Assembly: GCA_015056925.1 (NCBI GenBank)
Contig: SVFJ01000011.1
Location: 1 to 61,940 of the forward strand
DNA: 61,940 nt
Direction of reading: 5' to 3'
Source of the DNA: Lachnospiraceae bacterium
Lineage (GTDB): Bacteria; Bacillota; Clostridia; Lachnospirales; Lachnospiraceae
This document shows, in pieces, positions 1 to 61,940 of the stretch (the first letter of the stretch is position 1; each line of letters starts with the position of its first letter). Both the position numbers and the translations under genes were made by a program. The notes beneath the pieces were generated by a model that was not told where the DNA came from, searched no databases, and saw only the letters and a list, made by a program, of their open reading frames with translations.

Positions 1-458
1 GCTACGAATCCTCTTGTTGTACCAAGACGCTTCTTCTGGAAATCAATCACCTTCATGTGGTCCGGGTTAATCTCCGGCACTACCATAGGAACGTCAGGAG
101 TCCATCTGTGAGCTGAGTTATTACTTACAACAGGTGTCTCTGTCTTAGCGTAATCTTCCTCAATCTTCTTAATCTCATCCTTTGTCATATCTACAGCTGA
201 GAATACGAAATCAACCTCAGCAGCAACCTTCTCTACCTCGTTAACATTCATAACGATAATGTTCTTAACAGCCTCAGGCATAGGAGTAGTCATCTTCCAT
301 CTGTCACCAACTGCTTCTGCGTATGTTTTTCCAGCTGAACGCGGGCTTGCTGCAATCGTAGTTACCTCAAACCATGGATGATTCTCTAATAAAGAGATGA
401 ATCTCTGTCCAACCATACCTGTACCGCCAAGGATACCAACTCGTAATTTTTCACTCAT
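1..458 (-). CDS. asd: Aspartate-semialdehyde dehydrogenase, 5' part only
   Basis: This is the N-terminal 152 residues; the gene runs off the left edge. The enzyme reduces aspartyl phosphate to aspartate semialdehyde, the branch point to lysine/diaminopimelate, threonine and methionine. A Rossmann GGTGMVGQRF motif sits near residue 11, with downstream VVSNNSAHRW and VVPEINPDH motifs as in the archaeal/fungal-type family rather than the E. coli type. The catalytic cysteine (PNCS region) should lie just past the edge. The ATG at 458 follows GAGGAAAT. It lies 128 bp downstream of argH on the same strand. The family is recognised with confidence; the C-terminal half is not visible. Confidence 0.9.
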   Translation of the reverse strand, partial: MSEKLRVGILGGTGMVGQRFISLLENHPWFEVTTIAASPRSAGKTYAEAVGDRWKMTTPMPEAVKNIIVMNVNEVEKVAAEVDFVFSAVDMTKDEIKKIEEDYAKTETPVVSNNSAHRWTPDVPMVVPEINPDHMKVIDFQKKRLGTTRGFV

Positions 459-586
459 TTTTCATTTCCTCATTTCTTAATATATCTTCTTTTTATTACG
501 GCCTTAGGCCTAAGCACGCAATATCACCGTGCCTGTTACCTCATTAATTCCTAATCACAGTTATTAATTCTGCGTGTTGGGAACTA

Positions 587-1960
587 TTATTTTAAATATT
601 CCTTATGAAGAGCAATAACCTCTCTCATGGCATCCGGTCCCGGAGCACCGATGGTCATTCGCTTATTCACGCAAGTCTCAAGACTTACTGCATCAAAGAT
701 ATCCTCACCGAATACAGGGCTAATCTCCTGAAGCTCAGAAAGTGATAACTCATCAATTGCCTTATCCTTCTCGATACAATATAACACAAGTCTTCCGATA
801 ATGCCATGGGCATCTCTGAAAGGCACACCATGATTTACCAAATAATCAGCTGCATCTGTAGCATTGGTAAAGCCCTTCATCGCACTAACCTTCATCACAT
901 CTTCATTGAACTTCAAGGTCTTAAGCATACCATCAAACAAAGCAATACAACCCTTCACCGTATCAATAGCATCAAAGGTAAGCTCCTTATCCTCCTGCAT
1001 ATCTTTATTATATGCAAGCGGGATACCCTTCATGGTAGTTAAAATCGACATCAGCGCACCATATACACGTCCGGTCTTACCACGAACAAGCTCTGCAATA
1101 TCAGGATTCTTCTTCTGTGGCATAATACTGCTACCCGTAGAATATGCATCATCTATCTCAACGAAACGATATTCGTTAGAATTCCAAATAATAATCTCCT
1201 CGCAGAAACGGCTTAAATGCATCATGATTGTTGACATAGCTGACAACAACTCAATCACATAATCTCTGTCTGCTACAGAATCCATACTATTCAGCGTAGG
1301 TCCTGCAAACCCAAGAAGCTCTGCCGTGTATGCTCTATCCAATGGGTAAGTAGTTCCTGCCAAAGCACCTGAACCTAACGGACAGTAATTCATACGCTTA
1401 TAAATATCATCCAAGCGGAGTCTGTCACGCTTAAACATCTCAAAATATGCCCCCATATGATGAGCCAATGTAATCGGCTGTGCCTTCTGTAAATGTGTAA
1501 AGCCCGGCATATAAGTCTCAAGATGATTCTCCATAATATGTAAAATACTCTCAAGCAATCCCTTTAACAGCTCATTAATCTCTACTACCTCATGTCTTGT
1601 ATAAAGTTTCATATCTAATGCAACCTGGTCATTACGGCTTCTTCCTGTGTGAAGCTTCTTACCGGCATCTCCGATTCTGTCAATCAGATTCGCCTCTACA
1701 AAGCTGTGAATATCCTCATACTCATCCGTAATCTCCAGTCTGCCTTCGTTAACATCCTTCAAAATACCCTCTAAGCCTGCAAGAATCTGATTCTTCTCAT
1801 CCTCAGTCAGAATCCCCTGCTTAGCAAGCATCTTCACATGCGCCATGCTTCCCTCAATATCCTGAACATAGAACTTTTGGTCAAACGAAATAGACGCATT
1901 AAAATTGTATACAAGTTTGTCCGTTTCCTTCGTAAAACGGCCACCCCAAAGCTGTGCCAT
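587..1960 (-). CDS. argH: Argininosuccinate lyase
   Basis: Cleaves argininosuccinate to arginine and fumarate, the last step of arginine synthesis, in the cytosol. The 457-aa product is full length for the fumarase/aspartase superfamily. It starts MAQLWGGRF, has the [10 protein letters not shown] segment near residue 105 and the signature [11 protein letters not shown] near residue 277, which carries the catalytic serine loop. The ATG at 1960 follows GGAGG with 9-nt spacing. argG is not beside it: the upstream neighbour is divergent (an ABC transporter), and asd follows downstream. Confidence 0.96.
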
Positions 1961-2168
1961 CTGAGTGCACCTCCACTAAATATAATCAGTTTTGATAATC
2001 ATTATTTAATGTAACATAAGTTTCGTATATAGGCAAGAACGAGATTTTAATTATGCATAAATATGCGAAAAGTGTCAATTTTTCTCCTAAATGTAAACTA
2101 TTTTGTATCACATTTACCATAATTATACATAGGATATCTTATTAATAAATATGAAAGGAGTTTTCCTT
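1961..2168. promoter_or_regulatory. Divergent intergenic region argH / ABC transporter
   Basis: About 200 bp of AT-rich sequence separating argH (minus) from the ABC ATPase (plus). Only weak sigma-A-like matches are visible near 2103-2145 for the plus strand. No riboswitch or clear operator was recognised. The ABC gene's ribosome site AAAGGAG is at 2154-2160. Confidence 0.35.
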
Positions 2169-2939
2169 ATGTCTGCGATACTAAAGCTCGACCACATTGC
2201 TTACTCCTACTATTCTGATACGGGCGAGGTTAAAGTCATGGATAATATGGACTTTACCATCGAAAACGGCAGTTTCACCGCCATCGTTGGCCCTAGTGGC
2301 TGCGGCAAATCAACCATTCTATCCCTGATTGCCGGACTCCTAAAACCAACTGACGGCTTTATTACACTTTATTCCAATGACTTTGCTGCTCCTAAAATCG
2401 GTTATATGCTTCAGCACGACCATTTACTGGAATGGCGGGATATTTATCATAATGTTATACTCGGACTTGAAATTCAGCATAAGCTGACAAACGAATCCCT
2501 GGCCCTTGTTGATGAATTGTTGGAAAAATATAATCTGTCCCACACCAAAGCATTACTCCCTTCCGAACTTTCCGGAGGTATGCGACAACGCATTGCACTG
2601 ATTCGCACCCTAACCCTAAAGCCGGATTTACTGCTTCTTGACGAACCCTTTAGTGCTTTAGACTATCAGACAAGACTACTGGTTTCTCAAGATGTACATC
2701 GCATTATCAAATCCGAGAATAAAACTGCCATTTTAGTCACTCACGATATTGCTGAGGCGATTTCCATGGCAGACCATGTACTTCTGCTATCCAAAGCTCC
2801 ATGTCAAGTAAAGCTATCCATACCTATTGAATTTGAAAAACATGGCATTTCAAGAGAAACCGTACGGGACTCTAAGCTCTTCCAAGATTATTTTGACTTG
2901 ATATGGGGGGAATTACAAAATGAAAACACCGAAAAATAA
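2169..2939 (+). CDS. ABC transporter ATP-binding protein, NitT/TauT (SsuB) type
   Basis: ATPase of an importer in the nitrate/sulfonate/taurine/thiamine-precursor class. Walker A GPSGCGKST is at residues 41-49, the signature is LSGGMRQR, and Walker B with Glu is LLLLDEPF; the H-loop is VTHD. The start is the ATG at 2169: the in-frame ATG at 2151 contains the ribosome site AAAGGAG and would be a poor start. The end overlaps the permease by 20 bp, so the two are translationally coupled. No substrate-binding protein gene is adjacent, so the substrate cannot be inferred. Confidence 0.88.
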   Translation: MSAILKLDHIAYSYYSDTGEVKVMDNMDFTIENGSFTAIVGPSGCGKSTILSLIAGLLKPTDGFITLYSNDFAAPKIGYMLQHDHLLEWRDIYHNVILGLEIQHKLTNESLALVDELLEKYNLSHTKALLPSELSGGMRQRIALIRTLTLKPDLLLLDEPFSALDYQTRLLVSQDVHRIIKSENKTAILVTHDIAEAISMADHVLLLSKAPCQVKLSIPIEFEKHGISRETVRDSKLFQDYFDLIWGELQNENTEK

Positions 2940-3741
2940 AATAAAAGCAAACGAAAATTACTCTGAAGGACAGAGAAACTTTCTACATCGAAAAAAACTC
3001 TACCGTATAAGCATCACCTGGGGAAGAATCCTTTTTTTATTTTCTTTTCTGCTCCTGTGGCAGATTGCGGCAGACCGGAAATGGATAGACTCCTTTTATT
3101 TCAGCTCGCCCCTTGCCATCCTACAGCTTTTTTATGAAAAGATGAGTAGCCTTGAGCTTCCGATACACATCAGCATTACATTGATGGAATCCGGTATCAG
3201 TTTTCTTTTAATCATATTGCTCTCACTCATTGCGGCATCCTGCTTTTGGTATTTTCCGGCTCTCGGGCAGATGTTAGAGCCTTTTTTGATTCTGCTTAAC
3301 AGCCTTCCCAAATCAGCACTTGCCCCACTTATTATCGTGTGGATGGGAACCGGCTATCCCACCATCATATTGTGTGGTATCTCCGTAGGTCTATTTGGCT
3401 GTATTCTAAATCTGTACCAGACCTTTGGGCAGACAGACCCGGAGCGCATAAAACTAATTACTACTCTTGGCGGTAACAGACTGCAGGCTTTTACCAAGGT
3501 TGTTTTTCCCGGAAGCATACCTGCTTTTATATCTATTTCAAAAGTAAACATCGGTCTTGCTCTTGTAGGTGTTATTATCGGTGAATTTCTCGCCGGACGG
3601 CAGGGTCTTGGATACCTGATTATCTACGGAAGTCAGGTATTTCAGTTGGATTTGGTTATCTTAAGCATATTGATTCTCTGCGCCATCGCAGTGTTACTGT
3701 ATGGAATCATGAATCTTTTAGAAAGAAAACTTAATAGATAA
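2920..3741 (+). CDS. ABC transporter permease, NitT/TauT (SsuC) type
   Basis: A 273-aa membrane protein with about six hydrophobic segments and the BPD_transp_1 EAA loop (TTLGGNRLQAF region, near residue 185). It is the membrane partner of the ATPase that it overlaps by 20 bp. The first 30 residues are very lysine/asparagine-rich and presumably cytoplasmic. A GGGGG sequence precedes the ATG. The missing periplasmic-type binding protein may be encoded elsewhere. Confidence 0.85.
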   Translation: MKTPKNKIKANENYSEGQRNFLHRKKLYRISITWGRILFLFSFLLLWQIAADRKWIDSFYFSSPLAILQLFYEKMSSLELPIHISITLMESGISFLLIILLSLIAASCFWYFPALGQMLEPFLILLNSLPKSALAPLIIVWMGTGYPTIILCGISVGLFGCILNLYQTFGQTDPERIKLITTLGGNRLQAFTKVVFPGSIPAFISISKVNIGLALVGVIIGEFLAGRQGLGYLIIYGSQVFQLDLVILSILILCAIAVLLYGIMNLLERKLNR

Positions 3742-3751
3742 ATAACTTTCT

Positions 3752-3785
3752 TAAAACAAAAAGAGCAGGACTGCAAATCCTGCTC
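3752..3785 (-). terminator. Intrinsic terminator of tRNA-Thr
   Basis: An eight-base-pair stem GAGCAGGA/TCCTGCTC (3763-3785) is followed on the minus strand by TTTTTGTTTT. It begins 3 nt after the tRNA 3' end. Confidence 0.85.
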
Positions 3786-3787
3786 AA

Positions 3788-3860
3788 AGCTCCCGAAGGG
3801 ACTTGAACCCTCGACCTACTGATTACGAATCAGTTGCGCTACCAACTGCGCTACGGAAGC
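3788..3860 (-). tRNA. tRNA-Thr (CGU anticodon)
   Basis: A 73-nt cloverleaf read on the minus strand: acceptor GCTTCCG/CGGGAGC with one G-U pair, D arm GCGC AGTTGGTA GCGC, anticodon stem ACTGA/TCAGT with loop TTCGTAA giving anticodon CGT, T arm GAGGG TTCAAGT CCCTT, discriminator T. CCA is not encoded. The CGU anticodon assigns threonine. It has its own promoter and terminator. Confidence 0.96.
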
Positions 3861-3885
3861 CTATCGTCTTACAACGACAAATATA

Positions 3886-3914
3886 ATTATAGTAACTTCC
3901 GCGCAATTTGGCAA
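3886..3914 (-). promoter_or_regulatory. Sigma-A promoter of tRNA-Thr
   Basis: On the minus strand TTGCCA and TATAAT are separated by 17 bp, ending about 26 bp before the tRNA 5' end. The -10 is a perfect match. Confidence 0.8.
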
Positions 3915-3940
3915 GCACTTTTTCATAATATGTTAACCAT

Positions 3941-4762
3941 TTACTGTTCCATATGAACCGTAACCTGCGGGAACGGTATCTCAATGCCCTCACGGTCAAA
4001 GGTGAGCTTAATATTCTCCAAAAGGCGCCATCTAACCTCCCAATAATCCGCATTACTGCAATAGCATCTGGCACCAAGCACTACCTCACTGCTTCCAAGT
4101 GAATCTACATATACCAGAATATCTTCATTCTTCAAGACCTTACTCTCTGCATCGATAATCCCGCGAATAACATTCTTTGCCCTCTCGATATCCGCAGTAT
4201 AAGAAATACCAACTGTCAAATCCACTCTTCTGACAGACGCCTGAGAAGCATTCGTTAATGAAGTATTTGCAAGCGTACCATTTGGCAAAATGACAATTTT
4301 ATTATCTCCCGTTGCAAGCTTCGTATAGAAAATACCGATTTCCTTAACGGTACCGGAATTTCCCTTGTTATCTTCCGTGATAAAATCTCCAACCTTGAAA
4401 GGCTTTAACAATAATATCAAAACGCCACCCGCAAAATTACTCAGACTTCCCTGCAGAGCAAGTCCGATGGTAACACCTGCCGAACCAAGCAAAGCTACAA
4501 CACTGGTTGCATCAAAGCCAAAATTCGTAGCTATTGCAAATATAAGCATGGCATACAAAGTATATTTTACAAAAGAATCCAAAAACTGAATCAAACCAAT
4601 TTCTGCATCAGCATGTGTAAGAGACTTCCTAAGAATCTTTCTCACAAGCTTAATCAACTTCATTCCAACAAAGAATACAAGTACTGTAATCAGCACTCTC
4701 ACTGCCAAATCCAGTGCCTTAGAAGGCAATGTCTGTAAAGCCAATTCTAACTCTTGAAACAT
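3941..4762 (-). CDS. mscS: Small-conductance mechanosensitive channel, MscS family
   Basis: A 273-aa channel that opens on membrane tension and releases solutes on hypo-osmotic shock. Three N-terminal hydrophobic segments (about 15-35, 55-80, 85-110) are followed by the pore-lining helix with ALLGSAGVTIGLALQGS, then the MscS beta domain (GDFI, GTVKEIGIF, VILPNGTLANT) and an alpha/beta C-terminus ending in IPFPQVTVHM. The length is close to E. coli MscS (286). A second paralogue lies at 24077-24976. It stands alone, downstream of the DUF1015 gene. Confidence 0.92.
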   Translation of the reverse strand: MFQELELALQTLPSKALDLAVRVLITVLVFFVGMKLIKLVRKILRKSLTHADAEIGLIQFLDSFVKYTLYAMLIFAIATNFGFDATSVVALLGSAGVTIGLALQGSLSNFAGGVLILLLKPFKVGDFITEDNKGNSGTVKEIGIFYTKLATGDNKIVILPNGTLANTSLTNASQASVRRVDLTVGISYTADIERAKNVIRGIIDAESKVLKNEDILVYVDSLGSSEVVLGARCYCSNADYWEVRWRLLENIKLTFDREGIEIPFPQVTVHMEQ

Positions 4763-4818
4763 ATGATAACCACCTTTCTGATTCTATCCTGCACCACGCA
4801 GGACACCTTATTGCACAA

Positions 4819-4844
4819 CAAGTGCTGCACTCAGGCAACACTTG
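4819..4844 (-). terminator. Possible terminator hairpin after the DUF1015 gene
   Basis: Ten-bp arms CAAGTGTTGC/GCAGCACTTG (one G-U) lie just past the stop of the DUF1015 gene on the minus strand. The following tract TTGTGC is a poor U-run, so termination would be weak. Confidence 0.4.
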
Positions 4845-4854
4845 CTTCAACACT

Positions 4855-6096
4855 TTATTTTGAAATATCATGTATAAACAATCCACTTCTCAGTTTGGGC
4901 TCAAACCATGTAGACTTAGGAGGCATCAACAGATTCGCATCTGCTACACCAAACAGCTCACCGATAGAAGTCGGATACATTGCAAATGCCACCTTGCAAT
5001 CAGTCTGTACTCTCTTCTCAAGCTCAGCAATACCTCTGATTCCGCCTACAAAATCAATTCTCTTATCTGTCTTAGGGTCTTCAATGCCAAGAATCGGCGC
5101 AAGTACATTATTCTGCAATACAGCCACATCCAAGCCATCTACAGGATGCTCTACCATATACTCAGCCTTTGCCTGTAAGAGATACCATTGATTACCTAAC
5201 AGCATGGATACCTGTCCCTTTGCTTGTGGCTTTGTACATGTATCAGCCTTAGATACCACATCATAAATCTTCTCAACACCTGTAAGGAACTCCTCCTCTG
5301 ACAAGCCGTTCAAATCCTTTACAACACGATTATAGTCCATAATCATAAGCTCTTCATCCGCAAATAATACAGATAAGAAATAGTTAAACTCCTCTGTGCC
5401 TGTATAGTTCGGATTCTGCTCTCTCTTACGAAGACCTACCTTAACCGCAGAAGCACATCTGTGATGTCCGTCTGCAATATAAATCTGCTCAATCTTGTCA
5501 AAGCTCTCCTGAATGCTCTTAATATCTGCATCCTCTGTCACGCACCATACTCTGTGTGTAATGGCATCCTCTGACGTGAAATCATATAATGCCGGATTCT
5601 TCTTTGTCTTGGCAATAATCTCACGAAGCACGTCATTGGCTCTGTACGCAAGGAAAATCGGTCCTGTCTGCGCCTCGCAGGTCTCCACGTGACGAATACG
5701 GTCAAGCTCCTTATCTGCTCTTGTGTTCTCATGCTTCTTAATCACCTGATTCATATAATCATCAACGCTTGCGCAGGCAACAATACCTGTCTGCACACGA
5801 GAGTCCATAGTAAGCTCATAGAGATAATAAATCTCCTTCTCCTCCTGAACAAACTTACCATCTCTAACCATATTCCAAAGAAGCTCATGTGCCTTATCAT
5901 AAACGCAGTCTGCGTAAGTATCCACAGATGCATCAAACTGTGTCTCAGCTCTGTCAATATTCAAAAATGATAAAGGATTACCCTTCACAACCTCTACTGC
6001 CTCTTCTCTGTTATAAACATCATACGGAAGCGCTGCTATCTTGTCCTCCAAACCAACTGCCGGTCTGTATGCCTTAAATGGTCTAATACATGCCAT
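4855..6096 (-). CDS. DUF1015 family protein
   Basis: A 413-aa soluble protein of the widespread but functionally unassigned DUF1015 family, recognised by its N-terminus (IRPFKAYRP, ALPYDVYNREEA), the middle IADGHHRCASA motif near residue 220 and the C-terminal GVADANLLMPPKSTWFEPK. The start is the ATG at 6096 with AAAGGAGG just upstream; the in-frame ATG at 6117 lies within that site. In related Clostridia this family is often found beside serC-serA, and here those genes are 6 kb away on the same strand. No function is claimed. Confidence 0.85.
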   Translation of the reverse strand: MACIRPFKAYRPAVGLEDKIAALPYDVYNREEAVEVVKGNPLSFLNIDRAETQFDASVDTYADCVYDKAHELLWNMVRDGKFVQEEKEIYYLYELTMDSRVQTGIVACASVDDYMNQVIKKHENTRADKELDRIRHVETCEAQTGPIFLAYRANDVLREIIAKTKKNPALYDFTSEDAITHRVWCVTEDADIKSIQESFDKIEQIYIADGHHRCASAVKVGLRKREQNPNYTGTEEFNYFLSVLFADEELMIMDYNRVVKDLNGLSEEEFLTGVEKIYDVVSKADTCTKPQAKGQVSMLLGNQWYLLQAKAEYMVEHPVDGLDVAVLQNNVLAPILGIEDPKTDKRIDFVGGIRGIAELEKRVQTDCKVAFAMYPTSIGELFGVADANLLMPPKSTWFEPKLRSGLFIHDISK

Positions 6097-6167
6097 ATGA
6101 TTTCCTCCTTTGTTCATCCTGCTAATCTCATACCATATATGACTTATGTCTACTCAGTCATTTACTT

Positions 6168-6196
6168 ATTGTAACAAAAGATGGCCTTTCCTACAA
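6168..6196 (-). promoter_or_regulatory. Promoter of the DUF1015 gene
   Basis: On the minus strand TTGTAG and TACAAT are separated by 17 bp. It is arranged back to back with the promoter at 6205-6233. Confidence 0.7.
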
Positions 6197-6204
6197 CCTC
6201 ATTT

Positions 6205-6233
6205 TTGACATTCCCACTCCATAGTGCTACAAT
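6205..6233 (+). promoter_or_regulatory. Promoter of the 91-aa orphan gene
   Basis: TTGACA and TACAAT are separated by exactly 17 bp, predicting a leader of about 75 nt before the ATG at 6316. The two divergent promoters lie only 8 bp apart. Confidence 0.8.
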
Positions 6234-6315
6234 AGTTACTGCTTAAATATGAAACTTATATTTAGCGCTTACGATTTTGAATGACATTATTTTATGATAG
6301 AAAGGACGTTATATT

Positions 6316-6591
6316 ATGACAGCAGAAGACAAGCAGATATTAGACCGCATCAATGCATATGCCAACGAGGTTTTAGGTGATATTGACCCTCAGAAGACTA
6401 AGGTTTCTTTCCAGTTAGAGCAGATTAAGCCTGTTATGGAAGAAATCGCCAAGGAAATGAACGTTTCCGTAACTGATATTTTCATCAAATACATGGACCT
6501 TGCCACGGAAGCCTCTGTTGCACAGGAAGCCAAATTCAAGGACACCATCGGCGGTTCCCTTGATTCAGGTGATATCAGATTGCATTATTAA
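6316..6591 (+). CDS. Small conserved-looking protein of unknown function
   Basis: 91 aa, hydrophilic, without signal peptide, cysteine or membrane segment. It reads as mostly helical (TAEDKQILDRINAYANEVLG at the start) with a C-terminal GGSLDSGDIRLHY tail. It has a good ribosome site AAAGGACG, an own consensus promoter and its own strong terminator, so it is very likely a real single-gene unit. I do not recognise the family. Confidence 0.7.
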   Translation: MTAEDKQILDRINAYANEVLGDIDPQKTKVSFQLEQIKPVMEEIAKEMNVSVTDIFIKYMDLATEASVAQEAKFKDTIGGSLDSGDIRLHY

Positions 6592-6595
6592 ACAC

Positions 6596-6645
6596 AATGC
6601 CCTGTTGATAGGAGTTTATCCTGTCAATAGGGCATTTCTTTATTT
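6596..6645 (+). terminator. Strong intrinsic terminator
   Basis: 18-bp arms (6596-6613 and 6619-6636, two G-U pairs) with a GTTTA loop, followed by TTCTTTATTT on the plus strand. It ends the orphan gene and lies between convergent genes. Confidence 0.85.
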
Positions 6646-7464
6646 CCAACTCTTCTTAATCTTTCTTATTACAAGTAGCGAACCAACAGCTACCACTGTC
6701 AGGAAACCATATACCAATACATAGCTTGCTGTTATGCTCAACTTACTTCCAAGGTATGGTGTAGCAAGTCCATTGATTACAGGCGATACAAAATCTACCA
6801 GCATATGTATCACAAGGCAAATACCAATTCCTACAAAGTCTTTCTTACAACTCACAAAATAGCACACCAGCAAACTTAAAGCGACATGCAAAATCATCGT
6901 CAAAATTCTCTCATACCCTGCTAGCAAAAATAAAGATGCTGATGTTTCAATCAACTGTTCCTTAGCACTAAGCAACGCTGATGTATCTACTCCCAAAGCT
7001 GCAGTCTGTTCTACCATCAGGTCATATGCACCTGTGTTAATCATTACACTATATAACAGGTTATTGATATATGTCATTCCAATCAACATCACCGCTTCAA
7101 TACCACCATGTCCCAGACCTGCCGCAATACCGTGTTCATAAGTTAGCTTCTTTACAAGAATCTTTGCAACTACATATCTGGCTATCACTTCTACCAAAGC
7201 AGCAGTAAATGCCAATATCAAGCAATACAAAACATAATGATTTGCAGCAAAGCTCATAAATGCCGGACTTAAAGACAACACATTGATAATAGATAATCTA
7301 ATTACAATCTGCATCACAAAGAATCCTGCAGCTCCAAGAAGAAGCGCACCGCCAACCTTCTTATCTTTATTTTTCACTGTATACACAATCCAAGCCACAA
7401 TCGGCATCACTAATGTAACTAACAACGTTACCACCATTGTCAAAATCGATACTCCACTTACCAT
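6640..7464 (-). CDS. YhfC family membrane protein (putative intramembrane metalloprotease)
   Basis: A 274-aa polytopic protein with about eight hydrophobic segments. The motif YEHGIAAGLGHGGIEA near residue 120 matches the YhfC family, related to CPBP-type intramembrane proteases, where the His/Glu could coordinate metal. It is the last gene of the GntR-DUF5808-YhfC operon: the upstream gene stops 2 bp before this start. The substrate is unknown; protease activity is inferred from the family only. Confidence 0.75.
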   Translation of the reverse strand: MVSGVSILTMVVTLLVTLVMPIVAWIVYTVKNKDKKVGGALLLGAAGFFVMQIVIRLSIINVLSLSPAFMSFAANHYVLYCLILAFTAALVEVIARYVVAKILVKKLTYEHGIAAGLGHGGIEAVMLIGMTYINNLLYSVMINTGAYDLMVEQTAALGVDTSALLSAKEQLIETSASLFLLAGYERILTMILHVALSLLVCYFVSCKKDFVGIGICLVIHMLVDFVSPVINGLATPYLGSKLSITASYVLVYGFLTVVAVGSLLVIRKIKKSWK

Positions 7465-7466
7465 TT

Positions 7467-8924
7467 TTACTCTCCCTCTTTCCTAAATCTCATAACAAAA
7501 TCATATACCAGCTGCGTCTGTGCATCATCAATACCACTCATATAATAAATCCCATCATTCGTCTTAATTTTCAAGAAAATAGTATTCTGAGGATTTAAAA
7601 ATACATAACATTTTCTCTCCTCCTCTGAAACAAAGAACTTTCCTTTATACATCTTATCCATAGCACTGCCATTTGTCTTAGACATCTTCGGAAGTTCTTC
7701 CAAATAGCTAATCTCCACTATATCCGACGCAAGAATCTCATACTCCGTTTTCATATGCTCAGCCTTGATACACTCGTCCACAGGCGCCAAATTCTCATCC
7801 GTCACCATTCCTATACTCAATGAAATCGGTGTAAATTCTTCCAAAACAACCCAAGCACACATACCAATACACAGCACAATTGATGCGATACCGATAATGT
7901 CCAAAATCCACCCAAGCGGTCTTGCCATATTGGTAGTCGTTCCCATACCAATTCTTGTCTCTACCATGGAACGCTTGTCATTTGGATTATAATAAATAAT
8001 ACCGCCTATCCAGTATCTGTCATCATCCACACACAAATCAACGTCCTTCTTATCTGCATAGCTTTTATCTATAGCTGACAGTCTGCCAGAAATCCTCAGA
8101 CACACCACAATAAGGACTATCGAATAACTAACCGTCCCCCACAGTACAAAGCTCATAAAAAACTCTCCATACCACAGTGCTACCGATATCAGAATCTGCA
8201 TAACCGCTGTCAGCCATGCTGCCTGTTGCCAGAAGCTTTTCCAAATATTCTTCTTTGCTCTGGTATAATTCAGATTTACATCACTGTCTTTGCTGATGAC
8301 ATCTGTATTCTTTTTATCCATTGCAATGGCACACACAGCAAAAAGAATCATACAAAGTAAGCATGTAATATAAAATACATAAAAGCACATCTCATTGGCA
8401 GGACTGTCTCCCCAAACCTTTCCGCTCGCACGATATACTATCCCGCTGGCTCCTGTTAAGAGGGTTACCGCAAAGGGAACAATAAACCGAGATAAACTCA
8501 CACATCTAATCTGCCCCAAAGACTTCAGTTCAACATGAATCTCTCTTTCTGCTTGCACATTCCAACCCTTTTCCTCTTTATACTTGCGAAGCCTTGCATT
8601 TGCTTTAAAAAACGGAATATAAAAAATAGCAATCGCCGCAAATATCCATACGCACCATATCGTACACTGTATACTAACATAAGGAATCACAAAGCATAGT
8701 GCCGGAACTGCCATTGATATGATAAATGCTCTCAACAGACCACCATCATATGCCTTATTCACTTCCTCAAGTGTCTTTTTTGTCTCCTCATCCTCCAACC
8801 ATTCATTCTTAAAGGTGACACTAAAATATCTTCCCTTCTGTGGCTTTGCATTCTTTCTCAATATTACATACATAATCACAAATACCGGATAGATTCCAAC
8901 AGCCATAATCACATTCAGTAACAT
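7467..8924 (-). CDS. DUF5808-containing multi-pass membrane protein
   Basis: A 485-aa protein with around ten hydrophobic segments and two soluble stretches. GRYFSVTFKNEWLED is near residue 32, and DDDRYWIGGIIYYNPND near residue 300 is the DUF5808 hallmark. The C-terminus (about 400-485) is a soluble beta-rich domain. It lies between a YtrA-type GntR repressor and YhfC, an arrangement suggesting an envelope-stress or antimicrobial-response unit. Function unknown. Confidence 0.7.
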   Translation of the reverse strand: MLLNVIMAVGIYPVFVIMYVILRKNAKPQKGRYFSVTFKNEWLEDEETKKTLEEVNKAYDGGLLRAFIISMAVPALCFVIPYVSIQCTIWCVWIFAAIAIFYIPFFKANARLRKYKEEKGWNVQAEREIHVELKSLGQIRCVSLSRFIVPFAVTLLTGASGIVYRASGKVWGDSPANEMCFYVFYITCLLCMILFAVCAIAMDKKNTDVISKDSDVNLNYTRAKKNIWKSFWQQAAWLTAVMQILISVALWYGEFFMSFVLWGTVSYSIVLIVVCLRISGRLSAIDKSYADKKDVDLCVDDDRYWIGGIIYYNPNDKRSMVETRIGMGTTTNMARPLGWILDIIGIASIVLCIGMCAWVVLEEFTPISLSIGMVTDENLAPVDECIKAEHMKTEYEILASDIVEISYLEELPKMSKTNGSAMDKMYKGKFFVSEEERKCYVFLNPQNTIFLKIKTNDGIYYMSGIDDAQTQLVYDFVMRFRKEGE

Positions 8925-8960
8925 ACTCTCTCCTCCTCTTTACTCTTATATCAATCCTTC

Positions 8961-9344
8961 CTAATTATCAGACACATTACCTTCCTTATAGTACCGTTCA
9001 CACGTTTTACAAAACACTTCCCATGGCATACCGCTAATCTTTGCTTCCGATATAATCGTCTTCAAAAGCTCCTTATTCTCTTCGGTCAGTTCTCCCTGCC
9101 GCACAAATGAATTGCGCACTCTTGCACCACTTCTCCTATCAGTGACAATATAGCCTTCCGCCTTCAGTATCTGATATGCCTTACTAACCGTCATCGTGTT
9201 AATACCTATCTCCTCAGCAAGTGCACGTACCGTCGGCAGCTGCTCTCCCGGCTGAAGCCTTCCATCTGAAATACCAAGCACAATCTGATTACGAATCTGC
9301 TGATAAATCGGAGTATCTGAACCATCACGAATTGAAATAATCAA
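8961..9344 (-). CDS. GntR family transcriptional regulator, YtrA subfamily
   Basis: 127 aa. An N-terminal winged helix (IYQQIRNQIVLGISDGRLQPGEQLPTVRALAEEIGINTMTVSKAYQ, residues about 12-57, not written in full here as a motif claim beyond family recognition) is followed by only about 55 residues, the short C-terminus that defines the YtrA subfamily. Such regulators usually repress a neighbouring transporter or membrane operon and themselves. A dyad over this gene's own promoter fits autoregulation. It heads the three-gene operon. Confidence 0.88.
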   Translation of the reverse strand: MIISIRDGSDTPIYQQIRNQIVLGISDGRLQPGEQLPTVRALAEEIGINTMTVSKAYQILKAEGYIVTDRRSGARVRNSFVRQGELTEENKELLKTIISEAKISGMPWEVFCKTCERYYKEGNVSDN

Positions 9345-9381
9345 CTCTTCACCTCCTGCACAATCCCCTCTTTTTGTATTA

Positions 9382-9419
9382 TTTGTATTAATTATACCAA
9401 TACAAAACTATTATGTCAA
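9382..9419 (-). promoter_or_regulatory. Consensus promoter with overlapping GntR operator
   Basis: On the minus strand TTGACA (9414-9419) and TATAAT (9391-9396) are separated by 17 bp, a perfect sigma-A promoter. A dyad TTTGTATT-N9-AATACAAA (9382-9406) covers the -10 box. A bound repressor would block RNA polymerase; assignment to the adjacent GntR protein is inference. Confidence 0.8.
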
Positions 9420-9483
9420 TATTTCTGTACACACAAAAACGACACCGGAAAACATTAGCTTTTCGTGTCGTTTCATTTCCTGT

Positions 9484-9519
9484 AAAACAAAAAAGATGCT
9501 TCAGCATCTTTTTTGTTTT
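9484..9519. terminator. Perfect hairpin, bidirectional terminator
   Basis: 16-bp perfect arms (AAAACAAAAAAGATGC and its complement) around a TTCA loop. The arms end in A/T runs on both sides, so it can terminate in either direction. An imperfect hairpin (AACGACAC.../...GTGTCGTT) precedes it at about 9436-9474. Confidence 0.75.
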
Positions 9520-10166
9520 CCCCTAATTTTAGTTTTTTGTTTGGTTGAATCTTTTACACTTTTGAATTCCCTTCACACAACATTTGCGTGACTTATTTCC
9601 CCTTTTAGAATTCTCTCATAACTTAGTTGCACCCCTTATGTACAACACATGTCGTCGCTTTCTGCGATTCGCTCTCTGCAAATTTCCTTTTACACATTTC
9701 CTTTTACACAATTTCGGCTTTTACACAAATCCCCTTTTACACATTTACTTGCCTCTTACACAATTTCGAAAAGATTCCCCTTTTACACATTTGCTTCAGA
9801 TTAAAATCCCCCAATCTTAATCTGAAACACACCCCTGATTTTACATCTCTAAAAGAACCATGTTCCGTTTTCTGTAACGTTGTTCTTTAATGATATTAAA
9901 CCACTAATCCCAATTATTGTCAACCGTTTTTCGCCAAAAATCTACATTTTTTAAGGTTTTTTTGTATTTTTAGCCGTTTAAACGTGTTCAGCAGAGCGGA
10001 ACGCCGTTACTCGTTATATGTTTTATACTTCTACCTCAACTATTTCATTGAAAAATAAAGGTTTTTTAATGATGCCGTTCAAAAAAAAGTACCTACTCAG
10101 ATTGCGATAATTCCAAATCTCTTTGACGCAATCAGAACAATGTTCTTTTAAAATATTTTTAGTGTT
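9520..10166. other. 647-bp gene-free stretch
   Basis: No convincing coding sequence on either strand. It holds a cluster of degenerate TTTTACACA repeats (9686-9795), GAAC-N3-GTTC dyads at 9855-9865 and 10134-10146, and a weak GATTGCG/CGCAATC stem (10100-10133) followed at a distance by eight T on the minus strand, which may end the hybrid kinase transcript. Confidence 0.6.
9686..9795. repeat. Degenerate CTTTTACACA(A)TTT direct repeats
   Basis: Six same-direction copies of (C)TTTTACACA begin near 9687, 9701, 9718, 9734, 9753 and 9780, with intervals of 14-27 bp and four of six followed by TTT or ATTTC. A seventh TTTTACACT is at 9552. Read on the minus strand the unit is TGTGTAAAAG. Confidence 0.6.
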
Positions 10167-11939
10167 CTATGACAAAACCAAATATTTCTGCATCTTTTGA
10201 TACAACTCATGAATGTCTATCGGTTTGGAAATATGTTCATTCATTCCACTCTTTGCTGATTGCTCTACATCCTGAGAAAACGCATTTGCTGTCATCGCAA
10301 AAACAGGTATTGTCTCTCCGTACGTGCCCATTTTTCGAATTTTTTCTGTTGCCTCATATCCGGTCATACCGGGCAATTGAATATCCATTAAAATCAAATC
10401 TAACGGCTCGTCCTTTGCATCCTCAAATATCTGAATTGCTTCCTCTGCACTCCATGCACTGATTACCTCAGCTCCGGTTCTTTGCAGTATTGCCAGAATA
10501 ATTTCCATATTAATTTCATTATCTTCAACAACCATAAGCTTCTTCCCCTTTGCATTCGGTATCTTATTATCTTCTTTCTCCTCTTGCTTTACCTCAGTAT
10601 CCTTCTTCAGCTTCATTTTAATCAAAAATCTTGTTCCCTTGCCCAACTCACTGTCAATTTCCAAGTCTGCCCCCATAACATCCAGAATTGTTTTTGTAAT
10701 ACTCATGCCAATGCCGCTTCCCTCTGTTTTATTGACATACTGCGTCTCATCTCTTTCAAAAGGCTTGAATATCATTGTTTCTACAAACTCTTTCTTCATT
10801 CCGATTCCGTTATCTGCCACTTCTATCTTAAAAAATGCATACTCATCAGCCAACGCTTTGCTTTCTTCTTCCAGCTGCTCCACAATCAAGCTGACCTTCC
10901 CTCCTGTCGGTGTAAACTTAATGCTATTACTTAGAAGATTCATTATAACCTGCCTGAATCGAACTACATCCCCCACAAAACTATTATCTTGTACTTTGTC
11001 ACAACAAACCTCCAATGTCAGTCCTTTCGACGCAGCCCTTTGTTCCAATACATTATATATCTCTATAATAAACTCTTTCAGTTCAAATCTTACTTCCTTT
11101 AATTTCAATTCATGACTTTCTATCTCAGACATATCCAATACGTTATTAATCAAATGAAGAAGCATTACCGAGGAATCATTAATCTTCTTTAGGCAATCCT
11201 GCACCTTCTCCTTATTATCTATGTTATAATTGGCCATTTCCGTCATTCCCAATATGGCATTCATTGGTGTCCTAATATCATGAGACATATTCGCCAAGAA
11301 CTTACTTTTGGCTTCATTTGCCTTTTGCGCCTTCTGTTTCTCCCTTTCAATATTTTTCTTGGAACGCTCTTCATACCTTTGCTGGTATTTGAATACAAGT
11401 CCACAGGATACAGACACTGCAACAATCGCTAAAATATTATCCTGATAATAATACAATTCCTCCATCTGCCCTAATTCATCTCGCAAAAAATGATAACTAT
11501 AAGATATACAACATATATATAGCGTAAGCGTAACCGGAAACAGTACACAAAAATAAATTCCCTTCGTAAACAAGCAAATCATCAACAACCCTAATACCAT
11601 CCATACCGGCATACCCGACTTAATGCCTCCGCCTTCTGTTCCCATATATAAATACGGAATAATTACAAACAGCATCGGAATTAATGTTAATGTCTTAAAA
11701 AACATAATTTGCCCCTGATGATTTCTCGAAAAAAACAGCACAAAAAGCAAATAAATAATGCTGAGAAACAAAGGCAAAATACTCTTTGTCTCATATCTCA
11801 TTACCAACTGAAAAGCCATAACGAAGAACATTGCCAATATTTCAATTACTACCATTGAATAAAACGTGAAAAGCTCTGTACTTTTATCTTCTATGGATAT
11901 TCCAAAAAAACTAAAAATTCTTTTTATCAAACCGACCAT
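10167..11939 (-). CDS. Membrane hybrid sensor histidine kinase with C-terminal receiver
   Basis: 590 aa from the ATG at 11939, chosen because AGAGGGTG precedes it. There are six hydrophobic segments in residues 27-185 with short loops, a linker coiled coil at 186-212, HisKA with phosphoacceptor His220 (SHDIRTPMNA), and HATPase_c with N box NLLSNSIKF, G1 DNGIG and G2 GSGIGMS. The receiver domain starts near 466 with Asp519 (LILMDIQ). No DNA-binding output and no adjacent response regulator were seen, so it is an orphan that presumably relays to a distant Hpt or regulator. The signal is unknown. Confidence 0.9.
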   Translation of the reverse strand: MVGLIKRIFSFFGISIEDKSTELFTFYSMVVIEILAMFFVMAFQLVMRYETKSILPLFLSIIYLLFVLFFSRNHQGQIMFFKTLTLIPMLFVIIPYLYMGTEGGGIKSGMPVWMVLGLLMICLFTKGIYFCVLFPVTLTLYICCISYSYHFLRDELGQMEELYYYQDNILAIVAVSVSCGLVFKYQQRYEERSKKNIEREKQKAQKANEAKSKFLANMSHDIRTPMNAILGMTEMANYNIDNKEKVQDCLKKINDSSVMLLHLINNVLDMSEIESHELKLKEVRFELKEFIIEIYNVLEQRAASKGLTLEVCCDKVQDNSFVGDVVRFRQVIMNLLSNSIKFTPTGGKVSLIVEQLEEESKALADEYAFFKIEVADNGIGMKKEFVETMIFKPFERDETQYVNKTEGSGIGMSITKTILDVMGADLEIDSELGKGTRFLIKMKLKKDTEVKQEEKEDNKIPNAKGKKLMVVEDNEINMEIILAILQRTGAEVISAWSAEEAIQIFEDAKDEPLDLILMDIQLPGMTGYEATEKIRKMGTYGETIPVFAMTANAFSQDVEQSAKSGMNEHISKPIDIHELYQKMQKYLVLS

Positions 11940-11990
11940 ATTTTCACCCTCTATAACATATATCATATCTATCAAACGCATAATTTTCTC

Positions 11991-12020
11991 ATTATATATT
12001 CTATTTTATTATTTTGTCGC
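11991..12020 (-). promoter_or_regulatory. Probable promoter of the hybrid kinase
   Basis: On the minus strand GCGACA and a perfect TATAAT are separated by 18 bp, about 50 bp before the kinase start. Confidence 0.55.
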
Positions 12021-12040
12021 ACTTTTTCCAAGTGTTTTCT

Positions 12041-12086
12041 ACGAAAAAAGAAGCCATCGTATCTCAAATGATACAATGACCTCTTT
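12041..12086 (-). terminator. Terminator of serC-serA
   Basis: 17-bp arms with several G-U pairs (12047-12063 and 12070-12086) around a six-base loop, followed on the minus strand by TTTT. It lies 42 bp past the serA stop. Confidence 0.8.
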
Positions 12087-12128
12087 CTATGTAATCTAAT
12101 AATCAAACAACCTATATCGTCTAATCTA

Positions 12129-13292
12129 TTATTTCACTTTTCTTGCTCTGAATACACCCTCAATAGCAGCTAACTGCTCTAAGATGGCATCTGTTGCCGG
12201 AGTTTCAATATCCATAACGGTATATCCATACTCACCTCTTGACTTATTAGTCATATCTGAGATGTTGATTCCGGCTTCACCGAATACACCTGTAAATTGT
12301 GTAATCATGTTCGCAATGTTCTTATGATGAATTGCTACACGTCCTGCTGTCTGGCAAACACCCATATCACAGTTAGGATAGTTTACACTGTTCTTGATAT
12401 TACCGTTCTCAAGATAGTTCTTAAGCTCATCTACCGCCATTACTGCACAGTTATCCTCAGACTCCTCTGTTGAAGCTCCAAGATGAGGCATAACGATGCA
12501 TCCCGGATGACCTGCTGTAGTAGGGTTCGCAAAATCAGAAACATACTTTCTAATCTTACCTGACTCTAAACCTGCCAATACATCCTTCTCATTTGCAAGA
12601 AGGTCTCTTGCAAAGTTAAGAATAATAACTCCCGGCTTCATCTTAGAAATAGCATCAGCATTAATCATACCCTTTGTGCTATCTAATAACGGAACGTGAA
12701 TTGTAATATAATCACAGTTCTCATAAATCTCTTCAACATTTAATACATGCTTAACATCACGGCTTAAGCTCCACGCTGCATCAACTGATACATATGGGTC
12801 ATAACCGTATACTTCCATGCCTAAGTGTCTTGCTGCATTAGCTACCTTAACACCAATGGCACCAAGACCGATAATACCAAGCTTCTTACCTGCAATCTCA
12901 GTTCCTGCAAACTTGCTCTTTGCCTTCTCTGCAGTCTTAGAAATAGCTTCGTCTTCCTTATTATCCTCTACCCACTTAATACCGCCAACAACATCTCTTG
13001 CAGCCAATAACATACCTGCAATTACAAGCTCCTTAACGCCGTTTGCATTTGCACCAGGTGTATTGAATACTACAATACCCTGCTCTGCACACTTCTCAAG
13101 CGGAATGTTATTTACACCGGCACCTGCTCTTGCTACTGCAAGAAGGTTCTTTGGCAACTCCATATCATGCATAGATGCGCTACGAACCAACACACCATCA
13201 GCTGCATTGATATCATCTGTCTTCTGATAGTTATCTGTAAATCTTACTAAACCAATATTAGAAATTGGATTCAAACAATTATACTGGAACAT
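12129..13292 (-). CDS. serA: D-3-phosphoglycerate dehydrogenase
   Basis: Oxidises 3-phosphoglycerate with NAD as the first step of serine synthesis. 387 aa: substrate-binding segments flank a Rossmann domain (KLGIIGLGAIGVKVA near 137-151), with catalytic His in MPHLGAST near residue 270, and a C-terminal ACT domain (about 318-387, FTGVFGEAGINISDM) that in the family binds serine for feedback. The start codon overlaps the serC stop by one base (TAATG), so the pair is translationally coupled. Confidence 0.95.
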   Translation of the reverse strand: MFQYNCLNPISNIGLVRFTDNYQKTDDINAADGVLVRSASMHDMELPKNLLAVARAGAGVNNIPLEKCAEQGIVVFNTPGANANGVKELVIAGMLLAARDVVGGIKWVEDNKEDEAISKTAEKAKSKFAGTEIAGKKLGIIGLGAIGVKVANAARHLGMEVYGYDPYVSVDAAWSLSRDVKHVLNVEEIYENCDYITIHVPLLDSTKGMINADAISKMKPGVIILNFARDLLANEKDVLAGLESGKIRKYVSDFANPTTAGHPGCIVMPHLGASTEESEDNCAVMAVDELKNYLENGNIKNSVNYPNCDMGVCQTAGRVAIHHKNIANMITQFTGVFGEAGINISDMTNKSRGEYGYTVMDIETPATDAILEQLAAIEGVFRARKVK

Positions 13293-14374
13293 TATGCATT
13301 CTCCTCCTCAAACTTCTTCATGAATGCAACAAGCTTCTCTACGCCCTCGATTGGCATAGCATTGTAGATGCTTGCACGCATACCACCAACAGAACGATGA
13401 CCCTTAAGGTTCTCAAAGCCAGCTTCCTTAGCTTCCTTAACAAACTTAGCATCTAACTCATCGCTTCCTGTTACGAATGGTACGTTCATAAGAGAACGGT
13501 CCTCCGCTCTAACAGTTCCCTTGAAGAGCTTGCTCTGGTCTAAGAAATCATATAAAATCTTAGCCTTCTTCTCGTTATGCTCCTTCATTGCTGTAAGACC
13601 GCCCATCTTCTTAATCCACTTGAATACCTTACCACAAATATAGATACCGTATGCAGGTGGTGTATTATACATAGAACCATTATCTACATGAATCTTATAC
13701 TTTAACATAGTAGGTGTTCCAGGTAATGTATCCTCGGTAATCAAATCCTCTCTGATGATTGCAATTACTACACCTGCAGGTCCAATGTTCTTCTGAACAC
13801 CGCCGTAAATCATACCATACTTTGTAACATCCATAGGCTCTGATAAGAAGCATGAAGATACATCAGATACTAATACCTTACCCTTTGTGTTTGGTAAAGT
13901 CTTGAACTTTGTTCCGTAAATTGTATTGTTCTCACAAATATATACATAATCTGCATCCTCTGAAATTGGTAAATCAGAGCAATCCGGAATGTAAGAAAAT
14001 GTCTCATCCTCAGAAGAGGCAATCTTATTAGCCTTACCATACATACAAGCTTCCTGATAAGCCTTCTTAGCCCACTGACCTGTTACAATATAATCAGCAA
14101 CACCATTCTTCATAAGGTTCATAGGAATCATAGCAAACTGCTGGCTTGCACCACCCTGTAAGAATAATACTTTATAGTTATCAGGGATATTTAATAAATC
14201 TCTTAAATCAGCCTCAGCCTCATCAATAATTGCCTGATAAGCCTTTGAACGATGGCTCATCTCCATTACTGACATACCTGTTCCCTTATAATCTAACATC
14301 TCTGCTGCAGCTTCTTTTAATACTTCTTCAGGTAAAACTGCCGGACCTGCTGAAAAGTTGTACACTCTAGACAT
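13292..14374 (-). CDS. serC: Phosphoserine aminotransferase
   Basis: PLP enzyme converting 3-phosphohydroxypyruvate and glutamate to phosphoserine. 360 aa, starting MSRVYNFSAGPAVLPEEVL. The PLP lysine is in GGVQKNIGPAG near residue 195, and the C-terminus holds HRSVGGMRASIYNA. It is first gene of serC-serA; no serB phosphatase is adjacent. AGGAGG precedes the ATG at 14374, behind a long structured leader. Confidence 0.96.
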   Translation of the reverse strand: MSRVYNFSAGPAVLPEEVLKEAAAEMLDYKGTGMSVMEMSHRSKAYQAIIDEAEADLRDLLNIPDNYKVLFLQGGASQQFAMIPMNLMKNGVADYIVTGQWAKKAYQEACMYGKANKIASSEDETFSYIPDCSDLPISEDADYVYICENNTIYGTKFKTLPNTKGKVLVSDVSSCFLSEPMDVTKYGMIYGGVQKNIGPAGVVIAIIREDLITEDTLPGTPTMLKYKIHVDNGSMYNTPPAYGIYICGKVFKWIKKMGGLTAMKEHNEKKAKILYDFLDQSKLFKGTVRAEDRSLMNVPFVTGSDELDAKFVKEAKEAGFENLKGHRSVGGMRASIYNAMPIEGVEKLVAFMKKFEEENA

Positions 14375-14634
14375 TTCTCTAACTCCTCCTGGTTATTATT
14401 ACTTTTCGTAATTATTCAGTCCCTTCATAATTACGATGCAAAAATCTATGACAAATTGCTACGCAATGAGATTTTTGCAATAGTGAATCATTTTCTTACG
14501 GTCTCAGCAGCAAGTGCCTCGACCTGTCCTGAATAGTTACATTAATTCACAAATAATGAATACATTTATATATAATGATTTATTATATGCAACACTCACT
14601 GTTGTATATTAACACTTTACATCGGCAAAGTCAA
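14375..14634 (-). promoter_or_regulatory. Promoter and structured leader of serC-serA
   Basis: On the minus strand TTGACT (14629-14634) and TAATAT (14606-14611) are 17 bp apart. The transcript would carry about 220 nt of leader. It contains an 11-bp perfect stem (14437-14447 with 14469-14479) enclosing a second stem ATTGC/GCAAT (14455-14467), and next to the gene an 8-bp stem CGTAATTA/TAATTACG (14407-14435). No T-box AGGGTGGNACCGCG sequence, leader peptide or known riboswitch core was seen. Confidence 0.6.
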
Positions 14635-14652
14635 CGTTTGTTACAACTACAA

Positions 14653-16332
14653 TTACTGACGGTTTGCCAAATCCTCTGCATCAAAGGCATCGCTGATTGC
14701 AGCTCCTGCCGGTACCATAGGGAATACCTTATCATCCTCTTCAATCACACACTCAATCACTACAGGTGCATTCAAGGAAATCGCCTTCTCAATAGCAGGG
14801 CCAACCTCTTCCTTCTTGGTAACACGAATTGCCTCACATCCAAGTCCCTCTGCAACCTTACAGAAGTCCACCTTATCTGCAAGAACAGTCTGTGAATAGC
14901 GCTGTCCATAGAACAGAGTCTGCCACTGTCTAACCATACCAAGTACATGGTTGTTAATCACAATCTGTATAATCGGAATATTATAACGGCTTGCTGTTGC
15001 CAACTCATGAAGATTCATACGGAAGCAACCATCACCTGCAATATTTACACAGATATCATCCGGTCTGCCTACCTTGGCACCGATACATGCTCCAAGACCG
15101 TAACCCATAGTTCCGAGACCACCTGATGAAAGGAAAGTTCTTGGCTTTGTATAATGATAGAACTGCGCTGCCCACATCTGGTGCTGTCCTACATCTGTTG
15201 ACACAACCGCCTTACCCTTAGTTACTCTGTCAAGCTCCTCAATGATATACGGACCCGTCAGCTTATCTGTATCATACTTTAACGGATACTTTTCCTTAAG
15301 ACTCTTAATATAATCAAGCCACTCTGTATGATTCTGCTTGCTTAATCTGACATTAAGCTCCTGTAATACAGACTTCAAATCACCTACGATAGCCGCATCT
15401 GTCTTAATATTCTTATTAATCTCAGCCGCATCAATATCAATATGCAAAATCTTAGCATTACTTGCAAACTTCTTAGGATTACCAACTACACGGTCTGAAA
15501 ATCTTGCACCAAGAGCAATCAATAAGTCACACTGGCTCACACCGTAGTTAGAGGTCTTTGTACCATGCATACCAATCATACCTGTGTACTGGTCACTATT
15601 ACCATCAAAAGCGCCCTTACCCATCAAGGTATCACATACAGGCGCGCCTACCTTCTCAGCAAACTCCTTCACCTGTGCAGCCGCATCTGAAATAATTGCT
15701 CCACCACCAAGATAAATATATGGCTTCTCAGACTCCTGAATCAATTTGATTGCTGTATTAATATCTTCCTCTGTGTAATGATTCTGAACCTCAACAGCCT
15801 CAGGTCTCATTGGTTCAAACTCACATTTATTGGCTGTAACATCCTTTGTAATATCTACAAGTACAGGACCCGGTCTGCCGGTACGCGCAATCTTAAACGC
15901 CTTACGGATAGTATCAGCAAGCTCATTTACATCCTTAACGATGAAGCCATGCTTTGTAATCGGCATCGTTACACCCGCAATATCTACCTCCTGGAAAGAA
16001 TCCTTACCAAGTAAAGGCAATGTAACATTAGCAGTAATCGCAACCATAGGAACAGAATCCATATAAGCAGTTGCAATACCTGTTACAAGATTTGTTGCAC
16101 CCGGACCGCTTGTTGCCATACAAACACCAACCTTACCGGTTGCTCTTGCATATCCGTCTGCCGCATGAGAAGCACCCTGCTCATGAGAAGTTAAGATATG
16201 CTTAATCTCATCACTATGTTTATATAATTCATCGTAAATATTCAAAATACATCCACCCGGATAACCAAATACAGTATCCACGCCTTGTTCTTTCAAACAC
16301 TCAATTACGATTTCTGAACCATTTAACAGCAT
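14653..16332 (-). CDS. ilvB: Acetolactate synthase, large (catalytic) subunit
   Basis: ThDP/FAD enzyme making acetolactate or acetohydroxybutyrate, first common step to valine, leucine and isoleucine. 559 aa: PYR domain with FGYPGGCILNIYDEL and catalytic Glu in TSHEQGASHAADGYARATG (residues about 47-65), a central FAD-type domain, and PP domain with GDGCFRMNLHELATA near 440. The small regulatory subunit gene ilvN is not adjacent. Last gene of leuB-ilvD-ilvB, 26 bp after ilvD. Confidence 0.95.
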   Translation of the reverse strand: MLLNGSEIVIECLKEQGVDTVFGYPGGCILNIYDELYKHSDEIKHILTSHEQGASHAADGYARATGKVGVCMATSGPGATNLVTGIATAYMDSVPMVAITANVTLPLLGKDSFQEVDIAGVTMPITKHGFIVKDVNELADTIRKAFKIARTGRPGPVLVDITKDVTANKCEFEPMRPEAVEVQNHYTEEDINTAIKLIQESEKPYIYLGGGAIISDAAAQVKEFAEKVGAPVCDTLMGKGAFDGNSDQYTGMIGMHGTKTSNYGVSQCDLLIALGARFSDRVVGNPKKFASNAKILHIDIDAAEINKNIKTDAAIVGDLKSVLQELNVRLSKQNHTEWLDYIKSLKEKYPLKYDTDKLTGPYIIEELDRVTKGKAVVSTDVGQHQMWAAQFYHYTKPRTFLSSGGLGTMGYGLGACIGAKVGRPDDICVNIAGDGCFRMNLHELATASRYNIPIIQIVINNHVLGMVRQWQTLFYGQRYSQTVLADKVDFCKVAEGLGCEAIRVTKKEEVGPAIEKAISLNAPVVIECVIEEDDKVFPMVPAGAAISDAFDAEDLANRQ

Positions 16333-16358
16333 AGAATTTCTCCTTTTTCTAAATGTAT

Positions 16359-18026
16359 TTATTTCTTAATCTCTAAAACAGCACCTCTGTTACCGCTTGT
16401 AACCATCTCACGGTATCTTGCAAGATATCCTGTATTCACTGCCGGCTCCTTAGGCTGCCACTTTGCTCTTCTTGCAGCAAGCTCTTCATCCGACACCTTA
16501 ACATTCAACTTGTACTCAGGAATATTAATCTCAATAATATCTCCCTCTTCTACCAAAGCGATAGGTCCGCACACAGCTGCCTCCGGTGAAACATGTCCGA
16601 TGGAAGCTCCTCTTGAAGCACCTGAGAAGCGTCCGTCTGTAATCAAAGCAACGCTTGAGCCAAGTCCCATACCCGCTATAGCAGATGTTGGATTAAGCAT
16701 CTCTCTCATACCAGGACCACCCTTTGGACCCTCATAACGGATGACTACAACGTCTCCTGCTACAATCTTGCCGCCCTTGATAGCTGCAATAGCATCCTCT
16801 TCACACTCGAATACGCGAGCAGGACCTTCATGTACCATCATCTCAGCAACTACTGCTGAACGCTTAACAACACTTCCGTCAGGAGCAAGGTTACCCTTTA
16901 ATACTGCAAGACCGCCTGTTGTACTATATGGATTATCCATAGGTCTGATAACCTCAGGATTCAAATTCTTAACACCCTTAATATTCTCACCGATTGTCTT
17001 ACCTGTTACTGTCATACAATTCTCATTAATCAATCCTGCCTCTGCAAGCTGATTCATAACTGCATACACACCGCCTGCTTCGTTAAGGTCTTCCATATAG
17101 GTAGGACCTGCCGGTGCAAGGTGGCAAAGGTTTGGTGTCTTATCACTGATTTCATTTGCAAATGCAATATCGAAATCAAAGCCAATCTCATGTGCAATAG
17201 CCGGTAAATGAAGCATACTGTTTGTAGAACATCCAAGTGCCATATCAACAGTTAACGCATTAATAATTGCTTCCTTTGTCATAATGTCACGAGGGCGAAT
17301 ATTCTGACGAAGCATCTCCATAACTGCCATACCTGCATGCTTAGCAAGTCTGATTCTGTCAGAATAAACTGCAGGAATTGTACCATTACCGCGAAGTCCC
17401 ATACCGAGAGCCTCTGTTAAGCAGTTCATAGAGTTTGCTGTATACATACCTGAACAAGAACCACATGTAGGACATGCCTTCTGCTCATACTCACAAACCT
17501 TCTCCTCTGTCATAGTACCTGCAGCATAAGAACCTACTGCCTCAAACATCGATGAAAGACTTGTCTTATGTCCGTCAATACGACCTGCAAGCATAGGACC
17601 ACCTGAAACAAATACAGTCGGAACATTAATTCTTGCAGCTGCCATCAAAAGACCCGGAACATTCTTATCACAGTTTGGAACCATAACCAAAGCATCAAAC
17701 TGATGTGCCATAGCCATAGCCTCTGTTGAATCTGCAATCAAATCTCTTGTAACAAGGGAATACTTCATACCAACGTGTCCCATAGCAATACCATCACAAA
17801 CCGCAATTGCAGGGAACACTACAGGAACACCGCCTGCCTCTGCTACTCCTAACTTAACTGCATTTACAATCTTATCAAGATTCATATGACCAGGTACAAT
17901 CTCATTATATGAGCTTACGATACCAATCATAGGCTTCTTCATTTCCTCTTCTGTAAATCCTAATGCATTAAACAAGCTTCTGTGAGGAGCCTGCTGCATT
18001 CCCTTCATAACATTATCACTTCTCAT
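16359..18026 (-). CDS. ilvD: Dihydroxy-acid dehydratase
   Basis: Iron-sulfur dehydratase making the 2-keto acid precursors of valine and isoleucine. 555 aa, standard length. Cluster cysteines are in PNCDKNVPG (about residue 115) and [18 protein letters not shown] (about 185-205); the C-terminal [19 protein letters not shown] motif is intact. It is the middle gene of leuB-ilvD-ilvB, 27 bp after leuB. Confidence 0.96.
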
Positions 18027-18053
18027 GACTTATCCTCCATATCTGAATCAAAA

Positions 18054-19154
18054 TTAAATACGCTCTGCAATCAAGTCACCCATCTTTGCTGTACCAATCT
18101 GAGTTACTGTTGCCTTCTTGCTCTCATCCTGCGGCATAATATCGATGGTACGGTAATTCTCCTCCAATACCTTCTTAACCGCCTTCTCAATCGCATCTGC
18201 CTCTGCATCCAAATCAAAGGAATAACGAAGCATCATCGCTGCGCTGAGAATGGTAGCGATAGGATTAGCAATACCCATACCTGCAATATCAGGTGCTGAA
18301 CCGCCACTTGGCTCATAAAGGCCGAACTTTGTATCATTTAAGCTGGCTGATGCAAGCATACCAATAGAACCTGTTACCATACTTGCCTCATCAGATAAAA
18401 TATCACCAAACATATTCTCAGTCAAAATTACGTCGAACTGTCTTGGATTCTTTACAAGCTGCATTGCGCAGTTATCAACAAGCATATGCTCTAAAGTAAC
18501 CTCCGGATAATCAGCTGCAACTTCCTCTACAACCTTTCTCCAAAGTCTTGAAGAATCAAGTACGTTAGCCTTATCAACGCTTGTTACTTTCTTTCTTCTC
18601 TTCATTGCAATATCAAAGCCCTTGATTGCAATTCTACGAATCTCTTCTTCATTATATGTAAGTGTGTCAACCGCAGTCATAACACCATCGACTTCCTTAG
18701 TGCTTCTCTCACCAAAGTAAAGACCGCCTGTTAACTCACGCATAATCATCATATCAAAGCCATCGCCGATAATATCATCTCTTAAAGGACATGCTTCCTT
18801 CAACTCTTCATATAAATTAGCAGGTCTTAGATTCGCAAATAAATTCAAAGCCTTACGAAGCTTTAGCAAACCTGCCTCCGGTCTTAAATGAGAAGGTAAC
18901 TTATACCATGGTGATGTAGAAGTATTACCTCCGATAGAACCCATCAACACTGCATCCGCAGCCTTTGCTGTCGCAATCGCCTCATCTGTAAGCGGCTCGC
19001 CACAGGCATCAATAGATGCTCCTCCCATTAAAATATCTGTAAAGGACATCTCATGTCCATACTTATCTGCTACTGCATTTAATACCTTCTTAGCTTCTGC
19101 TACTACCTCCGGTCCGATACCGTCACCAGGAATACATACTATATTTAACTTCAT
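18054..19154 (-). CDS. leuB: 3-isopropylmalate dehydrogenase
   Basis: NAD-dependent oxidative decarboxylase of leucine synthesis. 366 aa: IPGDGIGPEV at residues 8-17, substrate residues in LRKALNLFANLRPANLY and RELTGGLYFG (about 135-145), and NAD site GGSAPDIAGMGIANPIA near 277. First gene of a leuB-ilvD-ilvB unit; leuA, leuC and leuD are not present here, an unusual split of the leucine genes. It lies behind a 250-nt structured leader. Confidence 0.96.
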   Translation of the reverse strand: MKLNIVCIPGDGIGPEVVAEAKKVLNAVADKYGHEMSFTDILMGGASIDACGEPLTDEAIATAKAADAVLMGSIGGNTSTSPWYKLPSHLRPEAGLLKLRKALNLFANLRPANLYEELKEACPLRDDIIGDGFDMMIMRELTGGLYFGERSTKEVDGVMTAVDTLTYNEEEIRRIAIKGFDIAMKRRKKVTSVDKANVLDSSRLWRKVVEEVAADYPEVTLEHMLVDNCAMQLVKNPRQFDVILTENMFGDILSDEASMVTGSIGMLASASLNDTKFGLYEPSGGSAPDIAGMGIANPIATILSAAMMLRYSFDLDAEADAIEKAVKKVLEENYRTIDIMPQDESKKATVTQIGTAKMGDLIAERI

Positions 19155-19409
19155 TCTAATATCCTACCCTTTCCGCTACCTGCAAACTTTGGGCCGCAGG
19201 CACAAATTTGCGTGTGAAAATTCTATTTTCACACTAACCTCACAATCCGTTGTCTAAACAACATATTTTTAATAGAATGTGTCTTGGCACATTCTGTGCC
19301 ATAAAAGCATCGCATTCATGCGACATCTTCCTCGCTTTTTGTGTGCATACCCTGCGAAGCATACACTAGGCAGAAACCGTCTAGTGTATATTTATACACA
19401 TATAACGAT
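19155..19409 (-). promoter_or_regulatory. Hairpin-rich leader of leuB-ilvD-ilvB
   Basis: About 250 nt with consecutive stems: CCTGC/GCAGG (19179-19200), a perfect 9-bp GTGTGAAAA/TTTTCACAC (19212-19234), GTTGT/ACAAC (19249-19262), AGAATGTG/CACATTCT (19274-19295), GGCACA/TGTGCC (19286-19300), CGCAT/ATGCG and an ACACTAG/CTAGTGT stem near 19365-19390. The fourth and fifth stems share bases and are mutually exclusive. No T-box sequence or branched-chain-rich leader peptide was found. Confidence 0.65.
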
Positions 19410-19438
19410 ATCATATTACATTCAACAAAAATTTTCAA
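19410..19438 (-). promoter_or_regulatory. Promoter of leuB-ilvD-ilvB
   Basis: On the minus strand TTGAAA (19433-19438) and TATGAT (19410-19415) are separated by 17 bp, placing transcription start near 19403. Confidence 0.75.
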
Positions 19439-19468
19439 CCGTCAACATAAAAAAACACCAAATAAAGA

Positions 19469-19501
19469 AAACAAAAAGGTGCCACCCAAAAAGTGACACC
19501 T
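19469..19501 (-). terminator. Terminator of vanY-tgt-yajC
   Basis: 9-bp stem AGGTGTCAC/GTGGCACCT (one G-U) followed on the minus strand by TTTTTGTTTT, 21 bp after the yajC stop. Confidence 0.88.
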
Positions 19502-19522
19502 CTAATCGCTCTAAAATATCTA

Positions 19523-19828
19523 TTATTCAGGCTTCTCTACCTGCTCAATCGCTGCCTTCTTCATTGGAATACGGCAGTTCTTGTTGTTACCAAACTCAAC
19601 AATAACATCCTCATCTGTAATATCAATTACAATACCGTAGAAACCTGAAGTTGTAAGAATGCTGTCACCCACCTCAACAGAGTTAACAAGTGCTGCTCTC
19701 TTCTTCTGTTCCTTCTTCTGCGGACGATAAAACAACAGATAGAATATACCAATCATAATTCCAAGGTACAATACGTAAAACATTACCGGTATTTCTGTCG
19801 GCTGTTCGGCTGTTAATAATAAATTCAT
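19523..19828 (-). CDS. yajC: Preprotein translocase accessory subunit YajC
   Basis: 101 aa: short N-terminus, one membrane helix (about residues 14-33, MFYVLYLGIMIGIFYLLFY), then FRPQKKEQKKR-type basic stretch and a soluble domain with VEVGDSILTTSGFYGIVIDI. It is the SecDF-YajC component associated with the Sec translocon. Position downstream of tgt is the classical arrangement. Confidence 0.95.
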   Translation of the reverse strand: MNLLLTAEQPTEIPVMFYVLYLGIMIGIFYLLFYRPQKKEQKKRAALVNSVEVGDSILTTSGFYGIVIDITDEDVIVEFGNNKNCRIPMKKAAIEQVEKPE

Positions 19829-19943
19829 GATAGTTCCTCCTATATCAAGTTCACTTAACTTGTCTTTTTAAACAACATCTTAATAATACACAATACAACT
19901 ACACACATCAAGTAAAATTTACATAAATTTTACCATCGTACTG

Positions 19944-21077
19944 CTATTTATCGCCCGCCTCAAAGCCTGCAAGCTTTCTCTTCTTATACGAAGCAAACTC
20001 TCCTGCATCCAAGGCATCACGAATCTCCTGCATCATTGTATTATAGAAATAAAGATTATGCAGGACACAAAGACGCATACCAAGCATCTCCTTTGCCTTC
20101 AGTAAATGACGAATATACGCTCTTGAATATCTCTGACATGCCGGACAGCCACAGCCCTCCTCAATCGGTCTGTCATCCAGCTCATACTTGGCATTGAAAA
20201 GATTAATCTTACCCATATTCGTATACACATGTCCATGACGGCCGTTACGGCTTGGATAAACGCAATCAAAGAAATCAACACCTCGCTCCACTGCCTCCAA
20301 AATATTGGCCGGAGTACCGACACCCATCAAATAAGTAGGCTTATCTACAGGCAGATACGGAACAGTTTCTTCTATCACGTAGTACATCTCCTCATGGCTT
20401 TCACCTACGGCAAGTCCGCCTAATGCATAACCGTCCAAATCCATCTCAGATATGGTCTTTGCATGCTCGACACGAATATCCTTAAAAATAGCACCCTGAT
20501 TAATACCAAACAGCATCTGATTCTTATTAATCGTATCCTCAAGAGAATTCAAACGGTTCATCTCCTGCTTACATCTCTCCAGCCAACGGGTCGTTCTGGC
20601 AACCGACTGTTCAACATACGGGCGCTCTGCCTTACTTGGCGGACACTCATCAAATGCCATTGCTATTGTCGAAGCCAGATTCGACTGAATCTGCATACTC
20701 TCCTCGGGTCCCATAAAAATCTTTCTGCCATCAATATGAGAGTTAAAATACACTCCCTCTTCCTTAATCTTGCGAAGTCCTGCAAGAGAAAAGACCTGAA
20801 ATCCACCGGAATCGGTCAATATCGGTCTGTTCCATGACATAAACTTATGCAGACCGCCAAGCTGCTTTACCACCTTATCACCCGGTCTTACATGCAAATG
20901 ATAAGTATTAGAAAGCTCCACCTGGCAGCCAATTTGTTCCAAATCTTGAGTTGACACCGCGCCCTTAATTGCTGCCACTGTACCAACATTCATAAATACA
21001 GGTGTCTGAATCGTTCCATGAACAGTTGTAAACTCTGCTCTTTTAGCTCTTCCTTCCTGCTTTAATAACTTGTACAT
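19944..21077 (-). CDS. tgt: tRNA-guanine transglycosylase
   Basis: Exchanges guanine for a queuine precursor at position 34 of GUN-anticodon tRNAs. 377 aa TIM barrel: catalytic Asp in LTDSGGFQVFSL (near residue 90), second Asp in DCVYPSRNGRHG (near 265), and zinc site CGCPACQRYSRAYIRHL (near 305-322). The start lies 2 bp past the vanY stop, with its ribosome site inside vanY. No queuosine precursor genes (queCDEF) are nearby. Confidence 0.96.
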   Translation of the reverse strand: MYKLLKQEGRAKRAEFTTVHGTIQTPVFMNVGTVAAIKGAVSTQDLEQIGCQVELSNTYHLHVRPGDKVVKQLGGLHKFMSWNRPILTDSGGFQVFSLAGLRKIKEEGVYFNSHIDGRKIFMGPEESMQIQSNLASTIAMAFDECPPSKAERPYVEQSVARTTRWLERCKQEMNRLNSLEDTINKNQMLFGINQGAIFKDIRVEHAKTISEMDLDGYALGGLAVGESHEEMYYVIEETVPYLPVDKPTYLMGVGTPANILEAVERGVDFFDCVYPSRNGRHGHVYTNMGKINLFNAKYELDDRPIEEGCGCPACQRYSRAYIRHLLKAKEMLGMRLCVLHNLYFYNTMMQEIRDALDAGEFASYKKRKLAGFEAGDK

Positions 21078-21079
21078 AC

Positions 21080-22108
21080 TTAATCTAAATCCTCCAAAAA
21101 TTCTTCCAGTGTGATGCCCTGCTTAGAAATTGCCGTTGCCGCCTCAACACCTACATAGCGAAAATGCCATGGCTCGTACTGAATTCCTGTAATGTGTTCC
21201 TTCCCCAAAGGGTATCTTAAAATAAATCCATACTCATAGCTATGATTCTGAAGCCATATACCTGCCTCAGTCTCACCAAATTCAATTTCAAGCAATGAAT
21301 ATGTATCAGAAACAATATCCAAGGCAAGTCCAATCTGATGTTCACTCGCTCCCGGTACGGTTACTGTGATAGACGCAATCTTATATGCCTCCATATAAGA
21401 ATATCCCTTATCCATATAATGGTCAATCTTACGGTTAAATAATACCGTCTGTCTGTTATAATCTCTGTATGGTGAACAAATTACCAGATTCACTCCGTCA
21501 TCCTTAGCAGCCTGCAGCATCGCCATCAGCTCATCAATAATTCTGACATCGCATTTCATATTACCAGTAATTGTCCCAAGTGTAAAGGTATAATCCTCAG
21601 GAACCGGATGCTGTTTATTTACCAGCACAAGTTGCCAGTCATCTGCTGAAAGCTTTGCCTTTGCCTCCTCCTTCTTGGCCACCTGTGTTACTTCATTCGC
21701 CTGCAAAATATCATCTAAAGTAAACTGGTCAATCTCATCCTGAACCTCTAACTCTTCATTATCATATCCCTCTAACACGTCATCATCGTCAATAATCTCC
21801 GATGCTTCAATGTCAACACCATCTACAACATACTCGTAATTCTCCTGTACCTCTGTCCATTCCTCGCTAATCTGTACTGTCGGCACAATCTGCGCCTCCG
21901 GATACGAAAAGCTGCTACAGGTCATTAAAAAAAGAAACACAGCACTAATACAAGAAAGCCTCTTTACATTATGCGAAAAGAAATAAGTTACATTATAAAC
22001 CAACGCAACTATTCCCAGACACACTGCTATCGGCAATCTCAACAGCTTATGCTTCTTTCTTTTTTTCTTTAATTTATCTGTAATGCTGTCCTTCCAAGTC
22101 CTATTCAT
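21080..22108 (-). CDS. D-alanyl-D-alanine carboxypeptidase, VanY/M15B family
   Basis: 342 aa from the ATG at 22108 (GGGGAAG upstream; an in-frame TTG at 22153 has no good site). There is a basic N-terminus, two hydrophobic segments (23-43, 51-69), a very acidic linker at 82-130, then the M15 domain: SPYRDYNRQ (212-220), zinc motif SEHQIGLALD with His257 and Asp264, and EPWHF with His315. It likely trims the terminal D-Ala of the peptidoglycan stem outside the membrane. Its stop is next to the tgt start, an unusual operon partner. Confidence 0.87.
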   Translation of the reverse strand: MNRTWKDSITDKLKKKRKKHKLLRLPIAVCLGIVALVYNVTYFFSHNVKRLSCISAVFLFLMTCSSFSYPEAQIVPTVQISEEWTEVQENYEYVVDGVDIEASEIIDDDDVLEGYDNEELEVQDEIDQFTLDDILQANEVTQVAKKEEAKAKLSADDWQLVLVNKQHPVPEDYTFTLGTITGNMKCDVRIIDELMAMLQAAKDDGVNLVICSPYRDYNRQTVLFNRKIDHYMDKGYSYMEAYKIASITVTVPGASEHQIGLALDIVSDTYSLLEIEFGETEAGIWLQNHSYEYGFILRYPLGKEHITGIQYEPWHFRYVGVEAATAISKQGITLEEFLEDLD

Positions 22109-22202
22109 ACTACTACACTTCCCCGTACTCAATGCCACTTCCGTGTGAATCAAATATCACGTTGTGGTCTTCTAAATAACATTCCCCGTGATTTACACTC
22201 AT

Positions 22203-22222
22203 CTTATGTAAATCTTTACATA
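22203..22222. promoter_or_regulatory. Perfect palindrome near the vanY promoter
   Basis: TTATGTAAA-TC-TTTACATAA, 9-bp perfect arms with a 2-bp centre, about 95 bp upstream of the vanY start and directly next to a TATGAT sequence on the minus strand. This position fits a repressor operator; the regulator is unknown. Confidence 0.55.
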
Positions 22223-22357
22223 AATATCATACCACAAGACAAATTTCTTTGCATTATAATTTGTAAAAAAACTTAAAATTTTTCTACTTTTTAGCAAATT
22301 GAGTTACATTATATGCATGTATGAACTTCCCTGCTTGAGCAGCACGTGCAAAATACT

Positions 22358-24040
22358 TTATTGTCCACTATAATAGTAGCTATATTCTTCTTCGCCTTTT
22401 GCATACCAAAGAATCTCTCCTAGTGCAGATACCGCAGTAACCCCCTCTATTTTTTCCAGTCTTGTAAAGTTTTCATCTATTACATACGCATTCCCATCTT
22501 CGATAATCATGGCATATCCATCTTTCGTAAAGCTGGTCGCATCTTCTAATTTCTCACTAACAACATTACCATTAAAATCAATATAGAATATGTCACCACC
22601 ATCATTTACTAACAAATATTTACTGTCATTAAAATAAATTCTGTCGTAACAGGCTATGTAATTGGTCAGCATCTCTTCATATTCTTCCTGTTTTGTGAAA
22701 TCAATCAAAAAATCCTTCGTTATCCCTTGTTCAGCATCTTCTTCTGACATGCAAAACGCCACACACCCATAAGTAGCATAATGATAAAATATTTCGCCAT
22801 CCTTTGTGTAGTTTCTTAACTTCATATAAAACACCGGTGTTATTTCATAAGACGGTCCACTAAATATATATTCCTCTCCTGTATCCAAATTTATAAATCC
22901 GTAAGGCTGATAATTTGATTTGGCTACATAATATCCATCTTCCGTCACTGGGTCTATCGGCGAAAAGATAAAGCTGACAAGACAATTACCTCCTGAATTC
23001 CCTGCACCATTCATATATCCATCCGAATCATCCTCTTCATCAATCAGTGTACAAGCCTCCCACAGAACTGACAAATTGCCATCCGAATCAAGTTCTCCCA
23101 AACAACCATATTCTGCATATAACTCACTCTGCAAAGGTAGAATAGCTCTTCCATTATTAAAATTTCCTGCAAAATAGTAATAACCATCCCTTACGCCTTC
23201 ATATTCAGCAATTGCTGTTCCTTCAGCATCAAAATACGCATAATGATATCTGTTTGATGAATCATTATCAGGATATATATACTGCGCCAATATATAATTA
23301 TCCGGTCCAATGGATACATTATTCCAAGCCGTTGTATCCAACCTTAATACTTCAGCACCATCCCTATCTGTCACATAGTAATAATCATCATCATAAAAAA
23401 TCGTATAACCATCTTCATTTGGAGCACTCCAGAAGCCCTGATATGTTGGCTCTAAGATAACATTGCCCTCATAATCAAGCACTCCCCATAAACCATCCTG
23501 CAAATACGGCATTCTCCCGCCATTACCGTTACCTATATCCTCATAACAGCTGACCAATACGCTTCCCGTTGGATATATTCCCTCATTCACCGCTTCGCTT
23601 GTAATCACGTTTTCATGATGTTCTTCTGCAATTTCACTCTTTTCTCCTACAGATATACTCTCCCCGATTATATCATTCATTGCTCGCAAATCGTTTATAT
23701 CGTCATCTTCTCCGGTATCTTCAAGTGTCCATACCTCATCAGCCTTTACCATACTATCCTGTATCTCTTCTTCCGCTACTTCAGTTGAAATCGTTTGGCT
23801 AATCGTCACACAAGCTACAGCAGAAGCCACCAAATATACCATTTTTCTAATTACCTTGAACATCAAATGCTCTTGTGTAACACATGAATCATCAACCAAT
23901 TGATTACTATAATACTCATCTGCCATATGATATTCAGTTGCGCCATTCACTTCCTGTACAGATATATACTCCGGACTTTCTACTATGTATTCTTGATTTT
24001 TTATAATCTCTTCACCACTATGTTTTGAATTATATTCCAT
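22358..24040 (-). CDS. Membrane-anchored WG-repeat protein
   Basis: 560 aa. There is a cytoplasmic N-terminus of about 65 residues, one membrane helix near 66-85 (MVYLVASAVACVTISQTIS), an acidic linker, then an extracellular region of beta repeats. WG-type units are visible in GLWGVLDYEGNVILEPTYQG (near 184-203) and later degenerate copies (DGYYVAKSNYQPYGFINLDTG, GYAMIIEDGNAYVID). Rich in Asp, Glu and Tyr. The family is of unknown function and is thought to mediate binding. 36 bp downstream of mscS, so probably co-transcribed. Confidence 0.72.
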   Translation of the reverse strand: MEYNSKHSGEEIIKNQEYIVESPEYISVQEVNGATEYHMADEYYSNQLVDDSCVTQEHLMFKVIRKMVYLVASAVACVTISQTISTEVAEEEIQDSMVKADEVWTLEDTGEDDDINDLRAMNDIIGESISVGEKSEIAEEHHENVITSEAVNEGIYPTGSVLVSCYEDIGNGNGGRMPYLQDGLWGVLDYEGNVILEPTYQGFWSAPNEDGYTIFYDDDYYYVTDRDGAEVLRLDTTAWNNVSIGPDNYILAQYIYPDNDSSNRYHYAYFDAEGTAIAEYEGVRDGYYYFAGNFNNGRAILPLQSELYAEYGCLGELDSDGNLSVLWEACTLIDEEDDSDGYMNGAGNSGGNCLVSFIFSPIDPVTEDGYYVAKSNYQPYGFINLDTGEEYIFSGPSYEITPVFYMKLRNYTKDGEIFYHYATYGCVAFCMSEEDAEQGITKDFLIDFTKQEEYEEMLTNYIACYDRIYFNDSKYLLVNDGGDIFYIDFNGNVVSEKLEDATSFTKDGYAMIIEDGNAYVIDENFTRLEKIEGVTAVSALGEILWYAKGEEEYSYYYSGQ

Positions 24041-24076
24041 AGTCGTTCTCCTCTTTCATATTTACAGTAACGCTGT

Positions 24077-24976
24077 CTATTTCATATGAACATCCATTTG
24101 CGGAAACGGTATCGCTATTCCTTCTTTATCAAATGCTATTTTTAATTCTTTATTCAGCAATCTTCTACTTGAAAAGATACTTTGCTCATCCACCTGCGCA
24201 ACAAAGCGCAATGTAATTCCACTTGCTCCCAAAGCTTCAACACCTGCAAATGTAATACCATTTTTAAAGACATCACTATTTCTTTCTTTGATATCTTCCA
24301 ACATTGGTTCCAGTATTTTATCAATATGCTCTAAATCTGTATCATACGAAACATCAATATCACTCACCGCTACCGATATCTGTTCTGAACGATTAATAAT
24401 ATTCTTCAAATTTGAGTTATTGATAATCTTTACATTACCTCCTGTATCTTCCAGACTCATGGTACGAATTCCGATTTGTATAACCACACCTCTAAAACCA
24501 TCTACCTCTATAATATCTCCAATATTGTACTGATTCTCAAACAAAATAAAAACGCCTGTCACCAAATCAGCCACAAGACTTTCTGCTCCAAAACCAATAA
24601 TCAAGGCTATAATCCCAACACTGGCAAAAACTGTGCTCACATCTACTCCAATGATTGTCATAGACCAGCAAAATCCTACTAGAACCGCTGCATACTGTAC
24701 TAAACTTCCAAAAACATTCAGCATTGTTTTTGTTCTTGCCTTCTTACCTTTAAGAATTGTTAATAACATAAGTATAATCTGTTCCACAACACAAACAAAT
24801 AAAATTGCAATTAGTAATTCAAACAAAGTCTCCTTACTTATATGAACCATTCCCAGGATTTCATCAAAACCCGAAAAAGCTCCCGTTGCTCTTGCCAATA
24901 CTGATACAATCACCAATATAACAGCCATAGCACCTAATCTTTTTACTATTTGTACCATTTCACTTTTTTTATCCAT
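24077..24976 (-). CDS. MscS family mechanosensitive channel, second paralogue
   Basis: 299 aa from the ATG at 24976, which follows AGGAGG; an upstream in-frame start at 25009 lies beyond that site. Four hydrophobic segments lie in residues 10-130, the pore helix contains TVFASVGIIALIIGFGAESLVADLVTG, then comes a beta domain (GDIIEVDGFRGVVIQIGIRT) and a C-terminus ending IPFPQMDVHM, near identical to the end of the first paralogue. It precedes the WG-repeat gene. Confidence 0.9.
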   Translation of the reverse strand: MDKKSEMVQIVKRLGAMAVILVIVSVLARATGAFSGFDEILGMVHISKETLFELLIAILFVCVVEQIILMLLTILKGKKARTKTMLNVFGSLVQYAAVLVGFCWSMTIIGVDVSTVFASVGIIALIIGFGAESLVADLVTGVFILFENQYNIGDIIEVDGFRGVVIQIGIRTMSLEDTGGNVKIINNSNLKNIINRSEQISVAVSDIDVSYDTDLEHIDKILEPMLEDIKERNSDVFKNGITFAGVEALGASGITLRFVAQVDEQSIFSSRRLLNKELKIAFDKEGIAIPFPQMDVHMK

Positions 24977-25012
24977 AATTTCCTCCTTTTGTGCGAATTG
25001 TTTATACAATTA

Positions 25013-25041
25013 ATAATATACGATTATTATTCCTTTTTCAA
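25013..25041 (-). promoter_or_regulatory. Promoter of the mscS / WG-repeat pair
   Basis: On the minus strand TTGAAA and TATTAT are separated by 17 bp, about 37 bp before the start codon. Confidence 0.75.
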
Positions 25042-25060
25042 CTCACATTTAATTTTACTA

Positions 25061-25089
25061 TTGTTCATTATCTGTTTATCATTTATAAT
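25061..25089 (+). promoter_or_regulatory. Promoter of capA
   Basis: TTGTTC and a perfect TATAAT are separated by 17 bp, 47 bp before the chosen start. It is divergent from the mscS promoter. Confidence 0.7.
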
Positions 25090-25135
25090 ATATATGATTT
25101 TGCGCCATACAATACAACAAAAGGGGAGACATCAT

Positions 25136-26470
25136 ATGCGCAAGTTGAATTTAACACACACTATTATAACAATTTCTATCTTAACATCCTTGCTCTTATC
25201 CGGATGTGGAAATACTACCATATCAGATGATAAGACCTTTCCTGTCATATCAAATTATGGGACTAGTCAAATCGAATCAAATTTCAAAGAGCCATCCACC
25301 ACGCCAATCGAATACTGGGAAGATATACAGCCTGAGCAGGTTCCCATTACCTCAGACCCCACTGTTCCTGCATTTGAAGAATATGATATTCATCTGATGG
25401 CGTTAGGCGATAATCTGATTCATATGGGGGTCGTTCACACAGGAAAGCAGGCTGATGGTACACGTAATTATGATTTTCTTTTTGATAGCATCTCTGACTT
25501 TTTACAAAAGGCTGATATCAAAATTATCAATCAGGAAACCCCTCTTGCCGGCAATGAGCTTGGCTTTTCGGGATTTCCTCACTTTAATTCCCCTACCGAA
25601 ATCGGAGATGCGATTGTTGCTGCCAACTTTAATGTGGTTCTGCATGCCTCCAATCATTCTGCCGACCAGGGCTATGGAGGCATCGACAGCTGTGTTTCCT
25701 ACTGGAATACGCATCAGGATATTCTCATGACGGGTATACACATGCCTTCAGACACACAGGATATTCCGCTGTTAACAATCAAGGATAAAACCTTTGCAAT
25801 CCTAAACTACACCTACGGCCCTAACTACGCTACTGTACCTGTAGAAATTTCTGACCGATTGAATATCCTCTGCAATATCAATCCTGACACAAGACAATTA
25901 GACTATACCACTCTAAATCCGCAGGTTTTAGAAGATATCCAAGCTGCTGACGAGCTGGCTGATATTGTGATTGTATGTCCGCACTGGGGTACAGAATACA
26001 GTACAAATCCATCAAGCTACCAGAAAAAATGGGCAATGCAGATGACCGAGGCCGGAGCAGATTTGATTATCGGCACGCACCCCCATGTAGTACAACCAAT
26101 TGAACAGCTTGTGGCTGAAAACGGAAACACTTCTCTTTGCTATTACTCTCTTGGAAACTATGTTTCTACACAGCAACGGGCAGAATGTATGCTGGAAGGA
26201 ATGGCTTGGGTCTGTTTTCATGTTACCAAAGACGATATCTCCATCTCTTACGACAACACCGGTGTTATTCCGTTGGTATGCCACTATACACCTCGCCCTG
26301 TGCGTATTCAGGATATTTATCTGTTAGAGGATTATACAGAGGAACTTGCCGCCAGTCACGGTATCATAACCTACGGCAATATTCCCTTTTCACTCAGTGA
26401 CTTAACAACACTAAGTGATGAGGTTCTGGGCAATTGGGTTATGTCTGCTAACGAGGTGTTTTACGATTAA
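25136..26470 (+). CDS. CapA family lipoprotein
   Basis: 444 aa from the ATG at 25136 behind AAGGGGAG; the long open stretch upstream is untranslated, since the promoter lies inside it. Lipoprotein signal with LLLSGC and lipidated Cys24. The PGA_cap metallophosphoesterase-like domain (about 90-400) shows MALGDNLIH, NQETPLAG, SNHSADQGYGG, CPHWGTEY and GTHPHVVQP. The family includes CapA/PgsA of poly-gamma-glutamate synthesis, but no capBC genes are here, so a different envelope role is likely. Confidence 0.85.
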   Translation: MRKLNLTHTIITISILTSLLLSGCGNTTISDDKTFPVISNYGTSQIESNFKEPSTTPIEYWEDIQPEQVPITSDPTVPAFEEYDIHLMALGDNLIHMGVVHTGKQADGTRNYDFLFDSISDFLQKADIKIINQETPLAGNELGFSGFPHFNSPTEIGDAIVAANFNVVLHASNHSADQGYGGIDSCVSYWNTHQDILMTGIHMPSDTQDIPLLTIKDKTFAILNYTYGPNYATVPVEISDRLNILCNINPDTRQLDYTTLNPQVLEDIQAADELADIVIVCPHWGTEYSTNPSSYQKKWAMQMTEAGADLIIGTHPHVVQPIEQLVAENGNTSLCYYSLGNYVSTQQRAECMLEGMAWVCFHVTKDDISISYDNTGVIPLVCHYTPRPVRIQDIYLLEDYTEELAASHGIITYGNIPFSLSDLTTLSDEVLGNWVMSANEVFYD

Positions 26471-26482
26471 TTGCATACCTCC

Positions 26483-26510
26483 TTGATTTTATGCAAAAAA
26501 CGTTTATAAT
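26483..26510 (+). promoter_or_regulatory. Promoter of aroC
   Basis: TTGATT and TATAAT are separated by 16 bp, 50 bp before the start codon. Confidence 0.7.
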
Positions 26511-26559
26511 TTAGCATAGAAATTTATGATTATACATTTTATAAAGGAAGGAAATGATT

Positions 26560-27660
26560 ATGTCCGGTTCAACATATGGAAATATATTTAAAATTACTAC
26601 TTGGGGGGAATCCCATGGTGCAGCACTTGGTGTTGTGGTAGATGGCTGCCCTGCCGGTTTAAGTCTTTGCGAAGCTGATATCCAGCGTTTTCTTGACCGC
26701 AGAAAGCCCGGAAGCTCCCAGTACACAACCCCCAGAAAAGAGGCCGACAGCGTGGAGATTTTGTCTGGTGTATTTGAAGGCAAAACCACAGGCACCCCTA
26801 TCTCTTTAGTTGTTCGCAATACCTCTCAGCGTTCTGCTGATTACAGCGAAATTGCTTCCTACTACAGACCGGGACACGCTGATTATACCTTCGATGCCAA
26901 ATACGGCTTCCGTGATTATCGTGGCGGCGGACGTTCATCAGGACGCGAGACCATCGGTCGTGTTGCTGCAGGTGCTATTGCTTCCAAGCTGTTAGCCGAG
27001 CTTGGTATTCAGGTAAATGCCTACACCTACTCTATTGGACCTGTCACTATCGACGAAACTAAGTTTGATTTGAATGAATCCTTAAAAAATCCGACAGGTA
27101 TGCCGGATGCTGAGGCCTCTGCACGTGCTGAGGAGTACTTAAAGAAATGTATGGAGGAGCTTGATTCTTCAGGTGGTGTTGTTGCCTGTACCGTTAAGCA
27201 TCTCCCTGCCGGTATTGGCGAGCCTGTGTTTGATAAATTAGATGCCACTCTTGCCAAGGCAATGTTCTCCATCGGTGCGGTAAAGGCATTTGAGATTGGC
27301 GCCGGTACAAAAGTTGCTTCTTCCAAGGGTTCCGATAATAACGATGCTTTTTATATGGAAGATGGCGAGATTATGAAGAAAACCAACCATGCAGGCGGTA
27401 TCCTTGGCGGAATCAGCGATGGTTCAGATATTACAATGAAGGCATATTTCAAGCCTACTCCTTCTATTTTTAGCGAACAGGAAACTGTCAGCAAGAATGG
27501 TGAGAATATTAAGGTCAATATCAAAGGACGCCATGACCCGATTATCGTGCCTCGTGCCGTGGTCGTTGTAGAATCTATGGCTGCGCTTACAATTCTCGAT
27601 TCACTTTTGATGAACATGACATCAAAGGTTGATGGCATTAAGAAATTCTACGAATCATAA
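26560..27660 (+). CDS. aroC: Chorismate synthase
   Basis: FMN-dependent elimination of phosphate from EPSP to chorismate, last step of the shikimate pathway. 366 aa from the ATG at 26560, preferred because the protein family begins (M)SGSTYGN and GGAAGG is 8 nt upstream; an ATG at 26554 is also possible. Signatures: TTWGESHG near 11-18, FRDYRGGGRSSGRETIGRVAAG near 113-134, and RHDPIIVPRAV near 325. Single gene; no other aro genes nearby. Confidence 0.96.
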   Translation: MSGSTYGNIFKITTWGESHGAALGVVVDGCPAGLSLCEADIQRFLDRRKPGSSQYTTPRKEADSVEILSGVFEGKTTGTPISLVVRNTSQRSADYSEIASYYRPGHADYTFDAKYGFRDYRGGGRSSGRETIGRVAAGAIASKLLAELGIQVNAYTYSIGPVTIDETKFDLNESLKNPTGMPDAEASARAEEYLKKCMEELDSSGGVVACTVKHLPAGIGEPVFDKLDATLAKAMFSIGAVKAFEIGAGTKVASSKGSDNNDAFYMEDGEIMKKTNHAGGILGGISDGSDITMKAYFKPTPSIFSEQETVSKNGENIKVNIKGRHDPIIVPRAVVVVESMAALTILDSLLMNMTSKVDGIKKFYES

Positions 27661-27694
27661 ATCTAATCACCGTGCGTTTCCGGGCGCACCTAAA

Positions 27695-27728
27695 AAAATC
27701 CGCGGTTTCTTTCAAAACCGCGGATTTT
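27695..27728. terminator. Bidirectional terminator between aroC and the lactonase gene
   Basis: 14-bp perfect arms AAAATCCGCGGTTT and complement with a six-base loop, A/T runs on both ends, placed between two convergent stops. Confidence 0.9.
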
Positions 27729-27729
27729 A

Positions 27730-28785
27730 TTAATCTAATTTATGAATGTTAATGCAGTTACCCTGCTTAATCGGCATCTCTCTTCCATTCATAACCAAAA
27801 GTCCGTTCTCCATATCTACATTAAAGAATGTCATAGTGTCAGACTCATGATTCAAAGATACCAGATGCTTATTATCCGGGAAAAGACATGCATCCTTCGG
27901 GAACTCGCCGCTAATCGGAAGATTTAACACAGTTCTAAGCATTCCTGTCTTGTCATCTCTCTCATATACTGTAACCGTATTCTCTCCTGCATTTGAAGTT
28001 GTAATATAATTACCGTCTAAGGAAAGGTTACAGGTAATCGCCGAAATACTCTGTGACTGATAATCCTCCGAGGTTGGCACCGACTGAATACGCTCAAAGA
28101 ATGGATTATCATCCTCCTCATGATATGTGTATACATCAATTGTATTCTTTACCTCATGAACAATATAAAGATACTTTCCATCATATGAAAACTTCATATG
28201 TCTTGGTGCTGAACCAAGATCACTTCGAATAATATCTGCCTGCTTCAACTTACCTCTTACTCTGTCAAGCTTATATACATTAACATGGTCAATTCCCAAA
28301 TCTGCTGCACAAAGATACTTATTATCTCTTGTCATCTTTACACAGCTGATATGCGGACGCGAGTTACGCTCTGCCATACTTCCAATTCCCTTATGGAATA
28401 TCTCATCTGTGATTGCTCCAATCTCTCCTGTCTCAGGGTCGAGACGAAGCACTGTAAGCTTTCCATCATGATAGCCAGCCACAAAAAGGAACTCGTCCTT
28501 ATAATCGGTAGAAAGATAACAACCTCTCATACCATTAATAGAAGCCTTATTAATCAGCTCCAATGCTCCATCTGGCATAATCTTAAATGCCTCTACTCCA
28601 AAGTCTGTGATGGCATATAAATATTTATTATTGTGAGAACCTGTAATATAAGAAGAATTAGTAATTTCTACCTTCCCCTTCTCTGTAAAGGTTCCCTTCT
28701 CAACATCTACATCATAGATACTGATTCCATGATTATCCCCCATAGTATAAGTAGATACGTATGCTACATATTTCGGATTATTCAT
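27730..28785 (-). CDS. Lactonase family beta-propeller (6-phosphogluconolactonase type)
   Basis: 351 aa, seven-bladed propeller of the YbhE/Pgl type. Repeating blade strands are visible (NNKYLYAITDFGVEAFKI, DNKYLCAADLGIDHVNVYKLD, DGKYLYIVHEVKNTIDVYTY, DGNYITTSNAGENTVTVYERD). It starts YVAYVSTYT and has HPR-like ISCVKMTRDNKY. Members hydrolyse 6-phosphogluconolactone in the pentose phosphate pathway, but the fold is also used for other lactones, and the genes around it give no support either way. No signal peptide. Confidence 0.78.
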   Translation of the reverse strand: MNNPKYVAYVSTYTMGDNHGISIYDVDVEKGTFTEKGKVEITNSSYITGSHNNKYLYAITDFGVEAFKIMPDGALELINKASINGMRGCYLSTDYKDEFLFVAGYHDGKLTVLRLDPETGEIGAITDEIFHKGIGSMAERNSRPHISCVKMTRDNKYLCAADLGIDHVNVYKLDRVRGKLKQADIIRSDLGSAPRHMKFSYDGKYLYIVHEVKNTIDVYTYHEEDDNPFFERIQSVPTSEDYQSQSISAITCNLSLDGNYITTSNAGENTVTVYERDDKTGMLRTVLNLPISGEFPKDACLFPDNKHLVSLNHESDTMTFFNVDMENGLLVMNGREMPIKQGNCINIHKLD

Positions 28786-28904
28786 AATCTACCTCCATTT
28801 TATAAAATACGGATTAATTAACTGATAATTAAACGCCGTTTTTTGCTTATTCTCATATTATCATATCAGCTCTTATTTGTTAACAAGTTTTTTCGTTTTT
28901 TCAG

Positions 28905-28932
28905 TTGACATTGGTCGAATTTAAAGTATAAT
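28905..28932 (+). promoter_or_regulatory. Promoter of the regulator-potABCD operon, with nearby dyad
   Basis: Perfect TTGACA and TATAAT with a 16-bp spacer. Downstream at 28958-28970 is a dyad AAACT-CAA-AGTTT in the leader, a possible operator for the cupin-HTH regulator. Confidence 0.8.
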
Positions 28933-29028
28933 GAAACTGCTGTTGTTTAGAAATAGTAAACTCAAAGTTTATTGCAAGTGCTATGATTCGATATACTTTT
29001 TTCAACAAATAGAATGTGAGGCATTGTG

Positions 29029-29568
29029 ATGGAAATTGGTAATAAAATTAAAGAATTGCGTATCCTCAAGGGACTTACGCAGGAGGAGCTTGCCGACAGA
29101 AGCGAGTTATCAAAGGGTTTTATCTCACAGCTTGAGCGTGACCTAACCTCTCCTTCTATCGCTACCCTGATTGATTTACTTCAGGTACTTGGCACTACTC
29201 CGAAGGAATTTTTTGATGATGCAGGCGACAATCAGGTCGTCTTTCATAAGCAGGATTATTTTGAAAAGACAGACCACGATTTAAACAATACAATTGAATG
29301 GATTATTCCCAATGCACAGAAGAACATGATGGAGCCCATCAGAGTTACACTGGAACCTAACGGTTCTATCTATCCCGATATTCCTCATGAAGGCGAGGAA
29401 TTCGGTTATGTGCTGTCCGGCAGCGTACGCATACATATCGGAAAAAAACGCCACGTTGCCAAGCAGGGAGAAGCCTTTTATTTCACACCAAATTCAGAGC
29501 ATTATATCGAAAATGCAGGTAAATCAAAGGCTGTTTTTATCTGGGTATCTACCCCACCTAGTTTTTAA
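29029..29568 (+). CDS. HTH-cupin transcriptional regulator of the pot operon
   Basis: 179 aa. N-terminal Cro/C1-type helix-turn-helix (residues 5-60, LTQEELADRSELSKGFISQ), then a cupin domain (about 105-175) with YPDIPHEGEEFGYVLSG and the closing EHYIENAG. This architecture includes PuuR, the putrescine-responsive repressor, and the gene sits 24 bp upstream of potA, so polyamine-responsive control of uptake is the natural inference. ATG at 29029 preferred over GTG at 29026 because of spacing to GAGG. Confidence 0.9.
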   Translation: MEIGNKIKELRILKGLTQEELADRSELSKGFISQLERDLTSPSIATLIDLLQVLGTTPKEFFDDAGDNQVVFHKQDYFEKTDHDLNNTIEWIIPNAQKNMMEPIRVTLEPNGSIYPDIPHEGEEFGYVLSGSVRIHIGKKRHVAKQGEAFYFTPNSEHYIENAGKSKAVFIWVSTPPSF

Positions 29569-29592
29569 GGGTTTATTTTGGAGGGTTTATAA

Positions 29593-30666
29593 ATGAGTAA
29601 TAAATTAATTGATTTACAGCACATCACAAAATCTTACGACGGTCAGGTTATCTTAGATGACTTGAACCTTTATATCAGAGAGAATGAATTCTTGACTTTA
29701 TTAGGTCCCAGTGGATGCGGAAAAACCACTACCCTTCGTATTATCGGCGGTTTCGAAAAGCCTGACCAGGGACGTGTTATCTTTGGCGGCGAGGACATTA
29801 CCAAACTTCCTCCTAATAAGAGACATCTGAATACAGTATTCCAGAAATATGCACTTTTTACTCATATGACAATTGCAGAAAATATCGCTTTTGGTTTGAA
29901 GATTAAGAACAAATCAAAGGCTTATATAGATGATAAAATTAAGTATGCATTAAAGCTTGTAAACCTTGAGGGCTATGGCAATCGTATGCCTGACTCTCTT
30001 AGCGGCGGTCAGCAACAGCGTATCGCGATTGCCCGTGCTATCGTTAACGAGCCTAAGGTTCTTCTTTTGGACGAGCCTCTTGGTGCGCTTGATTTAAAGC
30101 TTCGTCAGGACATGCAGTACGAGCTGATTCGCTTAAAGAATGAGCTTGGTATTACCTTTATCTATGTTACTCATGACCAGGAGGAGGCACTTACCATGTC
30201 CGATACTATCGTGGTAATGAATCAGGGTTATATCCAGCAGGTTGGTACACCTGAGGATATTTATAATGAGCCTGAGAATGCTTTCGTTGCTGACTTTATC
30301 GGTGACAGCAATATTATCGGTTCTATCATGGTTCGTGATGAGCTGGTTGAAATTCTTGGTGCCAAGTTTGCCTGTGTGGATAAGGGCTTTGGCGAGAACA
30401 AGCCTGTTGACGTTGTTATCAGACCTGAGGACGTTGAACTGGTTGAGCCTGATTGCGGTACCATTAACGGTGTTGTTACACATATTATTTTCAAGGGTGT
30501 TCACTATGAAATGGAGGTACAGGCAAACGGCTTTGAATGGCTTGTACACTCTACCGATATGTTCCCTGTTGGCACAAAGGTCGGCATTCATGTAGACCCA
30601 TACAACATCCAAATCATGCACAAGCCGGCATCAGAGGACGAGGAGGCCGCAGGAATCGATGAATAA
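29593..30666 (+). CDS. potA: Spermidine/putrescine ABC transporter ATP-binding protein
   Basis: 357 aa. Walker [11 protein letters not shown] at 38-47, signature [14 protein letters not shown] near 136, Walker [13 protein letters not shown]-loop VTHDQEEAL, and a C-terminal TOBE-type domain (about 240-345). It energises polyamine import by PotBCD. The start follows TTGGAGGG. Its end overlaps potB by 8 bp. Confidence 0.95.
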
Positions 30667-31471
30667 GAAGTGGTTATCAGCACCTTATCTTGTCTGGGCT
30701 GTAGCTTTTATCATCCTTCCACTGCTGATGGTTGTATATTATGGACTGACAGACAAAACCGGTGCCTTTACATTAGAGAATTTTTTGGCTATGGGAAGCC
30801 CTGAGCACTTGAAGGCTTTAGGCTTATCCATATTGTTATCCTTAATCAGTACGATTATTTGCTTATTGCTGGCTTATCCGCTTGCTATGATTTTAGTAGC
30901 ATCTAATACCAGCAAAACCAGCTTTGTAGTTCTTTTAGTGATTCTTCCGATGTGGATGAATTTCCTGCTTAGAACTATGGCTTGGCAGACACTTTTAGAA
31001 AAGAATGGCGTTATTAACGGTATTCTTACTTTCCTGCATCTGCCAAATCACAGTTTGATTAATACTCCGGGAGCCATTGTACTTGGTATGGTTTATAACT
31101 TCCTGCCGTTCATGGTACTTCCGATTTACAATGTACTTGCAAAGATTGACAAGAATGTCATTAATGCAGCAAGAGACTTAGGTGCAAATGGTATCCAAAC
31201 CTTCTGTAAGATTACTCTTCCACTTAGTATTCCGGGAATTGTGAGCGGTATTACTATGGTATTTGTACCTGCACTTACTACTTTTGTAATCTCGAACCTC
31301 TTAGGCGGAAGCAAGATTCTCCTTATCGGTAATGTTATTGAACAGGAGTTCACAACTGCCTCTAACTGGCATTTAGGAAGCGGACTTTCACTGATGCTTA
31401 TGGTATTTATTATCATCAGCATGGTTATCAGTTCACTCTTTGACAAGGATGGGGAGGGCTCTGCGATATGA
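30659..31471 (+). CDS. potB: Spermidine/putrescine ABC transporter permease PotB
   Basis: 270 aa with six hydrophobic segments and the EAA loop [21 protein letters not shown] near residues 163-183. It overlaps potA by 8 bp and potC by 4 bp (ATGA), so translation is coupled. Confidence 0.93.
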
Positions 31472-32286
31472 TGAAGAAGCAAAAAGAATCCAAGGGCCGT
31501 TTCACAGGATTTTTAAAGAAGTTTTATGTATTTCTTATCTTTGTGTTCCTGTACGCCCCTATCGCAACATTAGTTGTTTTATCCTTCAATGCCAGCAAGA
31601 CCCGTTCCAAATGGGGCGGATTTACTTTGAAATGGTATGCCGAGCTTTTTGAGAATGAAGCGATTCTTCAAGCATTTGGCAACACGATGATTATAGCGTT
31701 TTTATCAGCTCTCATCGCTACGATTATCGGTACTTTGGCATGTATCGGTATGCGTAATATGAAAAAGTTCTCTCAGGGTATTATCATGGGAATTACAAAT
31801 GTCCCTATGTTAAACGCCGAGATTGTTACCGGTATTTCACTGATGCTTCTGTTTATTACTGTAGGTATCAGAACCGGATTTATGACTGTATTATTGGCAC
31901 ATATCACATTTAATATTCCTTATGTTATATTGAATGTTATGCCAAAGCTGAAACAGGTGAACAACAGCACTTATGAGGCTGCCTTGGACCTGGGTGCATC
32001 TCCAAGCTATGCCTTTTTTAAGGTAGTGTTCCCTGAGATTTTACCGGGTGTACTCTCCGGCTTCCTGATGGCATTTACTATGTCACTGGATGATTTTATT
32101 ATCACCCATTTTACGAAGGGTGCAGGTGTCGATACTCTTTCTACCAAGATCTATACAGAGGTTCGAAAAGGTATTAAGCCTGAGATGTATGCATTATCAA
32201 CATTATTATTTGTTACTGTTCTTGTTCTGCTTATCTTAGTCAATAAGATGCCAAGCAGTAAAGATAAAGCCCCTAAGAAGGTCTAA
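31468..32286 (+). CDS. potC: Spermidine/putrescine ABC transporter permease PotC
   Basis: 272 aa, six hydrophobic segments, EAA loop AALDLGASPSYAFFKVVFPE near 171-190, and the typical MSLDDFIITHF segment near 208. It pairs with PotB in the membrane. Confidence 0.93.
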   Translation: MMKKQKESKGRFTGFLKKFYVFLIFVFLYAPIATLVVLSFNASKTRSKWGGFTLKWYAELFENEAILQAFGNTMIIAFLSALIATIIGTLACIGMRNMKKFSQGIIMGITNVPMLNAEIVTGISLMLLFITVGIRTGFMTVLLAHITFNIPYVILNVMPKLKQVNNSTYEAALDLGASPSYAFFKVVFPEILPGVLSGFLMAFTMSLDDFIITHFTKGAGVDTLSTKIYTEVRKGIKPEMYALSTLLFVTVLVLLILVNKMPSSKDKAPKKV

Positions 32287-32332
32287 GTTATACTATTGCA
32301 GCCTTGAAAGCTGCTACAAGGGAGGATAAATT

Positions 32333-33391
32333 ATGAAAAAGAAAGTTCTTTTATCTATGGTTGCTGCATTAACTGCGGTTTCTATGTGTGGTTGTGGTTC
32401 ATCCGCTACATCAAATGGGGAAGTTATCGTGTACAATTGGGGAGAATACATTGACCCGGAAGTTATCGAGATGTTCGAAGAAGAATTCGGTATCGATGTA
32501 ATTTATGATGAATATGAGACAAATGAGACAATGTATCCGAAGATTGAAGCAGGTGCTGCTACTTATGATTTGGTATGCCCTTCTGATTACATGATTGATA
32601 AGATGATTGAGAATGATTTGTTACAGGAGCTCAACTTCGACAACATTCCAAATGCTAAGGCAAATATCGGTGCTTCTTACTGGGAGCAGTCTGAGCAGTT
32701 TGACCCGGGCAACAAGTACAGTGTTCCTTACTGCTGGGGTACTGTAGGTATTCTTTACAACAAGACTATGGTATCTGAGCCTATCACAAGCTGGGATGTA
32801 TTATGGGATGAGCAGTATTCTGACAATATCTTAATGCAGGATTCTGTTAGAGATGCTTTCATGGTATCACTTAAGAGAAACGGTGCTTCTATGAACACTA
32901 CTGATGCTGCTGAGCTTGAGGCTGCGAAGGATGAGTTAATCGCTCAGAAGCCGCTTGTTCAGGCATATGTTGTGGACCAGGTTAGAGATAAGATGATTGG
33001 CAACGAAGCTGCTATCGGTGTTATCTACTCCGGTGAAGCTATCTATACTCAAAGAGAGAATCCTGACCTTGAGTACGTAATTCCTGAGGAAGGTACTAAT
33101 ATCTGGATTGATTCATGGGTTATGTTAAAGAATGCTCCGAATAAGGAGAACGCTGAGAAGTTCATTAACTTCCTCTGCCGTCCTGACATCGCTCTTATGA
33201 ACTTTGATTATATCACTTACTCGACACCAAACGATGCTGCTAAGGAATTAATTGAGGATGAGGATATCAAGAACTCTCCTATCGCGTTCCCTGATTTATC
33301 TCAGTACGATAACCTTGAAGCATTCCTTTATCTTGGTGAAGATTTCGACGAGAGCTTAAACGAGCTTTGGAAACAGGTTAAGTCAAACTAA
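32333..33391 (+). CDS. potD: Spermidine/putrescine-binding lipoprotein
   Basis: 352 aa. Signal peptide with a cysteine-rich lipobox region SMCGCG, lipidation most likely at Cys21. The mature protein starts with VIVYNWGEYIDPEVIEMFEE, the hallmark of the PotD/PotF family, with ligand-loop sequences YDLVCPSDYMIDKM and PYCWGTVGILYN. It captures polyamines outside the membrane for PotABC. Last gene of the operon, followed by a terminator. Confidence 0.95.
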   Translation: MKKKVLLSMVAALTAVSMCGCGSSATSNGEVIVYNWGEYIDPEVIEMFEEEFGIDVIYDEYETNETMYPKIEAGAATYDLVCPSDYMIDKMIENDLLQELNFDNIPNAKANIGASYWEQSEQFDPGNKYSVPYCWGTVGILYNKTMVSEPITSWDVLWDEQYSDNILMQDSVRDAFMVSLKRNGASMNTTDAAELEAAKDELIAQKPLVQAYVVDQVRDKMIGNEAAIGVIYSGEAIYTQRENPDLEYVIPEEGTNIWIDSWVMLKNAPNKENAEKFINFLCRPDIALMNFDYITYSTPNDAAKELIEDEDIKNSPIAFPDLSQYDNLEAFLYLGEDFDESLNELWKQVKSN

Positions 33392-33401
33392 TAAAACTAC
33401 T

Positions 33402-33432
33402 AAAGGTGCAGTTATGAGCTGCACCTTTTAAA
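33402..33432 (+). terminator. Terminator of potABCD
   Basis: 10-bp perfect stem AAAGGTGCAG/CTGCACCTTT with a seven-base loop, followed by TTAAAATTCTCTTTT. It lies between convergent genes. Confidence 0.85.
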
Positions 33433-33444
33433 ATTCTCTTTTAT

Positions 33445-34794
33445 TTACTTATCTTCCCATTCCCATGCGCAATCCATGGTATGAAGAACCAATGACTCTG
33501 GCAAATCCAGTGCCTTAATTGCTTTTTCTAGTTTCTCCTGTATAAGCAAACGTTCTTCCGTACGGTCAGCTCGTAATGCTCCAGGTGAAGTTCTTCGATT
33601 CTTTTCTTCTATTCTATCCTCTTCTGCAACCTCTGGCGTCATCTTCCAATCTCTATGTGATGCACCAACAAGCCCCAATTCCTCTATCTGCTCCTGAAGC
33701 TTTTGCACTTCCTGTTCAAATTGTTCCCACGACTTGATTTCATCCGCCTTCATTGCCTTTAATGAAGCGGCTGCTACTCTTGGAAATAGCAAATATGCTG
33801 CGCGCTCTACATTGGTAATTCTTTCTGTCCATAACATACATTCCATTCCGAGCAGATTCTCTTCATAACCTATTGCATACTTTGGAATACGTGGCGTCTC
33901 CCAAATATGATGCACATCAATAGATGAATACGGATAATCAAAATAAAAGTGCTCTATATCAGAGTATATCACTTTTCCGCCTGTCTTCATGAACTCCGCT
34001 GTCTCTTGATTATTCCCCATCCAATGATGCACAATAAAATATTTTGGAAGCATACCACCCGCAAGGCAATCGTTGAAAACTATCGTATTCTTGCCCTTTC
34101 GATGCAAATATTCTCCCATTTCCAATACAAACCAACGCTGTAACTCCTCTTCATCCTTCAAACCAAGCTCTTTCATTCGCTTCTGGCAATCAGGACAACG
34201 TCTCCAGTGTAATTTCAAGGCTTCATCGCCACCTATATGCACTGCGTCAAACGGAAACAACTCCGCAACCTCGTCCATAATATTCTTAAGAAATGTGACT
34301 ACCTCGTCCTTACCTGCGCAAATCAGATTCGGGAATATTCCGCCTGCATTCTCAACCTTATATTCATAAGGATTCTCTATGATCTGTTCACAATTCTGTC
34401 TCATCACAGTTCTTCGACAGCCGTATTCCGGATAAGATGCCAACATCGCACTTGCATGTCCAGGAAGCTCAATCTCTGGAATAATCTCAATCCCATGCCC
34501 CTTAGCAAAAGCTACGATATCTCTGGCTTCTTCCTGCGTGTAATACCCACAATTATTCTCTATCTCAGAAACATTACCAAAGAAGGAAGGCCCCCTCTCG
34601 GAACCTATCTGAGTGAGCTTTGGATACCTTTTAATCTCTATACGCCAGCCTTGGTCGTCTGCCAAATGCCAGTGCATCCTATTTAAACCGCAGATTTCGG
34701 CGGCTTTGATTAATTTCTTGATGTTCTCTACCGGCATATAATGCCTACAAACATCCAACATAAATCCCCTGTGCGAATACATCTTCTGTTCCAT
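33445..34794 (-). CDS. Glycoside hydrolase family 20 (beta-N-acetylhexosaminidase type)
   Basis: 449 aa from the ATG at 34794 (AAGGGGGAA upstream). It is nearly all catalytic barrel: HRGFMLDVCRHYMP at 8-21, MHWHLADDQGWR near 40-51, and catalytic Asp190-Glu191 in VHIGGDEA. No signal peptide and no N-terminal GH20b domain, so it is a cytoplasmic short form, probably releasing GlcNAc/GalNAc from imported oligosaccharides. A charged stretch rich in Arg/Glu/Asp near 395-425 is unusual. Downstream of a membrane HTH regulator. Confidence 0.88.
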   Translation of the reverse strand: MEQKMYSHRGFMLDVCRHYMPVENIKKLIKAAEICGLNRMHWHLADDQGWRIEIKRYPKLTQIGSERGPSFFGNVSEIENNCGYYTQEEARDIVAFAKGHGIEIIPEIELPGHASAMLASYPEYGCRRTVMRQNCEQIIENPYEYKVENAGGIFPNLICAGKDEVVTFLKNIMDEVAELFPFDAVHIGGDEALKLHWRRCPDCQKRMKELGLKDEEELQRWFVLEMGEYLHRKGKNTIVFNDCLAGGMLPKYFIVHHWMGNNQETAEFMKTGGKVIYSDIEHFYFDYPYSSIDVHHIWETPRIPKYAIGYEENLLGMECMLWTERITNVERAAYLLFPRVAAASLKAMKADEIKSWEQFEQEVQKLQEQIEELGLVGASHRDWKMTPEVAEEDRIEEKNRRTSPGALRADRTEERLLIQEKLEKAIKALDLPESLVLHTMDCAWEWEDK

Positions 34795-34857
34795 TTGATT
34801 CCCCCTTTCATATATAAATTTTAGCATTGCTACATCAGCTATGCAATGTTGAGTCAA

Positions 34858-35439
34858 CTAAAATCCTCCAAATATAAAAAACATAATTCCTACCACAATT
34901 GCGCCTGCTGCCGCTCCGCAAAGCACTTTTATCACATTTTGATATGGTCGCTTACCAATCTCGCGCTGCTTCTGAATTTCGTCTAACGTCTTTCCCTCTG
35001 AAAAAGCCACAATTTCCTTATAGGTACTCACATCATTTTCCTTTTGCACCTTATGCACCTTCCAAGCATAGTAAAAAGTTACTGCATAAAGCGCCACCCA
35101 AACAATAATTCCAAAAACTCCCAAAAACTTTACAAGAGGAACAAATACAATTAGGCTCACTATAAATAATAGTGAAAAAATGTTCCCATAGTGATTGTGT
35201 TTCTGTACTTCTGCTTCGTTAATTTCTTTCTTCATGATTTCAATATCTCCTTTTATCAATTGATCAAGAGATATTTCAAATAAAGAACTCAGCAATAATA
35301 AGCTATGAATGTCTGGATAGCTTTTGCCAGTCTCCCAATTAGATACTGTCTGCCTGGACACATAGACCTTCTCTGCCAGTTCCTCTTGGGATAATTCTAA
35401 CCTCGTTCTGTATTTTTTGATTTGATGATTAAGTTCCAT
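34858..35439 (-). CDS. XRE-type regulator with C-terminal membrane segments
   Basis: 193 aa. HTH at residues 5-60 (LSQEELAEKVYVSRQTVSNWE), linker, then hydrophobic segments near 88-107, 108-130 and 168-190. This HTH-plus-membrane layout is frequent in Firmicutes, where the membrane part may sense envelope state. Its stop is 63 bp before the GH20 start on the same strand. A TTTGACA dyad upstream could be its own operator. Confidence 0.85.
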   Translation of the reverse strand: MELNHQIKKYRTRLELSQEELAEKVYVSRQTVSNWETGKSYPDIHSLLLLSSLFEISLDQLIKGDIEIMKKEINEAEVQKHNHYGNIFSLLFIVSLIVFVPLVKFLGVFGIIVWVALYAVTFYYAWKVHKVQKENDVSTYKEIVAFSEGKTLDEIQKQREIGKRPYQNVIKVLCGAAAGAIVVGIMFFIFGGF

Positions 35440-35517
35440 AGCTCTACCTTTCTAAAATGAAATTCTCTGACCTGATATCAGCATAATCTATTCTCATGAA
35501 ATTATCTATCAAAGTGC

Positions 35518-35560
35518 TTTGACATCCTCCAAAATCAAGGTGTCAAAGGAATTTGACACA
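35518..35560. promoter_or_regulatory. TTTGACA dyad upstream of the membrane HTH regulator
   Basis: TTTGACA (35518-35524) and TGTCAAA (35541-35547) form a dyad with a 16-bp centre, followed by a third TTTGACACA at about 35552. Located 80-120 bp upstream of the regulator start. Either -35-like or operator half-sites. Confidence 0.4.
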
Positions 35561-35565
35561 CATAC

Positions 35566-36000
35566 CTACAACCTCTTTGTAAAACAAATTATCCTATTTG
35601 CTTCCTCAAATCCCATATTCAAATGGAACGCCAAACTTCCGGTATTGGTCAGTTCACAATCGCTGGCAAACTCAGTACAGCCCATTTCCTTCGCCCATTC
35701 TTCACATCTGGCAAGCAACTCTCTTGCGTAGCCTTGCTTTCTATAGCCATCACGAATAAAAATTCCTTCCAGATATCCAACAGGGCTACTATCTGTTCCT
35801 TCCACATAATCATGCCTAAGCTGACACTGTGCAAATCCAATCGGCTGATTCTCAATCATATATATGTATATTGCACTTTCATCACTTGCAAGTATTTCTT
35901 CAAATTCCTCTGCTAGTCCCTCGACAGTATTCTCATCCCACATAAGAATCGCCATTTGAGCAAGCCTTGTCGCATCTTCCTTAGTTGCTTTGTATATCAT
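35566..36000 (-). CDS. GNAT acetyltransferase resembling aminoglycoside 6'-N-acetyltransferase AAC(6')
   Basis: 144 aa. It resembles chromosomal AAC(6')-I enzymes along its whole length: DESAIYIYMIENQPIGFAQ, RHDYVEGTDSSPVGYLEGIFI, YRKQGYARELLARCEEWAKEMGC and FASDCELTN...FHLNMGFEE, including the acetyl-CoA loop (R/Q)xxGxA and the SSPVxxLEGI segment typical of that group. It would transfer acetyl to the 6' amine of an aminoglycoside, but real activity is not shown by sequence. Last gene of the acetyltransferase-rich cluster. Confidence 0.8.
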   Translation of the reverse strand: MIYKATKEDATRLAQMAILMWDENTVEGLAEEFEEILASDESAIYIYMIENQPIGFAQCQLRHDYVEGTDSSPVGYLEGIFIRDGYRKQGYARELLARCEEWAKEMGCTEFASDCELTNTGSLAFHLNMGFEEANRIICFTKRL

Positions 36001-36015
36001 AATCTTTCTCCAATC

Positions 36016-36492
36016 CTACTCTTCCTTTACCAATTTACCACAGACATGTTCGGGCGTTAATTGCAAAAGAAGTGTATTTGCTCCTGATTGCTTAATTTCT
36101 TTTTCTATGTAATCTTTATCCTGTGTAAATTTGTAACTGAGCTTTGTTGTAATATCAGCAATCATATCCATATCATCAATGATTGCAATTTTTCCAAATA
36201 CAATTACACTTTTCACATTCCATGCCCATTCCCCTTCATTCCGATAGCCTGTGTCATAAGTACAGAAGGAAACTTTGTTATGCATTCTTAATGCATCCAG
36301 TCTGTGCCCCACCTTTCCGCAATGAAAGTACAACTTACCATCCTCCTCATTATACCAATGATTCATCGGCATACCGTAAGGATAATCGTCATCTCCCAAC
36401 ACTGATAACACACCTCTTGTTTCGTTCTTTAATATCTCCACACATTCTTCTTTTGAAAGTTTTTGCTTTACTCTTATTAGTTCTCTAAACAT
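36016..36492 (-). CDS. Pyridoxamine 5'-phosphate oxidase-fold protein (Nim-like)
   Basis: 158 aa from the ATG at 36492 (AAAGGAGGAGC upstream). Split beta-barrel FMN-binding fold: RGVLSVLGDDDYPYGMPMNHWY (near 31-52), KLYFHCGKVGHRLDAL, NKVSFCTYD. The family includes the nitroimidazole-reductase NimA group and heme-utilisation-like flavoproteins. Its start region overlaps the upstream acetyltransferase by 8 bp. Substrate unknown. Confidence 0.8.
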   Translation of the reverse strand: MFRELIRVKQKLSKEECVEILKNETRGVLSVLGDDDYPYGMPMNHWYNEEDGKLYFHCGKVGHRLDALRMHNKVSFCTYDTGYRNEGEWAWNVKSVIVFGKIAIIDDMDMIADITTKLSYKFTQDKDYIEKEIKQSGANTLLLQLTPEHVCGKLVKEE

Positions 36493-37057
36493 TTTGCTCC
36501 TCCTTTTGCTTATACTCATCCGCCAATATCGAGTACCAGACCTCGTCTATGATTCCCTGATTGCTTCTGCCGGCTTTTCGCCATGTGCCTTCATAGGTCA
36601 TACCAATCTTCTGCATTACTCTTCCTGACTTTGGATTATCGGGTTCATGGTCAGCAGCGATTCTATTAAAACCAACCTCTTCAAACAGATATTTTAAAAC
36701 TGCCTTGCCTGCTTCAGGCATAATACCTTGTCCCCACCAGCGAGTCCCCATACACCAGCCAAGTACAGCTGATGCTCTATCCTCATTATGCTGCACAACA
36801 GAAATATTTCCAATTAACTCGCCAGTCTCCTTTAGTTCGATTCCCCACTGATAAAAATCAGGCTTCACATATTCCTCTATCCATGACTGCAATACCGCCT
36901 TGGTTACCTCTACATTTGGGTGCGTTGGCCATGTCAGGTACTTGGTAACTTCATCCTCTGACGCCCAATTCCGATACATTGCCTCAGCATCTTCTATCAC
37001 AAACTGACGTAATATAAGTCTGTCAGTTTCTATTCTTATCGTTCCCTTATGATTCAT
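36485..37057 (-). CDS. RimJ/RimL-type GNAT acetyltransferase
   Basis: 190 aa. TDRLILRQFVIEDAEAMYRNWASEDEV at the start is typical of the RimJ/RimL group; the acetyl-CoA region reads RWWGQGIMPEAGKAVLKYLFEEVGFNRIAA and the end PKSGRVMQKIGMTYEGT. It may acetylate a ribosomal or other protein N-terminus or a small amine. It overlaps the Nim-like gene by 8 bp. Confidence 0.85.
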   Translation of the reverse strand: MNHKGTIRIETDRLILRQFVIEDAEAMYRNWASEDEVTKYLTWPTHPNVEVTKAVLQSWIEEYVKPDFYQWGIELKETGELIGNISVVQHNEDRASAVLGWCMGTRWWGQGIMPEAGKAVLKYLFEEVGFNRIAADHEPDNPKSGRVMQKIGMTYEGTWRKAGRSNQGIIDEVWYSILADEYKQKEEQNV

Positions 37058-37070
37058 AATCCTCTCTCCC

Positions 37071-37511
37071 TCATTCTTCTATTATTTTCTCAACAAGCTT
37101 CACTGCTGACTCCACCATTTTAGGACATAGCTCTGTAAACAAGCCTTTCGCCCTTGCTTCTACTTTTTCTTCCGGTATTGACAAGTCATAACCTAATATT
37201 TCTTTGCAAATATACGAGCCATTCTCCTTAGCAAATGAGTCCAAAAATCTTACTGTTATATCATTTGTTTTCGTTCTGCTTTCTATATCGTCCACTTCAA
37301 ATTGTCCATATTTCAAGCCTAATGCCATCAAAGCTCCTACACAGGCGCCACACACTTCGCCCTTGCACATTCCTCCACCGAAACAGCCTCCTAACTTTAA
37401 GGCCTGCTTTTCCGTAATTCCTAATTCTTCTGCAAATACCGCAAGAACAGACTGTGAGCAATGATATTTATCTTTTTCAAACAGCTCCTTTGCTTTCTCT
37501 ACACGTGTCAT
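37071..37511 (-). CDS. C_GCAxxG_C_C family redox-type protein
   Basis: 146 aa. The family pattern is clear: HCSQSVLAVFAEELG, GGCFGGGMCKGEVCGACVGALMALGL (near 43-68), then a conserved Cys in ICKEILGYDL and a C-terminal CPKMVESAV. The conserved cysteines suggest metal or redox binding; no function is established to my knowledge. It sits between two acetyltransferases. Confidence 0.85.
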   Translation of the reverse strand: MTRVEKAKELFEKDKYHCSQSVLAVFAEELGITEKQALKLGGCFGGGMCKGEVCGACVGALMALGLKYGQFEVDDIESRTKTNDITVRFLDSFAKENGSYICKEILGYDLSIPEEKVEARAKGLFTELCPKMVESAVKLVEKIIEE

Positions 37512-37535
37512 TTCATAATCTCCTCATATAACTAT

Positions 37536-38069
37536 TTATCTTCCGTAATAGTCCGTCTCCTCAATCTCTAATTCCCATATCTTCCACTGCTCCCCGCAAA
37601 GTTCCAAAATGATATCTTTATCCAGCTTTACATCCTTGAAGCCGGCCGCTTTATAGCAGTAATAAGCCGGCATATTGTTATCAAACACACCTAATGTAAC
37701 CTTTTGGACCTTTAATATCTCAAAAGCATACTTCAACGCAAGCTGTAACATCTCTTTTCCGTATCCCATCCCCCTTTTTGCATCGTCTACAATTACAAAG
37801 CCAAATCGCAGGATTGTTTTCTTTTCATCCTTAAATCTCATAATTAAGTGACCAACCGGGCCATTCTCATCAAAAGCTGTCATCGGGAAAAAATTATCCT
37901 CTTCCTCACAATCACCGTTATATTCCATGTATTTTTGATTCATTGCAGCTTCTGTAAGCGGATAAGACTCCCATCTGTCAGCGCTCCATTTTCTAAAGCT
38001 AACCTCATCCTTGCACCATGTTACAATACTCTTTGCATCACAGCTTTTATACGGTCTAAGTCTCAGCAT
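37536..38069 (-). CDS. GNAT acetyltransferase
   Basis: 177 aa. RLRPYKSCDAKSIVTWCKDEVSFRKWSAD start, acetyl-CoA loop DDAKRGMGYGKEMLQLALKYAFE (near 101-123) and the NNMPAYYCYKAAGF closing motif. AAGGAG upstream. Starts 6 bp after the HAD gene stop. Substrate unknown. Confidence 0.85.
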   Translation of the reverse strand: MLRLRPYKSCDAKSIVTWCKDEVSFRKWSADRWESYPLTEAAMNQKYMEYNGDCEEEDNFFPMTAFDENGPVGHLIMRFKDEKKTILRFGFVIVDDAKRGMGYGKEMLQLALKYAFEILKVQKVTLGVFDNNMPAYYCYKAAGFKDVKLDKDIILELCGEQWKIWELEIEETDYYGR

Positions 38070-38075
38070 ATTTTA

Positions 38076-38798
38076 TCACTCCTTCATCATTTGCCTTAAA
38101 TCATCCCACCGTTCAATTACCAATACATCCTCTTGCTCCGTATATGGTAGTTCAATTGCTCCCCGATACCAAATCGGGAAGATTCCTGCATTTCTTGCTC
38201 CTATCACATCGCAGTCATAATTATCACCTATGTACCAGACATCCTCTTCTGAAAGTCCTGCCTTTTCCAACGCAAGCATAAATATTCTCTTATTCGGCTT
38301 ACGAAACATGTACTCGCTCGTCGCTATAATAAATTCAAACTCATGATTAGGCATAGTATTCGAAATACGTTCTACTAGAGCCTCCCCGCAATACGAAATA
38401 TTACTGATTACACCGGTACGAATCCCCTGCTCCTTCAAAAAATCCAAGAATTCCATAATCCCATCCGTCGCCACGCCAGGTGCCGCCTCATCCCAGAAGA
38501 TTCTGTCTTTTTCTTTATTGGATAAAGGAACTTCTATCCCTAATGATTCATACAAATATGGGGAAAACATACTATTTGGTACTTCCACCTGACATAAATG
38601 CTTTCTTGCCGGGTCAAATCTGCCCAATTCATCATTGATTCTATTTGCCTCTTTCTGCACATCTTCTGCTGATAAGTTGTATTTATTCTTGGTGGCATGC
38701 TTTAAGATAGCCGCTGTTCCTTTCACGCCATCAAATTTTCTCTCATTTACTAATGTTTGCCCATAGTCAAACAATATCATCTTTGGTAATTTCATCAT
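38076..38798 (-). CDS. HAD-superfamily hydrolase
   Basis: 240 aa from the ATG at 38798, which overlaps the carbamoyltransferase stop (ATGA). Motif I is FDYGQT with nucleophile Asp11; the usual acid/base Asp is replaced by Gly, as in several FDYGGTL-type members. Motif II GVISN near 115, motif III Lys in FRKPNKRIF and motif IV GDNYDCDVIGARNAG near 195. Probably a small-molecule phosphatase; the Asp-to-Gly change leaves the exact activity open. Confidence 0.82.
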   Translation of the reverse strand: MMKLPKMILFDYGQTLVNERKFDGVKGTAAILKHATKNKYNLSAEDVQKEANRINDELGRFDPARKHLCQVEVPNSMFSPYLYESLGIEVPLSNKEKDRIFWDEAAPGVATDGIMEFLDFLKEQGIRTGVISNISYCGEALVERISNTMPNHEFEFIIATSEYMFRKPNKRIFMLALEKAGLSEEDVWYIGDNYDCDVIGARNAGIFPIWYRGAIELPYTEQEDVLVIERWDDLRQMMKE

Positions 38799-39640
38799 AC
38801 ACCGCCTAAACACCATACCATAATCGCCTGCTGCACCTCCAGCAAACATTTCTTAAACTCATATCCCACAAAATACTTTGAATCGATTACATCAGCCGAA
38901 ACCTCTTCACCTCTATAAAATGGCGGACATGGGTTCAATATCGCTCCATCATTTACCATATCCATAACAGCCTCTGTGACCTGACAGTCTCGAAATACCT
39001 CAATCGCATCTGCCGGCAAAGAGTCCGTACAAACAATATCCTTTCCTTTGATAGCCTCATAAATATTACCATATGTCATTAAGTCTTCTATTTCATATCC
39101 TTTTGCACAGCACTGTTCCAACTCAAATCCCATAACCTCAGCAGCTTCTTTCCATGTTAAACCTATGTTACCCTTTGCACCACAGAACAGATACTTATCC
39201 TTCTGAAAATCCTCTCTTATTTTGGATAGCGCATACATATCCGAAACAATTTCACAAGGATGATTCACAGATGTCATTGCATTAATTACAGGAACTGACA
39301 GATACTTTGAAAGCATCTCCACCACACCAATATCCTTATGTCGCACGACCACCAAATCAGCCCAGTTATTCAGATAACCGCATACATCCTTTAAGTCTTC
39401 TTTTTTATCAAGCGTTTCCGGCGGAAACAGAATTGTTTGTCCCCCCAACAAATGAATACCTTTTTCAAAAGAGACTCGCGTTCTAATACTAGACTCAGGG
39501 AAAAACATGACTACACACTTCCCTTTTAAGATATCTGTATACTTTCCCAGCTTAATCTCATCTGCTATGCGAAAAACATCAAATATATCCTCTGCATTAT
39601 AATCCGTTAATCTTACAAAATGTTTCATTTTGTTACGCAT
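38795..39640 (-). CDS. Aspartate/ornithine carbamoyltransferase-family protein of uncertain substrate
   Basis: 281 aa from the ATG at 39640 (GGAAG upstream), shorter than typical OTCases of about 310-335. The carbamoyl phosphate loop is present as PESSIRTRVSFEKG (near 44-57) and the HPxQ-like site as NHPCEI (near 126). The second-domain motif normally HCLP is replaced by NPCPPFYRGEEV (near 240), so the amino-acid substrate site differs from ornithine and aspartate enzymes. No arginine or pyrimidine genes are nearby; the neighbours are an ArsC-like and a HAD gene. Confidence 0.75.
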   Translation of the reverse strand: MRNKMKHFVRLTDYNAEDIFDVFRIADEIKLGKYTDILKGKCVVMFFPESSIRTRVSFEKGIHLLGGQTILFPPETLDKKEDLKDVCGYLNNWADLVVVRHKDIGVVEMLSKYLSVPVINAMTSVNHPCEIVSDMYALSKIREDFQKDKYLFCGAKGNIGLTWKEAAEVMGFELEQCCAKGYEIEDLMTYGNIYEAIKGKDIVCTDSLPADAIEVFRDCQVTEAVMDMVNDGAILNPCPPFYRGEEVSADVIDSKYFVGYEFKKCLLEVQQAIMVWCLGGV

Positions 39641-39641
39641 C

Positions 39642-39983
39642 CTACTTCCAATCCTTCCATAACTCAGGTACAAATCCTATGGTTGCCTGCTTACCATTTC
39701 TAACGATAGGAGTTTTTAGCACCTTCTGATTCTCTAAGATTTTTTCATCCTTATCCTCATCAGCAATATATTTTATCAGTGCCAAGGTATCCTTATCCTT
39801 GCAGTTCTCATCCAGCATCTTTTCAATACCGCCAACCGCCTGCTTCACACTGGTATATTCACCCTTGCTCATGCCCTTTTCTTTCATATCTATAAACTGA
39901 TACTTGATATTTCTCTCCTTGAAGTATCGCATCGCTTTCTTTGTATCAAAACACTTATTTGTTCCAAATATTTGTATGTTCAT
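39642..39983 (-). CDS. ArsC/Spx-family thioredoxin-fold protein
   Basis: 113 aa. Begins MNIQIFGTNKCFDTKKAMRY with a single active-site cysteine, continues through YQFIDMKEKG and the conserved VLKTPIVRNGKQATIGF loop. Similar to YffB/ArsC-like reductases rather than to the CxxC Spx regulator. The arsenate-reductase activity is not assured, because no ars genes are here. One base separates its stop from the carbamoyltransferase ATG. Confidence 0.82.
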   Translation of the reverse strand: MNIQIFGTNKCFDTKKAMRYFKERNIKYQFIDMKEKGMSKGEYTSVKQAVGGIEKMLDENCKDKDTLALIKYIADEDKDEKILENQKVLKTPIVRNGKQATIGFVPELWKDWK

Positions 39984-39996
39984 GGTTTTCTCCTCT

Positions 39997-40413
39997 CTAA
40001 TACGACCTTACTTGGATTCCCCACTTACCATCCTTGCATGTCACAATCCAAACATTGTCATGTTCACTCATCACGTTTCCATTAACATCTTCTCTATAAT
40101 AACTGTATAGGAAGTGAACCTTATTTTCCGAAACCAATATCGGCTCTCTCCTTGTAACCACAGTCCTTTTAAATCCTTGTTTTTTCAAATCTTCAAAAAA
40201 CATTAGTGGTAATTGCCCTGCTTCCTTCCAGCAAACAACTTCACTTCCGCTAATAATATAGTGCGGGAAATGAAAACAAGAATCCATTCCCTCTAAGTCT
40301 TCATTTTCAAAATATTTGCCAAAACTGTCCAAGCACTCTAGCGCCCCTTCTATAAGAGTCTTTTGTTGTAAGTCATCTGTGTTATGCTTAAATACTTTTA
40401 TGTAGTCAGTCAT
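39997..40413 (-). CDS. NTF2/SnoaL-like small protein
   Basis: 138 aa from the ATG at 40413, preferred because AAAGGAG lies upstream; the ATG at 40440 lacks a site. The alpha+beta pattern with LDSFGKYFENEDLEGMDSCFHFPHY followed by long strands (VHFLYSYYREDVNGNVMSEHDNVWIVTCKDGKWGI, described not as a motif) fits the DUF4440/NTF2-like fold. Function unknown; it is preceded by the 53-bp repeat array. Confidence 0.7.
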   Translation of the reverse strand: MTDYIKVFKHNTDDLQQKTLIEGALECLDSFGKYFENEDLEGMDSCFHFPHYIISGSEVVCWKEAGQLPLMFFEDLKKQGFKRTVVTRREPILVSENKVHFLYSYYREDVNGNVMSEHDNVWIVTCKDGKWGIQVRSY

Positions 40414-40455
40414 ACTTTCATGCTCTCCTTTATTATCCATTACATTCTCAACTTT

Positions 40456-40648
40456 CCGACTATTTCGAGCCTTCCACATCTCCAGTCGGGATAATTTACT
40501 TATTCTTTCCGACTGGATGCACATTTTCCATTCTCTAGTCGGGATTTTATAATTACTTTTCCCGACTGCTCACCCCTTTTTTCTTATCCAGTTGGATTTT
40601 TTGTCCTTTTACCCCCGACCGCTCGCACAATTTCTCTTCTCAGGTCGG
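40456..40648. repeat. Four-unit stem-loop/dyad array with exact 53-bp period
   Basis: Four 34-nt units at 40456-40489, 40509-40542, 40562-40595 and 40615-40648, separated by three 19-nt linkers. Each begins CCGACY and ends with its complement RGTYGG around a 22-nt interior. Arms: CCGACT/AGTCGG in units 1 and 2, CCGACT/AGTTGG (G-U wobble) in unit 3, CCGACC/GGTCGG (compensatory change) in unit 4. Interiors and linkers are mostly unrelated but pyrimidine-rich on the plus strand. The last arm overlaps the final two codons of the truncated acetyltransferase. Confidence 0.85.
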
Positions 40649-40867
40649 AAAACGTTCATTTTCATGTACAATTCCCAACCGCCACAACTCTCCTACCAAC
40701 TGCACCTTACCATCATTACATTCATAAGGAATATCCTTCTCATACTGAAATCCAAGCTTTCTCATTACATTACCAGATGCTGGATTCTTCTTAGCAAATC
40801 TGCCGACAAGCTCATGAATTTCCAATTCCCTATCAGCAAATGTCAGAATCTCCTTTAAGCCTAACAA
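40640..40867 (-). pseudogene. Truncated RimJ/RimL-type acetyltransferase (C-terminal half)
   Basis: Only about 75 residues match the C-terminal half of a GNAT enzyme: LKEILTFADRELEIHELVGRF, then ASGNVMRKLGFQYEKDI and the ending VQLVGELWRLGIVHENER. The N-terminal half and the acetyl-CoA loop are missing, and there is no good start codon or ribosome site (TTG at 40867). It is 13 bp downstream of a complete acetyltransferase of a different type. I read it as a decayed gene; the array begins in its last codons. Confidence 0.7.
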
Positions 40868-40880
40868 ATGCCTTATATTC

Positions 40881-41756
40881 TTATGCTTTGTCTTCTTTCT
40901 TCTCTGTGCTTATGTCCTCAATCACACGCCCTACATCCAGTCTGCGAACCATCTGTTCTTCAAGTACCGATCTGCCTTTTGACATATCGCCATTTAACCA
41001 CTGCCATTCCTCCATCAACTGGATTCTGCCATCTTCAAGAGTTCTCGGTGTGCTGTGACACTTACCGATTCTTACCTCATTCTTAGAATTGATATGCTGA
41101 TAATAAAAATCTAGCTCTCCATTCGTAGCTACCATTCCAAGCAACTCACCCTTAAAAATATCTTTAGCTGAATAATTTGCCCATACAACATTCCCTTTCT
41201 GATGATATTCAAACAGTGTACTGCTATCGACATCACCATTCTCCGAATTAGAAATAGGCACAAAGTACTTACCTTCATAAGATTTTTCCTCACTTACCTT
41301 AGGCAACTCTTTGACCATAACCTCATATACCAATACCTCTCCATCTCCTACCCAGATACGCTCATGCTTAAGAGTGTTATAACCTCTCTGTTCATACATA
41401 TGACATGCAGAAAGTGACGCGTCCAGCTTTGCATAGCTATGTTCTTTTGCAATTTCTTCTTCCAGACACTGCATAATGAAGCTACCATAACCATGTCCCT
41501 CATATCTTGGCAAAACATACACTCTCGTAATATGATTATCCTCATAGCTTCCCGTTCCCACCATCTTATCATCAACCTTCAATATACTGACATGCCCCTT
41601 ATCAATATCCTTCATAATATTCTCTTTGCTGTGATGATGACTAAAAAATTTTACGACATCATAGGGGTAATACTTTGGATAAACTGTTAGGATTGTTTCC
41701 TGTACTAACTTATATATTTCCTCTGCATCTTCTTTTGTTGCTCTTATATATTCCAT
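40881..41756 (-). CDS. Two-domain protein: GNAT acetyltransferase plus N-acetylglutamate-synthase-like domain
   Basis: 291 aa. Residues 1-150 are a GNAT domain (YIRATKEDAEEIYKLV, VYVLPRYEGHGYGSFIMQCLEEEI, YEQRGYNTLKHE). Residues about 163-275 are a separate beta-rich domain (YEGKYFVPISNSENGDV, EYHQKGNVVWANYSA, FYYQHINSKNEVRIGKC, EEWQWLNGD) usually annotated n-acetylglutamate synthase-like when it occurs alone in Firmicutes. The fusion may couple acetylation to a ligand domain. The C-terminal 20 residues are highly charged. Weak ribosome site. Confidence 0.8.
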   Translation of the reverse strand: MEYIRATKEDAEEIYKLVQETILTVYPKYYPYDVVKFFSHHHSKENIMKDIDKGHVSILKVDDKMVGTGSYEDNHITRVYVLPRYEGHGYGSFIMQCLEEEIAKEHSYAKLDASLSACHMYEQRGYNTLKHERIWVGDGEVLVYEVMVKELPKVSEEKSYEGKYFVPISNSENGDVDSSTLFEYHQKGNVVWANYSAKDIFKGELLGMVATNGELDFYYQHINSKNEVRIGKCHSTPRTLEDGRIQLMEEWQWLNGDMSKGRSVLEEQMVRRLDVGRVIEDISTEKKEDKA

Positions 41757-41826
41757 AGCTTCTTTCTTGTGACAGATAAATTCTCACGTTTCTGCCACAC
41801 CCTCCTTTCTTGAATTAAATCACAAA

Positions 41827-42759
41827 TTAATGTTCAATAATTTCCATTTTGATTTCATTATTTCTTGCTTCAATTTTTACCTTCCCTCCGATGGGAAATG
41901 TCATCATCGGAAATACATGTCCAAAATCTACGCCGAAAATCACAGGAATACTTGTATCTATTTTGTTCTCAACAATCTTTCTAATGACCACTTCATCCAA
42001 CTTACAGCTTTCCTCAAATCTTCCAAAGACAATTCCTTTTATGGATTCTGCTCCTTCAACCTGTAATAAAGATTGAAGATTACGGTCAAATTCATAAACA
42101 AAATAATCTCCCATGATATTATCATCTTCAATAAATAACACTTTATCTTTCAAATCTGGCATATAAGGTGTTACCTGCAATAAATTCAAAGTACAAAGGT
42201 TCCCGCCTATGATTTCTCCTTCACATATTCCTTCTTGAATGACATGATAATTACCCGCTGTTTGAGAGGGCGTAATCTGTATCGTATTTTCCCCCATCAT
42301 ACAATCAAAGAAATTCTTTTGCGTGTATTCAGATTCTTGTTCAAAACCAAAGGTACTAAAATGTGGTCCATGATATGTTACCAACCCTGTCTTTGCATAG
42401 ACTGCATTCAGCAAAACAGTAATATCTGAATATCCGCATAATATCTTAGGATTGCTTTTAATTAATTCAAAATCTAAGTACTTTAAAATTTGATTCGCGT
42501 TGAAGCCACCTATGCAGGTAATAACCATCTTCACATCCTTATCAAGAAAAGCTTCATGAATGTCATCAACTCTTGACTTAATATCAGAAGACCAGAACTC
42601 ATTCATTTCTCTACTATTCTTTGAAAAGGTAATCTTGAAACCCTGAGTTTCCAAATTGGAAAGAGCTTGTTCATAAATATTCTTTCTAACTCTTGAAAGA
42701 CTACCTGATGGTGCTATAACACGTATTTCATCCCCGTATTTTAATCTATCTGCAATCAT
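41827..42759 (-). CDS. S66 family serine peptidase (LD-carboxypeptidase / MccF-like)
   Basis: 310 aa. The catalytic triad of the S66 family is visible: nucleophile Ser111 in CGYSDIT, Glu211 in FIEDDN, and His281 in DFGHVFP; the N-terminus has IRVIAPSGS. Family members cleave L,D bonds in murein tetrapeptides or, as MccF, detoxify processed microcin C-like peptide-nucleotides. No signal peptide. The surrounding acetyltransferases favour a self-protection or detoxification role over cell wall recycling, but this is inference. Confidence 0.87.
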   Translation of the reverse strand: MIADRLKYGDEIRVIAPSGSLSRVRKNIYEQALSNLETQGFKITFSKNSREMNEFWSSDIKSRVDDIHEAFLDKDVKMVITCIGGFNANQILKYLDFELIKSNPKILCGYSDITVLLNAVYAKTGLVTYHGPHFSTFGFEQESEYTQKNFFDCMMGENTIQITPSQTAGNYHVIQEGICEGEIIGGNLCTLNLLQVTPYMPDLKDKVLFIEDDNIMGDYFVYEFDRNLQSLLQVEGAESIKGIVFGRFEESCKLDEVVIRKIVENKIDTSIPVIFGVDFGHVFPMMTFPIGGKVKIEARNNEIKMEIIEH

Positions 42760-42772
42760 ATGTATATCTCCT

Positions 42773-43270
42773 CTACATCACTTTCTCCATGGTGTTTGCC
42801 TCCATATACCCGCAAGTGAATGGAAAGAAATCAAACTTCTTCGTTCCTATATGTACAAAACCCAAATCTTCATACCACATTCTCAACACTTGGTTCTCTT
42901 CTACAATACCTATATTCATCTTGTGACAATTCAATTGCTTCGCCACACTAAAGGCATGCTGTAAAAGCTGTTCACCGATTTTCTGATGTCTATGTGCCGG
43001 AAGCACACAGAGGTTATTCAATTCACACTCTCCATTCTCCTGTAATAGCAAAGAATAATATCCTACGATAACATCATCCTCATAATACGCATACATCGGT
43101 CTATGCTCACCCTGTAAATGCCACCGCAATCTTTCTTCAGTGGTTGCAAATGCTGTAAATCTTGGAGCATTCTCCTCTGTAAAACCATACTCCTTTGCTA
43201 CAGTTAAGAAACTTTCCCTGATTACTTTGACACATTCCGCAATATCATTTTCTACTACTTCTCGAATCAT
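42773..43270 (-). CDS. GNAT acetyltransferase, first gene of the accessory cluster
   Basis: 165 aa. IREVVENDIAECVKVIRESF start, CELNNLCVLPAHRHQKIGEQLLQHAF acetyl-CoA region (near 89-114), MWYEDLGFVHIGTKKFDFFPF end. The first gene of the run of minus-strand genes, so its long upstream region probably carries the promoter of the cluster. GGAGG precedes the ATG. Substrate unknown. Confidence 0.85.
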   Translation of the reverse strand: MIREVVENDIAECVKVIRESFLTVAKEYGFTEENAPRFTAFATTEERLRWHLQGEHRPMYAYYEDDVIVGYYSLLLQENGECELNNLCVLPAHRHQKIGEQLLQHAFSVAKQLNCHKMNIGIVEENQVLRMWYEDLGFVHIGTKKFDFFPFTCGYMEANTMEKVM

Positions 43271-43749
43271 ATACTCTTCCTCCGTTTCGTATCAGAATAA
43301 AGACATGTGCCCAGCACATGTCCACGCCGAGCACAGTCGCGCGCGACAATTTCAATTTTGTACGAGTGCGCATCCTTACGGAGTATTTTCTGTTATAGGA
43401 TTTATCCTATAACAGAAAATCGCACCAAACATCTATATGTCTAGTGCGATTATTACGATAAAAAATATAACAAAATATAGATATTACATTCCTATCAATG
43501 CACAGACATATAAGACCTATCGACTCATAACCGTGCATTGGCATCAGTTACAAGCAAATACGTCTATAGACATACCCATGCATATGTTCTGTTGAATGTA
43601 ATCTCTGATTCATATCAATAACCATCCTTTTCATATGTTTTAATTTTCTACAATATTAGCACTCGTTCTTAATTATGTCAACACATTTTGCACAACAACA
43701 ATATATTTTGCATTTTTTGAATGTTAACACATGTATTATTCGCAAAAAG
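43271..43749 (-). promoter_or_regulatory. Structured upstream region of the acetyltransferase cluster
   Basis: About 480 bp without a gene. Perfect stems: GACATGTGC/GCACATGTC (43302-43322, 3-nt loop), GTCGCG/CGCGAC (43336-43347), a 16-bp stem with TTTA loop (43385-43420), and CAATGCAC/GTGCATTG enclosing a longer loop (43477-43521). None is followed by a good U-run. If transcribed, this is a long folded leader for the cluster. No known riboswitch core was recognised and no clear promoter was fixed. Confidence 0.5.
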
Positions 43750-43776
43750 AAAACGACCGAATACTTCGGCCGTTTT
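43750..43776 (-). terminator. Terminator of the large hybrid kinase
   Basis: 12-bp stem AAAACGGCCGAA/TTCGGTCGTTTT (one mismatch) with a 3-nt loop, followed on the minus strand by CTTTTTG. It lies 12 bp after the stop. Confidence 0.85.
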
Positions 43777-43787
43777 ACAACCTTATA

Positions 43788-46601
43788 TTACATCTTCTCT
43801 ACTATCTCAATCAGCTTCTCTAACGTTGTCACAAACGAACTATACTCGGCTTCAATAAATGCTGCATCCTCAGCCTTGCCTGCCATCTCATGCTTGAGAC
43901 AAAGCTCTGAGAAATGCAATGCACCGATATTCTTTGCATTACCCTTTAATCCATGTGACACGATTGCATATTCCTTCCAATCACGTTTCATAAGATGTTC
44001 TTCCAACTGAGGAAGATACTTTCGCGCCTGCTTCACAAAAGAAGCACAAATCTGAGCATAAAATTCTTCTGAGTTCATACAATAAGACAGCCCTGTTTCA
44101 TGGTCAATCTCAAGTAATGACTCTCTCTCTGACGATACAGGAGCTTCCTGCTGTATCTGCGCAGACGCTGCTTCCACCATCTCAGCCTCTTCCATATCAG
44201 ACTCTGTATCTGCCTTATGCACCAACTGACCAGGTAAATGTGTTACCAAAAGCTCATCCAGCTTATTCGTCTGAATTGGCTTCGCAAAATAATCGTCAAA
44301 TCCATATCCCAAATACATCTCTCTGCTTTCAGCACTCACATTCGCAGTCAAAGCAATAATTCTGGTTTTAGAATTTATATTCTCGGAATCATTTCTAATC
44401 AAACGTAAGGTTTCCACACCATCAAGTTCAGGCATCATATGGTCCATCAAGATAATATCGTAATATTTCTTCTTTGTAAGCTCCAAACACTCCGTTCCAC
44501 TCGCAGCAAGGTCAACCTGCATTTTTGTACGCTTCAAAAGTTCCTTCATTAAGGTTAGATTCATACCATTGTCATCCACAACAAGCACCTTTGCATTTGG
44601 TGCCACAAAGAACTCCTGAACTCTTGATTTTTTCTCCTCTGCTTTACGCTTCAGCATTGCATCCTCAAGACGTCCTATCGGTCTGGCATCCATGATTTTC
44701 TGTGGAATACATATGCTAAAGGTCGAACCCTTTCCATACTCACTTTCCACACTAATCGTGCCCCCCATCAACTCCGAAAGCTGCTTTGCAATATTCAATC
44801 CCAAACCTGTTCCTTCAATATTACGATTCTTATTCTCCTCTAAGCGCTTAAAGCTGTCAAAGAGCTTCGACAAATCCTCGTTCTTAATACCAATTCCGGT
44901 ATCCTTTACAGCCATACATAACTCTATTGTCTCAACGTTAATCTGCTTATAAGATACTTCCAAGGTAACCGTTCCCGCCTTTGTATACTTCACAGCATTC
45001 GACAAAAGATTTGTCAATACCTGCTTAATACGAAGCTCATCCCCCCATAGCTTTGAAGGTGCATCTGCATCTATCTTTATCTTGGTGGATATCGGTTTTC
45101 CTGCTACCCTTGCATTCAAAAGCACAATTTCATCCTGCAACAGCTTTGCTAATGAATAGGTATCCTCAACCAATTCTAATTGCCCTGATTCAATCTTTGA
45201 GAAATCAAGAATATCATTAATAAGCCCCAGCAACATATTACTTGCACTCTGGATGTTGTGAGCATAACCTCTGACCGCATCGTCCTCACTTTCCCTCAGA
45301 ACCATCTCATTCATACCTATAATGGCATTAATCGGTGTTCTGATTTCATGTGACATATTCGCAAGAAACTTTGCCTGTGCTTCCTTTGCAGCCCTCGCCT
45401 GTCTCTCCTTCTGTTCCGTATTCACCAAGTCCTGTCCTGTTTTTATAATTGCCATAACAAGCAAAAATACCAATCCCAATGCCAACACGGTTCCCAGAGA
45501 AACATTTGCCTTCAAATAGTACAGTACCAACTCTGCAATCGCAGTCAAAAGCATACCATAAATACCAACACCTACAGCCAGATATTTCTTAATCCTCTTC
45601 TTATAGGTATCAATGGAAATCGTGACAATAATTCCCATTATCGCAATCAAAAGAGCACCATGAATAAGTGGAAGCATATCAACGAATTGCACAATATCCA
45701 ATACCTGAAGTATCGTGCCAACCACAAATAATACAACAGAGTATACGATAGGTATTACATAAAACTTTTGATATATCCTACTCTGAATCTCATTAATATA
45801 CAATCCTAACGGAATCGGAATTAAAATTAAACTCCAATAGGTATAATTAGTCAACACTGATACATTTCTAAATATGGTCTGTCGAAATTCAATCTCCGAA
45901 ATCATCCATGATGCACACAAAAACAATGCCCATGCTAAATAGTTCAACGCAAGCCGCTTACGATATACAAACTTAAGAATAAAGCATATCAGAATACAGC
46001 AAAGACTCATCAGCATCAAGAATGCTGAAACTATCGTTCTTACAAAAGACTGCTTCAACAAAAATCCCCATATACCGCCGTTATCTCCACGATAACATAC
46101 AAAAGTACGTCCTGAATATTTGGTATTGCTGGAAAATTGATAGGTCAGTTCCTTACCTGCATCCTCCTCCTCTAATTCTACAAACAGATAACGAAAAGCA
46201 CTATTTTTACCAAAGAGACGCGTATCCTCCGTATTGTAATGCCGTACCAGTTCATCCTCTATATAGATGTCTACATCCTGCCAAACTACGCGAAATGCCA
46301 AATTCTCACCATGATAGATATCATCCGGTAAAACAGTTGTCAAAGTAATGACTTCTCCACGCTTGGCATCTACTGTCTCTGAAAAAGTAAACGGCACTTT
46401 TTCTCCATTGTCCAATACCTGATACCACTCAGATTCAAAAACCCTGCAGTCTAACGCCCGGATATCCATCTCTGACGGCGCAAAAATCTCACCTATTACT
46501 AAAAAAATAAAAATTGCAAATATAGCCACTCCAAAGAAAATTTGGACCAGACGTACAATAAATGCAAAACTATCTTTTTGGTGTTCCTTTTCCATAGACA
46601 T
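43788..46601 (-). CDS. Multidomain hybrid histidine kinase with receiver and Hpt domains
   Basis: 937 aa from the ATG at 46601 (AAGGAG upstream). Membrane helix at 13-36, an extracellular beta-rich domain at 40-180 and seven hydrophobic segments at about 187-385, together resembling the 7TMR-DISM sensor class. Then a coiled linker, HisKA with His418 (SHEIRTPINA), HATPase_c with NLLSNAVKY, DTGIGI and GTGLGL, a receiver with Asp720 (IILMDHMMPE), and C-terminal Hpt with His883 (SHGLKGNAKNIG). A complete phosphorelay except for the final response regulator, which is not nearby. Confidence 0.92.
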   Translation of the reverse strand: MSMEKEHQKDSFAFIVRLVQIFFGVAIFAIFIFLVIGEIFAPSEMDIRALDCRVFESEWYQVLDNGEKVPFTFSETVDAKRGEVITLTTVLPDDIYHGENLAFRVVWQDVDIYIEDELVRHYNTEDTRLFGKNSAFRYLFVELEEEDAGKELTYQFSSNTKYSGRTFVCYRGDNGGIWGFLLKQSFVRTIVSAFLMLMSLCCILICFILKFVYRKRLALNYLAWALFLCASWMISEIEFRQTIFRNVSVLTNYTYWSLILIPIPLGLYINEIQSRIYQKFYVIPIVYSVVLFVVGTILQVLDIVQFVDMLPLIHGALLIAIMGIIVTISIDTYKKRIKKYLAVGVGIYGMLLTAIAELVLYYLKANVSLGTVLALGLVFLLVMAIIKTGQDLVNTEQKERQARAAKEAQAKFLANMSHEIRTPINAIIGMNEMVLRESEDDAVRGYAHNIQSASNMLLGLINDILDFSKIESGQLELVEDTYSLAKLLQDEIVLLNARVAGKPISTKIKIDADAPSKLWGDELRIKQVLTNLLSNAVKYTKAGTVTLEVSYKQINVETIELCMAVKDTGIGIKNEDLSKLFDSFKRLEENKNRNIEGTGLGLNIAKQLSELMGGTISVESEYGKGSTFSICIPQKIMDARPIGRLEDAMLKRKAEEKKSRVQEFFVAPNAKVLVVDDNGMNLTLMKELLKRTKMQVDLAASGTECLELTKKKYYDIILMDHMMPELDGVETLRLIRNDSENINSKTRIIALTANVSAESREMYLGYGFDDYFAKPIQTNKLDELLVTHLPGQLVHKADTESDMEEAEMVEAASAQIQQEAPVSSERESLLEIDHETGLSYCMNSEEFYAQICASFVKQARKYLPQLEEHLMKRDWKEYAIVSHGLKGNAKNIGALHFSELCLKHEMAGKAEDAAFIEAEYSSFVTTLEKLIEIVEKM

Positions 46602-46622
46602 CTTTCTCCTTGCTTTCTTTTG

Positions 46623-46650
46623 TATATAAACCGGTAGCATTCTGTTTCAA
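46623..46650 (-). promoter_or_regulatory. Probable promoter of the large hybrid kinase
   Basis: On the minus strand TTGAAA and TATATA are separated by 16 bp, 21 bp before the start, leaving a very short leader. Confidence 0.55.
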
Positions 46651-46710
46651 AACAATCTGACAATATTATATTTTATTATATCATATTTATAATAGTCACT
46701 CAACTATGCA

Positions 46711-46746
46711 AAAAAGGCTTAATGTATTTTCTTACATTAAGCCTTT
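46711..46746 (-). terminator. Terminator of the cstA operon
   Basis: 14-bp perfect stem AAAGGCTTAATGTA and its complement, followed on the minus strand by TTTGC. It lies 13 bp after the cstA stop. Confidence 0.85.
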
Positions 46747-46759
46747 CAACCCACACTAC

Positions 46760-48475
46760 TTATGCAGCTTTTTTATTCTTTCCAAACAGAGTCTGAATGC
46801 CCTCAATAACAAGAATAATCGCAAGTACAATTAATAATACTGCCAAAATTGTCTGTGCATATGGCCCCCAGTCAGCTGTTCCCTTCATAATAATTCCAAC
46901 CTGATTCTTCACTGTAATTGCTAAGGAACTGATTGTTACTACCATCATGAATGCCATTGGAAGTAAGAACATCTTATTATTCTTACCTATATTACCAAGC
47001 CATGTAGCTACAGCAAGTAATCCAAGACCTGCCAGCAACTGATTTGCAGCACCAAATAAGCCCCAAATCTTTGCATATCCGTTCATACCAAGTGCAATAC
47101 CCAGTACTACAGTAATAATTGTTGCGAAATAAGGATTTACAACAACCTTCTTCCAACCATCCTTAACATCTGCCACAGTTTGTCCCGGCTCAAGCCAGAA
47201 TTCCTGGAACATGAATCTTGCCAAACGAGTCGCTGTATCCAATGATGTTAAGCAGAATGCAGAATATGTAAGTACAAGTAATGTATACAAAATATTCTCA
47301 AGTCCTGCTAATCCAGGAATAGCAGCAACCATTGCAGCAATACCGCCTGCGAAGATATCTGTTGCGCCCTTAGTATGTCCTGTCTGTCTTGCATATGCAA
47401 TCGCACAAATTGTAAGAATTGCAAGTACACACTCTAATAACATACCACCAAATGCGATTGGCTTTGCATCCTTCTCTTTATCAAGCTGCTTAGATGTTGT
47501 TCCAGAAGAAACCAATGAATGGAAACCTGAAATCGCACCACACGCAACTGTTGTGAAAAGAATCGGGAACAGATACTGTACACCATTACCATTATCAACA
47601 GCAAATCCTGTGAATGCTGGGAACAAATTATTATCAATTGTTGGATGAGCACCAACTACACCTACAACAGCTACTGCTAACATAGCATAAAGAAGGAATG
47701 AGCTTAAATAATCTCTTGGCTGTAACAAAATCCATACGGGTGTGATGGAAGCTACTGCAATATAGATACCTACTACAATCATCCATGTATTGGTTGACAG
47801 GTAAATTGGATGGAAATTCATACCTACTACCATACAGATAATAATTGCTGCAACACCTAAAATCGTAGAAATGCCCATTGGTGTATTTCTACGGTATACT
47901 AAAAAACCAAAGGCTACTGCAACAACAATAAACAATAAAGAAACCATTGCTACTGTTGCATTAGAAGCACTTGCCGCCTTATCTACTACACCATCCACAA
48001 CGGTAGCACCAAATGTAGAAGCTACGATAGAAGCAAATGCTGCAACTACAAGAATCAATGTAAGATATGCAAAAATGATGAATAATCTCTTTGCTCTCTT
48101 ACTCATATTAGCAGAGATAATCTCTCCAATCGACTGTCCCTTGTGGCGGATAGATGCAAATAAAGCACCAAAATCATGTACGCCTCCAAAGAAAATACCA
48201 CCAACCAAAATCCAAAGTGTGGCAGGAAGCCATCCAAAGATAGCTGCATTAATCGGTCCTGTGATAGGGCCTGCACCGGCAATAGATGAGAAATGATGTC
48301 CCATCAGAACAGGTGCCTTTGCCGGAACGTAATCCACACCATCCTCCATAGTGTGTGCCGGCGTTTCTTCATTACCTTCACCTACGCCCCACTGCTTGCA
48401 AAGCCATCTTCCATAGAAGATATAGCCACAGAGCAAAATAGCCACGCAGATAAGTAATAATACCAGTGTGTTCAT
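46760..48475 (-). CDS. cstA: Carbon starvation protein CstA (pyruvate/peptide transporter family)
   Basis: 571 aa from the ATG at 48475 (AGAGGGGAG upstream), shorter than E. coli CstA (701). About 15 hydrophobic segments. CstA signatures: GHHFSSIAGAGPITGP (near 54-69), WILVGGIFFGGVHDF, GFHSLVSSGTTSKQL (near 320), TRLARFMFQE. E. coli homologues CstA and BtsT import pyruvate or peptides under starvation. The start overlaps the upstream unknown gene (ATGA), so expression is coupled. Confidence 0.92.
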   Translation of the reverse strand: MNTLVLLLICVAILLCGYIFYGRWLCKQWGVGEGNEETPAHTMEDGVDYVPAKAPVLMGHHFSSIAGAGPITGPINAAIFGWLPATLWILVGGIFFGGVHDFGALFASIRHKGQSIGEIISANMSKRAKRLFIIFAYLTLILVVAAFASIVASTFGATVVDGVVDKAASASNATVAMVSLLFIVVAVAFGFLVYRRNTPMGISTILGVAAIIICMVVGMNFHPIYLSTNTWMIVVGIYIAVASITPVWILLQPRDYLSSFLLYAMLAVAVVGVVGAHPTIDNNLFPAFTGFAVDNGNGVQYLFPILFTTVACGAISGFHSLVSSGTTSKQLDKEKDAKPIAFGGMLLECVLAILTICAIAYARQTGHTKGATDIFAGGIAAMVAAIPGLAGLENILYTLLVLTYSAFCLTSLDTATRLARFMFQEFWLEPGQTVADVKDGWKKVVVNPYFATIITVVLGIALGMNGYAKIWGLFGAANQLLAGLGLLAVATWLGNIGKNNKMFLLPMAFMMVVTISSLAITVKNQVGIIMKGTADWGPYAQTILAVLLIVLAIILVIEGIQTLFGKNKKAA

Positions 48476-48999
48476 GACACTCCCCTCTTTCTCTCGTAAA
48501 ATAATACTTTTTTCAAAATTTTCTCCACACACTTTCCACTACTGTTCGCATATATTTTATTTGTTTTAACCTCTAAAACAGCATTATGGAAATCCATCCA
48601 ACCGTGCAGAGAAAATCGAAAACTTTTGTAAATACGACATTTCTTTAATGCCCTTACAGCATCATCGTCACAGGTATCACAAACAAATATCGGAGTAATG
48701 TATGTATACATATGCCCGGGACCAATGTTAGCCCTCTTCATACCATCCTCAAACGCATAATCCCTACATTTCTTATATTCATCCAAGGTAAGATGAGGCA
48801 CATCAAACAGATATATGAACTCCTCACAATCCGCATCCCATAACTGTGCCTTTCTTGATAACACATACTTCTCGGAATGTTCAAAGAACTCACATACCGC
48901 CACAAGCGGCTTCTCTACCTCTTCACATTTTATAATATTAAAATAAGCACGATAACTATCTAACAATGTGCTTATTGCGCCTTCTCTTGTATAATACAT
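48472..48999 (-). CDS. Unknown 175-aa protein co-transcribed with cstA
   Basis: Soluble, no signal peptide, starting MYYTREGAISTLLDSYRAYFN (shown shortened in meaning: aromatic-rich start). Notable parts: DVPHLTLDEYKKCRDYAFEDGM near 65-86, a cysteine pair VCDTCDD near 105, RFSLHGWMDFHNAVLEV near 128. A basic lysine-rich C-terminus. Four-base overlap with cstA and a good promoter upstream indicate a two-gene operon. I do not recognise a family; a regulator or partner of CstA is possible from context only. Confidence 0.7.
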   Translation of the reverse strand: MYYTREGAISTLLDSYRAYFNIIKCEEVEKPLVAVCEFFEHSEKYVLSRKAQLWDADCEEFIYLFDVPHLTLDEYKKCRDYAFEDGMKRANIGPGHMYTYITPIFVCDTCDDDAVRALKKCRIYKSFRFSLHGWMDFHNAVLEVKTNKIYANSSGKCVEKILKKVLFYERKRGVS

Positions 49000-49046
49000 A
49001 TCTCCAAATAGCCCCTTTTGTTTACATAATTTGTTTCTTTTTATAC

Positions 49047-49074
49047 AGTATAGCACTTTATAAAAAATTTACAA
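49047..49074 (-). promoter_or_regulatory. Promoter of the unknown gene-cstA operon
   Basis: On the minus strand TTGTAA and TATACT are separated by 16 bp, about 48 bp before the start at 48999. Confidence 0.65.
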
Positions 49075-49112
49075 TTATAATTAAATTATTAACAATGTAT
49101 TTGTTATGGAAC

Positions 49113-49150
49113 AAAAAGGTTGCAGTTTTCAACCAAACTACAACCTTTTT
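49113..49150. terminator. Terminator of the GntR-ABC exporter operon
   Basis: Stem AAAAAGGTTG(C)AG/CT(A)CAACCTTTTT, 12 bp with one mismatch. Both ends run into A/T tracts; it follows the permease stop by 3 bp. Confidence 0.8.
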
Positions 49151-49153
49151 GCA

Positions 49154-51268
49154 CTATTGATATGTCGGTATATCTATTCTATCTAACTCCTCCAAAGAAG
49201 CGTCAAGCTCCTCTCGTACCCACGAAGGCATACATCCCGGTTTAAACAGAAAGCCTCTTGAATATTCTTTCCCATTTAACATATAGATAATATCAACATT
49301 TACATCATATACACGCATGTTCGGATTAAACTCATTTACTAAGGAAGAGCTCTCTACATTCTTTACAATCTCTACCAGCTTCGCATAATCATCTTGTGTA
49401 TAGTTCACACGCATTACCTTATCAATCTCTCCATTGTTGTCATAATTTTCAACGCTCCAATCGTCGATTTCAATAGCTGTAATCATTTCTGCTGGAAGTG
49501 TTGTCTCCATAATACAGCCATATTCTTCTAAGAGCGCAATGGTTTGTGTAAAGGAATCATATATCTTATAATTATCCTCATAACAATGCATCTGACTGTT
49601 ATCAACAGACATATCCCATTCAAAACCCAGCGAAGCAACCGGTGATTCATTCCAAATCTCTTCATATCTAAGAGCTTTCAACTCTCTCTGATAAGTTTCT
49701 ATCAGCTTTGCCATTCTTTCCTCGCTTAAAGCAAATCTATCCTCTGCATAAGCAGTCGTAACCTGAACCGTATTGTACTGCTTCTTCCATCCGTCTGATA
49801 AAATCGGATAAATACCAAGCTTATACTCATCTGTATTATAAATCTCATTTAATAACTGCTGTGTAGAGTCATTGAGTATATTTAAAAGATAACAACGATA
49901 TTCTTCTTTTCCGTTATCCAACTCATATTTTACATACATACTAAAGTAAATGGCACCATCTGCCAGCTTCTCATACGTATAATACATGTTATGAGAAGTT
50001 TCTGAATCCTCAATTGCCTGCTCAATCAGCTTCGTAATACTCTCACTTGGCGTCAGCTCCATATTCTCCAGACTCCATTCTCTGTGAGAATCCCGGTACA
50101 TATAGATATCACCCAGGTTATAAATAGAAATTGCATAATTCTTTACATTAGCCGGCATATAGTAATCATAACCGAACACATCAAATCGGAAGATAACAAT
50201 TACTGTTGCCGCAATCGCGCCATTCACAATCAGATGTTTGGCATGTGCAAACACTTCTCTTGGATTTTGACGAAAGATGGCCTCCATTACAAGACAAGAC
50301 AATACCAAACTGAAGATACCACCAAAGATAAACCATCCGTCACGTGCATCATTCTCTACTACACTTCTAAAAAGAAATGCCCCAACAATCGTGACCGGAA
50401 GTGCTATCATAGCCTTAATCACCGGTTCCGCAAATCCAAAGGCAATAGATTTCCCTGCTGCCTCTGTCGGACGCTTCTTATAAAGCCAAAGTGCCACAAG
50501 CGTATACACTGCTGCCTGCATTAACATCTTAACGTAATGCAACGTACAATCCGCATATACAAAGCCTGTATAATCTGCATCTGAAAGCATATTTGCAATC
50601 AAATGCAATGGAGAAAATGCCCAAATAGTTCCTGCCTGATTATAATAATAAGTATCAAAAAAGATATCATACAATGATGTTTTTAATCCATATAAAACCC
50701 AGCTGTAAATCAGCAACACACCACAGCCCAATACACTGATTACCATATTACCTGTCAGACAAACTGCCGTCACACATACCGAATAAAACAATACAAAGAA
50801 CAACGTCTGAATCAGTGCAAACCACACCATATTGCTAAGAGCCTCTACACGAAACGCTCCTAAAGCCACTCCTATGCCAAGGCAAATAATCACATGTATC
50901 ACCACAGGAATCACATAGTACAGGATGCCGTACACATACTGCTGCCAGAAAATCTGCTCTCTCTTAACCGGCATACTATGATAGGTATCCAGCTTACGTG
51001 CTGAGTGCATAAAAGAAAAACCACTAAGGGCACAAATCAACGCCGCAACTCCCGTCACTATCGAAAACGGATTCGCAAGTGTGAAAAATTCTACCATATA
51101 TTGAGTCATCCGCTCTATAGGATTTACCTTGTGCTGCAATCTGTCAAGCTCTGATACCAATGTCAATTCCATTGGAAAAAAAGATATGATAAACAATATC
51201 ACCGGAAACCATACTCTTTGATGTAAATCCTGCTTGATTCTCTTAAAAAATAAGCTTTTTGATGTCAT
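49154..51268 (-). CDS. ABC-2 type permease with large extracellular domain
   Basis: 704 aa from the ATG at 51268 behind GGAGG. Six or more hydrophobic segments in residues 20-360 (the ABC-2 core with the motif SFMHSARKLDTYHSMPVKREQ near 88-108, typical of clostridial GntR-linked exporters), then a soluble mixed alpha/beta region of about 340 residues rich in Tyr, Glu and Asp. Its ATPase overlaps it by 26 bp. Such systems often give resistance to, or export of, envelope-active peptides; the substrate is unknown. Confidence 0.8.
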   Translation of the reverse strand: MTSKSLFFKRIKQDLHQRVWFPVILFIISFFPMELTLVSELDRLQHKVNPIERMTQYMVEFFTLANPFSIVTGVAALICALSGFSFMHSARKLDTYHSMPVKREQIFWQQYVYGILYYVIPVVIHVIICLGIGVALGAFRVEALSNMVWFALIQTLFFVLFYSVCVTAVCLTGNMVISVLGCGVLLIYSWVLYGLKTSLYDIFFDTYYYNQAGTIWAFSPLHLIANMLSDADYTGFVYADCTLHYVKMLMQAAVYTLVALWLYKKRPTEAAGKSIAFGFAEPVIKAMIALPVTIVGAFLFRSVVENDARDGWFIFGGIFSLVLSCLVMEAIFRQNPREVFAHAKHLIVNGAIAATVIVIFRFDVFGYDYYMPANVKNYAISIYNLGDIYMYRDSHREWSLENMELTPSESITKLIEQAIEDSETSHNMYYTYEKLADGAIYFSMYVKYELDNGKEEYRCYLLNILNDSTQQLLNEIYNTDEYKLGIYPILSDGWKKQYNTVQVTTAYAEDRFALSEERMAKLIETYQRELKALRYEEIWNESPVASLGFEWDMSVDNSQMHCYEDNYKIYDSFTQTIALLEEYGCIMETTLPAEMITAIEIDDWSVENYDNNGEIDKVMRVNYTQDDYAKLVEIVKNVESSSLVNEFNPNMRVYDVNVDIIYMLNGKEYSRGFLFKPGCMPSWVREELDASLEELDRIDIPTYQ

Positions 51269-52145
51269 ATCCAACTACCTCCGTTTCGCTGATAAAGATT
51301 TCTTCAAGTGATAAAGGCAACACCTCTGCAAAGATAGGATTCTGTGCATTTAACAGCAGCATCACATCCTCACGCTTGCCCCTTACCGTAATCAGATTCA
51401 GCTTACCTCTCTTTTCTGCCTTTACAACCTCCAGTGCTGCCAATGCTGCCTTCTCAGACTCTTCGTCAGGGAATACGCACTGAATGGTATGGATATTCAG
51501 CTTCATATCCTCAAGGTCTCTCTGCATTAGGACACCACCCTTATGAAGGAGTCCCACATGGTCACAAATATCCTCTAACTCACGAAGGTTATGTGATGCT
51601 ACCACAGGTGTAAAATCTCTAGCAGTCAGTTCCCCTGCAAAAATACTTTTCACCGTCTGTCTCATAACAGGATCCAATCCATCAAAGGTCTCGTCACAGA
51701 ACAAATACTTAGTATTGGCACACACCCCCATTAATACGAACATCTGCTTCTTCATTCCCTTTGAGAACGTATTAATCTTACGCTTCTTATCTAAGCCAAA
51801 CTTTTCAAGCATCTCCAAACAACGCTTATCATCAAAATGTGGATAATAGTTCTGATAAAACCTTATCATATCCACAGGTGTCGAATTTGCCATATAAAAC
51901 TGCTCATCCGAAATATAAAAAATCTCCTGTTTTGCCTTTGGATTCTCAAAGACCGGCATATCGTCCAAAACAATCTCTCCCTTGTCAGGCTTTAGGACAC
52001 CACACGCCATACGTAGAAAGGTACTCTTACCGGCACCATTGGTACCAATCAAACCAAATACTTCACCTTTCTTAATAGTAACTGAAACATCCTTTACTGC
52101 CTCAACTTCACCGAATCTTTTATATAAATGATTAGCTACTATCAT
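51243..52145 (-). CDS. ABC transporter ATP-binding protein of the GntR-linked exporter
   Basis: 300 aa. Walker A GTNGAGKST near 34-42, signature region TFSKGMKKQM (degenerate LSGGQ, as in YtrB-like ATPases), Walker B LFCDETFDGLD, H-loop VASHNLREL, and a C-terminal extension of about 90 residues. Starts four bases inside the end of the GntR gene (ATGA). Confidence 0.9.
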   Translation of the reverse strand: MIVANHLYKRFGEVEAVKDVSVTIKKGEVFGLIGTNGAGKSTFLRMACGVLKPDKGEIVLDDMPVFENPKAKQEIFYISDEQFYMANSTPVDMIRFYQNYYPHFDDKRCLEMLEKFGLDKKRKINTFSKGMKKQMFVLMGVCANTKYLFCDETFDGLDPVMRQTVKSIFAGELTARDFTPVVASHNLRELEDICDHVGLLHKGGVLMQRDLEDMKLNIHTIQCVFPDEESEKAALAALEVVKAEKRGKLNLITVRGKREDVMLLLNAQNPIFAEVLPLSLEEIFISETEVVGYDIKKLIF

Positions 52146-52525
52146 AATTCTCCTCCCTTATTTGCATCCTTGATGCATACTGTCATCATCTCTACAAGCT
52201 CATCTCCTGTAATACCTGCTGCAAGAGCCTTATCTACAAAGCCCTGAATCTCTTCCCGAATCTCCTGCCGCTTCGTGGTCGCAGCATCTGTCGTATCACT
52301 GACAAAGCTGCCCTTCCCCTTCATCGTATAAATATATCCGCTCCGCTCCAGTTCTTGATAAGCTCTCTGAATTGTATTGGGATTAATCGAAAGCTCCATG
52401 GCAAGACTCCGCACCGAAGGCATCGGCTCATTGGGTTGCAATGCACCGCATAATATCATCTGCTGAAACTTCTCAATAACCTGCTCATAAATCGGTCTTC
52501 TATCTTTATAATCAATCAGTATCAC
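52142..52525 (-). CDS. GntR family regulator, YtrA subfamily, of the ABC exporter
   Basis: 127 aa. Winged helix with RRPIYEQVIEKFQQMI, MPSVRSLAMELSINPNTIQ and a short C-terminus of about 55 residues. Same length and type as the regulator at 8961-9344. Heads the exporter operon, whose promoter carries an 11-bp dyad, so autorepression is likely. Confidence 0.9.
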   Translation of the reverse strand: MILIDYKDRRPIYEQVIEKFQQMILCGALQPNEPMPSVRSLAMELSINPNTIQRAYQELERSGYIYTMKGKGSFVSDTTDAATTKRQEIREEIQGFVDKALAAGITGDELVEMMTVCIKDANKGGEL

Positions 52526-52543
52526 ATCCGCACTCCTTTCTTA

Positions 52544-52600
52544 ACTGTATTAATACGATTAGTACAGTTATAGTGTACATAATACAGTAAAGATTGTCAA
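52544..52600 (-). promoter_or_regulatory. Promoter and GntR operator of the ABC exporter operon
   Basis: On the minus strand TTGACA (52595-52600) and TACACT (52572-52577) are 17 bp apart. Directly downstream at 52544-52568 is a dyad with arms ACTGTACTAAT and ATTAATACAGT (11 bp, one mismatch, 3-bp centre), overlapping the start of transcription. Confidence 0.75.
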
Positions 52601-52612
52601 CACATAATTTTC

Positions 52613-52650
52613 AGAAAACAAAAAAGCACCGCCCACAAGCAGTACTTTTT
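52613..52650 (-). terminator. Terminator of the ABC/two-component operon
   Basis: 12-bp stem with three G-U pairs (52621-52650) and loop TTGTGG, followed on the minus strand by TTTGTTTT. 8 bp after the response regulator stop. Confidence 0.85.
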
Positions 52651-52657
52651 ATTAACC

Positions 52658-53287
52658 TTATTTCTTTCCTGTCAAATAATAAACCGCGAGTGCAGTTCTG
52701 TGAGACAAATTCTCTTTTGCCAGTATAGAGGTAATATAGTTCTTAACCGTTCCCTCGGATATGAATAAACGATTGGCAATCTCTTTATTGGAAAGCCCAT
52801 CGGCAACTGCCTCAATAATTTCCAGTTCTCTTGCTGTATAGCCCTCCTGTGAGAATCCGCTTGGTCTTAGTTCAGCACTCTTTGTAAGATTCTCTAAGAT
52901 TGCTTCCTCCATAACTCCGGTTCCATAATACACAGACTTTATCATCTGCTTAAGATGTTCGGGTGTATGATTCTTAATCAGATACCCCTTTGCACCGTTA
53001 CGCAGAGCATTCTGTACCAGTTCATCATCATCAAAAGTGGTCAGAATCAGTACCTTTCCAAGGTTATTCTCTACAATATACTTCGAAGCCTCGATTCCAT
53101 CCATGATAGGCATCTGGATATCCATCAGAAAAACATCAGGTGTATTTTTCTTTGCTAACTCTATGGCATCTCTACCATTTGATGCACAGCCCAACACTTC
53201 AAAATCGTCATCCACATCAAGAATAATCTTCATTCCATCTCTCACAAAATCACTGTCATCTGCTATAATTACCCTAATCTTCTCCAT
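52658..53287 (-). CDS. NarL/LuxR-type response regulator
   Basis: 209 aa. Receiver with DD at 10-11, phosphoacceptor Asp56 (VFLMDIQMP), Thr near 84 and Lys near 105 (KGYLIKNH); C-terminal LuxR-type HTH (LTKSAELRPSGF linker, then ARELEIIEAVADGLSNKEIA and SEGTVKNYI). It forms a pair with the kinase just upstream and probably controls this operon of ABC exporter genes. Confidence 0.93.
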   Translation of the reverse strand: MEKIRVIIADDSDFVRDGMKIILDVDDDFEVLGCASNGRDAIELAKKNTPDVFLMDIQMPIMDGIEASKYIVENNLGKVLILTTFDDDELVQNALRNGAKGYLIKNHTPEHLKQMIKSVYYGTGVMEEAILENLTKSAELRPSGFSQEGYTARELEIIEAVADGLSNKEIANRLFISEGTVKNYITSILAKENLSHRTALAVYYLTGKK

Positions 53288-53301
53288 CTCAATAGCCTTT
53301 C

Positions 53302-54432
53302 TTATAACGGTAATAATATATTAATCATAAATCCTGCCTCAGAGGCAAAATCAATAATTCCATTCGCTTCTCTCACACGGCGTCTCATACCCGAAAGTCC
53401 CATACCCTCTATAATATCCTTACAGCCAACACCATTATCCGATATGCTGCATCGAAGCATCTGATTCATAGCATGTATCTTAATCTCTATCTTCGTACAC
53501 TTCGCATACTTCATCGAGTTAGAGACTGCTTCATAAGCATTATCCAGAATCAACTCTAAGTATTTCTCTGAGACATGTGCAAGCTCTCCCTCTACTACAA
53601 GCATTGTCTCTACGCCCTTCTGCCTGCAATCCTCACACAAATTCTCCAATTGCAGCATCGCAAGCCTGTATTTGGAAGGACGTTCTTTCCTCAATATAGC
53701 ACGTATCTCATCCATACCTGTTCTTAGTTGGTCAATGACCGCCTGTACCATCTTCTTTGATGTCTCCGGCTCCTTATCCATCAACACCTTTACCGCTTCT
53801 AACTGATAAACCGAACCATTAATATTGTGTCCCAACTTATCGTGCAGCGTCTGAGCCAGCTGTGTTCTTTCTTCCAACACCTGATTCTCTGCCTGTAACA
53901 GATTCCTGCGTATCTCCTCTTGCATGGCGTGCTCTCTCTGATACATATCCCGCTTTAAATGCTGCTCTGTAATCGTATCTTCCTTGGTCTGTCTCTTATA
54001 GGAAGCAATCACAAAATCATTCTGAATATAAATCACTGCCAGCAGCACTGTTAGCAAGAGCTGTACATATACATCTATCCCCTCTGCCGACAGCAACGCA
54101 ATTAAGGGCAAAAAATAGTACAAAATCCTTGGTCTTATAAAGGATAATACCTCATAGCAAAGATAAACACCCAGCAAAACAAATACTCTTCCATATATTG
54201 AAACCAGTATCAAAAGCACAAGGCCTGCACTTCCAATCGCTATCACCTTATAATATCTTTCATGCACCATTTCCTTTGCTGCAACCGCCCCGACAAATAA
54301 CGCAAGAAGCAGGAGCACCCTCGCTGATGCTCCTGTTAATACAGACTGTGACACAACAATATAAATTTCCAATAATAGCAGCAACCCGATTCGGACTGCC
54401 AAAAAATAATTCTCCCTAAGCTGTTCGTCCAT
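53302..54432 (-). CDS. NarL-family sensor histidine kinase
   Basis: 376 aa from the ATG at 54432 (GGAAGGA upstream). Five hydrophobic segments in residues 10-140 with hardly any extracellular loops, then a coiled coil, HisKA_3 with His197 in LHDKLGHNI, and HATPase_c with NAYEAVSNSMKYA, DNGVGC and GMGLSGMRRRV. The intramembrane-sensing layout is common in kinases that watch antimicrobial peptides with an ABC partner. Fourth gene of a five-gene operon. Confidence 0.92.
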   Translation of the reverse strand: MDEQLRENYFLAVRIGLLLLLEIYIVVSQSVLTGASARVLLLLALFVGAVAAKEMVHERYYKVIAIGSAGLVLLILVSIYGRVFVLLGVYLCYEVLSFIRPRILYYFLPLIALLSAEGIDVYVQLLLTVLLAVIYIQNDFVIASYKRQTKEDTITEQHLKRDMYQREHAMQEEIRRNLLQAENQVLEERTQLAQTLHDKLGHNINGSVYQLEAVKVLMDKEPETSKKMVQAVIDQLRTGMDEIRAILRKERPSKYRLAMLQLENLCEDCRQKGVETMLVVEGELAHVSEKYLELILDNAYEAVSNSMKYAKCTKIEIKIHAMNQMLRCSISDNGVGCKDIIEGMGLSGMRRRVREANGIIDFASEAGFMINILLPL

Positions 54433-54461
54433 AGTTGTCCTTCCATGCATAACCGGTTCTG

Positions 54462-55715
54462 TTATGCTTCACTTCTTTTCATCTTTAGACCGACACTGCC
54501 TACACTGATAATCACAATCAGATAAGCCACCGTTACATATAATAACATGGAATATGCCCCTTTGTCTCCTACCAATAACATTTCTGATGCATTTAAAAAC
54601 CATCTTTGCGGCATAAGATTGGAAAGTGTTTTCAATGCTGCTGTCGTGTCATCCAACGGAAAATATAATCCTGCCAACAGTGCAGATATACTCCAAATGG
54701 CAAACATTACATAGTTTGAACTCATCACATCTCCCATCAAGGAACCAAGCAATAAGCTTAATGTACTGAATATCAATCCAAGCAGGAAGATGACAAGTAA
54801 AAAGCTCCATACCGACATGCCAAAATCAATCTGCATTACGATAAGACATACTGCAAGGACAAAGGTCTGCATAAGAGACACTATCATTGCTACTACAAAC
54901 TTTGAGATAAAATATTCCCTACTACTTACCTTTGACAGCATCACTCTGGTAAATACCTTGTTATTCTGTTCCTCTATAACCGTATGCGCAACACATACAC
55001 CGCAAAAGAGGAATCCTAACGTAAGAAATGCAAACCCATAACCAATCTGTGTTTTCTGATTAATCTGCTCCTTGGTAAGTCCAAGGTCATTTACACCTGA
55101 CAAACGTACAATACTCTTCTTAGGCATTTCATTTCTAATCGCATTCAGTGTTTCCGTAATCTTATCACTGTCCGCACCTATCATACTATAAACCTGTGCT
55201 ATCTGCTCTAACTGAGTCGTAAGCTCTGCTTCGAACAATTCCTGTCTTTCATCATCCGACACATCATATATCTGCATAGCATCTGCCCAATTCTCATCCA
55301 TTACGGCACGGTCAAAATCAGATTTTAAATAAAGTAATACACCTGCTCTATCATCAAAGGCATCCTTTGATGCTCTCTCCAATACTTCGGTGTCCGTCAT
55401 ATCACTGACATCACATCTGCATACGGAGAACATACCGGTTCCAACTAACTGCTCTAACACATACTCAGAAAGCACTGTACCTGCACCGTCATACACCTTC
55501 ACGATAAACGCTGATGTATTGCAGTTGTAAACCGCCTTATTTTCACATTTCTCAAGTTCAATGATTGTCGGAATATCCTCTTTCCCTTCATATACTGTAT
55601 GGTCTCCCTTTAAGCTTAATACAAAGGCTGAAAGTATCGGCGTAATTAAAAGAAAAAACAAAAACACCTTATTCCTTAATAGTAATTTTATATTTGTCTT
55701 AATTAATGAAATCAT
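54462..55715 (-). CDS. ABC-2 type permease, subunit 2 of the exporter
   Basis: 417 aa from the ATG at 55715 (AGAGAGGAAG upstream), overlapping the preceding stop (ATGA). One N-terminal membrane helix (about 13-33), a large extracellular region (35-220), then five hydrophobic segments in the C-terminal half (LTLGFLFCGVCVAHTVIEEQ, VMLSKVSSREYFISKF). ABC2_membrane_3 layout. Confidence 0.85.
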   Translation of the reverse strand: MISLIKTNIKLLLRNKVFLFFLLITPILSAFVLSLKGDHTVYEGKEDIPTIIELEKCENKAVYNCNTSAFIVKVYDGAGTVLSEYVLEQLVGTGMFSVCRCDVSDMTDTEVLERASKDAFDDRAGVLLYLKSDFDRAVMDENWADAMQIYDVSDDERQELFEAELTTQLEQIAQVYSMIGADSDKITETLNAIRNEMPKKSIVRLSGVNDLGLTKEQINQKTQIGYGFAFLTLGFLFCGVCVAHTVIEEQNNKVFTRVMLSKVSSREYFISKFVVAMIVSLMQTFVLAVCLIVMQIDFGMSVWSFLLVIFLLGLIFSTLSLLLGSLMGDVMSSNYVMFAIWSISALLAGLYFPLDDTTAALKTLSNLMPQRWFLNASEMLLVGDKGAYSMLLYVTVAYLIVIISVGSVGLKMKRSEA

Positions 55716-56800
55716 GCTCTTCCTCTCTTTCTGACCGCACCTGCCAGTATACCTATTGTAAAACAAACTACTACAATTGCCAGTGAATATACAATTGCAC
55801 TACCTACATATTCGCTTTGTCCCATACAGGAAAGCTCCACCAATGCTCTTGTTCCATGATAAATCGGTGACATCTGTTTTGAAATCTCCGGCATAGATGA
55901 ATACATATAGGTTTCAAAGCTGCCTCCAAAGAAGCCAAACACCCACACAATGGAGAACAACGCAATCATCGTAATTGCCAAATTATTGGATATACTATAT
56001 ATCATCATACCTAACGCAGAACCTGCAAATATCATCATGAACACAATCACAGAAGATAAAAGAATGTTTCCCCAATGTATATCCAGTAATACCGCTGACA
56101 CAACTGTCGCAATTCCCATACCACCAAATACTGTTAAGGTAATTGGCACTAATTTAGCAATATACATCTGTGTATTTGAAATATTGGAAACCTGAAATTT
56201 CCTTTCTATTCCATACTTCTTTTCACTACTTAACATACCCGTGGCACATATCATGCCACACCAGCAAAAATATACAATATATGCAATTCCGTAATAATCC
56301 TTTGCATTCACGGAAGGCATAAAATCCAACTGACTAACCGGTAATTCTACCTCTGCGTTATCCGCCGGACACATTACCTCCAAATATCCCTTCACACTTT
56401 CGCTCATAACCCTTCCAAGGAAATACTCTAACGTAATGCACTCCACCTCGTAGTCTGCACTTTTGTAGATTACATATTCTTCTTTGCTAAACTCCACGAA
56501 GCCTGCCAGTCCATTCCTTTCCATCACATCTAACGGCTCACCTTGTGGATAATCATGAAAAGAAATTCCGTTTTTCCTCCCTTCATCCACAAGTATCTCT
56601 ATGTACTCCTGCATTATACTGTCTTCTTCCATACGATAGCCTATTGCAAACTCATCTACACCCTCATAAGACTTTAACAACTCTGTAAAAGCACTGGATA
56701 ACACAGCAATCACAAGAATTGGTCCTAATAACATTACCACTATGCTCCATGTATTACGGAACATGAGTTTAAAATTATTCTTCATCAAATAACGTATCAT
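55712..56800 (-). CDS. ABC-2 type permease, subunit 1 of the exporter
   Basis: 362 aa from the ATG at 56800 (GGGGGAG upstream). Same layout as its neighbour: an N-terminal helix (about 12-35), extracellular domain to about 165, then five hydrophobic segments with SSEKKYGIERKFQVSNIS. Together with the next gene it probably forms a heterodimeric exporter. Confidence 0.85.
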   Translation of the reverse strand: MIRYLMKNNFKLMFRNTWSIVVMLLGPILVIAVLSSAFTELLKSYEGVDEFAIGYRMEEDSIMQEYIEILVDEGRKNGISFHDYPQGEPLDVMERNGLAGFVEFSKEEYVIYKSADYEVECITLEYFLGRVMSESVKGYLEVMCPADNAEVELPVSQLDFMPSVNAKDYYGIAYIVYFCWCGMICATGMLSSEKKYGIERKFQVSNISNTQMYIAKLVPITLTVFGGMGIATVVSAVLLDIHWGNILLSSVIVFMMIFAGSALGMMIYSISNNLAITMIALFSIVWVFGFFGGSFETYMYSSMPEISKQMSPIYHGTRALVELSCMGQSEYVGSAIVYSLAIVVVCFTIGILAGAVRKRGRA

Positions 56801-56816
56801 GTCTTTCTCCCCCGTT

Positions 56817-57578
56817 CTACTCTGCATAGTCCCTTAACTTCTTGCCTGTTAAGGTTAAGAATACTTCCTCTAAGGTAATATCCTCATTACCATTGCTTAC
56901 CAATCGCTTTAGCTCCTCGCTGGTTCCGCAAGCAATAATTTTTCCGTTATCCATAATCGCGATTCTGGTACAGATTGCCTCTACCTCTTCCATATAGTGA
57001 CTTGTATAAATAACAGTCGCGCCATTTCTATTGGATTCCTTAATTTTATCCAGAATAAAGTTTCTTGACTGCGGGTCAATTCCTACTGTCGGCTCATCAA
57101 AAATCAGTAATTCAGGACTATGGCCGATTGCGCATGCGATGTTTAATCTTCTCTTCATACCACCCGAGAAATTCTTGGCAAACTCCTGTCTTCTTTCTAA
57201 CAATCCTACATACTCCAATGACTCATCAACAGCTTTCTTTAGCTCTCCACCTTTGATTCCATATAAAGATGTGAATAATTCCACATTCTCCCATGCCTTC
57301 AGATTACCATGCACCGCCAGTTCCTGTGGAATATATCCTATCTTATGAATTACTTCTTTTTTCTGCTTCCAAGGATTCTTCCCCAACAGTTCAATTGAAC
57401 CTGCTGTCGGTCTAACCAATGAACAAATCATATTCATCGTAGTGCTTTTTCCTGCACCGTTAGGTCCTAAAAGTCCAAATATCTCGCCTCTTCTAATCTC
57501 TATATTCAGATTGTCCACAACCGCCTTATTATTATATTTTTTTGTTAAATCATTCGTTTTTAAAATAATCTCTTCCAT
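56817..57578 (-). CDS. ABC exporter ATP-binding protein
   Basis: 253 aa. Walker A GPNGAGKST near 38-46, signature FSGGMKRRLN near 140, Walker B LLIFDEPTVGID, H-loop YTSHYMEEVE. First gene of ATPase-permease-permease-kinase-regulator; GAGAGGAG precedes the ATG. The substrate is unknown; drug, lipid or peptide efflux fits the family. Confidence 0.92.
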   Translation of the reverse strand: MEEIILKTNDLTKKYNNKAVVDNLNIEIRRGEIFGLLGPNGAGKSTTMNMICSLVRPTAGSIELLGKNPWKQKKEVIHKIGYIPQELAVHGNLKAWENVELFTSLYGIKGGELKKAVDESLEYVGLLERRQEFAKNFSGGMKRRLNIACAIGHSPELLIFDEPTVGIDPQSRNFILDKIKESNRNGATVIYTSHYMEEVEAICTRIAIMDNGKIIACGTSEELKRLVSNGNEDITLEEVFLTLTGKKLRDYAE

Positions 57579-57935
57579 TGTTATCTCCTCTCATTATCTC
57601 CTTGATGTAGTTACATAATACCAACATAAGCATCCTTGCGGTAGTGAAAAAAGAACTGCTTTACACATGACTTTTGTCATGTTTTATGGGTGATTGTATG
57701 TGCATTTTGCATTTTTACAATCTCAACAAAATAACGCTACCGTCAGGTTCTTCTTTATATGTAACTCTCGTAAGGCAAACGGGAGGATTTTCGAACCATT
57801 CGGTAGCGTCATTATTAAATACATTCTTATTGTACAATCGCAAAGATTAAGTATCAAGTTGCAAAAGGTTTGATTTACAGACATAATTTCTTAAGATTTG
57901 TTTAACTTCCACTACTTTTCGAGCACTTTCCTATA
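57579..57935. other. Gene-free stretch with two palindromes
   Basis: A perfect 7-bp stem ACATGAC-TTTT-GTCATGT lies at 57665-57682, about 90 bp upstream of the ABC ATPase start, a candidate operator. At 57734-57809 a 9-bp stem ACGCTACCG/CGGTAGCGT encloses a second stem GGTTC/GAACC (57746-57797), a 76-nt folded unit. The minus strand also has a short open frame across it without start or ribosome site. Confidence 0.5.
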
Positions 57936-57968
57936 TCATAAAAAGAGCAGGCTATACAACCTGCTCTT
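57936..57968 (-). terminator. Terminator of the metH operon
   Basis: 9-bp perfect stem AAGAGCAGG/CCTGCTCTT followed on the minus strand by TTTATGATA. It begins 7 bp after the metH stop. Confidence 0.85.
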
Positions 57969-57974
57969 CATCTC

Positions 57975-60383
57975 TTAAATCTCACCTGCGTCAGCAAGCT
58001 CATTAGCATATCTTACAGAGCCCATTGCATCCTTAGAATAGAAGTCCGCTCCAATCATATCCGCATACTCCTGTGTAAGCACTGCTCCACCAACCATCAC
58101 ACGGCATTCTACGTCGTTCTTACGAAGAAGCTCTATTGTCTCCTGCATACTTACAACAGTAGTTGTCATCAATGCGCTTAAGCCCACAAGCTTTACATTG
58201 TGCTCCTGCACTGTCTTCAAAATTAATTCAGGCTCAACATCCTTTCCAAGGTCAATGACATCAAAGCCATAATTCTCCAATAAAGTCTTAACAATATTCT
58301 TACCAATGTCATGAATATCGCCCTTTACAGTCGCAATCACAATCTTTCCCTTAGACTCGCTCTGCTTACCCTGTGTAGAAAGCATTGTCTTTATCGCCTC
58401 AAAGGATGCCTTTGCTGCCTCCGCACTCATCAGAAGCTGTGGAAGGAACATCTTATTCTCCTCAAAGCCCTTTCCAACAATATCAAGAGCAGGAATCAGC
58501 TTATCATTGATGATATCCAACGCTTCTACATTCTCCTGTAAAAGCTTTGTTGTTGCTGCCGCTGCGCTATCTGCCAAGCCCTTTACAATCGCATCCTGCA
58601 AAGTAAGCTCCTTGCCGGCTACAGGCGCTACAGGCTTATCAGCATCTGTTGCTCCACATTTTTCAATATATTCCATGCACTGGTCATCTTCACCAATCAG
58701 CGCATTAAAGCTGTAATAAGCATCCATCATCTGCTCACTGGATGGATTCACAATACCGGCACTTAATCCATTCTGCATTGCCATGGTAAAGAAAGCCGTA
58801 TTAATCTTACCTCTCTGCGGCAAGCCAAAGGAAATATTTGATACACCAAGTACAGTATGTACGTCAAGCTCATAGCGAACCTTTCTTAAAGTCTCGAGTG
58901 TTACCAGAGCATTATCCTTACCTGTACTAATCGTTAATACCAAAGTATCTATCACAAGATTCTTACGTGGAATACCGTAGCTTGCAGCGGTGTCAATCAT
59001 CTTCTTAGCAATTGCAAGACGTCCCTCTACAGTCTCCGGAATACCATTTTCATCCAAGCACAAACAAACTACTACCGCACCATACTTCTTTGCAAGCGGG
59101 AATACTGCATCCATAGACTCCTTCTTACCATTTACGGAGTTGAGCATCGGTTTACCATTATAGCAGCGAAGTGCTCTCTCCATTGCTGTAAGGTCTGATG
59201 TATCAATCTGAAGTGGTAAATCAATAATCGCCTGCAATCCCGTCACAGCTTCTTCCATAAGCTGAGGCTCATCTATCTCTGGAAGTCCCACATTGACATC
59301 AAGAATATGTGCTCCCTTCTCCTCCTGTGTCAGACCTTCTTTAAAAATATATTCCATATCATGGTCGCGAAGCGCCTGCTTGAACTTTGACTTACCTGTA
59401 GGATTAATTCTCTCACCAATAATCAAAGGCTTTCTTCCAAAATATACTGCATGATTGTACGATGACACCACTGTCAGATTCTTATCTGTAACAGGCAAAA
59501 CACGCATACCCTTACAAGCATCTACCAATGCCTTAATATGCTCAGGTGTCGTACCACAGCATCCACCTACAATACATGCACCCTCTTCTACAAATTCTTT
59601 TACTTTCGTAGCAAAATCCTGTGGATTCACATTGAATACAGTCTTGCCATTTACCACAACCGGAAGTCCTGCATTCGGATTCACCACAATCGGTACAGAG
59701 CAACACTCTAAGAGCTGTGGGAAAAGCTTCTTCATCTCAACAGGACCTAAGCCGCAGTTAAAGCCGATTGCATCTACACCAAGTCCCTCCAGCATAGCAA
59801 CAACAGAAGCCACATCACCGCCTGTTAAAAGCTTACCACTCTCATCAAAAATCATGGTAACCACAACCGGTAGCTTACTATTCTCCTTCGCTGCTAATAC
59901 CGCAGCCTTCATCTCATAGGAATCACTCAATGTCTCTAATAATATCAGGTCTGCCCCTGCCTTTTCACCAACAATCACTACCTCCTTGAATGCTTCATAT
60001 GCATCCTCAAACGCCAGCTCACCAAATGGCTTTAACAGCTTTCCTAACGAACCGATATCCAATGCCGCATATGCCGCACTACGTTCTACCTTACCTTCTG
60101 TCTCAGCAATCGCTTCCTTAACCAAGCAAATACCTGCTGTTACTAATTCCTCTACTGAATAAGAAAGATTCTTACACTTAAAGCTGTTTACGCCAAAGGT
60201 ATTTGCTTTAATAATATTGACACCCGCCATCAAGTACTCTGTATGTATCTTTTTAATCTCCTCAGCATGCTCGATATTCCATACTTCCGGAATCTCCCCT
60301 GCCTTCAGTCCTCTTGACTGTAATACGGTTCCCATCGCACCATCAAAAAATAAAAGCTCTTTTCCTAATCTCTCCAAAAACAT
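57975..60383 (-). CDS. metH: Cobalamin-dependent methionine synthase, core subunit
   Basis: 802 aa, lacking the reactivation domain of the E. coli enzyme (1227). Homocysteine domain (about 1-290) with zinc ligands Cys210, Cys275 and Cys276 (FNCG, GGCCGTTPEH); methyltetrahydrofolate domain (about 315-570) with IIGERINPTG and LDVNVG; B12 cap and B12-binding domain (about 590-800) with DxHxxG as Asp689, His691, Gly694 in KGDIHDIGKN. It methylates homocysteine to methionine. The reactivation protein is encoded by the gene just upstream. Confidence 0.95.
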   Translation of the reverse strand: MFLERLGKELLFFDGAMGTVLQSRGLKAGEIPEVWNIEHAEEIKKIHTEYLMAGVNIIKANTFGVNSFKCKNLSYSVEELVTAGICLVKEAIAETEGKVERSAAYAALDIGSLGKLLKPFGELAFEDAYEAFKEVVIVGEKAGADLILLETLSDSYEMKAAVLAAKENSKLPVVVTMIFDESGKLLTGGDVASVVAMLEGLGVDAIGFNCGLGPVEMKKLFPQLLECCSVPIVVNPNAGLPVVVNGKTVFNVNPQDFATKVKEFVEEGACIVGGCCGTTPEHIKALVDACKGMRVLPVTDKNLTVVSSYNHAVYFGRKPLIIGERINPTGKSKFKQALRDHDMEYIFKEGLTQEEKGAHILDVNVGLPEIDEPQLMEEAVTGLQAIIDLPLQIDTSDLTAMERALRCYNGKPMLNSVNGKKESMDAVFPLAKKYGAVVVCLCLDENGIPETVEGRLAIAKKMIDTAASYGIPRKNLVIDTLVLTISTGKDNALVTLETLRKVRYELDVHTVLGVSNISFGLPQRGKINTAFFTMAMQNGLSAGIVNPSSEQMMDAYYSFNALIGEDDQCMEYIEKCGATDADKPVAPVAGKELTLQDAIVKGLADSAAAATTKLLQENVEALDIINDKLIPALDIVGKGFEENKMFLPQLLMSAEAAKASFEAIKTMLSTQGKQSESKGKIVIATVKGDIHDIGKNIVKTLLENYGFDVIDLGKDVEPELILKTVQEHNVKLVGLSALMTTTVVSMQETIELLRKNDVECRVMVGGAVLTQEYADMIGADFYSKDAMGSVRYANELADAGEI

Positions 60384-60429
60384 AGCTCGTCCTCTACTTT
60401 CTATCTATATCCGTAATCTTTCTTACCGC

Positions 60430-61164
60430 TTAATCTATAGTACGAAACTCACAATCTGTCTTACTGCATACACTGCACTTAGCAATATGGCAGTTTTCCT
60501 TATTCCTTGTCAGACCAATTATTGCGGTCACGCTCTTAGTCGGAAGCATCAGCATACTATCCGTCAAACTCATACCAAGCCTCTTATTACACTCCAGCAA
60601 ACCAAAGATATCTTTCTGATAATCCAGGCTCAAGTCACCATATCCCGGACTAAATCTGGGTCTGAGATAAAGCCCTCTCTCTAATGCTTCCTGTCTGATA
60701 TCCTCCTGCACCTTATTACAATAGGCTTCAATACACGCCGCACCACAAGCCTGTGCAACAGATGCCTTGGCCATATTCATCACTGTATATCTCTGTATCA
60801 GCTTGTCTGCTTCCAATCCAAGGGTTGCTGCCAGCAAAATGACCTCTTCACATTGTGCAAGATTGTCTGCGAGCTTCTGACTTAAAATCTCTTGTATCGG
60901 CTCATCTGCATTATGAACCCCTGTATGCTCCGACTCACCATCTGCAAGTTCCATCTCCATACGCTCATCCTTTAACAGATATACCTTATTCTCTATCACT
61001 TCACATCCATAATATCGATAGCTATGTGCCGGACGTACTACACGAAGCAATTCCTTCAAAACTTCGTCTATCATGCTCTGTACCATTTCATCCGGCTCCT
61101 GCCCCCGATATCCAAGATAACGATAGATTTCTCTTCTATTCACATCTGCTTGCTCTATCTTCAT
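60430..61164 (-). CDS. MetH reactivation (activation-domain) protein
   Basis: 244 aa from the ATG at 61164. Equivalent to the C-terminal AdoMet-binding domain of MetH, here free-standing: TLGLEADKLIQRY near 113-125, the AdoMet motif RPRFSPGYGDLSLDYQ near 180-195 (compare RPAPGYP of E. coli), MLMLPTKSVTAIIGL near 213, and a C-terminal cysteine cluster CHIAKCSVCSKTDC not found in the E. coli domain. It rescues the oxidised cobalamin form with AdoMet and reductant. 46 bp upstream of metH. Confidence 0.92.
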   Translation of the reverse strand: MKIEQADVNRREIYRYLGYRGQEPDEMVQSMIDEVLKELLRVVRPAHSYRYYGCEVIENKVYLLKDERMEMELADGESEHTGVHNADEPIQEILSQKLADNLAQCEEVILLAATLGLEADKLIQRYTVMNMAKASVAQACGAACIEAYCNKVQEDIRQEALERGLYLRPRFSPGYGDLSLDYQKDIFGLLECNKRLGMSLTDSMLMLPTKSVTAIIGLTRNKENCHIAKCSVCSKTDCEFRTID

Positions 61165-61171
61165 CACTTTC

Positions 61172-61363
61172 TCAATGTCCCCATACCAGAAATGTATTAG
61201 ATAATATTTTATGAATATCCTCATCTGATAAATTGTGCTTCTTTTTCAGTTCATCACCCATTGGCAAATGATAGGTTTTACTGTCAGCCTTCCAACTTAC
61301 TATTTCGTCTACTGCTTCCTCTGTATATTCCTCCAAATGAAACATTTCTCTAATACTCATCAT
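61172..61363 (-). CDS. 63-aa protein of unknown function heading the metH operon
   Basis: Start at 61363 behind AAGGAGAC (61360 is an alternative; the longer frame from 61405 has no site). Charged and helical: MSIREMFHLEEYTEEAVDE, then HLPMGDELKKKHNLSDEDIHKIL. The stop is 7 bp before the reactivation gene. No family recognised. Placement suggests a role with methionine synthase, by context only. Confidence 0.65.
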   Translation of the reverse strand: MMSIREMFHLEEYTEEAVDEIVSWKADSKTYHLPMGDELKKKHNLSDEDIHKILSNTFLVWGH

Positions 61364-61389
61364 TTGTCTCCTTCTCTTTTTTCTTCTAA

Positions 61390-61418
61390 AGTTTACCATT
61401 GACAATATTTCCAGTCAA
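61390..61418 (-). promoter_or_regulatory. Probable promoter of the metH operon
   Basis: On the minus strand TTGACT and TAAACT are 17 bp apart, 27 bp before the start at 61363. No SAM riboswitch (S-box) or B12 riboswitch is present between it and the first gene. Confidence 0.55.
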
Positions 61419-61534
61419 TAAAACTGACTCATTCCGCTTGCTATAATGCTATTTGTTTTTTATATTCTTTGTCATAGTTTTTAGTTATATACAACCACTA
61501 AACTTTTTACCTCTTTTAAATCACTACAGCTAAT

Positions 61535-61790
61535 TTGTATATATACAATTTTTTCATCATTTTATATACAAAATCTTCGCCCCTAAAGCTAATTTCAACA
61601 TCTAAAATCTTGATTTTGTATATATACAAAATTATTTCCATATTATATACAGAAAAACAAGGATTTCCTGTATACAAATGACCAATTTATTCCTATATAT
61701 ACAAAAAGCCTTGAACACACTCAAAAAATCACTTTTTTTGTATATTTACCTGCATTTTTTCTCTATATATACAAAATGGTTTTTAGTTCA
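61535..61790. repeat. Array of TTTTGTATATATACAAAA-like palindromes
   Basis: About eight related boxes in 255 bp. A 14-bp perfect palindrome lies at 61535-61548 and a 20-bp perfect one at 61613-61632; partial copies TATATACAAAA or TGTATACAAA lie near 61564, 61644, 61670, 61694, 61735 (opposite sense) and 61773. Several centres are 24-27 bp apart. Otherwise the tract 61419-61848 is AT-rich without a gene. Confidence 0.75.
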
Positions 61791-61848
61791 CACCGACTAA
61801 TTTAATAAAGTTACTCTCATTCATACAATACCAATCCCTAACAAATCA

Positions 61849-61940
61849 GCACCACCGGCTTAGCCGGTGGTTTGCTCACGCCCTATAAGGGCTCATTACC
61901 TGCGTTGGAGTCTAAAGACTCATCGAAAGGTTCGCCAGCC
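61849..61940 (-). mobile_element. Edge of a probable IS200/IS605-family element with omega-RNA-like structure
   Basis: Three consecutive stems: ACCACCGGC/GCCGGTGGT with a 3-nt loop (61851-61871), GCCCT/AGGGC (61880-61892) and GAGTC/GACTC (61908-61921). The base-change from AT-rich flank to this GC-richer structured block is abrupt at about 61849. A GC-rich subterminal hairpin just inside the tip, preceded by more stems after the end of an open frame, is how tnpB-carrying elements encode their guide RNA. The element continues past the right edge. Confidence 0.6.
61883..61940 (-). CDS. C-terminal tail of a possible TnpB, partial
   Basis: An open minus-strand frame enters from the right edge and ends at TAG (61883-61885), giving the last 18 residues (AGEPFDESLDSNAGNEPL). 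The stop falls inside the stem GCCCT/AGGGC, as expected where the tnpB end overlaps its RNA. Too short to prove the family; the catalytic part would lie outside the window. Confidence 0.4.
   Translation of the reverse strand, partial: AGEPFDESLDSNAGNEPL

Follow-up and report, generated by a model that had tools for sequence, protein, structure and literature searches.

Helix-phased palindrome arrays as candidate DNA sites of a dedicated nuclease-like protein in Lachnospiraceae

On a 61,940-bp stretch of DNA from a Lachnospiraceae bacterium (contig SVFJ01000011.1 of assembly GCA_015056925.1; this whole stretch is called the window), four palindromic units follow one another at a constant step between two genes. 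The locus raises the question of what such an array is kept for, and whether its regularity belongs to an RNA or to double-stranded DNA.

Geometry and neighbourhood of the window array

The array was delimited at positions 40456-40648 and consists of four units of 34 bp with a start-to-start distance of exactly 53 bp. Units 1 (40456..40489) and 2 (40509..40542) both read CCGACT-N22-AGTCGG, unit 3 (40562..40595) reads CCGACT-N22-AGTTGG with a single different arm base, and unit 4 (40615..40648) reads CCGACC-N22-GGTCGG. The units are separated by three linkers of 19 bp (40490..40508, 40543..40561 and 40596..40614). All four were recovered by pattern search: with at most one mismatch, the arm pattern gave eight strand-matches in the window (four sites on both strands), whereas 100 shuffles of the window averaged 0.32 and never reached eight. 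The geometry described in an earlier note on this DNA was thereby confirmed. Both arm changes that it had pointed out, the paired one in unit 4 and the one in unit 3 that leaves a G-U pair, are present, and one of the eight arms carries one altered base. The statement that the arms are kept and the interiors free was also borne out, the ten core arm bases being 95% identical among the four units, the interiors 52% and the linkers 46%. The family consensus reads CCGAC Y N22 R GTCGG in its purine-rich sense, which for the window array is the minus strand.

The next gene after the array on the minus strand (39997..40413) codes for 138 aa without Pfam match. Its start at 40413 was picked by eye, after AAAGGAGAG, and leaves a gap of 42 bp to the array; a longer open reading frame to 40524 in the program-made list would overlap the array. 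A gene for a GNAT acetyltransferase (40881..41756, minus strand) lies on the opposite side. The exact CCGAC unit was absent at 36 named loci of this GNAT gene (39–67% identity); these loci are without the other four neighbouring proteins tested and are therefore not empty sites of the window locus. Elsewhere in the window, a short tandem repeat of 14–16 bp (9681-9743) has no relation to the array.

A coding repeat was rejected for the window array, as its period of 53 is not divisible by 3. A known RNA hairpin family was rejected as well, the three Rfam matches in 39500-42000 all being under the gathering score. Folding of the array was more stable than that of shuffled sequences on both strands (z −3.3 for the minus strand, z −4.8 for the plus strand), as is to be expected of any palindrome array.

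The CCGAC family within and between genomes

With the fixed 34-nt pattern, 50 exact units were found in the source genome of the window (reversed control 0), 24 in G023 and 29 in G279. The units of the source genome are spread over 13 contigs, and a DNA search of this genome gave further places at 53-bp steps; the place on C64 holds one unit only. Across 12 arrays of the genome, 53 of 54 units are 34 nt long and the 42 intervals measure 53 bp (40) or 54 bp (2), with no interval skipped. When seven arrays were compared, arms were 98% identical, interiors 45% and linkers 41%; the arm value is biased upward, as the units were detected via their arms, a bias that does not touch the lack of skipped intervals. 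Near-identical units occur within the arrays of C131, C137 and C176, as would be expected of an ordinary decaying tandem duplication under no constraint. This explanation, which the earlier note had named as a refuting alternative, has next to no probability: it is contradicted by arms so much better kept than interiors across seven arrays, by the uniform unit length and by the 42 intervals without a gap. The dispersed palindromes of the source genome are intergenic and often tandem, and overlapping open reading frames were read as spurious. With respect to genes, CCGAC arrays occur in both orientations, and the neighbour genes of the dispersed arrays, as judged by eye, share no function.

In a pattern search of 60 genomes, 12 had any match, and more than two were found only in the source genome (50), G023 (24) and G013 (4). 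A scan of 397 genomes of the family gave matches in 58 of them, with counts far above the control only in the source genome and in G279, where the listed ones of the 29 units lie in 53-bp arrays. Three units were found in G292, each on its own contig, and three in G215. Two of the latter, at L033:2050-2127 (G215:C33), are 34-nt units with starts 44 bp apart, about four helical turns; the partner gene described below has six matches in G215. A covariance model of two units, made from five genomes, detected arrays in 4 of the 38 genomes of the genus; counting both strands, it gave 73 matches in the source genome, 63 in G023, 45 in G020 and 6 in G013.

One position is common to several genomes. 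An array adjoins comEC and a partner gene in five genomes from two genera (the source genome, G013, G020 and G023, with G279 from the other genus), and the partner proteins of this locus are 54–60% identical; holA is also found in the available stretches of G020 and the source genome. In the latter, comEC lies on C12, which ends in the C137 array with an overlap of 126 bp at 99%, so that C12 and C137 probably carry one array split by the assembly. The comEC arrays of the source genome, G013 and G279 have CCGAC/GTCGG arms, units of 34 nt and a period of 53 or 54. The G023 array (L106, G023:C149, 1080-1500) keeps the left arm CCGAC, has mostly GTGGG or GTAGG as right arm and shows a double period of 107 bp; the partner gene after it is in two pieces. 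Despite this split gene, other CCGAC arrays of G023 are intact and many units lie elsewhere. In G020 the array (L104:2464-2660, G020:C71) sits downstream of the partner gene, with CCAAC/GTTGG arms in at least most units, a unit length of 33 nt and a period of 52–53. Judging from the sequences, this joint arm change is possibly a specificity shift in progress. Conservation at orthologous loci, to which the earlier note had attached weight, is mostly favourable: the array stands at comEC in all five genomes, with altered arms in two of them (G023 and G020).

Other CCGAC arrays are carried by an element some 540 bp long, whose inverted ends resemble each other (AATTTAG...TTTAG, recognised by eye) and which is found at L013:3962-4498 and with matching stretches in L010, L014, L016 and L017. 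This shared element looks like a miniature transposable element. The stretches with arrays inside it are 90–96% identical on five contigs; three of the five copies lie at contig ends, so the sites are possibly fewer. Neither a target-site duplication nor an empty site was established for the element when the five contigs were compared. At L014:3351-4786, two copies of TwoAYGGAY (RF01731, an Rfam candidate RNA) flank the CCGAC array inside long inverted repeats of 302 and 139 nt (94 and 93% complementary), and at L016:3486-3966 a single TwoAYGGAY copy adjoins the array. Arms and spacing that are kept despite diverged interiors argue for a use in place, and the similar arrays in the inverted-end element on five contigs argue for some movement too.

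A partner gene and the arm sets beside its copies

In the source genome, the C137 array is followed by a gene whose 265-aa product has a PD-(D/E)XK-like C-terminus. Six copies of this gene family were identified in the genome, each with an adjacent array. Searches of Pfam, NCBIfam and solved structures gave nothing credible for the partner protein, and its N-terminal part was likewise unmatched. Among 13 partner sequences, the C-terminal motif positions RSKSE, D (DF) and EH are invariant, as are residues E162, D193 and E208, and K225 is present in at least 90%; we take E162, D193, E208 and K225 to be the PD-(D/E)XK catalytic motif. The C-terminus matches that of the PADLOC PDC-S68 models, which describe candidate defence proteins. 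The PADLOC model HEAT_CxxC_PD-DEXK matched two of the three members scanned (E 8.7e-7 and 0.0016), the third being without match. The C-terminus is thus considered a putative PD-(D/E)XK nuclease domain.

Similar domains were found at the end of larger proteins, such as plasmid proteins annotated as AAA ATPase or RecD-like helicase and a fused protein in G012, which is presumably RecQ-like as recognised by eye. Compared with these and with PDC-S68, which have the C-terminal PD-(D/E)XK domain in common, the partner protein is stand-alone, about 260 aa long and unmatched in its N-terminal half. On viral contigs (L165-L172) the nuclease-like domain ends long open frames of 747–1353 aa, some of them truncated by the contig; IMG/VR contigs gave only this domain in longer proteins, or nothing. 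Four plasmid records match the C-terminal part of the partner query, and a 4.2-kb unannotated 'Bacteriophage sp.' record holds a relative covering 88% of it.

With a profile of 13 sequences, the partner gene was detected in 126 of 397 family genomes and 114 of 334 genera, and in a class-wide draw in 29 of 391 genomes and 18 of 223 genera from several families, ten of the 29 being in the own family; in both scans at most six candidates were scored per genome, and a few weak matches may represent the nuclease-like domain alone. Within the genus the gene is present in 6 of 38 genomes, including all four that bear arrays, and G012 has the fused protein only; G001 has the gene (two matches) without CCGAC array. 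The co-occurrence of gene and array in the genus may reflect shared ancestry. Among eight genomes chosen from the CCGAC pattern scans, the gene was found in three (G279 with five matches, G215 with six, G292 with four) and in none of the other five.

Each gene copy of the source genome has its own arm set. The C137 copy goes with arms CCGAC and period 53, the C136 copy with GACGGAAAA and period 63, the C66 copy with TTGGTCTCAG and period 51, and the C22 copy with TGGTGG and period 62. Two copies lie on C130, the first with arms AGGTCCA and the second with TTGGTC, both at period 52; the array of the second is on its downstream side and is cut by the contig end. The other arm sets were therefore predicted to be dispersed too, which was examined in the source genome for three sets beyond CCGAC. 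The pattern ACGGAAA-N16-26-TTTCCGT gave 26 units (control 0) on C36, C37, C118, C132 and at two places of C136, adjacent units being 62–64 bp apart. The pattern TTGGTC-N22-27-GACCAA gave 45 units (control 0), which were split by eye into 36-nt units at 51 bp (C43, C66, C96, C127) and 37-nt units at 52 bp (C2, C32, C41, C72, C85, C130, C144, C145, C162, C183), three of the latter places holding one unit. These two subsets correspond to two gene copies. Overall, an arm set has about 4 to 13 array places in the genome, and most of the arrays found lie away from any gene copy. Over 32 loci, no correlation between protein identity and half-site similarity emerged from a Mantel-type test (rho 0.002, with 942 of 2000 permutations as high).

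The association of gene and array was evaluated on a larger set. Using Tandem Repeats Finder with periods of 45–90, an array was detected upstream of 47 of 90 gene copies (42 with a palindromic unit), downstream of 4 of 87 (3 palindromic) and in 0 of 304 control segments. These 90 loci comprise the previously analysed ones and were taken from the better profile matches instead of at random. The remaining 43 copies had no such array upstream, which leaves about half without a clear array. A score for a 6-mer and its complement alternating within 900 bp, with a cut-off of at least 7, gave 20 of 61 loci upstream, 3 of 58 downstream and 1 of 419 control segments. The control segments of both analyses were taken from named contigs and are mostly coding. 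With the cut-off unchanged, loci of the class scan were positive in 9 of 11 cases upstream and 1 of 11 downstream; six of them are in other families and five of those six were positive, and the positives L188 and L190 have irregular spacing. The next-ranked family loci gave, again with this cut-off, 10 of 20 upstream, 1 of 20 downstream and 0 of 100 shuffles, the 20 being drawn from the next 26 by rank after omission of two already in the set, two with an internal stop and two near a contig start. Upstream of one gene copy (L134:2369-2989), a 63-bp unit that shows no clear palindrome is repeated nearly ten times; as 63 is divisible by 3, this repeat may be coding.

Helical phasing and competing explanations

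For 41 loci with 43 palindromic arrays, a set that leaves out the orthologous comEC loci of other genomes, the periods fall into 51–54 (22), 62–66 (9), 70–75 (10) and 84–86 bp (2), with none in between. A repeating step of 10.45 bp, with a phase near 0, describes them best. In 200000 uniform draws a fit to 10.5 as good as this did not occur, the loci being interrelated and not independent draws, and the fit holds for the 21 arrays outside the 51–54 cluster (best 10.4). The proposal of the earlier note that 53 bp, at nearly five helical turns, would align proteins on one side of the DNA is thus supported by related loci with periods near 5, 6, 7 and 8 turns. Such periods are taken as the strongest sign, at the level of sequence, of a double-stranded DNA that would be bound on one face; an RNA or a plain satellite offers no reason for them.

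Arm pairing was examined in 35 stretches of two units each, taken from five genomes. Of the 12 arm pairs, 8 are invariant; pairing is lost at arm position 3 in 9 of 70 cells, and two-sided changes occur at the outermost arm pair only (6 cells). The whole-structure covariation score was matched by 1 of 500 shuffles and the number of double-change cells by 4 of 500, in sequences that are related to each other, a kinship also flagged by the tool. This comparison speaks for some coupling between the two arms. Pairing and a symmetric recognised DNA site account for this coupling equally well; the high invariance of the arms favours sequence recognition. The fold of the alignment joins arms of adjacent units, not arms within one unit. 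An RNA hairpin family was rejected for the mostly invariant arms, the covariation limited to the outermost pair and this joining of neighbouring units. The claim that pairing, not sequence, is kept has therefore little in its favour; the joint arm change of G020 fits pairing or a symmetric site. The GGA noted in some loops of the window is missing from the units of L031, L032 and L034, and the idea of a protein-sequestering RNA was not supported, as it gives no reason for helical quantisation.

The window array is probably a row of candidate double-stranded DNA sites to which a dedicated protein with a PD-(D/E)XK-like C-terminus would bind in a sequence-specific manner. Each partner protein would recognise one half-site, CCGAC for the window array, as an inverted pair, and spacing by integral turns would put successive protein copies on one face of the helix and allow cooperative binding. 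It is quite likely the N-terminal part of the protein that would bind the arms directly. An autoregulation of the partner gene through the upstream array is an evenly balanced proposal. With somewhat more confidence, the protein is expected to act in trans on the window array, where it would control or mark the site or park the enzyme. Cleavage or nicking at the arrays, leading to changes in unit number and to spread, is proposed only tentatively. What can be read directly from the sequences is the genetic coupling, the specificity of arms and period in one genome, and the phasing.

Among the other explanations, a mobile palindrome family of the REP/RAYT kind is rather unlikely; in it the nuclease-family protein would mobilise the palindromes, the arrays would be its non-autonomous offspring and arm conservation would result from movement. 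The several arm-specific sets of the source genome, each next to its own gene copy, would fit this, as would the 90–96% identical stretches in the 540-bp element on five contigs (three at contig ends). Arrays with diverged interiors, that of the window included, nevertheless retain arms and exact spacing, which indicates that the arms are held after arrival. The comEC-side array is moreover common to five genomes, no target-site duplication was established, and the Y1 (HUH) transposase domain PF01797 gave no match in the source genome (97% complete; controls positive in 5 of 14). An array-directed guard, by which arrays on host DNA would serve as a mark of self that parks or inhibits the nuclease and unmarked DNA would be attacked, draws on the match of the C-terminal domain to that of PDC-S68 and on its place at the end of plasmid AAA ATPase/RecD-like and long viral-contig proteins; it is improbable, the genome having no more than some 4 to 13 array places for each arm set.

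At the RNA level, the upstream array would be transcribed and its hairpins would inhibit the protein as in type III toxin-antitoxin systems, in which tandem repeats are described as located upstream of a nuclease-like gene (PMC6315513). That arrangement and the partial covariation of the arms against shuffles fit this explanation, which is very improbable all the same: the periods follow the DNA helix, the arms are mostly invariant, most arrays lie away from gene copies, and CCGAC arrays occur in either orientation to genes. A ToxN/CptN/TenpN-type Pfam domain was also absent from the 13 members at E values up to 1.

By analogy, the nearest known kind in logic is REP/BIME with its RAYT (TnpA-REP) enzyme. 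REP/BIME are described as short dispersed intergenic palindromes, often in tandem and of several families, whose enzyme gene lies between repeats of its own (PMC3733652, PMC8266576). The likeness lies in the dispersed and often tandem intergenic palindromes, the several families and the dedicated enzyme gene. The system described here differs in its PD-(D/E)XK-like partner in place of a Y1/HUH match, in the absence, by eye, of a GTAG/CGTC tag from the foot of the listed units, and in free interiors of fixed length with a period near integral helical turns. With ToxIN, CptIN and TenpIN it shares repeats upstream of a nuclease-like gene, here at 47 of 90 copies. It differs from these in a repeat longer than most of those given in PMC6315513, in orphan helix-phased palindrome arrays and in a protein without matching toxin domain. 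Regular repeats near a nuclease-like gene also recall CRISPR, but the constant parts here are two inverted arms, and interiors and linkers repeat within many arrays instead of being unique spacers.

No title or abstract in the open-access literature was found to describe such arrays with such a protein. On this basis, the nuclease-like gene with its phased palindrome arrays looks like an undescribed bacterial system. It is somewhat favoured that several paralogous PD-(D/E)XK-family proteins in a genome, each with a private half-site, integral-turn spacing and dispersed arrays, would form a number of orthogonal helix-phased protein-DNA assemblies on one chromosome in Clostridia and thus a new class of system. 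The helical quantisation opens a direct and cheap test of this reading. If it is true, the sets of half-site and spacing would be a natural code for how a nuclease-like protein selects DNA, and they would offer a handle on the upkeep and spread of small repeat families. At least four arm sets would coexist in the source genome, the sole genome in which multi-set dispersal was examined, and about a third of the sampled family genomes (126 of 397) would carry such unrecognised pairs of protein and phased array.
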